From Catellatospora coxensis (GTDB lineage: Bacteria; Actinomycetota; Actinomycetes; Mycobacteriales; Micromonosporaceae), in assembly GCF_016862635.1 (NCBI RefSeq), contig NZ_BONI01000085.1:1-37795 (forward strand): DNA of 37,795 nt, in the 5' to 3' direction. A program made the position numbers and the translations under genes. The notes under the pieces are model-generated. The model was given only the letters and a program-made list of their open reading frames with translations. It was not told where the DNA came from and did no database searches. The stretch's first letter is position 1. The number at the start of each line of letters is the position of its first letter. Shown here in pieces: positions 1 to 37,795 of the stretch.

Positions 1-43
1 GCCCTCAGACAGTGTCTGAGGGCGCGACTCTTTAAGAGTTGCG
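1..43. repeat. Nested palindromic element, left part cut by window edge
   Basis: A perfect 10-bp stem with a 3-nt loop (1-10 and 14-23) is followed by GACTCTTTAAGAGTTGC. The same tail follows the hairpin at 26741-26767, where a matching left arm is also visible. I infer that the left outer arm here lies just outside the window. The G-rich sequence after it (44-85) also resembles the flank of the second copy. It could act as a terminator for an unseen gene. Confidence 0.6.
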
Positions 44-91
44 GCGCGGGAGGGGCCGGAGGGCGGCGGGGTCGGGAGGATGGGGGCAGCG

Positions 92-128
92 CTTCGGGCC
101 CGCTGTCCGGAGGACAGCGGGCCCGAAG
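92..128 (-). terminator. Hairpin closing the cvn operon
   Basis: A perfect 17-bp inverted repeat (92-108 and 112-128) with a 3-nt loop GGA lies 13 bp beyond the cvnD stop codon. It has no clear U-tract, as is common for actinobacterial terminators. Confidence 0.75.
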
Positions 129-141
129 GGTGCTTGCTATG

Positions 142-738
142 TCAGGCGGAGACGCCGGTGCGGGTGCGCCGCATCGAGAGCACGTACTCCACCAGCGAGA
201 TAAGGACCTGCTTGGTCGACTCGCGGTTGCGCGCGTCGCAGCTGACCACCGGCACGTCCTGGGAGATCGCGAGCGCGTCGCGAACGTCCTGGGCGTTGTG
301 GTACTGCTGCCCGTCGAACTGGTTGATCGCGATCAGGTAGGGCAGCTTGCGGTGTTCGAAGAAGTCGATCGCCGCGAAGCAGTCCGCCAACCTGCGCGTG
401 TCCACCATGACCACCGCGCCGATCGCGCCCCGCACGAGCTCGTCCCACATGAACCAGAACCGGGTCTGGCCAGGCGTGCCGAACAGGTACAGGATCAGGT
501 CGCGATCGATGGAGATACGGCCGAAGTCCATGGCCACCGTGGTGGTGGTCTTGTTGGGAACCGAGCGCGTGTCGTCCACGCCGACGCCGGCCGAAGTCAT
601 AATCGCTTCAGTGGTCAGCGGCGTGATCTCCGAAACGGACCCAACCAGCGTCGTCTTACCGACGCCGAAGCCGCCGGCGATGACAATCTTCGCCGATGTC
701 ACCCGACCGCCAGGCTGTTGCCCCGGGCGGTGTGACAT
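142..738 (-). CDS. cvnD: Conservon small GTPase, CvnD-type
   Basis: A 198-residue Ras-like GTP-binding protein, the fourth member of the actinobacterial conservon. Near residues 21-29 is the P-loop GGFGVGKTT; a G3-like GTPGQTRF and a G4-like NQFD follow. Family members are thought to work as membrane-associated G-protein-like switches with the sensor kinase, roadblock and DUF742 partners. I chose the ATG at 738 (MSHRPG), which leaves one base after the cvnC stop; a GTG at 759 would overlap cvnC. It is the last gene of the operon and is followed by a strong hairpin. The family assignment is firm; the signal it carries is unknown. Confidence 0.93.
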   Translation of the reverse strand: MSHRPGQQPGGRVTSAKIVIAGGFGVGKTTLVGSVSEITPLTTEAIMTSAGVGVDDTRSVPNKTTTTVAMDFGRISIDRDLILYLFGTPGQTRFWFMWDELVRGAIGAVVMVDTRRLADCFAAIDFFEHRKLPYLIAINQFDGQQYHNAQDVRDALAISQDVPVVSCDARNRESTKQVLISLVEYVLSMRRTRTGVSA

Positions 739-739
739 G

Positions 740-1117
740 TCAGAGCCTCCGAAGTCCACTGAGTACCCTCTCCAGCAGTTCAGTGCCTACCGCGTCGTTA
801 CTCTCAAACGACGTCGGCTCGTATACCGCGACCAGGCCGTCTGCCGCCATGTCCGCGATGAGGACACGGGCGACACCGAGCGGCAGCCGCATCCGTGCCG
901 CGATCTCCGCGAGCGACTGCACCTTGCCGTCGCAGAGGGACGCGATGTGTTGGTGTTCCCGCCCGTGGCCGCCGCGACCCGAGGTGCCGGCAGATCGACC
1001 GCGTACGGTCGTCTCCACCAGCGCCTCGATCGCGATCTCCAATCGCGGCCGGGTGCGGCCACGGGTCACGGCGTACGGCCGTACCAATGCGCCGGTCGGT
1101 TCTTCTCTGTCGGGCAT
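740..1117 (-). CDS. cvnC: DUF742 protein, CvnC-type
   Basis: A 125-residue DUF742 protein, third member of the conservon. It begins with the usual VRPYAVTRGRT-type stretch. It then carries a winged-helix-like region (SLAEIAARMRLPLGVARVLIADMAADGLV) that resembles a helix-turn-helix, although DNA binding has not been shown for most members. The ATG at 1117 gives a full-length family match. It lies 58 bp after cvnB and is directly followed by cvnD, so the four genes probably form one transcript. Its biochemical role is not known. Confidence 0.92.
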   Translation of the reverse strand: MPDREEPTGALVRPYAVTRGRTRPRLEIAIEALVETTVRGRSAGTSGRGGHGREHQHIASLCDGKVQSLAEIAARMRLPLGVARVLIADMAADGLVAVYEPTSFESNDAVGTELLERVLSGLRRL

Positions 1118-1175
1118 CGTCGCCGTTCACCCCCTTCCCCAGTGCCGTCCCCGGACCCTCCGGGACGGTTGTGCC

Positions 1176-1580
1176 TCAGCCCAGCACGCCTGCGGCGCTG
1201 CGCGGGGCCGGCGTGAGCGCGTCGCCCACCCGGTCCACGAGAAGCGCCATCTCGTACCCGACCTGGCCCACGTCGCAGCTCCGCGAAGCGAGAACCGCGA
1301 ACGACGAGCCGTCCGAGATGGACATCAGGAAAAGGAATCCGTTGTCCATCTCCACGACAGTCTGCAACACCGCGCCACCCTCGAAACAGCGGGCTGCGCC
1401 TTGCGTGAGGCTCACCAGACCGGACGAGATGGCAGCCAGCTGGTCGGCGCGGTCCCGGGGAAGATCCCGGGAGGCGGCGAGCAGTAGGCCGTCCGCGGAA
1501 ACCGCGACCGCATGGGCGACGCCCGGCACCCGGTCCGCGAAGTTGGCCAACAGCCAACCAAGATCCTGCGTAGTGGTCAT
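1176..1580 (-). CDS. cvnB: Roadblock/LC7 domain protein, CvnB-type
   Basis: A 134-residue single-domain roadblock/LC7 protein. The start [21 protein letters not shown], the ADGLLLAAS strand and the later [25 protein letters not shown] segment are typical of MglB/CvnB-like dimerising proteins, which act on or with small GTPases. The ATG overlaps the cvnA stop codon in an ATGA (1577-1580), which points to translational coupling. In the conservon it is expected to form a complex with CvnA, CvnC and CvnD at the membrane. Confidence 0.94.
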
Positions 1581-4500
1581 GCCTCCTGCTCCTTGCCAGA
1601 CTGGCTTCCGGTCTCGGTGGAGCCCGGAATCACATCATCGTCCTTGTGCTGAGTGCGGCCTCGCTGCACCCCGCGGTGATAGGCGGAGAGCAGTCCGCGG
1701 ACGCCCTCCGGCGTACGGCGCTGCACGGTGGTAGCGCCCTTCTCCACACCGCCGGGGACCAGCTGTGCCATCGGGGTGCGCTTGGGCAGCCCAGCGGCCG
1801 TCGATTCCGAGGGTGGGGTGCTGTTGGCGATCGCGCTGGCAGCCGCCCAGCCGTCGTCCGCGGCCGTCTGCCAGCTCGGCCGGTAGGGTGCCGGCACCTC
1901 GTAGCCGGCGGCCTCGCGGCCAGACTGCGTACTCCCCATGCTCACGTCCCTGCTCGGCAGGTCGGAAGCTCCCGCCGCTGTGCTGCTGACCTTCGGTGCA
2001 CCGTTGCTCCCGTGCCCGTTGCGGTCAACGGCAGGGAACTGTGCGGTGATCGTAGTGTCTTGGGGGACGTTCGCGGGAGGGGCAGTTTTCTCGCTCTGAG
2101 CTGGCGTATCGACTGCCGTACGCCGCGTGCTGAACCAGGCCGACTCCAGCTCCCGGAAGATCGGCAGTTCCATGGTCTCGTCCGCGAACGGGACCCGGGT
2201 GTCGACGACCGGGTACTCGGCCGGAACGCGCGGCATCTCTGCCGTCATGTCCGGCATGACCGGGCTCTCGTCACGGCTCACCGGCGGCCAGGTCGGCGGC
2301 GCCGCGGACGCGGGAACGTCCACCGGAGCCGCTGAGACGGGCGCTGCCGAGACCGGGACCGCGGAGACCGGGACGGCCGAGATCGGCATTCCGGGGCTCG
2401 CGTACGGGCTGCTCGGCGCCTGCGTCGGCGGCACCGCCGGCCCGGCCCAGCTCTGCTGGTTCCAGGACGGGTTGGCGCGCTCCTCCACGGGCGACGACGG
2501 CTGCCGCGGGATCTGCGGCTGGTTGAACGCATCCGGACGCTCGGCCTCGGCCGGCACCCGCCGCTGCGGCAGTGCCTCGCCGTTGCTGCGGCGGGACGCA
2601 TCCGAGCCGTTGACGCCGGTCAGGTCGGACCACGCCGGCATGCCGGCCCGCGAGGGCGGCGTGGTGGCGGGGAACTCCGGCGCCGGCGGCGCGGGCGGGG
2701 CGTCGAAGAGCCGACCGCCGCTGCCGCCGTTGACCGGGCGACCGGCGGGAGCACCTGAGCCCGACTCCAGCGCCAGCGGCGCGAAGGAGGACGAGCGCTG
2801 CGCGGGGGGCGCTGCCGGAGGCTGCTGACGCATGTTGGGAGCCGGGGCGAAGCCGGGCAGCTCCCGCGGCGCCGCGGGCGCGGCGCGCCCACCGGCCAGT
2901 GCACGGGGCACCAGGACCGCGGTCGGCAGCGTGACGTCGGCGATGATGCCCCGGTCGGCCGAGAGCCGCAGCTCCGTCTTGACCCCGTGCCGCGCGGCGA
3001 GCCGCGCGACCACGACCAGGCCCATCATCCGGGAGACCGCCACGTCCACCTGCGGCGGGCTGGCCAGCTTCTCGTTGATCTCGTTGAGCATGTCCGGCGA
3101 GATGCCGATGCCGTGGTCCTCGACGTACAGCACGGCGCGGTCGCCGACCCGGCGCGCCTCGACCATGACGGTCGAATCCGGCGGGGAGAACGCGGTCGCG
3201 TTGTCGAAGAGCTCGGCGATGAGGTGCACCAGGTCGTTGACCGCGTGCGCGGCGACCTCGATGTCACGGTCGATGACCCCGAACTCGATCCGGGTGTAGT
3301 GCTCGACCTCGGACTGGGCGGCACGGAGCACGTCCAGCAGGGCCGCGGGCTCGCGCTGCACACGGGTGGAGTCGGCGCCGGCGAGCACCAGGAGGTTCTC
3401 GTCGTTCCGGCGCATTCGGGTGGCGAGGTGGTCCAGCTGGAAGAGCTCGGCCAGCCGGTCCGGGTCCTCCTCACCGCGCTCGAGGCGGTCCAGGTGACCG
3501 ATGAGCCGGTCGACCAGGATCTGCGAGCGGCGGGCGAGGTTGACGAACATCGTCGCGACGGACGACCGCAGTGCGGCCTGCTCGGCGGCGGTGCGGACCG
3601 CCTCCAGGTGGACCGCGTTGAACGCCTCGGTCACCTGCCCGAACTCGTCCTTGCTGCGCACCGGCAGCGGCTCGGCGATCTGGTTGGCCACCTGCACCGG
3701 CGACAGCTGTGAGGACAGCGCCGGGTCGCGCAGTCGGGCCACCGCCTGCGGCAGGCCGTACTGGGCGATGCTGAGCGCGCCGTGGCGCAGTTCACGCAGC
3801 GACCGCGCCATCGAGCGGGCCACGAGCCAGGCGAAGAGGATCGCCAGCAGCAGCATGCCCAGCAGCAGACCGGTCTGCACGAGCACCTGCTGGGTGACCT
3901 CGTCACGCAGATCGCTCGCCGTGACCTCGACGTCGGAGTCCAGCTGCGCCTCGACCTTGCGGAGCACGCCGCCGTGGTCGCGCATGCTCTGGTCCCACTC
4001 GGCCGCGGAGAAGTTCAGCGAGCTGAGCGACTCGCCCAGCAGCGCCTCGATGTCGGCCTGGAACTTCGACGACTTGCGCAGCGTCGGGCCGGTCACCTGG
4101 CTGTTGAACAGGTCCATGTCCGCGTCGCTGGCGACCGATTCGAAGGCGTCGCGCGCCTGCTCCTGGCCGGTCAGCGTGGCGATGAAGTCCTTGCGCAGAC
4201 CGGTGTTCAGGCCGCCGAGCGCGTACGCCCGGTGCACGATGACGCGCTCCTGGGAGAGGAACTCCTTGTAGGTCGCGATCGCGCTGGCCGCGCGCAGGCC
4301 GTCACCGAGCTCGCCGCCACCGGCGATCTGGGCGGCGCTGTCACGGATCTGCAGCAGGTAGTCGATGATCACCTGGTAGCGCATGGCCGCGTCGGACTGC
4401 TTGATCTTGCGTTCCTTCACCTGCTCCCGCACCGAGGGCAGGCTGGAAAGGCCCGCGTCGATCTGCACGAGCAGGTCCCGGAGGTTGTCGTCGACGTCGA

Positions 4501-4870
4501 CCAGCGCGCCGCGCTGCTGCGAGTACGGCTTCTTGGCCTCGTCGACCAGCTTGCCGGAGTTCTCGTAGGAAGCCGGCGGGACGGTCGTCGTGCCGAGCAG
4601 CATCACACCTGCCGCACGCTCGTTCTGGAGGTTGTCGACGAGTGCGCCCGACTCCTTCACCAACACGGAGAGGATCCGTGTGCGGTCGGCGCCGGTCGCT
4701 GTGTCGAGGTTGTCCAACAGACCGTTGGTACCAACGACGATCGTGGCCAAGGTCGGAACGATCATGATCAGGCCCAGCTTGGACCAGATCGGCATGTCCC
4801 GGAGCCGGCTCACTGGCCGTCGGAGACGCGAAAGGACCGCGTTGTTCTGCGTTCCTGGCCGCTTGCTCAC
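1577..4870 (-). CDS. cvnA: Nitrate/nitrite-sensor-type histidine kinase-like protein, CvnA
   Basis: A 1097-residue membrane protein heading the conservon. It has a first membrane segment near residues 33-52, an extracytoplasmic NIT (nitrate- and nitrite-sensing) type helical domain to about 320, a second membrane segment near 327-350, and a HAMP-like linker. A GHKL ATPase domain follows, with the N-box [12 protein letters not shown] near 557 and DHGIGIS near 587. [11 protein letters not shown] motif holds the only obvious candidate phospho-His. The last ~430 residues are Pro/Ala/Ser-rich and probably disordered, with short repeats. I chose the GTG at 4870 because AGGAGGGCGG lies just upstream; the frame is open to 4957. 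No response regulator gene is adjacent, as is usual for conservons. Confidence 0.93.
2328..2387 (-). repeat. Four tandem 15-bp units inside cvnA
   Basis: Four adjacent 15-bp units in the disordered tail of cvnA encode variants of the pentapeptide [10 protein letters not shown]. The units have diverged mainly at synonymous or Ala/Val-switching positions. This suggests a slippage-prone length polymorphism. Confidence 0.8.
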
Positions 4871-5104
4871 GTCACCGCCCTCCTGTCGGTACCACCATCG
4901 AGATCCGCGAAAGCGCGGATGGCGCGGGGGTCGCGCCGGGCACCGTACACAGTCCATCCCGGCGAGCTAGGGACGGACCCCCGAGATTCCATCACGCCCG
5001 GTGAAAAGAGGAAAGCCCAGGCTGCCTGGAATCCGACACCGGATGGGATGCTCATGCAGGCTACCCGCACAGTTCAGCCCGCAGTTTCCTTGGAGTCACG
5101 CACG

Positions 5105-5716
5105 GTGAGTGTCCAAAGCGCCCGAGTTATCCTTCTTGCCGGCCCTTCCGGATCGGGCAAGTCGTACGTAGCGCGCCAGACCGGACTTCCGGTCCTGTGC
5201 CTTGATGATTTTTACAAGGAAGGGGCCGACCCGACACTCCCCCGAGTGAATGAGATGGTCGACTGGGAGTCCCCTTTTTCCTGGGACCTGGACGCGGCTA
5301 TGACGGCGGTCACACAATTGGCCGAGACGGGCCACACCCAGGTGCCCGTGTACGACATCGGCCTCAGTGCCCGGATCGGGGAGCGGCCGTTCCAGCTGGC
5401 GGGCGCGCCCCTGTTCATCGCCGAGGGGATCTTCGCCGCGGAGATGGTCGGCGCCTGCATGCGGGCGGGCGTGCTCGCGGACGCGCTCGCCCTGCACCGC
5501 CCGCGCACCGTCACCTTCGCCCGGCGGCTGGTCCGCGACCTGGCCGAGAACCGCAAGCCGCCCATGGTGCTCGTGCGCCGCGGCCTGCGCCTGTGGCGGG
5601 AGGACGCTCAGGTCCTGGGCCGGCAGTGCGAGCTGGGCTGCCGGCCCACCACCGCCGCGGCGCTGCACCGCCGCGCGCGGCTGCTGGTCACAGCAGCTTC
5701 GCGTAAGCCGGTTTGA
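5105..5716 (+). CDS. Uridine kinase-like P-loop kinase
   Basis: A 203-residue P-loop protein with Walker A GPSGSGKS at residues ~12-19, then [15 protein letters not shown], the DDFY motif of uridine kinases and phosphoribulokinase-like enzymes. An acidic WDLDA region and a [11 protein letters not shown] strand follow. It probably phosphorylates uridine or cytidine, which fits the surrounding nucleoside salvage genes, but the substrate is inferred. I chose the GTG at 5105, with TTGGAG nine bases upstream. It is divergent from cvnA across a 234-bp spacer, and its last 29 bp overlap the 3' end of the convergent adenosine deaminase gene. Confidence 0.82.
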
Positions 5717-6755
5717 TCACCTCGTTGATGATTGTCAGCCGCTCGTCGAACGGGATGAACGCGCTCTTCATGGCGTTGATGGTGAACCACTGCAGCTCCG
5801 CCCAGCCCCAGCCGAACGCCTCCACCAGCAGCGCCATCTCCCGCGACATCGAGGTGCCGCTCATCAGCCGGTTATCGGTGTTGACCGTCACCCGGAAGCG
5901 CAGGTCGCGCAGCAGCCCGATCGGGTGCTCGGCGATCGAGGCGGCGGCCCCGGTCTGCACGTTCGACGACGGGCACAGCTCCAGCGGGATCCGCTTGTCC
6001 CGGACGTACCCGGCGAGCCGGCCCAGCTTGCCGGTGCCCGGCTCGATGTCGTCGACGATGCGCACGCCGTGACCCAGCCGGTCCGCGCCGCACCACTGCA
6101 GCGCCTGCCAGATCGAGGGCAGCCCGAACGCCTCGCCCGCGTGGATGGTGAAGTGGAAGTTCTCCCGCTGGAGGTACTCGAACGCGTCCAGGTGCCGGGT
6201 GGGCGGGTAGCCCGCCTCCGCACCGGCGATGTCGAAGCCGACCACCCCCGCGTCCCGGTACGCCGTGGACAGCTCGGCGATCTCCATCGAGCGGGCGGCG
6301 TGCCGCATCGCCGTGAGCAGCGTGCCGATCCGGATCGGGGTGCCCGCCGCGGCCGCCTGCTCGCTGCCCTCGGCGAACCCGGCCAGCACCGCCTCCACCA
6401 CCTCCGGCAGCGTCAGCCCGGCGGTCAGGTGCTGCTCGGGCGCGTACCGCACCTCGGCGTACACCACGCCGTCGGCGGCCAGGTCCAGCGCGCACTCGCG
6501 GGCCACCCGGCGCAGCGCGGGCGCGGTCTGCATGACCGCCACCGTGTGCGAGAAGGTCTCCAGGTAGCGCTCCAGCGAGCCGCTGTCGGCCGCCGAGACG
6601 AACCACTCGCCCAGCTCCCCCGGATCGGTGGCGGGCAGCTCGTGCCCGATCTCGGCGGCCAGCTCGACGATGGTGGCCGGGCGCAGGCCGCCGTCGAGGT
6701 GGTCGTGCAGCAGTGCCTTGGGCGCCTTCACGATCTCGTCATAGGTCGGAGTCAC
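5688..6755 (-). CDS. add: Adenosine deaminase
   Basis: A 355-residue zinc-dependent adenosine deaminase that converts (deoxy)adenosine to (deoxy)inosine in the cytoplasm. Metal and catalytic motifs are in order: [12 protein letters not shown] near the N-terminus, [25 protein letters not shown] and VNTDNRL. The GTG at 6755 gives the usual actinobacterial start ([23 protein letters not shown]); the frame is open to 6887, and GTGs at 6761 and 6782 are alternatives. TATCTT lies seven bases upstream of 6755, so the transcript may be leaderless. It is divergent from the rRNA methyltransferase gene, and its 3' end overlaps the uridine kinase-like gene. Confidence 0.93.
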
Positions 6756-6774
6756 ATGCACCAAGATATTCGGT

Positions 6775-7698
6775 GTGCTCACGGCCGAGATGACTGACGC
6801 GCTGCGCTGCCCCGTCTGCGCGGGCGCGCTCTCCCGCACCCCCACCACCCTGCGCTGCCCGAACAACCACTCGTACGACCTGAACAAGCACGGCTACGTC
6901 ACCCTCGGCACCGGCCGCAAGCTCCCCGAGGGCGACACCCCCGCCATGGTCGCCGCCCGCACCGCCTTCCTCGCCACCCCCGCCTACCTCCCCCTCACCA
7001 CCACCCTCACCCACCTGGTTGATCATGAACTTGTGGCACGGCTCGACGGCGTGTCGGCGCCACAACTTCATGATCATCTATCGGCGGCCGGTGATCAGCC
7101 GCACGGGGTCGCCGGAACGGGCGGGCAGGAGCGGACCGGCGGGCGACCGCTGGTGGTGGACCTCGGCGCGGGTACGGGGCACTACCTGGCGGCGGTGCTC
7201 GACGGCTCGGCCCGCGCGGAGGGGCTGGCGTTCGACGTGAGCAAGGCGGCGCTGCGGCGGGCCGCGAAGGCGCACCCGCGGGCCGGGGCGGTGCTGGCCG
7301 ACACCTGGGGCGCCCTGCCGCTCGCCGACGACAGCGTGGACGTGCTGCTCAACGTGTTCGCGCCGCGCAACGGCGCGCAGATGCGCCGGGTCCTGAAACC
7401 CGGCGGCCTGCTGATCGTGGTCACCCCGACCGAACGGCACCTCGCGGAACTGCGCGAACAGCTGGGTCTGCTGAGCGTCGACCCGTCCAAAGCCGAACGG
7501 CTCGCCGTCGAACTGCGCGACTTCACACTCGCCGACGAGCGCCTGCTGGAGTGGCCGCTGAACCTTACGGCCGCCGAGGCCGACGACCTCATTGCCATGG
7601 GGCCCAACGCCTTCCACGACCGGGCCCGCGCCACCGGGCCGGTGACCTGCACCGCATCCGTCCGACTCGGCCAGTACCGGCCCACACCGAGCAAGTAA
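6775..7698 (+). CDS. RlmA-type 23S rRNA (guanine-N1)-methyltransferase
   Basis: About 307 residues. The N-terminus has the RlmA zinc ribbon (CPVC...CPNNH), followed by the conserved [11 protein letters not shown] segment and [11 protein letters not shown]. The SAM-binding motif [30 protein letters not shown] and the VLKPGG motif follow. Family members methylate G745 (RlmA-I) or G748 (RlmA-II/TlrB) in helix 35 of 23S rRNA; I cannot say which. GTG 6775 and ATG 6790 are both possible starts. Between the AFL..YLPL region and the SAM motif there are about 35 more residues than in E. coli RlmA. Some 20 of them are encoded by a 61-bp palindromic repeat that recurs elsewhere in the window. Confidence 0.88.
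7018..7078 (+). repeat. 61-bp palindromic repeat, copy 1, inside a coding gene
   Basis: The arms TTGATCATGAACTTGTGG and CCACAACTTCATGATCA form an inverted repeat around a GC-rich centre. The reverse complement of 19608-19668 matches this copy at 57 of 61 positions. It is read in frame within the rRNA methyltransferase gene as a peptide beginning [13 protein letters not shown]. It resembles in concept the protein-coding palindromic elements known from Rickettsia. Confidence 0.9.
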
Positions 7699-7730
7699 AC
7701 CGCTCGCCCCGCCGACCACGCTGCGCCCGA

Positions 7731-7807
7731 AGATCGTTCGACTTGCCGGGCACCCGTGCGAATGCGCGTTCAAGATACGCACAGGTGCCCGGCAAGTCGG
7801 ATGATCT
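7731..7807. repeat. Long palindrome between convergent genes
   Basis: Two 30-bp arms (7731-7760 and 7778-7807) match at 27 of 30 positions around a 17-nt loop; the core is CGACTTGCCGGGCACC. It fills most of the gap between the convergent methyltransferase and DUF4272 genes, so it probably acts as a bidirectional terminator. The length and near-perfection suggest a dispersed repeat family; no second copy is seen in this window. Confidence 0.8.
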
Positions 7808-7813
7808 CGACGG

Positions 7814-8491
7814 TCAGACCGAGAGGTCGACCTCTTCCCAGCCGCCCGGCGGGTCGTGGAACTCGCCGAGGAAGACCGACGACCACTCCAGCGCCCAGCG
7901 GCGCTGGCCGATCGCGTTGGCGTTCAGCTCACCGGGCACCGGCAGCCCCTGGCGCTCCAGCTCCTGGAACGACCAGTCGAGGCAGTAGTGCAGGTCGAGC
8001 GCGGCCGCGACGACCGTGGGATCACGCGGCGCGGCCAGGATGCGGGCCTTCCAGGCGGTGAAGGTCTCGCCGCCGTGCAGGTCGGGCAGCGACTCCATCA
8101 GCCGCGGCGGCGTCAGCAGCGGGTCGAGTGTCTTGATGACGCCGAGCACCCAGCAGATCCCGGCGAGCGCGTCCAGGTGCAGCACGAAGGACTGCCGGTC
8201 GCCGAGCTCGTCGACGATCCAGGCCCACTCCGGCTCGGTCACGTCCGGGATGAGGGCGTTGGCGTCGAGCCACTTCTCGGCGTCCGCGGGCGGCATGCCG
8301 AAGACGCGCTCCAGCGCCACGTGCAGGATCGCCGCGCGGGCCTCCAGCTCGCCCGTGGGACGCAGCTCGACGGTGTCCCCCGGTTCCCATACCAGCGGGT
8401 AGGAGTCCGGGGGCAGCGGCACGCCCAGCCGCGTCAGCTCCTGGAAGCTGGCGGCACGCACGGCGAGGGGGTCCGGTGCGGGCAGTGCCAC
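7814..8491 (-). CDS. DUF4272-like protein in nucleoside operon
   Basis: A 225-residue soluble protein. The organisation resembles DUF4272 proteins: an FQELTRLGVPLPPDSYPLVW opening, an Ala-rich helix AAILHVALERVFGM, a central LDALAGICWVLGVI segment, and a terminal LHYCLDWSFQE...RRWALEWSSV segment. No catalytic motif is evident. The GTG at 8491 lies only 4 bases after the deoA stop, so it is probably translated with deoA as the last gene of the nucleoside operon. Its role is unknown; the context suggests a link to nucleoside use but does not prove it. Family assignment is from pattern memory. Confidence 0.75.
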   Translation of the reverse strand: MALPAPDPLAVRAASFQELTRLGVPLPPDSYPLVWEPGDTVELRPTGELEARAAILHVALERVFGMPPADAEKWLDANALIPDVTEPEWAWIVDELGDRQSFVLHLDALAGICWVLGVIKTLDPLLTPPRLMESLPDLHGGETFTAWKARILAAPRDPTVVAAALDLHYCLDWSFQELERQGLPVPGELNANAIGQRRWALEWSSVFLGEFHDPPGGWEEVDLSV

Positions 8492-8495
8492 GTGA

Positions 8496-9773
8496 TCAGC
8501 CGATCCGATCGATGATCAGCGGGCGTACGGGCGCCGGCCCGTCCCCGACGACGACGGCCGACGCGGCGTCGACCCGGGCCGCCGGCAACCGCGACGGGTC
8601 GTCGGCACGCAGCTCGTACAGCACGTCACCGGCGGCGACCCGGTCCCCGGGGCGCTTGTGCAGCACCACGCCGGCCGCGGCGCTGACCGGGTCCTCCTTG
8701 CGGGCCCGGCCGGCCCCGAGCCGCCACGCGGCCAGGCCGAGGCCGAGCGCGTCGACCGACGCCACGGTCCCGGAGCGCTCGGCCCGGACCTGCTCGACCT
8801 CGTTGGCGACGGGCAGCGGCGCGTCGGGGTCGCCGCCCTGGGCGCGGATCATCGCCCGCCAGGAGTCCATGGCCCGGCCGTCGTGCAGCGCGTCGGCGGG
8901 GTCGACGTCGGACAGCCCGGCCGCCGACAGCATCTCGCGGGCCAAGGCCAGGGTCAGCTCGACGACGTCGGCGGGGCCGCCGCCGGCCAGCACGTCCAGC
9001 GACTCCTGCACCTCGACGGCGTTGCCGATGGTCAGGCCGAGCGGGGTGTTCATGTCGGTGAGCAGGGCGACCGTGTCGACGCCGTGCGCCCGGCCCAGCT
9101 CGACCATGGTGCGGGCCAGCTCGCGGGCGTGCTCCACCGACTTCATGAAGGCGCCGGTGCCGACCTTCACGTCGAGCACCAGCGCGCCGGTGCCCTCGGC
9201 GATCTTCTTGCTCATGATCGAGCTGGCGATCAGCGGGATCGCCTCGACGGTCCCGGTGACGTCGCGCAGGGCGTACAGCTTGCGATCGGCCGGGGCGAGG
9301 CCGGTGCCGGCCTGGCAGATCACCGCGCCGACGTCGCGCAGCTGGGAGATGAACTCCTCGTTGCTGAGCGCGGCCCGCCAGCCGGGGATGGACTCCAGCT
9401 TGTCCAGGGTCCCGCCGGTGTGCCCGAGCCCGCGGCCGGACAGCTGCGGCACAGCCGCGCCGCAGGCCGCCACGAGCGGGGTCAGCGGCAGCGTGATCTT
9501 GTCACCGACGCCGCCGGTGGAGTGCTTGTCCACGGTCGGCCGGGAGACCTTGGACAGGTCCAGCCGCTCCCCTGAGGCGATCATCGCGGCGGTCCACCGG
9601 GCGATCTCCCGGTCGGTCATGCCGCGCAGCAGGATCGCCATGGCCAGCGCCGACATCTGCTCGTCGGCGACATGCCCCCGGGTGTACGCGTCGACGACCC
9701 AGTCGATCTGCTCGTCGCCGAGCTCACCACCGTCCCGCTTGGCCCGGATGACGTCGACAGCGGCGAAGCTCAT
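8496..9773 (-). CDS. deoA: Thymidine phosphorylase
   Basis: A 425-residue pyrimidine-nucleoside phosphorylase that splits thymidine or deoxyuridine into base and deoxyribose-1-phosphate. It shows the phosphate-binding KHSTGGVGDK, the family signature SGRGLGHTGGTLDKLE and the C-terminal PYNP domain (GVVLHKRPGDRVAAGDVLYEL). The ATG at 9773 has GAGGAG five to six bases upstream. It follows cdd after a 43-bp spacer that contains a 16-codon mini-frame. Together the two enzymes would take deoxycytidine through deoxyuridine to uracil. Confidence 0.95.
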   Translation of the reverse strand: MSFAAVDVIRAKRDGGELGDEQIDWVVDAYTRGHVADEQMSALAMAILLRGMTDREIARWTAAMIASGERLDLSKVSRPTVDKHSTGGVGDKITLPLTPLVAACGAAVPQLSGRGLGHTGGTLDKLESIPGWRAALSNEEFISQLRDVGAVICQAGTGLAPADRKLYALRDVTGTVEAIPLIASSIMSKKIAEGTGALVLDVKVGTGAFMKSVEHARELARTMVELGRAHGVDTVALLTDMNTPLGLTIGNAVEVQESLDVLAGGGPADVVELTLALAREMLSAAGLSDVDPADALHDGRAMDSWRAMIRAQGGDPDAPLPVANEVEQVRAERSGTVASVDALGLGLAAWRLGAGRARKEDPVSAAAGVVLHKRPGDRVAAGDVLYELRADDPSRLPAARVDAASAVVVGDGPAPVRPLIIDRIG

Positions 9774-9820
9774 GCCCTCTCCTCGTTGCGCTCGGCTCCG
9801 TCACGCGAAACAACGCTCAT
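9770..9820 (-). CDS. 16-codon mini-frame bridging cdd and deoA
   Basis: The frame reads MSVVSRDGAERNEERA. Its ATG overlaps the cdd stop codon (ATGA, 9817-9820) and its TGA overlaps the deoA start (ATGA, 9770-9773). The deoA ribosome binding site GAGGAG lies inside its last codons. It may serve only to carry terminating ribosomes to deoA; a functional peptide is not shown. Too short for coding statistics, so moderate to low confidence. Confidence 0.4.
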   Translation of the reverse strand: MSVVSRDGAERNEERA

Positions 9821-10227
9821 GAACCGTTACCTCCGTTGACAGCTTCCAGCTCGGCCAGGCCGAACCCGTGCGGGAGCAGCTCCGCCATGGTCAGCGGGCC
9901 ACCCTCGGCGTCGATCAGCATGCGCGGGCCGCCCTGCTCCCAGAGCAGCTGGCGGCAGCGCCCGCAGGGCAGCAGCGGGTCGCCGTCGCCGTTCACGCAT
10001 GCCATCGCGACCAGCTTGCCGCCTCCGGTGGCGTGCAGCTGCGACACCATGCCGCACTCGGCGCACAGCACCACGCCGTACGCGGCGTTCTCGACGTTGC
10101 AGCCGACCACCACCCGGCCGTCGTCGACCAGGCCCGCGGCGCCCACCGGGAATTTCGAGTAGGGCGCGTACGCCCGGTGCATGACCTCCACCGCGGCGAT
10201 CCGCAGCTTCTCCCAGTCGACGTCCAT
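9817..10227 (-). CDS. cdd: Cytidine deaminase
   Basis: A 136-residue homotetramer-type cytidine deaminase that converts (deoxy)cytidine to (deoxy)uridine. Visible motifs are AYAPYSKFPVGAA, CNVENAAYG, the zinc and proton-shuttle site CAECGM (Cys-Ala-Glu) and PCGRCRQ. The ATG at 10227 is preceded by AAAGGAAC at good spacing; in-frame sequence further upstream is not family-like. It follows the second permease gene after 77 bp containing a hairpin, and precedes deoA in the same operon. Confidence 0.96.
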   Translation of the reverse strand: MDVDWEKLRIAAVEVMHRAYAPYSKFPVGAAGLVDDGRVVVGCNVENAAYGVVLCAECGMVSQLHATGGGKLVAMACVNGDGDPLLPCGRCRQLLWEQGGPRMLIDAEGGPLTMAELLPHGFGLAELEAVNGGNGS

Positions 10228-10253
10228 GACCGTTCCTTTCGCTCGCCCGAAAC

Positions 10254-10279
10254 GCGTGGCGCCCGAGCGGGCTCCACGC
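10254..10279 (-). promoter_or_regulatory. Intra-operon hairpin before cdd
   Basis: GCGTGG/CCACGC arms with an inner GCCCG/CGGGC stem, interrupted by one mismatch, lie between the permease stop and the cdd ribosome binding site. There is no U-tract. It could stabilise the 3' end of the transporter message or reduce read-through into cdd. Confidence 0.5.
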
Positions 10280-10304
10280 AAGATCGGACCATCCAGCCTA
10301 GCCG

Positions 10305-11573
10305 TCAGCCCTTGACGTAGGGCTTGCCGTCGGCGGCGGGCGCGCGGACGCGTCCCACCAGCCCGGCCACCGCGAAGATCGTCGCGAGGTACGGCAGCAT
10401 GCTCAGGAACTGGCTCGGGATGGGGCTGCTGATGCTGTTCAGGAAGCCGGTCAGCGCCCCGAAGAAGCCGAAGAACAGCGACGCGAAGAACGCGCCGACC
10501 GGGTGCCACCGGCCGAAGATCATGGCAGCCAGCGCGATGAAGCCCGCGCCGCTGACCATGTACTTGCTGAACCCGGTGGTCGACAGCATCGAGAAGTACG
10601 CGCCGCCGAACCCGGCCACCAGCCCCGCGAGCAGCACGTTCGCGTACCGCAGCCCGAGCACCCGGATGCCGACGGTGTCCGCCGCGGCCGGGTGCTCGCC
10701 GACGGCGCGGGTACGCAGCCCCCAGCGGGTGCGGAACAGCGCGATCGTGATCACGACGACCGCGATCAGCGAGCCGTAGCTGAAGATGTTGCCGTTGAAC
10801 AGCGCCGGACCGATGATCGGGATCTCGGACAGCACCGGGACGGGCCAGCTCGGCACCTTGCCCGGGAAGTTGTACGCGTCGGTGTCCGGCCGCATCACCT
10901 GCTCGTAGAAGAACGCGGTGAGGCCGCCGGCGAACACGTTCAGCACGATGCCCACGACCACCTGGTCCACCAGGTACTTGATGGCGAACACGGCCAGGAT
11001 CGCCGACAGCAGCGCGCCGCCGACCGCGGCGGCCACCAGGCCCAGCCAGAAGTTGCCGGTGAGCGTGCCGAACAGCGCGCCGAAGAACGCGCCGGTGAGC
11101 AGCTGCCCCTCGATCGCCACGTTGACCACGCCGCTGCGCTCGCACAGCACGCCGCCGAGCGAGCCGAAGATCAGCGGGATGGCGGCGGTGAAGGTCGCCG
11201 CGGCGATGAAGCCCAGCGGCATGGTGTGCGACACCGGCGACACCGACATCTGCCAGCACAGCGCCGAGATGATGAAGCCCATCAGGGCCACGCCGGTCAG
11301 CACGCCGAAGTACCGGCCGGTGACCAGCATCGCGACCCCGGCCGCGAGCGCGACCAGCCCGAAGAAGATCGCGCCGAACGTGCCCGGGATGTCGAACCCG
11401 GCCCCGTCCACGGTCTCGCCGAGCGCGAAGCGCGCGTTCTCGGAGCCGGCCAGCGCGCCGAACACGATCGTGGCCAGCAGGCCCAGGACGACCATGACCG
11501 CGCCGGTCTTGCGGGTGCGGGTCCAGTAGGCCTCCGGCACCGCCAGCTCGACATCCATCGTGGAGGTAGTCAC
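10305..11573 (-). CDS. Nucleoside ABC transporter permease 2 (YufQ-type)
   Basis: About 422 residues with some nine to ten hydrophobic segments. The family hallmarks are IFGSLGGVLCERSGVVNVAIEG, the later AVGEHPAAADTVGI cytoplasmic loop that contacts the ATPase, and GFIALAAMIFGRWHPVGAF. It pairs with the preceding permease in a BMP-dependent uptake system for nucleosides. The GTG at 11573 is favoured because GAAGGGG lies five bases upstream; GTG 11579 (overlapping the upstream stop as GTGA) and ATG 11558 are alternatives. It follows permease 1 directly and precedes cdd. Confidence 0.9.
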   Translation of the reverse strand: MTTSTMDVELAVPEAYWTRTRKTGAVMVVLGLLATIVFGALAGSENARFALGETVDGAGFDIPGTFGAIFFGLVALAAGVAMLVTGRYFGVLTGVALMGFIISALCWQMSVSPVSHTMPLGFIAAATFTAAIPLIFGSLGGVLCERSGVVNVAIEGQLLTGAFFGALFGTLTGNFWLGLVAAAVGGALLSAILAVFAIKYLVDQVVVGIVLNVFAGGLTAFFYEQVMRPDTDAYNFPGKVPSWPVPVLSEIPIIGPALFNGNIFSYGSLIAVVVITIALFRTRWGLRTRAVGEHPAAADTVGIRVLGLRYANVLLAGLVAGFGGAYFSMLSTTGFSKYMVSGAGFIALAAMIFGRWHPVGAFFASLFFGFFGALTGFLNSISSPIPSQFLSMLPYLATIFAVAGLVGRVRAPAADGKPYVKG

Positions 11574-11575
11574 GC

Positions 11576-12978
11576 TCACCCCTTCGCCAATCCGGCCTGC
11601 GCGGCCGCAGCCGGCGACCTGCGCAGCCTGTAGATCGCCTTCACCAGCGCCGGGGCGGCGACGAAGAGCACGATCAGTGCCTGGATGACGCCGACCAGCT
11701 CGACGGACACGCCGGAGAAGGTCTGCATCGCGTTGCCGCCGGCCTGCAGCGCGCCGAACAGCAGGCCCGCGCCGACGACACCCCACGGGCGGACCCGGCC
11801 GAGCAGGGCGACCAGGATGCCGTTGAAGCCGATCTGGCCGAGCATGTCGACGGTCAGCGCCGGGGCGGTGCCCAGCGCGACGCTGGTGCCGCCGAGGCCG
11901 GCCAGCGCACCCGCCAGCGCCATGGTCAGGGCGATGGTCGTGCCGACCTTGATGCCGGCGGTGGCGGCGGCGTGCGGGTTGTGCCCGACGGCGCGCAGCT
12001 CGAAGCCGAACCGGCCGCGCTTGAGCAGCCAGGCCACCCCGGCGGCGGCCAGCACGGCCAGCACGATCCCGAGGTTCGCCCGCAGCAGCGGGTCCGGGAT
12101 CAGCTGCGGCAGCTTCCCGGACTCCTGGATCGGCTTGCTGATCGCGTCCGACCGGTTCGGGTCCTTGATCCCCTGCTGCAGGATGAACCAGCCCAGGAAC
12201 AGGAACGCGATGTTGTTCAGCATGATCGTCAGGATGACCTCGTGCGCGCCCGTACGCGCCTTGAGGACGCCGACCAGGTAACCCCAGAGCCCACCGAGCA
12301 GCGCGCCCGCGAGCACGCCGAGCGGCACCTGCACGATCGCGGGCAGCGACAGCGCGAGGCCGACCGTGCCGCCGCCGATCGCGCCCATGATCGCCTGGCC
12401 CTGGCCACCGATGTTGAACAGGCCGGCCCGGAACGGCACCGCGACGGCCAGACCGGTGAAGATCAGCGGCGCGGCGTTGGTCAGCGTCTCCGAGATCGGG
12501 TAGAACACCTGCTGCCAGGTGGTCATGTTCCAGTACCAGCGGTTCACCGTGTCCGGGTTGACGACCGCGCCCTTGAACATGTCGGTGTACGCGGTGCTGA
12601 CGAACGCCCAGGTGTCGCCGATCGTCTTGCCCGGTTGGTAGAGCAGGTACTGCCACTGGTCGCGGACCTCGGCGTTGCCGACGACCATCAGCACGCCGCC
12701 GCAGATCAGCGCGAGCACGATCGCCAGCAGGGTGACCGTGAAGTTGTTGTCGGCCCACAGCTCCTCGCGGAACGCCCGCGCGAAGGACCGCTTCTCCTCC
12801 TTCTCGGGGGCGCGGTGCTTCGGCTGCCGCTCCGCCTGGTCGTGGTGCTCCGCCTGACCGGCGGCGGGCAGCGCCGGGTCGACGTGGTACTGGTCCACGC
12901 CGGGGGTCGGCAGCGCCGGGCCCTTGTCGGGCGACGCGGCGGTCGCGCCGGGTTCGGCCTCGATCGGCTCGTGCGACG

Positions 12979-12982
<4 letters not shown>
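11576..12982 (-). CDS. Nucleoside ABC transporter permease 1 (YufP-type)
   Basis: A 468-residue inner-membrane permease. A charged, probably disordered N-terminal extension of about 75 residues (rich in Glu, Pro, His, Lys) precedes the first membrane segment [20 protein letters not shown]. The family core includes [25 protein letters not shown] and [14 protein letters not shown], the ATPase-contacting loop. The ATG overlaps the ATPase gene stop in an ATGA (12979-12982), showing translational coupling. With permease 2 it would form the heterodimeric channel. Confidence 0.92.
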
Positions 12983-14553
<1,571 letters not shown>

Positions 14554-14558
14554 CTCCG

Positions 14559-14564
14559 ACCTCC
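14559..14564 (-). promoter_or_regulatory. GGAGGT ribosome binding site selecting a CTG start
   Basis: A full Shine-Dalgarno GGAGGT is followed by five bases (CGGAG) and then CTG at 14553. It decides the start of the nucleoside ABC ATPase because no conventional start codon is available in frame. Confidence 0.75.
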
Positions 14565-14767
14565 GTTGGTCCCGTGCACCACCGGACCGGGCCGAGCGGC
14601 GGGGGTGCCGTCACGTTCCGTCTTCCGAGGGCGAGTGTGCGCTCATTATGTGGGCGGGTCCGGGGGGAGCGCACTCCCCGGTCCGCACTGAGGCGTCAAC
14701 CGGTCCGGCCGCCACCTCGGCCACGGATTCCGTGGCCGGGACAGCGGCCGGTCGAGGAAAGCGAGGC

Positions 14768-14802
14768 CGCCCTCTCCGGTGATGATCTCATCGGAGAGGG
14801 CG
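14768..14802 (-). terminator. Stem-loop between binding-protein gene and ATPase gene
   Basis: A perfect 11-bp stem, CGCCCTCTCCG paired with CGGAGAGGGCG, has a 13-nt loop and lies 8 bp after the lipoprotein gene stop. It lacks a U-tract. Such stem-loops often stabilise the binding-protein message and limit read-through to the membrane components, giving the usual excess of binding protein. Confidence 0.65.
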
Positions 14803-14810
14803 ACCGGGTG

Positions 14811-15890
14811 TCACTTCGGCTGGGCCGGGGACTCAACCACGATCTTGCCGGAGATGATGTCCTGCTTCAGCGTCTCGACCTCGGCCTTGAGGGCCGGGTC
14901 GATCTTGCTGTCGAAGTCGTGGTACGGGGCCAGCGAGACGCCGTTGTTGGCCAGCGTGCCCATGAAGCCGCCGGTCAGCAGGGTGCCCGGGGTGCCGGCG
15001 GCCTTGGTCACGGCCTCCTTCACACCGTCGGTGGAGTTCTTGACCACGGTCGTCAGCATGACGTTGCCGTACTTGGTGGTCTCGAAGCCGTCCGCGTCGA
15101 CCCAGATCACGACGAACTTGTTGCCGGCGTTGGCGGCCGAGCCGAGGCCCGCGCCACCCGCGACCGGGAAGATCACGTCGGCGCCCTGAGCGGCCAGCGT
15201 GTCCGACTTCTGCTTGCCCTTGTCCTGCGAGCCGAAGTCGTCGGTGAACAGGCCGTCCTGCTTGGCCTTGTCCCAGCCGAGCACCTGGACGTTCTTGCCC
15301 TTGGCCTTGTTGTAGGCGGCGACACCGTCGGCGAAGCCGTCCATGAAGATCGTCACCGGCGGGATCTTCATGCCGCCGTAGGTGCCGACCTTGCCCGACT
15401 TCGAGTAGCCCGCCGCCAGGTAGCCGGCGAGGTACGCCGCCTGCTGGGTCTGGAACTGGATCGGGTACACGTTCGCCAGGCCGAGGTTGTCGGCGTCGAC
15501 GATCGAGAACTGGACCTTCGCGTTGGCGGTCGCGGCCTTCTTGGTCGCGTCGCCCATCAGACCGCCGACGGCCTGGATGTACTGGCAGCCCTTGGTGACC
15601 GAGTTGGCCAGGTTCGGGTCGTAGTCGGCCATGGCGGTCGACGCGGTGTAGCTGGGCTCGATCGCCGAGTTCGCGGCCTTGGCGGCCTGCAGGCCCGCCC
15701 AGGACGAGGCGTTGAACGAGTGGTCGTCGATGCCACCGGTGTCGGTCACCATGCATGCGCTGAACTTGGCAGCGGCGCTGGTGCCGGTGCCCGGCGTCTC
15801 CTCAGTCGGCTTGGCACAGGCGGCTGCGGCGAACGCGAGGCCCGCAGACGCGACAAGCGCGACAATCTTCATCCCACGCACAGGGCGCAA
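14811..15890 (-). CDS. BMP-family nucleoside-binding lipoprotein
   Basis: About 359 residues. A signal sequence with the lipobox AFAAAAC (Cys near residue 25) is followed by a basic membrane protein (BMP/PnrA-like) domain: MVTDTGGIDDHSFNASSWAGLQ, SIVDADN, YLAGYLAAGYSKSGKVGTYGGM, ADVIFPVAGGAG and WVDADGFE. Family members bind purine or pyrimidine nucleosides and deliver them to the YufO/P/Q-type transporter encoded just downstream. I favour TTG 15890, with GAGAGGAG six bases upstream; GTG 15881 and ATG 15872 are alternatives. It is the first gene of the minus-strand nucleoside operon. Confidence 0.9.
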   Translation of the reverse strand: MRPVRGMKIVALVASAGLAFAAAACAKPTEETPGTGTSAAAKFSACMVTDTGGIDDHSFNASSWAGLQAAKAANSAIEPSYTASTAMADYDPNLANSVTKGCQYIQAVGGLMGDATKKAATANAKVQFSIVDADNLGLANVYPIQFQTQQAAYLAGYLAAGYSKSGKVGTYGGMKIPPVTIFMDGFADGVAAYNKAKGKNVQVLGWDKAKQDGLFTDDFGSQDKGKQKSDTLAAQGADVIFPVAGGAGLGSAANAGNKFVVIWVDADGFETTKYGNVMLTTVVKNSTDGVKEAVTKAAGTPGTLLTGGFMGTLANNGVSLAPYHDFDSKIDPALKAEVETLKQDIISGKIVVESPAQPK

Positions 15891-16191
15891 GACGGTCTCC
15901 TCTCCCATAAAGACACCGCACATGGTCTTCCATCTTGTGTACAGATGGCGGCACGGTGAACCTCGCCCAGCAACATATCCTTCATATCGCCGTTCGAACG
16001 ACAATCGTGCAGGGTTGTTGAACGGTCGTTACCCCCGCGTGACCAGGACGTGTAATGGGTCACGAACGAGCCTCGGAGAATGGTGCGCACAACTGCGCAG
16101 CAGGGCCTAAAACCGGGCATTCGTTCAGTCCCATGCCTGGTTGCGACCGGGAGTGACGTTGGCGACTCGGGCTCGCGTACCCTCGGCGCTC
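15891..16191. promoter_or_regulatory. Divergent control region upstream of nucleoside operon
   Basis: A 301-bp spacer between the divergent lipoprotein and small membrane protein genes. It holds a perfect 10-bp palindrome CGTTCGAACG at 15991-16000 and a related TTGAACGGTCGTT at about 16018-16030, which could be operator half-sites. On the minus strand TTGTCG and GATATG-type hexamers could form a promoter, but the match is weak. No other gene is seen. Confidence 0.4.
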
Positions 16192-16548
16192 GTGGACGTT
16201 TTGGAAGCAGTACGCCTGATCCTGCGGTACGCGCACCTGGTCGGCTTCGCCCTGCTGCTGGGCGGCGCGCTGGTGCAGTACTACACGGGACGCATCTACA
16301 TCAACGCCGTCATGCTGTGGGGCGCGACCATCCAGGTCGTCACCGGCATCGCGCTGGCCGCGCCGCTGGGCCGCGAGGTGCAGCCCGACCCGGTCAAGCT
16401 GGCGGTCAAGGGCGTCATCGCCATCATGATCTTCATCATGGTGCTGATCCCGTACCTCAAGAAGCGCGAGACGGTCAACAAGGGCCACTTCCTCGCCATC
16501 ATCGGCCTGACCCTGGTCAACGCCGCCGTAGCCGTCTTCTGGCGCTGA
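16192..16548 (+). CDS. Small four-helix membrane protein, conserved in actinobacteria
   Basis: 118 residues with about four hydrophobic segments: LRYAHLVGFALLLGGALVQYY, INAVMLWGATIQVVTGIALAA, LAVKGVIAIMIFIMVLIPYL and FLAIIGLTLVNAAVAVFW. The first helix carries the RYAHLVGF-type start seen in small CopD/DUF2269-like integral membrane proteins, but the family is not certain. GTG 16192 begins MDVLEAVRLIL; no Shine-Dalgarno is seen and TACCCT lies about nine bases upstream, so the message may be leaderless. It is convergent with the AbiEi-like gene across a palindromic repeat. Confidence 0.75.
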   Translation: MDVLEAVRLILRYAHLVGFALLLGGALVQYYTGRIYINAVMLWGATIQVVTGIALAAPLGREVQPDPVKLAVKGVIAIMIFIMVLIPYLKKRETVNKGHFLAIIGLTLVNAAVAVFWR

Positions 16549-16568
16549 TCCCCGGCGCTCACGGGCCA

Positions 16569-16631
16569 TGATCGCTGTTTCCGGTCGCCGGCTGGGGTCA
16601 GACCGCAGCAGGTGACCTGAAACAGCGATCA
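16569..16631. repeat. TGATCGCTGTTTC palindrome between convergent genes
   Basis: Two 21-bp arms (16569-16589 and 16611-16631) match at 19 of 21 positions around a 21-nt loop. The right arm ends in TCA at 16629-16631, which is the stop codon of the minus-strand AbiEi-like gene. It probably works as a bidirectional terminator and looks like a dispersed repeat family. Confidence 0.8.
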
Positions 16632-17477
16632 GCGCCCGCGGCGGGCGCGGAGCGCGGCCTTGAGGTCGCGGACGACGGAGTCGAAGTCCGCCGCGACGCG
16701 CTCCGGGTCCGCGGCGACCACCAGCCACTCGCCGCCGAGCGACGGCACCGGCTCGTCGGCGCAGGCCACCGCCACCCGCTGCGCCGGCCAGGCGAGGTCG
16801 AGCCGCACCGCCGGCTCCCCGTCCCGGGCCAGCACGTACTTCACCACCGGGGCCGGCACCCCGGCCAGGACCAGGCGCACCCGCACCCGGCTCTCGTGCG
16901 CTCCCCGCGCGGCCGGGTCGACCAGTTGCGCCGCCTTCAGCAGCCGCCCCCAGCCGGGCTTGCCGATCCGGGCCTGGGCGTACTCGGTCAGCGCGCCGAC
17001 GCTCACCGCGCCCCGGGCCACCATCACGTCCAGCAGCGCCACGGCCTCCACCACGTCGAGCCAGCGCGCCAGGTCCCAGCCGGTGCGCTGCGGCGTGGTG
17101 ACCCGGATGCCGTCGACCCGCCGGGTCACGTCCTTCTCCGGCACGGGCCCCCGGTGCACGAGGATGCCCGCCATCGGCCCGAACCGGCCCGGGGTGAGGA
17201 TCTCCACCGCCTCGTCCGCCCCGTACGGCGCCCCGTACAGGCTGGCGGCGGAGCGGCCGGCGACGACCCCGTCCTCGGGCAGCAGGAAGTCGCTGACGGC
17301 CAGGCAGCGCAGCCGGTGGGTGATGGTCAGGTCGCGGTCGGCGTACACCCCGCGGAACAGCGGCCGCCAGGCGGAGCTGCGCAGCTGGGCGCGGGTGAGC
17401 AGGCCAGACTCCAGCGCGTCGGCTCCCCGGAAGATCCGGCGGGCGAGCGCTTCGGGGCGCAGCGGCGGCTTGGGCAC
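16629..17477 (-). CDS. AbiEi/DUF559-like protein
   Basis: About 282 residues. The N-terminal half resembles the actinobacterial AbiEi-antitoxin-like family: ARRIFRGADALESGLLTRAQLRSSAWRPLFRGVYAD, then THRLRCLAVSDFLLP and GRSAASLYGAP. The C-terminal part has the ESRVRVRLVLAGVP...VRLDLAWPAQRVAV block that normally leads into a Vsr/DUF559 nuclease-like fold. The usual EYDGxxH motif is missing here (ACADEP instead), so nuclease activity is doubtful. GTG 17477 (MPKPPLRPEAL) is favoured; the frame stays open to 17549. No partner toxin gene is adjacent, and its stop codon lies in a palindromic repeat. Confidence 0.72.
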   Translation of the reverse strand: MPKPPLRPEALARRIFRGADALESGLLTRAQLRSSAWRPLFRGVYADRDLTITHRLRCLAVSDFLLPEDGVVAGRSAASLYGAPYGADEAVEILTPGRFGPMAGILVHRGPVPEKDVTRRVDGIRVTTPQRTGWDLARWLDVVEAVALLDVMVARGAVSVGALTEYAQARIGKPGWGRLLKAAQLVDPAARGAHESRVRVRLVLAGVPAPVVKYVLARDGEPAVRLDLAWPAQRVAVACADEPVPSLGGEWLVVAADPERVAADFDSVVRDLKAALRARRGR

Positions 17478-17610
17478 GGGCGTCAGCGTAAGACCCCGAT
17501 TCACGCGATCTTGCGTGAGTCGCGAGGGCGACACGCCCGAAAAGGACATACCGGCAATCGATCATGCGAATTTCTCGCGATTACACGGCGTGTCGACACG
17601 TTTACGGCAA

Positions 17611-17645
17611 GTGGCGGCACACGGGGTCGAACCGCGTGCCGCCAC
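17611..17645 (-). terminator. Terminator after the GH13 cyclomaltodextrinase-like gene
   Basis: GTGGCGGCAC pairs with GTGCCGCCAC, with an inner CGG/CCG pairing after a mismatch. It lies 6 bp beyond the GH13 stop codon, followed on the minus strand by TTGCCGTAAAC. Nearby is a 12-bp perfect palindrome CGTGTCGACACG (17589-17600). Confidence 0.75.
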
Positions 17646-17651
17646 CGCCTG

Positions 17652-19487
17652 TCAGCGGGGTGGCTCCAGTCGCCAGACGCGCAGGGCCGGACCGTCGCCC
17701 GGCAGGGTCAGCCGACCCGTGCCGTCCGGTTCGAGGTCCGTAGCAGCGAAGACGCCGGCAGCCCGCGCGCCGAGGGTCAGTGAGACGTCCTCACCGGCCG
17801 CGCGCGAAGCCGCCACCAGCAGTGAATTCTGCTCGAATTCCCGCAGGTAGACCATGGTATCGCTGGTCACATGCAGCCAGCGCAGCCCGCCGTGGCGCAG
17901 CGCCGGCTCCGCGGCCCGCAAACCCAGCAGCTCACGGTATGCCGCCAGCGTCGCCTCGTCCCGGTCGCCCGGTCGCGACCACGGCATCGGGGTGCGCGCG
18001 TTCTCGCCGTTCCAGCCGGTCAGGCCGAACTCGCTGCCGGCGTACACCATCGGGGTTCCCGGCAGCGTGACCTGCAGACCCAGCGCGACCAGCTGCCTGG
18101 CCGCGGAACCGGTGACGGTGCGGATGCGGGCCGAGTCGTGCGAGTCGAGGATGTTCCACGAGTGGACCAGCGACCGCCAGGACACCCGTGCCGCGAACGC
18201 GCGCATGGTGGCGTACGCCGCCGTGCCGTCCCGGCTCGGCACGTCGCCCGGGGTGCCGAAGAAGTTGGCGAAGCCCGGCGCGTCACCACGCAGCCAGGCC
18301 CAGACCGGGCGGGTGAAGCCGAGGTAGTTCATGGCCCCGTGCCAGCCGTCGCGGTCCAGGTCGCCGGTGGCGTCGTGCATGTGCTCGCCGACCAGCATCG
18401 CCTCCGCCGGCAGGGCGCGGCGGATCAGCGCGGCCACCTCGTGCGCGTCGTCCTGCGCGGCGCGGCGGCCGGTCATGTTGGCGACGTCCACCCGCCACCC
18501 GTCGAAGTACGCCAGCCAGCGCCGCAGCACCGCGGTCATCCGCTGCCGCACCAGCGGGCTGGCCCAGTTCAGCTTGGGCAGGCTCTTCACCCCGCACCAG
18601 GCCTCGTAATCGCCGGTGCCGGCGTCGAAATAGAACATCTCCCGCTCGACCGCATCCACATCGGACTCAGCGACGGTGAACCACTCGTGAGCCGCGCCGC
18701 AGTGGTTGGAGGTGATGTCACCGATCAGCCGCATGCCGCGCGCGTGCACGGCCTCGGCCAGCCGGGCCAGCGCCGCGTCCCCACCCAGCAGCGGATCCAC
18801 CTCGTCGAAGGTGGACGCGTCGTAGCGGTGGTTCGAGCGAGCCGGGAAGATCGGCGTCAGGTAGACGGTGTTCGCGCCGAGCGCCTGGATGTGGTCCAGG
18901 TGTTCGGTGATGCCGTCGAGGTCGCCGCCGAAGAACTGCTCGGCGGTGCCCGGACCCTGCCCGATCACCTCGTCGCGATCCCAGTCGCGGGGCAGCGCCC
19001 AGTCCGGCAGATCGGTCTCCGCCAGCGGTTTCGCGTCCGCCGAGCGGGCGAAGCGGTCCGGGAAGATCTGGTACAGCACGGCGTCCGCGGACCAGGCCGG
19101 CGGCGTGTCGTACGCGACCGCCCGGAAGTCGGTGTCGTCGGGCAGTTCGTGTTCGAAGACGCCGCCCGCGGTCAGCCAGTAGGTGTCACCGGCCTTGTCC
19201 CGCAGGTGGAAGCGGTATTTGGTCACCGGGTTGCGCACCGCAAGCGCCGCCCGCCACCAGACGTCGCCGGCCCCGTAGCCGCCGACCGCCTTGCCGGTCC
19301 GCTCCCGGTCGAGCTCGGCGGCCGCGAAGTGCGGCTCCCCGTCCGGTGTGCTCCGCACATGCAGCGCGACGACCTCGGCGGCCGCCGGGACCCGCACCCA
19401 CACGGTGACCACGTCACCGAGCCCCGGGGCAGCATCCGAAATGTACAGATCTGAGCCGTCATGATGCGGCTGTTCGATGAGACGCAC
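17652..19487 (-). CDS. GH13 cyclomaltodextrinase/neopullulanase-like enzyme
   Basis: A 611-residue alpha-amylase-family enzyme. An N-terminal beta-sandwich domain (~1-120) precedes the barrel, which starts at AVLYQIFPDRF. Region I is LIGDITSNHCG; region II GWRVDVANM carries the nucleophile Asp near 333; region III LVGEHMHD has the acid/base Glu near 365; region IV is ILDSHDS near 447. The family hydrolyses cyclodextrins, pullulan or maltodextrins to maltose and glucose. No signal peptide is seen, so it is probably cytoplasmic and acts on imported maltodextrins. The GTG at 19487 has GGAAGG upstream. It follows malG on the same strand and likely belongs to that operon, although a palindrome lies in between. 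Confidence 0.9.
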   Translation of the reverse strand: MRLIEQPHHDGSDLYISDAAPGLGDVVTVWVRVPAAAEVVALHVRSTPDGEPHFAAAELDRERTGKAVGGYGAGDVWWRAALAVRNPVTKYRFHLRDKAGDTYWLTAGGVFEHELPDDTDFRAVAYDTPPAWSADAVLYQIFPDRFARSADAKPLAETDLPDWALPRDWDRDEVIGQGPGTAEQFFGGDLDGITEHLDHIQALGANTVYLTPIFPARSNHRYDASTFDEVDPLLGGDAALARLAEAVHARGMRLIGDITSNHCGAAHEWFTVAESDVDAVEREMFYFDAGTGDYEAWCGVKSLPKLNWASPLVRQRMTAVLRRWLAYFDGWRVDVANMTGRRAAQDDAHEVAALIRRALPAEAMLVGEHMHDATGDLDRDGWHGAMNYLGFTRPVWAWLRGDAPGFANFFGTPGDVPSRDGTAAYATMRAFAARVSWRSLVHSWNILDSHDSARIRTVTGSAARQLVALGLQVTLPGTPMVYAGSEFGLTGWNGENARTPMPWSRPGDRDEATLAAYRELLGLRAAEPALRHGGLRWLHVTSDTMVYLREFEQNSLLVAASRAAGEDVSLTLGARAAGVFAATDLEPDGTGRLTLPGDGPALRVWRLEPPR

Positions 19488-19605
19488 TGTCGCGCCATCC
19501 TTCCTTGTTCAGGGGATGTCGACGTTTCAGCCCGCAGCCCCGTCACCGGGACCCGAGGTCGCGACACTGCTGTTGCTGCCATTGCCTTACCGGCCCCCAC
19601 CCACC

Positions 19606-19670
19606 GCGTTGATCATGAAGTTGTGGCCACGACACGCCGTCGAGCCGTGCCATAAGTTCATGATCAACGC
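19606..19670 (-). repeat. 61-bp palindromic repeat, copy 2, intergenic
   Basis: GCGTTGATCATGAAGTT at the left mirrors AACTTCATGATCAACGC-type sequence at the right. The core 19608-19668, reverse-complemented, matches 7018-7078 at 57 of 61 positions. Here it sits between malG and the GH13 gene, where it may attenuate or process the operon transcript. Confidence 0.9.
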
Positions 19671-19685
19671 GGAGGGGGTGGGTGG

Positions 19686-20534
19686 TCAGCCCTTCACTGC
19701 GCCGGCGGTCAGGCCGCTGACGATGTACTTCTGGAGCCAGAGGAAGAGGCTCACGGTGGGGACCGCCGTCAGGAGGGTGGCGGCGGCGAACATGCCGAAG
19801 TTGGCGTCGCGTTTGTCGGTGAGCATGCCGTACATGCCCACGGCCAGGGTCTTTGCCTCGGTGTCGCGGAGGAAGACGTTGGCGATGAGGAACTCGTTGA
19901 TGGTGCCGATGAAGGAGAGCATCGCCGTCACCGCGAGCACCGGTCCGACCAGCGGCAGGATGATGCGGAAGAAGGTCTGCACGTGCGACGCGCCGTCCAT
20001 GGTGGCCGACTCGTCGATCTCCTTGGGCACCGTGTCCAGGTAGCCCTTCATCAGGTACGTGTTCACACCCAGCGCGCCGCCCAGGTAGAGCACGAGCAGG
20101 CCCCACGGCTCGTTGAAGCCGAACGTCGGGTACAGCTCGGTGACCTCGGTGAACACGATGAAGATGGCCACGATCGCCAGGAACTGCGGGAACATCTGGA
20201 TGAGCAGGATGGACAGCAGGCCCACCCGGCGGCCCCGGAACCGCATCCGGCTGAACGCGTACGCCGCCGCCACGCTGATCAGCAGGCTGGCGAAGGCCGA
20301 GATCAGCGCGATGACCACCGAGTTCAGGAACCACCTGGTGTACGGGTGGTCACCGGTGAGCAGGTCGACGAAGTTCTTCAGGCTGGCGCCCTGCGGGATG
20401 AGCCCGGTGGAGCCGAGCGTGCCCAGCGGGTTGATCGCGGCGGAGACCACGAACAGCACCGGGAACAGCGCGAAGGCGCACACCAGCAGCACCACCGCGT
20501 AGCGCCAGCCGACCTCCTTGAGCCACTTGATCAC
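19686..20534 (-). CDS. malG: Maltose/maltodextrin ABC transporter permease MalG
   Basis: A 282-residue inner-membrane permease with six predicted membrane segments. The EAA loop EIDESATMDGASHVQTFFRIILPL contacts the ATPase, and the protein ends in QKYIVSGLTAGAVKG, typical of MalG. The GTG at 20534 overlaps the malF stop as GTGA (20531-20534) and has AGGAGGAGGT six bases upstream. It pairs with MalF; an ATPase is not encoded here. Confidence 0.94.
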   Translation of the reverse strand: MIKWLKEVGWRYAVVLLVCAFALFPVLFVVSAAINPLGTLGSTGLIPQGASLKNFVDLLTGDHPYTRWFLNSVVIALISAFASLLISVAAAYAFSRMRFRGRRVGLLSILLIQMFPQFLAIVAIFIVFTEVTELYPTFGFNEPWGLLVLYLGGALGVNTYLMKGYLDTVPKEIDESATMDGASHVQTFFRIILPLVGPVLAVTAMLSFIGTINEFLIANVFLRDTEAKTLAVGMYGMLTDKRDANFGMFAAATLLTAVPTVSLFLWLQKYIVSGLTAGAVKG

Positions 20535-22171
20535 GAGTACACCTCCTCCTGCGCCCGGCTGCGCCAGAACGCCACCGTGGAGACCGTGGCCACGATCGCG
20601 AAGATGAACACCGAGATCGCCGCGGCGAAGCCGAAGTCGGCCACGCCGGAGTCGAAGCCCGCGACCCGGTACGTGTAGCTGATCAGCAGGTCGGTCGCGC
20701 CGACGGTGGCGTTGTCGACCGCGTACGGCCCGCCGTTGGTGACCAGCTTGATGTTGTTGAAGTTGTTGAAGTTGAAGCCGAACGACGAGATCAGCAGCGG
20801 GGTCAGCGCCACCAGCACCAGCGGCAGGGTGACCCGCCGGAAACCGGCCCACGCGGACGCGCCGTCGATGCGGGCCGCGTCGGTCAGCTCCCGTGGCACG
20901 GCCTGCAGCGCACCCGTGATCACCAGGAACATGTACGGGAAGCCCATCCACAGGTTGATCACGATCAGGCCGAGCCGGGCCGTGGTCGGCGTGCCCAGCC
21001 AGTCGTGCACCCCGAACAGCTTGCTGATCAGGCCGAAGTCGGTGTTGAACATGTCCCGCCAGATCAGCAGCATGGCGAAGCCCGGCATGGCGTACGGCAG
21101 GATCAGCATGGCCCGGTAGATCCTGGTGCCCCGCACCCGGGGCGAGTGCAGCGCCAGCGCCACGATCATGCCTAGCGCGAACGTCGTCGCGACCGCGCTG
21201 ATCGCGAAGACGAAGTTCCAGATCAGCACGTTCAGGAAGTGCCCGGAGATGGTCGGGTCGGTCAGCGCCTTCTTGAAGTTGGCGAACCCGACGTCGACCT
21301 TCCAGCCCTGGTCGAGGTGCTCGCCCTCGGCGTTGACGAAGTAGCCCTCGACCTCGTCGGCGACCCACCTGCCGCCGCTCGGGCTGGTCACGCAGTCACA
21401 GGCCGCGTCGTAGGACTTGTCGGCCTTGCCCTCGAAGGCGCGGCTCAGGCCGGTGGCCTTGACCGCGCCGCCTGCGGTCGGCACCGAGAACGCCGCGATC
21501 TCCGCGTCGCGTTCGGCCGCCTGGGCGGTCGGGATCACGGTGTACCCGGCGGCGGCCAGCACCTTGCCGGTCAGCGACACCTCGGCCCCGTCGACCGGGG
21601 TCAGGCCCTCCGCGGTGCCCGCCTGGACCGCCTTGGTGGCCGGGTCGACCAGCAGGAACACCAGCTCGCCGTCGCGCTCGGCGATGGTCAGGTAGTACTC
21701 CGGGGAGCCCGGCACCTGGGTCACCGAGCTGGTCTCGATGGCCCGGATCGCCTCCTCCTTGGTGCCGCGGTGCCCGTCGCCGAAGTTGGTGAACGCGGTG
21801 ACGAAGGTCAGCACGATCGGCACGATGGCGAACGCGATCAGGAAGATGGTGCCCGGCACCAGGTACTTCGCCGGGATGTGGCGCGGGGTCAGGTAGAGGT
21901 AGGCGACGAGCGCCGTGACCACGCCGACGATGACCAGGGCCGTCCAGGCCTCGGTCCGGATCAGCGGCGGGAGCGCGTAGATCAGCAGTGCGGCGACGAT
22001 GCCCAGCACCGCGATACGCGACACGATGAAGCCGGTGGACAGCTCGCGGGTGCGGCGGACCTGCTCCGCTTCACCCCGCCGCCCACCCCGGGAGCGCTGG
22101 TCGGGGGCCTGCCCGGACGACCCCGGGTGCGGGGAGCTCGCGCTCCCCGCACCCGTCACCTCAGTGGTCAT
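20531..22171 (-). CDS. malF: Maltose/maltodextrin ABC transporter permease MalF
   Basis: A 546-residue permease. A basic N-terminal region (~1-45) precedes two to three membrane helices. An extracytoplasmic domain comparable to the P2 loop of E. coli MalF follows (~150-290), and then the transmembrane core with the EAA loop ELTDAARIDGASAWAGFRRVTLPL. The conserved FGFNFNNFNNIKLVTNGGP precedes the last helices. The ATG at 22171 lies nine bases after the malE stop; no strong ribosome binding site is visible. It forms the channel with MalG. Confidence 0.93.
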   Translation of the reverse strand: MTTEVTGAGSASSPHPGSSGQAPDQRSRGGRRGEAEQVRRTRELSTGFIVSRIAVLGIVAALLIYALPPLIRTEAWTALVIVGVVTALVAYLYLTPRHIPAKYLVPGTIFLIAFAIVPIVLTFVTAFTNFGDGHRGTKEEAIRAIETSSVTQVPGSPEYYLTIAERDGELVFLLVDPATKAVQAGTAEGLTPVDGAEVSLTGKVLAAAGYTVIPTAQAAERDAEIAAFSVPTAGGAVKATGLSRAFEGKADKSYDAACDCVTSPSGGRWVADEVEGYFVNAEGEHLDQGWKVDVGFANFKKALTDPTISGHFLNVLIWNFVFAISAVATTFALGMIVALALHSPRVRGTRIYRAMLILPYAMPGFAMLLIWRDMFNTDFGLISKLFGVHDWLGTPTTARLGLIVINLWMGFPYMFLVITGALQAVPRELTDAARIDGASAWAGFRRVTLPLVLVALTPLLISSFGFNFNNFNNIKLVTNGGPYAVDNATVGATDLLISYTYRVAGFDSGVADFGFAAAISVFIFAIVATVSTVAFWRSRAQEEVYS

Positions 22172-22180
22172 GAGGTAGGA

Positions 22181-23431
22181 CTACTTGTTGATCTCGGCGG
22201 TGATGGCCTTGGCCGCTGCCTCGGCCGCGGTCTTGGCATCGCCGCCCTTGACGACCGCCACCTCGGCGTTGGCCATCGGGCCCCAGATCGCGCCCATGGC
22301 CGGGATGGCCGGCATCGGGATGCCGTTGGCGCCGGCGGTCACGAACTTCTCCGCGTTCGGGTCGAGGGTCTTGACCTCGTCGGCGGCCGCGGTCAGCGCC
22401 GCGGGACGCGGGTCGGCCTTGTAGAGCGCGAGCGCCACGTCCTTGTTGGTGACGTAGTTGGCCACGAACTCCTGCGCCAGCACCTTGCTCTTGCCCTTGG
22501 CCGCCACGTAGAACGCCTGCACACCGAGGAACGGCTTGGCCTGCCCGCCCGCCGCGAAGCCGGGGACAGCGCTGATGTCGTAGCCGAAGCCGGCCTTCTT
22601 GACGTCGTTCATCGACCACGGGCCGGAGATCAGGAACGCGCACTTCTTCTGCACGAAGCTCGGGATGCCGTTCTCGTTGCCGATCGAGGTCTTGATCGCG
22701 CCCTCGCCCTTCTCGCCGAGCGCCTTCATCTTCTCCAGCGCGGCGATCGACTCGGGGGTGTTCACGGTGACCTTGGACGGGTCCGGGTCACCGGCGGCGG
22801 TGGTCCCGAACAGCGAGCCGCCGGCCGCCGAGAACAGCGGGTACGTGTGGTACACGTCGCCGGCCGCGCCGAACGGCACGCACAGGATCTCCTGGACCTT
22901 CTTGGCCGCCTTGAGGTCCTTGCCGGTCTTGATCAGGTCCTCGAGGGTGGCCGGAGCGGTGGGCACCAGGTCCGTGTTGCGGATCAGGGCCACGTTCTCC
23001 ATCGCGTACGGCGCGCCGTAGATCTGCCCGTTGAAGGTCACGGCCTTGATCGCGTTCGGGTGGAACGCGGCCTTCTGCTCGGCGGTCAGCTGCACCGGGT
23101 CGATGGCGCCGTTCTGCACCATGTTGCCGATCCAGTCGTGCGCGCCGACCATGATGTCCGGGCCGCTGCCCTGCTGCGAGGCGGTGATGAAGGTCTGCTG
23201 CTGGTTCTCGCTGATCTCCTTGACCTCGACCGTGACGCCGTTCTCCTTGCCGAACGCCTCGGCGAACGGCTTGAGCACGGGGGCCCGGGTCGGGTCGGTC
23301 CACAACACGAGCTTGCCGTTGCCCTTGTCCTTGCTGGGGGTGGCAGCCGGCTCGTTGGTTCCGCCGCAAGCCGCGACACCGAGCATCAGCAGCCCGGCGG
23401 CGGCGATCACACCCGCGGTACGGATGCGCAT
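22181..23431 (-). CDS. malE: Maltose/maltodextrin-binding lipoprotein MalE
   Basis: A 416-residue extracellular solute-binding protein. The signal peptide ends in the lipobox LGVAAC (Cys near residue 22), followed by a Ser/Lys/Gly-rich linker. The mature part has the family pattern GKLVLWTDPTRAPVLKPFAEAF, ASQQGSGPDIMVGAHDWIG, IYGAPYAMENVALIRNTDL and KCAFLISGPWSMNDVK. It would capture maltodextrins for MalFG. The ATG at 23431 has GAAGGAG five bases upstream. It is the first gene of malEFG and lies divergent to the LacI-family regulator. Confidence 0.94.
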   Translation of the reverse strand: MRIRTAGVIAAAGLLMLGVAACGGTNEPAATPSKDKGNGKLVLWTDPTRAPVLKPFAEAFGKENGVTVEVKEISENQQQTFITASQQGSGPDIMVGAHDWIGNMVQNGAIDPVQLTAEQKAAFHPNAIKAVTFNGQIYGAPYAMENVALIRNTDLVPTAPATLEDLIKTGKDLKAAKKVQEILCVPFGAAGDVYHTYPLFSAAGGSLFGTTAAGDPDPSKVTVNTPESIAALEKMKALGEKGEGAIKTSIGNENGIPSFVQKKCAFLISGPWSMNDVKKAGFGYDISAVPGFAAGGQAKPFLGVQAFYVAAKGKSKVLAQEFVANYVTNKDVALALYKADPRPAALTAAADEVKTLDPNAEKFVTAGANGIPMPAIPAMGAIWGPMANAEVAVVKGGDAKTAAEAAAKAITAEINK

Positions 23432-23532
23432 GAGCACTCCTTCGAGAAGGGTCACCGGGGTGACCCGGGGGTGACCGCGCGGGCGAATCCACGCGCCCGT
23501 GCGGCCGAGAGGGGATCGACGCGGCACCGTTC

Positions 23533-23654
23533 TGGAAGGTCTTCCAAAATCGGTGACGCACCACAGCACCCGGTTGCCCGGGTTGTGATGGGTGTTACAG
23601 AGTTTGTTGCCGGGAGGTTAGCAAGCCTTTGCAAACAATGGAAGACCTTGCAAC
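23533..23654. promoter_or_regulatory. Candidate MalR operator cluster between malE and malR
   Basis: The 266-bp divergent spacer holds a perfect 14-bp palindrome TGGAAGGTCTTCCA (23533-23546), an 8-bp palindrome TTTGCAAA (23628-23635), GCAAG at 23621 and CTTGCAAC at 23647-23654. The GCAAG/CTTGC half-site recurs upstream of the alpha-glucosidase. These fit LacI-family operators in general, but binding is inferred. Confidence 0.5.
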
Positions 23655-23685
23655 GTGCCCATATCAACATCCGGCTGTCTTCGGC

Positions 23686-23691
23686 TAGAGT
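23686..23691 (+). promoter_or_regulatory. Leaderless -10 element of the LacI-family regulator gene
   Basis: TAGAGT lies six bases upstream of the ATG at 23698, and no Shine-Dalgarno sequence is present. This is the arrangement expected for a leaderless actinobacterial message. The -35 element is weak. Confidence 0.55.
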
Positions 23692-23697
23692 GCCGCC

Positions 23698-24714
23698 ATG
23701 CGCGCACGACTCTCTGACATCGCCCAGCAGGCGGAGGTGAGCGAAGCCACCGTCTCCCGGGTGCTGAACGACCGGCCCGGCGTCTCCGCCGACACCCGGC
23801 AGGCCGTGCTGACCGCTCTCGACGTGCTGGGCTACGAGCGCCCCGCCCGGCTGCGCAAACGCAGCGCGGGCCTGGTCGGCCTGGTGGTCCCGGAGCTGGA
23901 CAACCCGATCTTCCCGGCATTCGCCCAGATCATCGAGACGACCCTGGCCCAGCAGGGCTTCACCCCGGTGCTGTGCACCCAGACGCCCGGCGGCGTCACC
24001 GAGGACGAGTACGTCGAGATGCTGCTCGACCGGCAGGTCTCCGGCATCGTCTTCGTCTCCGGCCTGCACGCCGACTCGACCAGCGACCCCGAGCGCTACC
24101 GCAAGCTGCTCGCCCGCCCGCTGCCGATCGTGCTGGTCAACGGGTACGCCGAGAACATCGAGGCGCCGTTCATCTCGTGCGACGACCGGGCCGCCGGCGA
24201 GCTGGCCGTGGCCCACCTGGTGGCGCTCGGCCACAAGAAGATCGGCCTGATCTCCGGCCCCGACCGCTACCTGCCGGTACAGCGCAAGATCGAGGGCTAC
24301 CGGGCCGCCATGCGCCGCCTGCTCAACCTCAGCGACGCCCAGATCGACGAGATGATCTCGCTGTCCCTGTTCGGCGTGGAGGGCGGCGACGCCGCGGCGT
24401 CCCGGCTGCTGGACAAGGGCGTGACCGGTTTCGTCTGCGGCTCGGACCTGATGGCACTGGGCGCGATCCGCGCGGTGCGCCAGCGCGGCCTGCAGGTGCC
24501 CACGGACGTCTCGGTGGTCGGCTACGACGACTCGCCGCTGATCGCCTTCACCGACCCGCCCATGACCACGCTGCGCCAGCCGGTGCGGGCGATGGCCGTG
24601 GCGGCCGTACGGGCCCTCGTGGACGAGATCAAGGGGCACCCGGCGCCGCATTCGGAGTACATTTTCCGACCGGAGTTGGTCGTTCGGGGGTCCACCGCCG
24701 CCCACAGCGGGTGA
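23698..24714 (+). CDS. malR: LacI-family regulator of maltose genes (MalR-type)
   Basis: A 338-residue LacI/GalR transcription factor. The N-terminal helix-turn-helix LSDIAQQAEVSEATVSRVLND is followed by a hinge helix and a periplasmic-binding-like effector domain (GLVVPELDNPIFPAFAQIIE to VVGYDDSPLIAFTDPPMTTLRQP). Its position between malEFG and an alpha-glucosidase strongly suggests it represses both until maltodextrin is present, as the Streptomyces MalR/Reg1 proteins do. The ATG at 23698 starts directly at the DNA-binding domain. Confidence 0.92.
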   Translation: MRARLSDIAQQAEVSEATVSRVLNDRPGVSADTRQAVLTALDVLGYERPARLRKRSAGLVGLVVPELDNPIFPAFAQIIETTLAQQGFTPVLCTQTPGGVTEDEYVEMLLDRQVSGIVFVSGLHADSTSDPERYRKLLARPLPIVLVNGYAENIEAPFISCDDRAAGELAVAHLVALGHKKIGLISGPDRYLPVQRKIEGYRAAMRRLLNLSDAQIDEMISLSLFGVEGGDAAASRLLDKGVTGFVCGSDLMALGAIRAVRQRGLQVPTDVSVVGYDDSPLIAFTDPPMTTLRQPVRAMAVAAVRALVDEIKGHPAPHSEYIFRPELVVRGSTAAHSG

Positions 24715-24757
24715 CCCTGCGTCAGTATGATGATTGAAACTTTCTGAAAAGCTCTGC

Positions 24758-24787
24758 TTGACTCTTGCGCAAGTTGCACGACATCCT
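24758..24787 (+). promoter_or_regulatory. Candidate promoter and operator before the alpha-glucosidase unit
   Basis: TTGACT (24758-24763) could be a -35 element. Directly after it lies a perfect 10-bp palindrome CTTGCGCAAG (24764-24773), sharing the CTTGC half-site seen between malE and malR. A weak -10 (about 24782-24787, CATCCT) follows. A repressor bound there would block RNA polymerase. Confidence 0.5.
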
Positions 24788-24842
24788 TCATGAGTCCTCG
24801 CGGCGCTCTCGGGCCGCGAGACGCTCGCTCCTGGAGGAAACC

Positions 24843-25085
24843 ATGCGCCGCAGCAGCCGCGCCGCCGCCGTCACCGGCGCAGCGGTCGTGCTGCCCGCGC
24901 GCGGCTGCGGCACGGCCGGCGAGAAATCGCTCTCTCAGCCGGCCCACCCCGCCTCCCTGGTCCCCGAACAGGGCGTTCGGTACATCCGGACCGTCCCGGC
25001 CCACGACGGCCGCGGCCCTGCTCCCCTCACGACCGACAGACCGCGCAGCCGCTCATGCGCCGCCCTTGGAAAGGACTGCCAGTGA
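24843..25085 (+). pseudogene. Short lipoprotein-leader-like frame, probable gene remnant
   Basis: An 80-codon frame with a strong GGAGG seven bases before its ATG. It starts like a lipoprotein signal (MRRSSRAAAVTGAAVVLPARGC, a degraded lipobox before Cys). No recognisable domain follows, and it ends in a TGA that overlaps the alpha-glucosidase GTG (GTGA, 25082-25085). I read it as the remnant of a lipoprotein gene, perhaps a binding protein, kept as a translated leader. It could also be a real short protein. Confidence 0.45.
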
Positions 25086-26680
25086 CCACGCAGGCAACCG
25101 ACGACTGGTGGCGCGACGCCGTCGTCTACCAGATCTACCCGCGCAGCTTCGCCGACGCCGACGGTGACGGCACCGGCGATCTGCAGGGCGTCCGCGGCAA
25201 GCTGCCGTACCTGCGCGAACTCGGCGTCGACGCGGTCTGGCTGAGCCCGTTCTTCACCTCGCCGCTGGCCGACGGCGGTTACGACGTCGCCGACTACCGC
25301 GACGTGGACCCCCGTTTCGGCACGCTGGCCGACTTCGACGCGATGATGAAGGACGCGCACGCGCTCAACATCCGGATCATCGTCGACCTGGTCCCGAACC
25401 ACTCCTCGGACCAGCACGCCTGGTTCCAGCAGGCGCTGGCGGCCGCGCCCGGCTCGGCCGAGCGCGAGCGGTACATGTTCCGCGAGGGCCAGGGCGAGAA
25501 CGGCGAGCTGCCGCCCAACGACTGGGAGTCCATCTTCGGCGGCCGGGCCTGGACCCGCGTGCCCGACGGGCAGTGGTACCTGCACCTGTTCGCGCCCGAG
25601 CAGCCCGACCTGAACTGGGAGAACCCCGAGGTGCGCGCGGAGTTCCGCGACGTGCTGCGGTTCTGGCTCGACCGGGGCGTCGACGGGTTCCGCATCGACG
25701 TCGCCCACGGCATGATCAAGGAGGCCGGCCTGCCCTCGGTGGGCCGCACCACCGACGAGGGCGGCCGCCAGGTCGAGATGCTGGGCAGCGAGCGCCTGCC
25801 GTACTTCGACCAGGACGGCGTGCACGACATCTACCGCGAGTGGCGGCCCATCCTGGACGAGTACCCGGGCGGCCGGATGGCCGTGGCCGAGGCGTGGGTG
25901 GAGTCCCCGGAGCGGCTGGCCCGCTACATCGGCCGCGACGAGCTGCACCAGGCGTTCAACTTCGACTTCATGATGGCCGACTTCGACCCCGCGTCGTTCC
26001 GGGCCATCATCGACAAGTCGCTGGCCGAGGCCGACCTGGTCGGCGCCCCCACCACCTGGGTGCTGTCCAACCACGACAAGTTCCGCCACGTCACCCGGTA
26101 CGGCGACGGCGAGCTCGGCCTGCGCCGGGCCCGCGCCGCCACCCAGCTGATGCTGGCACTGCCCGGTTCGGCGTACCTCTACAACGGCGAGGAGCTGGGC
26201 CTCAACGAGGTCCTCGACCTGCCCGACGAGCTGCGCGAGGACCCGTCGTTCCAGCGCACCGGGGAGAGCCGCGACGGCTGCCGGGTGCCGCTGCCCTGGG
26301 GCGGCACGGCGGCCGAGGGCTTCCGGTTCAACCCGGACGGCCTGGGTACGCCCTGGCTGCCGCAGCCGGCGAAGTGGGAGGCGCTGACCGCGCAGGCGCA
26401 GGAGTCCGACCCGGACTCGACGCTGAACTTCTACCGCGCGGCGCTGCGCCTGCGCAAGGAGCTGCCCGCCCTCGGCGGCGGCACGCTGACCTGGCTCGAC
26501 GCGCCCGAGGGCGTGCTGGCCTTCCGCCGCGAGCCCGGCGTCGTCGTGGTCGTCAACATCGCCGACCGCGCCGTCGACCTGTCGGAGCTTCACCTGACCG
26601 GCGACGTCCTCCTGTCCAGCGGCCCCCTCCACACCGACGGCCGCATCCCCGCCGACACCACCATCTGGCTCACCGCCTGA
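25082..26680 (+). CDS. GH13 alpha-glucosidase (oligo-1,4/1,6-glucosidase type)
   Basis: A 532-residue cytoplasmic alpha-glucosidase. The barrel opens with WWRDAVVYQIYPRSFADADGDG; region I is IIVDLVPNHSSD; the nucleophile Asp is in GFRIDVAHG near 206; the acid/base Glu is in VAEAWV near 270; the third Asp is in LSNHDKF near 330. An EELGLNEV motif is also typical. It would release glucose from imported maltose and maltodextrins. The GTG at 25082 has GGAAAGGA six bases upstream, and the start overlaps the stop of a short upstream frame. It lies downstream of the regulator on the same strand. Confidence 0.93.
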   Translation: MTTQATDDWWRDAVVYQIYPRSFADADGDGTGDLQGVRGKLPYLRELGVDAVWLSPFFTSPLADGGYDVADYRDVDPRFGTLADFDAMMKDAHALNIRIIVDLVPNHSSDQHAWFQQALAAAPGSAERERYMFREGQGENGELPPNDWESIFGGRAWTRVPDGQWYLHLFAPEQPDLNWENPEVRAEFRDVLRFWLDRGVDGFRIDVAHGMIKEAGLPSVGRTTDEGGRQVEMLGSERLPYFDQDGVHDIYREWRPILDEYPGGRMAVAEAWVESPERLARYIGRDELHQAFNFDFMMADFDPASFRAIIDKSLAEADLVGAPTTWVLSNHDKFRHVTRYGDGELGLRRARAATQLMLALPGSAYLYNGEELGLNEVLDLPDELREDPSFQRTGESRDGCRVPLPWGGTAAEGFRFNPDGLGTPWLPQPAKWEALTAQAQESDPDSTLNFYRAALRLRKELPALGGGTLTWLDAPEGVLAFRREPGVVVVVNIADRAVDLSELHLTGDVLLSSGPLHTDGRIPADTTIWLTA

Positions 26681-26723
26681 CCCACCCCCGCGCGGGACGG
26701 CCCACGCCGGCCCACCCCACGTC

Positions 26724-26784
26724 GCAAGTCTTAAAGAGTCGCGCCTTCCGGACCTTCCGGAAGGCGCTTCTTTTTAAGAGTTGC
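26724..26784. repeat. Nested palindrome with U-tract after the alpha-glucosidase
   Basis: A perfect 12-bp inner stem GCGCCTTCCGGA/TCCGGAAGGCGC (26741-26752 and 26756-26767) with loop CCT is followed by TTCTTTTT, so it is a convincing intrinsic terminator. Outer arms GCAAGTCTTAAAGAG and CTTTTTAAGAGTTGC extend the pairing. The outer right arm and its G-rich flank match the element at the left window edge. Confidence 0.85.
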
Positions 26785-26850
26785 GGCAGGCAGGGCGGGC
26801 CGAGGGGGATCGGGCGGCGGGGTGGTGCGGGGGTCGGGGAGGATGAGGGG

Positions 26851-27921
26851 GTGGTGGCTGTGGTGGGTTGGGTGCAGCGGATGACCGAGGTCGTCGGCGC
26901 CCGTTATGACGCGCAGGTGGACCGGGCTCGCAAGCGGTCCGCCGCGTTCGACCACCTGTGGCGCATGAAGGAGCGCTACGCCGACGTGCTCGCCGGGCGG
27001 CTGGCCGCGGCCATCGCCTACTACGCCTTCTTCGCCGCGTTCGCGCTGACCATGGTGGCGTACGCGGTGCTGGTCAAGGTCTTCTCCGGCAACGCCGAGC
27101 TGGTGGCCGAGGTGGACCACTTCCTCACCGAGTACTTCCCGGCCGTGAACACCGAGCAGCTGCGCACCTCGGCCGGCTCGATCGGCACCGTCGGCCTGAT
27201 CAGCCTGGTGCTGGCCGGGATCGGCTGGGTGGACGCCTGGCGCTCCTCGCAGCGCGCCATCTGGGGGCTGGACCAGCACCCGGGCAACTTCCTCGTGCTG
27301 CGGCTGACCGACTTCGGCATGCTGCTGGCGCTGGGCATGCTGATGGGCGTGTCGCTGACCGCGATCGACGGCCTGGCCACCATGTTCGACCTGCTGCCCG
27401 GCACCAGCGGCGCGTTCTGGGTACGGGTGAGCGGCTACGCCGTCACGATCGCGGTCAACGCGATGATCGGGTTCGCCCTGGTGACGGTGCTGCCCCGGGT
27501 GCACATGACGCCCCGGCGGCTGCTGCCCGCGATCGGCATCATCGCGGTGGGCCTCACCCTGCTCAACGAGTTCGGGCGCTACTTCGTCCAGCGCACCGAG
27601 AACAACCCGGCGTACGTCGCGGTCGCCGCGTCCGTGGGTCTGCTGCTGTACCTGTACCTGTTCAACCAGATCGTGCTGTGGGCGGTCTCCTACGCGGCCA
27701 CCTCCGCCAACGGCAAGGTGTTCGACCTGGCCTGGGGTCGCCCGCGCAAGCACCACCTGGAGTGGGTGCCGCCCGGCGACATCGCCCGGGCCGAGGCCGA
27801 AGCGGTGCGGGCCGAGACCGAGGACGACGCCGCGGACCGGGCGGCCCGGCTGGAGGGCCCGGAAGACTCCGACGCGCCGGATACGCCGAAGACCCCCGAA
27901 AAGCATCGCGAAGCTCGATGA
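26851..27921 (+). CDS. YihY/virulence factor BrkB family membrane protein
   Basis: A 356-residue integral membrane protein of the YihY family (once misnamed ribonuclease BN). After a basic N-terminus, the family motif RLAAAIAYYAFFAAFALTMVAYAVLVKVF begins the first of about six membrane segments; AWRSSQRAIWGLDQHPGNFLVLRLTDFGMLLALG and YLYLFNQIVLWAVSYAA follow. The C-terminal 60 residues are charged and acidic, probably cytoplasmic. Its function is not established. GTG 26851 is preceded by GGGGAGG eight bases upstream; ATG 26881 is an alternative. The ribosome binding site lies in the G-rich flank of the upstream palindrome. Confidence 0.88.
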   Translation: MVAVVGWVQRMTEVVGARYDAQVDRARKRSAAFDHLWRMKERYADVLAGRLAAAIAYYAFFAAFALTMVAYAVLVKVFSGNAELVAEVDHFLTEYFPAVNTEQLRTSAGSIGTVGLISLVLAGIGWVDAWRSSQRAIWGLDQHPGNFLVLRLTDFGMLLALGMLMGVSLTAIDGLATMFDLLPGTSGAFWVRVSGYAVTIAVNAMIGFALVTVLPRVHMTPRRLLPAIGIIAVGLTLLNEFGRYFVQRTENNPAYVAVAASVGLLLYLYLFNQIVLWAVSYAATSANGKVFDLAWGRPRKHHLEWVPPGDIARAEAEAVRAETEDDAADRAARLEGPEDSDAPDTPKTPEKHREAR

Positions 27922-27928
27922 TGGTCGC

Positions 27929-28342
27929 GTGGGTGCACTCGTGACTTTGGAGCTGCCGGCCGGAGCGCCGCAGCTCGACCTTCCCTGGATCATCACTTTC
28001 GGGCCGCTCGACGACGACGAGGAGTGGGAGCCCGTGGTGTGCGGCCCGTACGAACGGCCGCACGCGCTCGCCCTCGCGCAGCACGTGGTCGCCGACGAGG
28101 ACCTGATGGCGGTCGTCGAACCGCTGCTGCCGGCCACCTCGCTGGAGCAGATCCGCGCGGAGATCGCCAACGCGCAGGACCTGGCCGCGCAGGAGGCCGA
28201 CGAGATCGACGACGTGCTCGACGACGACACGGACGACGAGGAACACGACCACGATCACGACGACCACGTGGTCGAGGCCCCCAGCGCCGACGAGCTCAAG
28301 GCGGGCTTCGCCCGCATCTCCGCCCGCCTCACCGCCTCCTGA
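27929..28342 (+). CDS. Conserved acidic protein of unknown function
   Basis: A 137-residue protein that begins with an ordered region (LELPAGAPQLDLPWIITFGPLDDDEEWEPVVCGPYERPHALALAQ) and ends in a strongly acidic, His-containing tract (DDDTDDEEHDHDHDDH) before a short helix. I do not recognise a named domain. The Asp/His tract could bind metal ions, which is speculation. GTG 27929 or GTG 27941 can start it; no ribosome binding site is obvious. It lies 7 bp after the YihY gene on the same strand and is likely cotranscribed. Confidence 0.75.
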   Translation: MGALVTLELPAGAPQLDLPWIITFGPLDDDEEWEPVVCGPYERPHALALAQHVVADEDLMAVVEPLLPATSLEQIRAEIANAQDLAAQEADEIDDVLDDDTDDEEHDHDHDDHVVEAPSADELKAGFARISARLTAS

Positions 28343-28352
28343 CCCGACTCAC

Positions 28353-28393
28353 CGACCGGCGCGTCCAGGCGCACCGCCCGGACGCGCCGGTCG
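28353..28393. terminator. Bidirectional hairpin between convergent genes
   Basis: A 14-bp perfect inverted repeat CGACCGGCGCGTCC/GGACGCGCCGGTCG with a 13-nt loop lies between the acidic-protein gene and the convergent RNA ligase-like gene. Confidence 0.75.
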
Positions 28394-28431
28394 CTGCTCT
28401 GCGGTTTCGGCGCAAGGGCGGCGGGGGTTGG

Positions 28432-28953
28432 TCAGCCGCGGAGGGGGTAGGAGCGGACGGGTTGCCAGCTGCCGGTGCCGTTGTGCTCGTACCGGGTGAA
28501 GTGGTCGACGTCGAAGCGGGCCGAGTAGTCGGCCAGGCGGTCGAAGACGTCGTCGAGCGCCGGTTCCGGCACGTCGTGGCCGATGGTGACGTGCGGGTGG
28601 TACGGGTGGGCCAGGTCGCGGGCCAGCGGGCCGGTGCGGATCGCGCCGGCCAGCTGCTCGCACTCCCCGATGCCGGTCGCCAGCGCCACGAACACGACCT
28701 GGCTGACCGGCCGGAAGGTGCCGGTGCCGCGCAGCTGGATGGAGAACGGCGCGTTCCGCTCCGCCACGCCGGCCAGCAGCTCGTCGATGCTGCGGTCCAG
28801 CTCGGCGGAGACCGGCAGCATGGTCGGGCCGAGCAGGGTGACGTGCGAGGGGATCAGCGCCGCGAGCGGGTCGCCGGTGGACGCGCGGGCCGCGTCGAGT
28901 TCGGCACCCCACGGTTGCGGGATGCCGATCGCGATACCGATGGTTCGCTCCAC
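28432..28953 (-). CDS. 2'-5' RNA ligase family protein
   Basis: A 173-residue 2H phosphoesterase-type protein. The two histidine motifs are SHVTLLGP in the first half and HPHVTIGHD in the second, each of the HxT form that defines the fold. Members act on cyclic phosphates or 2'-5' linkages in RNA or nucleotides; the substrate here is unknown. The GTG at 28953 has GGAGG five bases upstream, and the frame extends to 28983 without support. It follows trpS on the same strand after 26 bp. Confidence 0.85.
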   Translation of the reverse strand: MERTIGIAIGIPQPWGAELDAARASTGDPLAALIPSHVTLLGPTMLPVSAELDRSIDELLAGVAERNAPFSIQLRGTGTFRPVSQVVFVALATGIGECEQLAGAIRTGPLARDLAHPYHPHVTIGHDVPEPALDDVFDRLADYSARFDVDHFTRYEHNGTGSWQPVRSYPLRG

Positions 28954-28979
28954 CGACGCCTCCAAAACCGCCCGCCGCC

Positions 28980-31535
<2,556 letters not shown>

Positions 31536-31543
31536 CCCGCTCG

Positions 31544-31593
31544 AAGGAAGGGCACCTTCACATCGCTATCGGTAGCGGAAGGTGCCCTTCTTA
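31544..31593. repeat. Nested hairpin, AAGGAAGGGCACCTTC family, copy 1
   Basis: The outer arms AAGGAAGGGCACCTTC and GAAGGTGCCCTTCTTA enclose an inner CGCTA/TAGCG stem with loop TCGG. It lies between the convergent sigma factor and CorC-type genes, 8 bp after the sigma gene stop, and likely terminates both. A second copy with identical outer arms but a different inner stem is at 34873-34922. Confidence 0.85.
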
Positions 31594-31607
31594 ACGTGGC
31601 TGCGCTG

Positions 31608-32594
31608 TCAGGCCAGGTCAGGCAGGGGGTTGGGGTCCAGGGGGAGCGGGTCGGCCGGGGCCGGATCCAGCGGGGTCAGCCGGACCCGGGCGACCCGGCG
31701 GCCGTCCAGGGCCAGCACCGTGAGCCGGTACGCCTCCAGCGTGGCGCTGTCCCCGACGGCCGGCAGCCGGCCCAGCGCGCTCATCAGGAACCCGCCCACC
31801 GTCTCGTACGGCCCGGCGGGCAGCGTGATCCCGGTGCGCTCGGCGAAGTCGGCGAGGTTGAGCATGCCGTCGACCTCGTCCGGCGCGGGACCGCCCGCGG
31901 CGTGGGCGGCGGGGGTGTCGTCGTACTCGTCGTGGATCTCGCCGACCAGCTCCTCGATCAGGTCCTCGAGGGTCACGATGCCGGCGGTGCCGCCGTACTC
32001 GTCGACGACGACGGCGATGGTGTGCCGCTCACGGCGCATCTCCGACAGCGCGGCGAGCACCGGTTTGCTGGCCGGGAAGCGCTTGATCTCGCGGGACAGC
32101 TCGCGGACCGAGCGCTCCGGCCGCTCGTCCCACAGCAGGTCGCGCAGGTGCACGAAGCCCACGACGTCGTCGTGGCTGCCGTCGGCGATCGGCATGCGGG
32201 TGTGCCCGGCCTCGCGGGCCTCGGCGATCGCCTCCGCCACGGTCATGCCCACCGCCAGGAACCACACCTCGGTGCGCGGCACCATCACCTCGCGCAGCGT
32301 GGCCGCCGAGCGCGACAGCGCCTTGCTGATGATGTGCCGTTCGTCCGGGTCCAGCGCCGTGTTCACGGCGATCAGCTCCCGCAGCTCGGCCTCGGTGATC
32401 TGCTCGCGCCCGGCGGTCGCCTCGACCCCGAGCACGCGGCTCGTCCAGCGGGTCAGCGCGTCGGCGGCCCGTACGATGGCCGGTGCCACGGCACGGGCCA
32501 TCCGCCCGGGCGGACGTAACCGGGGCTCCCGTCGGCGCGGCTCGCGGCCATGGGTCTCCCGCTGGCGGGGGGTGTTCTGCCGGGGCACGGACAT
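31608..32594 (-). CDS. CorC/HlyC-type CBS-domain protein without DUF21
   Basis: A 328-residue protein with a CBS pair (REVMVPRTEVWFLAVGMTVAEAIAEAREAGHTRMPI and SKPVLAALSEMRRERHTIAVVVDEYGGTAGIVTLEDLIEELVGEI) and a C-terminal CorC/HlyC transporter-associated domain (ETVGGFLMSALGRLP). Related proteins take part in magnesium and cobalt efflux. The N-terminal four-helix DUF21/CNNM membrane domain, usual in ~430-residue members, is missing; only a basic region and an amphipathic helix precede the CBS pair, as in E. coli CorC. ATG 32594 follows TAATAT by six bases with no Shine-Dalgarno, so the message is probably leaderless. Confidence 0.87.
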   Translation of the reverse strand: MSVPRQNTPRQRETHGREPRRREPRLRPPGRMARAVAPAIVRAADALTRWTSRVLGVEATAGREQITEAELRELIAVNTALDPDERHIISKALSRSAATLREVMVPRTEVWFLAVGMTVAEAIAEAREAGHTRMPIADGSHDDVVGFVHLRDLLWDERPERSVRELSREIKRFPASKPVLAALSEMRRERHTIAVVVDEYGGTAGIVTLEDLIEELVGEIHDEYDDTPAAHAAGGPAPDEVDGMLNLADFAERTGITLPAGPYETVGGFLMSALGRLPAVGDSATLEAYRLTVLALDGRRVARVRLTPLDPAPADPLPLDPNPLPDLA

Positions 32595-32600
32595 GGGCGC

Positions 32601-32606
32601 ATATTA
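32601..32606 (-). promoter_or_regulatory. Leaderless -10 element of the CorC-type gene
   Basis: On the minus strand TAATAT is followed by GCGCCC and then the ATG at 32594, with no ribosome binding site. The -35 region has no good match. Confidence 0.5.
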
Positions 32607-32713
32607 GCGTTCCCGGATAACCGTTCCGGCATGACGAGCGGCACAGGCAGGCCGGGGACAGCGATTTCCGGGTTTTCGCGGGTGTCCGACAGCCCATCGG
32701 AACGTTCGAGCCT

Positions 32714-32745
32714 GTTGCTTTATGTTTGAATGTGATGAAATAGCG
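32714..32745 (+). promoter_or_regulatory. AT-rich control region upstream of galEK
   Basis: An AT-rich stretch in otherwise GC-rich DNA contains TTGCTT (32715-32720) and ATGTTTGAATGTGATGAAAT. The repeated TTTGAATG/TGATGAAA half-sites are reminiscent of DeoR-family operators in actinobacteria. No regulator gene is adjacent, so this is inference. Confidence 0.35.
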
Positions 32746-32810
32746 AGACGACACGACCGCCACGGCGCGGGCTACGCTGGCCCGCACCAGCAGTTCGAGG
32801 AGCTTCTTAC

Positions 32811-33785
32811 ATGAAGGTACTGGTCACCGGAGGCGCCGGATACGTCGGCAGCGCCGTGGCGCGGCTGCTCGTCGACGCCGGCCACGAGGTCGTCGTGCTC
32901 GACGACCTGTCCCGCAACGACGCCTCCCAGGTGCCCGCGGGCGCCCGCCTCGTGCAGGCGCGCATCCACGACGCCGCCACCGTGCTCACCCCCGACGCCG
33001 GGTTCGACGCGGTGCTGCACTTCGCCGGCCTGATCGCGGCCGGGGAGTCGATGGTCCGGCCCGAGCTGCACTGGGACAACAACACCACCGGCTCGCTGGC
33101 GCTGCTCGACGCGATGCGCGCGGCCGGGGTGCGGCGCCTGGTGTTCTCCTCCACCGCCGCCACCTACGGCGACCCGTCCGAGCTGCCGCTGACCGAGAAC
33201 GCGATCACCAAGCCGGTGAACACGTACGGCGCGACCAAGCTCGCCGTCGACATGGCCATCGCCTCCGAGGCGCACGCCCACGAGCTGGCCGCGGTCAGCC
33301 TGCGCTACTTCAACGTGGCCGGCGCGCTGGTGCTGCCGGACGGCTCGATGATCGGCGAGCGGCACGACCCGGAGACCCACCTGATCCCGATCGCGCTCCA
33401 GGTCGCCGCCGGGCAGCGGGAGAAGCTCGCCATCTTCGGCGACGACTACCCGACCCCGGACGGCACCTGCATCCGCGACTACATCCACGTCGGCGACCTG
33501 GCCCAGGCCCACCTGCTGGCGCTGGAGGCGGCCCGCCCCGGCGAGCACCGCGTCTACAACCTCGGCAACGGCACCGGCTTCTCCTGCAAGGAGGTCGTCG
33601 ACGCGGTACGCGAGGTCACCGGGCACCCGCTGCCGGTCGAGATGGCTCCGCGCCGCCCCGGGGACCCGGCCGAGCTGGTCGCCTCGTCGGCGAGGGCGCG
33701 GGCCGAACTCGGCTGGACGCCGGCGAAGCCCGACCTGCGCGACATCGTGGCCGACGCCTGGACCTTCTTCCAGAGCGGGCTGTGA
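32811..33785 (+). CDS. galE: UDP-glucose 4-epimerase
   Basis: A 324-residue extended short-chain dehydrogenase. The NAD-binding GGAGYVGSAVARLL is at the N-terminus; FSSTAATYG and the catalytic YGATK (Tyr-x-x-x-Lys) follow, then LRYFNVAGA and CIRDYIHVGDLAQAH. It interconverts UDP-glucose and UDP-galactose. The ATG has GAGGAG eight bases upstream. It overlaps galK at its 3' end, giving a two-gene galactose operon; a galT gene is not present beside it. Confidence 0.94.
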   Translation: MKVLVTGGAGYVGSAVARLLVDAGHEVVVLDDLSRNDASQVPAGARLVQARIHDAATVLTPDAGFDAVLHFAGLIAAGESMVRPELHWDNNTTGSLALLDAMRAAGVRRLVFSSTAATYGDPSELPLTENAITKPVNTYGATKLAVDMAIASEAHAHELAAVSLRYFNVAGALVLPDGSMIGERHDPETHLIPIALQVAAGQREKLAIFGDDYPTPDGTCIRDYIHVGDLAQAHLLALEAARPGEHRVYNLGNGTGFSCKEVVDAVREVTGHPLPVEMAPRRPGDPAELVASSARARAELGWTPAKPDLRDIVADAWTFFQSGL

Positions 33786-34867
33786 TGACCGTCGACCAGG
33801 GCGTATGGGCCGCGCCGGGCCGGATCAACCTGATCGGCGAGCACACCGACTACAACGACGGCTTCGTGCTGCCGTTCGCGCTCCCGCAGCGCACCGTCGT
33901 CACCGCGTCCCGGCTCGACCGGCCGGAGTGGACCGTCACCTCGACGCTGACCGGGCAGACGGTCACCTTCGACCTGTCCGAGCCGGTCACCGGCTGGGCC
34001 GCGTACGTCGCCGCCGTCGTCTGGGTGCTGCGCGAGGCCGGCCACGAGGTGCCCGGCGCTCGGCTGTCCATCGACTCCGACGTGCCCGGCGGGGCCGGCC
34101 TGTCCTCGTCCGCCGCCCTGGAGTGCGCGGTCCTGTCCGCGCTCGCCGACCTCGGCGGGCTCGACATCCCGGTGGGGCAGCGGCCGTCCCTGGCCCAGCG
34201 CGCCGAGAACGCGTACGTCGGCGTGCCCTGCGGGATCATGGACCAGTCCGCCTCGACGCTGTGCCAGGAGGGACACGCGCTGTTCCTCGACTGCCGCAGC
34301 CTGGCCACCGAGCAGATCCCGCTCGACCTGGCCGGCCAGGGCCTCGCCATCCTCGTCATCGACAGCCGCGCCCCGCACCAGCTCGTCGACGGCGAGTACG
34401 CCGCCCGCCGCGCCGCCTGCGAACGCGCCGCCGAGCTGCTGGGCGTGCCCGCGCTGCGCGACGCCACCCTCGACGACCTGTCCCGGTTGGACGACGAGCT
34501 GCTGATCCGCCGCTCCCGTCACGTCATCACGGAGAACGCCCGCGTGCTCGACACCATCGCGCTGCTGCGCGAGGGCCGGCTGCGCGAGATCGGCCCGCTG
34601 ATGACCGCCTCGCACGCCTCGATGCGCGACGACTTCGAGATCACCGTGCCCGAAGTGGACGAAGCCGTCGACACGGCGCTGGCCGCCGGTGCGTACGGCG
34701 CCCGGATGACCGGCGGCGGCTTCGGCGGCTGCGTGCTCGCCCTGGTCGAGGCCGAGAAGGCCGCCACCGTGGCCGAAGCCGTCACCACCGCCTTCGCCGC
34801 CCGCGACTTCACCCCACCCGCCGCCTTCCTAGCCCTCCCCTCCCCCGGCGCCCACCGCCTGTCCTGA
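33785..34867 (+). CDS. galK: Galactokinase
   Basis: A 360-residue GHMP kinase that phosphorylates galactose at C1. It shows the galactokinase signature GRINLIGEHTDYNDGFVLP, the ATP-binding motif VPGGAGLSSSAALE and the third GHMP motif MTGGGFGGCVLAL. The start is ATG 33785 (overlapping the galE stop as TGATG) or GTG 33782; either means translational coupling with galE. With GalE and a GalT encoded elsewhere it would complete the Leloir pathway. Confidence 0.95.
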   Translation: MTVDQGVWAAPGRINLIGEHTDYNDGFVLPFALPQRTVVTASRLDRPEWTVTSTLTGQTVTFDLSEPVTGWAAYVAAVVWVLREAGHEVPGARLSIDSDVPGGAGLSSSAALECAVLSALADLGGLDIPVGQRPSLAQRAENAYVGVPCGIMDQSASTLCQEGHALFLDCRSLATEQIPLDLAGQGLAILVIDSRAPHQLVDGEYAARRAACERAAELLGVPALRDATLDDLSRLDDELLIRRSRHVITENARVLDTIALLREGRLREIGPLMTASHASMRDDFEITVPEVDEAVDTALAAGAYGARMTGGGFGGCVLALVEAEKAATVAEAVTTAFAARDFTPPAAFLALPSPGAHRLS

Positions 34868-34872
34868 GCCCA

Positions 34873-34922
34873 AAGGAAGGGCACCTTCACGACGCTCCGC
34901 GTTGTAGAAGGTGCCCTTCTTA
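34873..34922. repeat. Nested hairpin, AAGGAAGGGCACCTTC family, copy 2
   Basis: The outer arms are identical to the copy at 31544-31593 over AAGGAAGGGCACCTTC and GAAGGTGCCCTTCTTA. The inner part differs: ACGACGC pairs with GCGTTGT (one wobble or mismatch) around TCC. It starts 5 bp after the galK stop codon and likely terminates the gal operon. Confidence 0.85.
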
Positions 34923-35027
34923 ACGCGCCAGGGCGCTTCACCAGGGATGACGGTGACAGCGGGCGGAGGTGGGGCCGCGCGCCGACCGGCCGGACCGGCG
35001 CAGACCGTTCCCTTCCCGACACCACAG

Positions 35028-35056
35028 TGGACGGTCTTGCGGGCATGCGGCAGGAT
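35028..35056 (+). promoter_or_regulatory. Candidate leaderless promoter of the SPFH gene
   Basis: TGGACG (35028-35033), a 17-base spacer and CAGGAT (35051-35056) are followed by seven bases and the ATG at 35064. No ribosome binding site lies before that ATG. The spacing fits a housekeeping sigma promoter with a leaderless message. Confidence 0.45.
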
Positions 35057-35063
35057 GCCGCGC

Positions 35064-36440
35064 ATGGCTTCCGCGGAACGCAACTCGTACCTCGACCAGG
35101 TCGTGGCCCAGTCGGCACAACTGGAGCAGGACCTGCGGGTGAAGAAGGCCCCCATGGCTCCGGCGCCGGCCGCGGGCGGTGGCGGCGACACCAGCAACCG
35201 GGCCCGGCGCAGCGCCGCCGAGGCGGCCACCACCCCGCCGACCGCCGTCGACGTACGCGTCACCGGTTTCGGCCCGTGGAAGACCGTGCTCGTCCCGCCG
35301 AACGCGTTCGTCGTGCACACCCGGCGCGGCCGCGACAAGCCCCTGCACCTGGGACTCGGCACGTCGTTCCGGTACCGCTCGGCCACCGACTCCTACCTCG
35401 TGGTGCCCGGCACCATGCAGACCATCCTGCTCAACGCCTTCTGCATCTGCCGCGAGCTGCAGGGCGTGCTCGTCCAGGCGTACGTCCAGTGGATCGTCCA
35501 GGACATCGCCACCGCCTACCGCAAGCTCGACTTCGGCGACGCCTCCGACCCGATGCGCCTGGTCAACCTGCAGCTCAAGGAGCAGGCCGAAGCGGCGATC
35601 AAGGACAAGGTCGCCACCATGAGCGTGCACGAGGTGCTCAGCGACAAGCAGCCCATCATCGAGGAGCTGACCGCCCGGCTGCGCGGCGTGGCCGAAGGCG
35701 GCGGCGACAGCGACACCGGCCTCGGCCTGCGCATCGTCACCGTGCAGATCAAGGAGGCCGTGGTCACCTCCGCCCGGCTCTGGGAGAACCTGCAGAAGCC
35801 GTTCCGCTCCGAGCAGGGCCAGCTCGCCCGGCTCGCCGAACTCGGCGCCCAGGAGATCATCACCGGCCGGGAGCTGGCCTCCCAGCGCCTGGACCAGCTC
35901 CAGCGCCTGGAGAACGACCGCGAACTCGCCGACCTCAAGGCCCGCAACGCCGCCGCCGCGTTCGACCGCGACGCCGCCGAGCGGCTACGCCGGGGAGAGC
36001 GCGAGCAGGCCGACGCCCGCGCCCTGGCCAGCCAGGCCAGCGAGACCACCCTGCACGAGCTGCAGTTGGAACAGCAGCGGCACGCGCAGGAGACCGAGAT
36101 GCGCCGGCTGCGCCTGGAACTGGAGCAGACGCTGCAGCGGCTCACCCTCGACCACGAACTCGCCGTCGCCCGCGACCGCGCCGAGCAGCTGCACGCCGCC
36201 GCGCTGCTGGAGCTGGAGCGCGACCGGGTCGGCCAGGACATCGCCAACGGGCGCTCGCCCGAGGCCGTGCAGGCCGAGCTGATTGCGCGGCTGCCGGAGA
36301 TCGTCGCCAAACTTCCCAAGCCCGACGAATTGCGTACGGTCAACCTGTCCGGTGCCGACGGCGGCAGCCTGTCCGGGATCGTCGCCGAGCTGGCCGCCGC
36401 GGTCACCGCGATCCGGTCGGCGGTGGCGGCGCGCGAATGA
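35064..36440 (+). CDS. SPFH/Band 7 domain protein
   Basis: A 458-residue protein with no signal peptide or evident membrane segment. After a ~60-residue Ala/Pro-rich N-terminal region, an SPFH/Band 7-like domain runs to about residue 230 (TVLVPPNAFVVHTRRG, then VPGTMQTILLNAFCI, VQAYVQWIVQDIATAYRKLDF and KDKVATMSVHEVLSDK). A long charged coiled coil follows (~260-405, many Glu, Arg, Gln, Leu), and then a short Ala-rich tail. SPFH proteins form oligomeric scaffolds, often at membranes. ATG 35064 is chosen over earlier in-frame positions, which translate a low-complexity region with no family match. Its stop overlaps the next gene as ATGA. Confidence 0.85.
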   Translation: MASAERNSYLDQVVAQSAQLEQDLRVKKAPMAPAPAAGGGGDTSNRARRSAAEAATTPPTAVDVRVTGFGPWKTVLVPPNAFVVHTRRGRDKPLHLGLGTSFRYRSATDSYLVVPGTMQTILLNAFCICRELQGVLVQAYVQWIVQDIATAYRKLDFGDASDPMRLVNLQLKEQAEAAIKDKVATMSVHEVLSDKQPIIEELTARLRGVAEGGGDSDTGLGLRIVTVQIKEAVVTSARLWENLQKPFRSEQGQLARLAELGAQEIITGRELASQRLDQLQRLENDRELADLKARNAAAAFDRDAAERLRRGEREQADARALASQASETTLHELQLEQQRHAQETEMRRLRLELEQTLQRLTLDHELAVARDRAEQLHAAALLELERDRVGQDIANGRSPEAVQAELIARLPEIVAKLPKPDELRTVNLSGADGGSLSGIVAELAAAVTAIRSAVAARE

Positions 36441-36880
36441 TCGCCTGGGTGGGCCCGTCCGATGCCGCGTTCGGCGCGGTCGCCGAGCTGTTCGACGACT
36501 ACCGCGCCCATTACGGGCAGCAGCGGGCCTACGGCGCGACCCGCCAGTGGCTCCAGGACCAGGCAGCCTCTTCGGGTATGCGGATCAGCGCGGCCTTCGC
36601 CCTCGGACGGCCGTGTGGGCTGCTCACCGTCCTGACGATTCCCGCGTCGCTGACGCTCGGCACGTTCTGGATGATCCGCGATCTCTACGTACATCCGCAG
36701 CACCGAGGGCTGGGGCATGCACGAGCATTGCTTGCACATACGGTGACCGCAGCACGCGAAGCGAACGCCCGCCGAGTGTCGCTGCAGACCGAAACGGACA
36801 ACGGCGCCGCGCGAGCTCTCTACGAGAGCGTCGGCTTTACCGACGTAGCCGGATATGTCTCCTACAGTCTCAACGCCTGA
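36437..36880 (+). CDS. GNAT family N-acetyltransferase
   Basis: A 147-residue acetyl-CoA-dependent acyltransferase. It has the beta4 segment TFWMIRDLYVHPQHRGLGHARALL, with the coenzyme A pyrophosphate-binding RGLGHA, and the late motif NGAARALYESVGF. The substrate (amine, protein or small molecule) cannot be told. The ATG overlaps the SPFH stop codon as ATGA (36437-36440), so the two proteins are probably made together. Codon use becomes less GC-rich towards its 3' end, at the border with the gene-poor tail. Confidence 0.9.
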   Translation: MIAWVGPSDAAFGAVAELFDDYRAHYGQQRAYGATRQWLQDQAASSGMRISAAFALGRPCGLLTVLTIPASLTLGTFWMIRDLYVHPQHRGLGHARALLAHTVTAAREANARRVSLQTETDNGAARALYESVGFTDVAGYVSYSLNA

Positions 36881-36935
36881 GACGCCGAGCGAGTCGTGGA
36901 CAACCCCGCACCAGCGGAACGGTCGGTCTGCGGGT

Positions 36936-36971
36936 ACATCGTTTTTGATGTGACCACACCAAACTTGATGT
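36936..36971. promoter_or_regulatory. TTGATGT repeat cluster
   Basis: TTGATGT occurs at 36945-36951 and again at 36965-36971, two helical turns apart. ACATC at 36936-36940 gives an inverted partner to the first. The pattern fits a multi-site regulator, but no target promoter is clear. Confidence 0.35.
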
Positions 36972-37027
36972 AAGCCCGGGCGAACCGTTCTCCTACGTCA
37001 CCCTGACGAAGGGTAGTCCCATCACGC

Positions 37028-37061
37028 CTCTTGGTCATGTAATCGGTTACATGACCAAGAG
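37028..37061. repeat. Perfect 15-bp inverted repeat
   Basis: CTCTTGGTCATGTAA and TTACATGACCAAGAG flank TCGG. The arms are perfect and lack a T-tract on either side. It lies 148 bp after the GNAT gene and could be a terminator, an operator or a recombination site. Confidence 0.75.
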
Positions 37062-37345
37062 TTGCGCACAACGGCATGCCAGTTTTCACCAAACAACGTG
37101 CGCACGGTTCCCAGGCTTCTGATGCACAGATTTTGCGCACCAAGCTTCCACTGGCATCAGTCACCTAACGTAACTCTGCGCCGCGCAGTGTGCCGCCGGC
37201 AATTTCACAGAAAAACTTCACCACCGGCTACCACTAATACGGAAAATCACCGAAAGCCTTCCAGTATGCCCAGCTAACCAGGGGTTCATTAATTCCCGGA
37301 GAGACAACGGCCGAACTGGCACACAGAGCTCATTATCAGACCTCC

Positions 37346-37390
37346 GATAGATATTCAATATGTATATCTGTCAGATAGGCGACTATAACT
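37346..37390 (+). promoter_or_regulatory. Operator-like repeats and -10 before the small membrane peptide
   Basis: GATAGATAT (37346-37354) and ATATCTGTC (37364-37372) form a nine-base inverted repeat with one mismatch. TATCTGTCAGATA (37365-37377) is a second, perfect palindrome overlapping it. TATAACT at 37384-37390 could be a -10 element. The arrangement looks like a repressor site overlapping a promoter. Confidence 0.45.
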
Positions 37391-37449
37391 AGGTCCATTT
37401 GAAGGCCGTCGACTACGGTGGGTGAGGAACACACCGTCCGATATGGATG

Positions 37450-37479
37450 GGCGGCCACCCGTTGCACCGGGTGGCCGCC
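37450..37479 (+). promoter_or_regulatory. Leader hairpin before the small membrane peptide
   Basis: A perfect 12-bp stem GGCGGCCACCCG/CGGGTGGCCGCC with loop TTGCAC lies between the candidate promoter and the ribosome binding site of the 48-codon gene. It could stabilise or attenuate the leader. Confidence 0.65.
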
Positions 37480-37519
37480 AGCGCCATGTCAACCGATCCA
37501 CTCCCATGGAGGAAACACG

Positions 37520-37666
37520 ATGGCAAAAAGGAGTCTACCCGCGCGCCGCGCACGCCAAAGGCACGGGAACGGCCGGCAGAAACCGCTTACTTTCTGGATG
37601 TGTCTTCCGTTGCTGCTTGAGGTGACCGGCGCAGCACTGGCCTTGGCCGGCGTACTACTCGGGTAG
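37520..37666 (+). CDS. 48-residue basic, single-pass membrane peptide
   Basis: The peptide begins MAKRSLPARRARQRHG, strongly basic, followed by one hydrophobic segment (FWMCLPLLLEVTGAALALAGVLLG) that reaches the C-terminus. A strong GGAGG lies seven bases before the ATG, so translation is likely. I do not recognise a family. Such peptides occur as regulators of membrane complexes, as type I toxin-like peptides or as secreted signals, and nothing here decides between them. It sits between a leader hairpin and a perfect 22-bp hairpin in lower-GC DNA. Confidence 0.65.
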   Translation: MAKRSLPARRARQRHGNGRQKPLTFWMCLPLLLEVTGAALALAGVLLG

Positions 37667-37737
37667 GCATGACAGCGACTTTGCCCGACAACAGCGGCTT
37701 GATCCGCTCGTTCCGAAGTGCGGAGTCGCTGGGCCCG

Positions 37738-37785
37738 AAAGCGGAAGCCGCACCCTCCCCTGTGGGAGGGTGCGGCTTCCGCTTT
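37738..37785 (+). terminator. Perfect 22-bp terminator hairpin
   Basis: AAAGCGGAAGCCGCACCCTCCC pairs perfectly with its complement at 37764-37785 around CTGT. The AAA/TTT ends provide a short T-run after the stem. It most likely ends the small-peptide transcript and may act in both directions. Confidence 0.85.
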
Positions 37786-37795
37786 GCCGGATTGG

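Follow-up and report, generated by a model that had tools for sequence, protein, structure and literature searches.

An oriented, REP-like hairpin family at gene 3' ends in Catellatospora, with one copy read in frame inside an RlmA-type rRNA methyltransferase gene

The stretch of Catellatospora coxensis DNA considered here (37,795 nt, hereafter the window) holds on its plus strand an ORF of 307 aa (6775-7698) that matches models of RlmA/MyrA-type 23S rRNA (guanine-N1) methyltransferases with scores below the curated cut-offs, and whose RlmA Zn-ribbon domain (Pfam PF21302) scores above cut-off. Residues C12, C15, C28 and H32 as well as the DxGAGTG motif are invariant in 12 aligned RlmA sequences; as far as these intact Zn-ribbon cysteines and the SAM motif tell, the gene is an RlmA/MyrA-type 23S rRNA methyltransferase (hereafter rlmA). 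Within it lies a 61-bp imperfect palindrome (7018-7078, plus strand, conserved arm first), the arms of which (7020-7037 and 7059-7076) are 94% complementary. This element belongs to the P type (see below), scores 76.4 bits with covariance model R1 and, as RNA with its flanks, folds at -38.9 kcal/mol (z -5.6). As stated in the preliminary description of this DNA, the inverted repeat has no stop codon in the reading frame of the 307-aa ORF, to which it contributes a 20-residue peptide, and it has a second copy in opposite orientation outside any gene (19608-19668, minus strand; P type, 57/61 identity, 78.4 bits with R1), whose open frame, VDHELMARLDGVS, encodes the similar peptide that had been described (VDHELxARLDGVS). 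This copy 2 begins 17 nt past the stop codon of a minus-strand ORF that, by the look of its sequence rather than by a family search, encodes an ABC-transporter permease (19686-20530, the upper limit being approximate, with the upstream ORF ending at 20531). The intervening 17 nt (19669-19685, minus strand) form a C-rich leader, a designation based on the composition control given below. Copy 2 has an orthologous counterpart, at the same site, in each of the three other species first examined. In G002, the element at this site (L214:18914-18973) lies in the opposite orientation to that of three other species.

In the alignment with E. coli RlmA (1p91), residues 79-125 of the query stand opposite chain residues 75-87, which agrees with the earlier remark that the linker exceeds that of the E. 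coli protein; the element accounts for 20 of the extra residues. The insert occupies the same place in all 11 rlmA genes of the Catellatospora genomes compared (the own genome, G000, included) and in none of 27 aligned rlmA genes from other Micromonosporaceae, which have variable linkers at this site and represent the better matches among 53 non-Catellatospora genomes with an rlmA match (the other 26 had no locus). This distribution indicates that the insertion is ancestral to the genus. Outside the element, dN/dS ranges from 0.18 to 0.47 in seven rlmA pairs, so that the rest of the gene is under purifying selection. The earlier proposal of an insertion tolerated in frame is supported; the enzyme would accommodate a linker of 20 residues. 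Species-specific sequence at 7079-7150 of the window lengthens the linker further (a peptide of 18 residues), being longer in G005 and G003 and absent in G010.

An explanation at the level of the protein would be that the RlmA peptide itself is selected and that its likeness to intergenic sequence is a coincidence or a relic. VDHE is indeed kept in 10 of the 11 orthologues (ADHE in G003), and GV in all 11. However, four invariant two-fold codons within the element are AT-ending in 44 of 44 cells across the 11 genomes, whereas none of the 18 invariant two-fold columns outside it is AT-ending throughout (the highest reaches 7/11) and AT-ending codons make up 92 of the 598 background two-fold codons there. 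Selection on the protein does not explain this conservation. Moreover, in 9 of the 11 species the rlmA copy and the closest intergenic copy sampled from the same genome differ by 2-8 substitutions, against 11 in G003 and 15 in G005. Of the adverse outcome envisaged in the preliminary description, namely a linker carried by all orthologues but devoid of nucleotide similarity to intergenic copies, the first half holds and the second does not, the similarity being clear. Selection on the peptide alone is hardly credible, being already contradicted at the nucleotide level. The capacity of the rlmA copies to form the hairpin is uneven: P types fold at -25.7 to -32.5, where mononucleotide shuffles average -14.3 to -15.9, those of G001, G005 and G006 are intermediate, and those of G003, G007, G008 and G009 fold about as well as shuffled sequences.

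The spreading of the element had been postulated from two copies, and the part of this claim that implies a dispersed family is borne out, which also disposes of a chance pair: the own genome (G000, 9.35 Mb) contains 203 arm matches with at most 3 mismatches, against 5 for a reversed-pattern control. A DNA search with the element gave 59 matches from the best 40 scored of 149 candidates, a number in which the two strands of a palindrome may count twice, and an exact 23-base pattern occurs in at least 86 stretches of named genomes, all 86 of those listed being from Catellatospora. An 837-kb set composed of the window and of stretches picked irrespective of copies, although with rlmA deliberately included, contains 19 copies according to the covariance model (best strand, E below 1e-5); 4 of these lie in rlmA, and 16 of the 19 score 63-78 bits. 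A phage origin was rejected, as no viral contig matches the Catellatospora arm exactly and the 33 viral stretches retrieved with a looser palindrome pattern reach at most 37 bits with the model, against the 63-78 bits of those 16 copies. In G003 there are 22 arm matches versus 96-135 in eight relatives searched alike, as if the family were decaying there.

The family has a well-defined anatomy. In a profile of 168 copies chosen by an exact match to their first 21 bases, which thereby fixes columns 0-20, columns 21-60 are conserved beyond this selection: CGG is followed by TCGACGGCGTGTCG and then by a more variable right arm that ends in CATGATC(A/G)A(C/T), and conservation fades outside the element. 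The general layout of the 57-61 bp core consists of an outer stem (TGATCATGA/TCATGATCA), a covarying inner stem and a loop that contains CGGCGTGTC in many copies. Thirty 57-bp copies served to assess the stem across genera (Catellatospora contributed 9, other Micromonosporaceae 19 and one genome of another family 2; one sequence, L349, was dropped from an initial 31). Standard pairs fill 93.1% of the cells of a 17-pair stem, and both-sided changes affect 33 cells against a shuffle mean of 11.5 (0 of 500 shuffles as high) or, counted by pair, 8 pairs against 4.3 (1 of 500), a signal that stems from the inner pairs, the outer nine columns per side being predetermined by a search pattern that allowed at most one substitution, and therefore uninformative; 7 of the 17 pairs are invariant. 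The leader before the element has a C fraction of 0.56 and a G fraction of 0.19 (206 copies), compared with 0.37 and 0.33 in the 15 nt after 318 other stop codons. No Rfam covariance model reaches its gathering score in the window, and none matches in four loci up to E 0.1.

In the Micromonosporaceae at large, 155 of 354 genomes and 15 of 44 genera contain the pattern TGATCATGA-(34-46)-TCATGATCA (0 matches for the reversed control), although genomes with a single match need not hold the family. In a class-wide draw the motif is found in 7 of 394 genomes, comprising 2 Micromonosporaceae and 5 genomes from four other families. Given this patchy distribution (155/354), the family is dispensable in many species. 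Among the copies listed, inner stems vary between genera, and CGGCGTGTC recurs in another family, f16 (L352, L358), and partly in f31. In another genus, G048 (L337) has 66 palindromes that match the outer motif, and 4 of its 6 distinct copies listed are near-perfect stems with unrelated inner sequence and no CGGCGTGTC loop. Similarly, G563, G454 and G535 (L357, L354 and L353), from other actinobacterial families, have 14, 4 and 3 palindromes with outer TGATCATGA and differing interiors, for which homology and convergence are both possible.

The placement of the copies relative to genes was determined for 206 unique copies sampled in Catellatospora loci, using a home-made, rough GC-position gene finder by which several rlmA genes are predicted without their start; the resulting counts omit elements less than 400 bp from a locus end and, like the orthologue counts below, lean to P, the named loci having been chosen by an exact P-like left half. 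On this basis, 10 copies reside in rlmA orthologues, 1 forms a C-terminal extension (L074) and 195 lie outside predicted genes, where 76 are convergent, 70 tandem sense, 35 tandem antisense, 12 divergent and 2 at a locus end. A sense gene is thus found upstream of 146 of the 193 classified copies, at a median distance from stop codon to hairpin of 16.5 nt (convergent) or 19.5 nt (tandem), and the element's own GT-TGA provides the stop codon in 22 of 148 sense copies. Of the 51 copies outside Catellatospora, 25 lack orientation, which relies on the loop motif itself; a sense gene lies upstream of 22 of the other 26, at a median of 23.5 nt, a figure separated from a pooled count of 33/38 that included 12 Catellatospora copies. 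In the pooled set (63 copies, 12 of them from Catellatospora), 4 copies fall inside predicted ORFs (L317, L320, L323, L355). In all 28 neighbour pairs less than 300 bp apart, the two copies face each other and have their conserved arms on the outside, an arrangement expected if two convergent genes each carry their own element. An autonomous element between paired copies was rejected, since the inspected spans hold unrelated ORFs (dapB-like, methyltransferase-like and D-Tyr-tRNA-deacylase-like, named by sequence look); the pairs are therefore taken to be separate elements, one at each of two facing 3' ends.

This placement bears on the proposal, made in the preliminary description, that the element behaves like the Rickettsia palindromic elements (RPEs), i.e., as selfish DNA that inserts anywhere and survives if in frame. 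RPEs occupy many unrelated genes, with 44 insertions in R. conorii according to PMC10969869. The present family resembles them in being multi-copy and in including a palindromic repeat translated in frame inside a gene, rlmA. A second copy is also translated: at L074:1570-1628 (G010, contig C3), the VDHEL frame of the element continues a membrane-protein-like ORF, which ends soon afterwards. Additionally, two weaker open frames cross a copy, at L168:4006 and at L005:1508, and on both sides of it their scores are compatible with coding; by eye, the L005 copy precedes the likely start of a sigma-factor-like protein, and the L168 frame, taken from the ORF list, is not recognisable. However, no other clear internal coding copy exists among the 196 non-rlmA copies; in-frame copies among the 206 sampled are limited to rlmA and the one C-terminal extension, so that a single gene has an internal copy in the genus sample and the family is mainly 3'-intergenic. 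A protein search limited to the insert returned three RlmA proteins among 49 candidates (length 0.55-1.75 of the query). The strong 3'-end placement and orientation likewise argue against indiscriminate insertion, as does the finding of neither clean insertion junctions nor target duplication at four sites where one species lacks the element. With 195 of 206 copies outside predicted genes, an old rlmA insertion and a typical copy that is a sense hairpin about 20 nt past a stop codon, the likeness to RPEs does not hold up, and an RPE-like nature of the family is improbable.

Palindromic repeats with comparable placement are provided by REPs, which in PMC3733652 are described at convergent or unidirectional intergenic sites near 3' ends, supplying stop codons and occasionally occurring in frame in proteins; PMC3733652 contains no words starting with actinobact, micromonospor or Streptomyces. 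BIMEs consist of REP pairs in alternating orientation (PMC2817692). The family could accordingly represent REP/BIME proper, or a MITE, moved by a Y1 (RAYT/IS200) or other transposase, its 3' placement arising through the purging of harmful insertions. Its copies are short, imperfect palindromes, numerous, 3'-proximal at convergent or unidirectional sites and arranged in facing pairs, and the provision of stop codons mentioned above (22/148) is likewise a REP trait; with MITEs they share short, repeated sequence with palindromic ends and no protein of their own. Unlike REPs, though, they measure 57-61 bp instead of 20-40 bp, have a C-rich leader and the CGGCGTGTC loop, and reside in actinobacterial hosts. 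Neither a GTAG nor a CGTC end tag appears in the column profile of the 168 copies, in which the preceding columns favour CCGC/CCGG and the 3' end reads GATC(A/G)A(C/T). A search of the 11 genomes for the REP-associated RAYT (Y1_Tnp, PF01797) found it in 6 and not in 5 that have 67-151 arm matches, and G003, with 3 Y1_Tnp, has the fewest arms, 8; RAYT was rejected as the mobiliser because its presence does not track copy number. As to the other marks of MITEs, no clean target duplication or junction was seen at the four sites mentioned above, nor a parent transposon on unsystematic inspection. Purging alone would also leave the uniform orientation of the pairs (28/28) unexplained. Having failed the size, tag and transposase tests, the family is considered REP-like and is not filed as REP; its being a REP, BIME or MITE in the strict sense is possible, if doubtful. 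Integron attC sites, which also place a hairpin after a stop codon, were rejected, the copies being dispersed and their arm ends not fitting the core-site consensus.

The position of the hairpin also invites comparison with terminators. As a canonical intrinsic terminator, i.e., a hairpin followed by a U-tract, the element does not qualify, since only 14 of 148 sense copies have at least three T in the first 8 nt downstream and a U-tract is thus not typical. Term-seq in Streptomyces clavuligerus has delineated a class of highly structured, U-lacking transcript 3' ends (PMC8269248). The strong hairpin after the stop codon and the lack of a U-tract liken the present elements to such U-less (I-shaped) terminators, from which they differ in forming a repeated family with conserved sequence and loop and lineage-specific stems.

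The copies fall into two subtypes, P, with a right arm like CCACAACTTCATGATCAAC, and Q, with a right arm like CCACCCTGGCACCGTGATCGAC and often GGACGTG in the left half. The intergenic copies of G000, G010, G004, G002 and G005 comprise 103 P, 2 Q and 2 unclassified, and those of G001, G003 and G006-G009 comprise 40 P, 31 Q and 3 unclassified, totals that combine loci from the genome pattern search with stretches taken by place only, include 20 stretches chosen around listed matches, omit elements with less than 300 bp upstream and are biased for G000, in which the search pattern also matches P right arms and 8 loci were found by likeness to a P copy. Of 64 orthologous groups, 37 span both genome sets, or 36 without rlmA; in 11 of these 36 intergenic groups, one or more members from the second set have Q where the first set has P, the reverse occurs in none, and 25 have no P/Q difference. 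The rlmA copy is itself P in G000, G010, G004 and G002 and Q-like in the other seven genomes (in G003 by eye, the script leaving it unclassified). The tracking of subtypes is imperfect, as G005 has P intergenic copies and a Q copy in rlmA. In comparisons of G005 with P-type rlmA genes, identity is 0.70-0.73 in the element, where 16-18 positions differ, as against 0.88-0.94 in the upstream and 0.80-0.88 in the downstream coding sequence. The simplest reading of the P/Q difference in rlmA is subtype replacement by copying from another element; the rlmA gene tree built without the element is weak, gives no firm grouping of the P-type genomes and would fit one replacement or several. In this regard, the P/Q parallels between rlmA and intergenic copies suggest copying between copies, and the rlmA insert appears to have been overwritten by versions of the repeat from elsewhere in the genome, for which either gene conversion or re-targeting would fit.

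Lineage-specific subtypes might also arise if the element were a DNA site for a sequence-specific binding protein, each arm (GTTGATCATGAAC) being in itself nearly dyad-symmetric and the protein and its sites coevolving by lineage. The left arm is fixed even in Q types with an unpaired right arm, most of which were found via the left arm, and it is kept in rlmA at synonymous positions, where the search did not select it. The distance and orientation after stop codons and the covarying inner stem nevertheless point to the transcript, and the 16-18 differences between the G005 and P-type rlmA elements would hardly accumulate through point mutations if selection for binding acted alone. A DNA-binding site is an unlikely explanation.

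Collectively, the copies constitute a repeated, oriented, 3'-proximal, covarying hairpin with an ancient in-frame member, conservation at the nucleotide level and lineage subtype differences at orthologous sites. The explanation that we favor, by a modest margin over its being wrong, is that of an oriented 3'-end hairpin family of the Micromonosporaceae and a few other actinobacteria, one copy of which was domesticated as the RlmA linker and the copies of which exchange sequence. The usual site would be the transcribed 3' end of genes, where the stop codon is followed by a C-rich leader of about 20 nt and then by the hairpin, which would most likely act at mRNA 3' ends as a terminator without a U-tract or as a REP-like 3'-end stabiliser. 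As the comparison of orthologues shows, one copy entered rlmA in frame in the ancestor of Catellatospora, at the variable linker that connects the Zn-ribbon part to the SAM fold, and was kept as about 20 residues. Copies within a genome, the rlmA copy included, would exchange sequence by copying, through gene conversion or re-targeting. Against a strictly strand-specific role of the RNA stand the 35 tandem-antisense and 12 divergent copies. The favored explanation must further contend with the site that is inverted in G002, the four rlmA copies that fold about as shuffled sequences, the absent U-tract, the patchy distribution, the Q copy in G005 rlmA among P copies, the 11 and 15 substitutions that separate the rlmA copies of G003 and G005 from their closest relatives in the same genome, the weak rlmA gene tree and the 25 of 36 groups without a difference. 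More tentatively, and with less than an even chance of being right, this may be an undescribed actinobacterial family of structured mRNA 3' ends, the copies of which would be recognised and actively rewritten by lineage by a machinery other than RAYT; the rewriting would extend to the protein sequence of RlmA and leave the frame intact. Among the literature matches listed, no title or abstract start was recognisable as this repeat, most subscription literature lying outside the search.

These observations provide a genus-wide case in which a REP-like repeat has become part of an rRNA-modifying enzyme, apparently while still exchanging sequence with its intergenic relatives, so that concerted evolution across coding and non-coding copies becomes directly measurable. 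They also point to a conserved 3'-end hairpin with a testable leader-stem-loop architecture in actinobacteria, a group whose termination signals are little understood.
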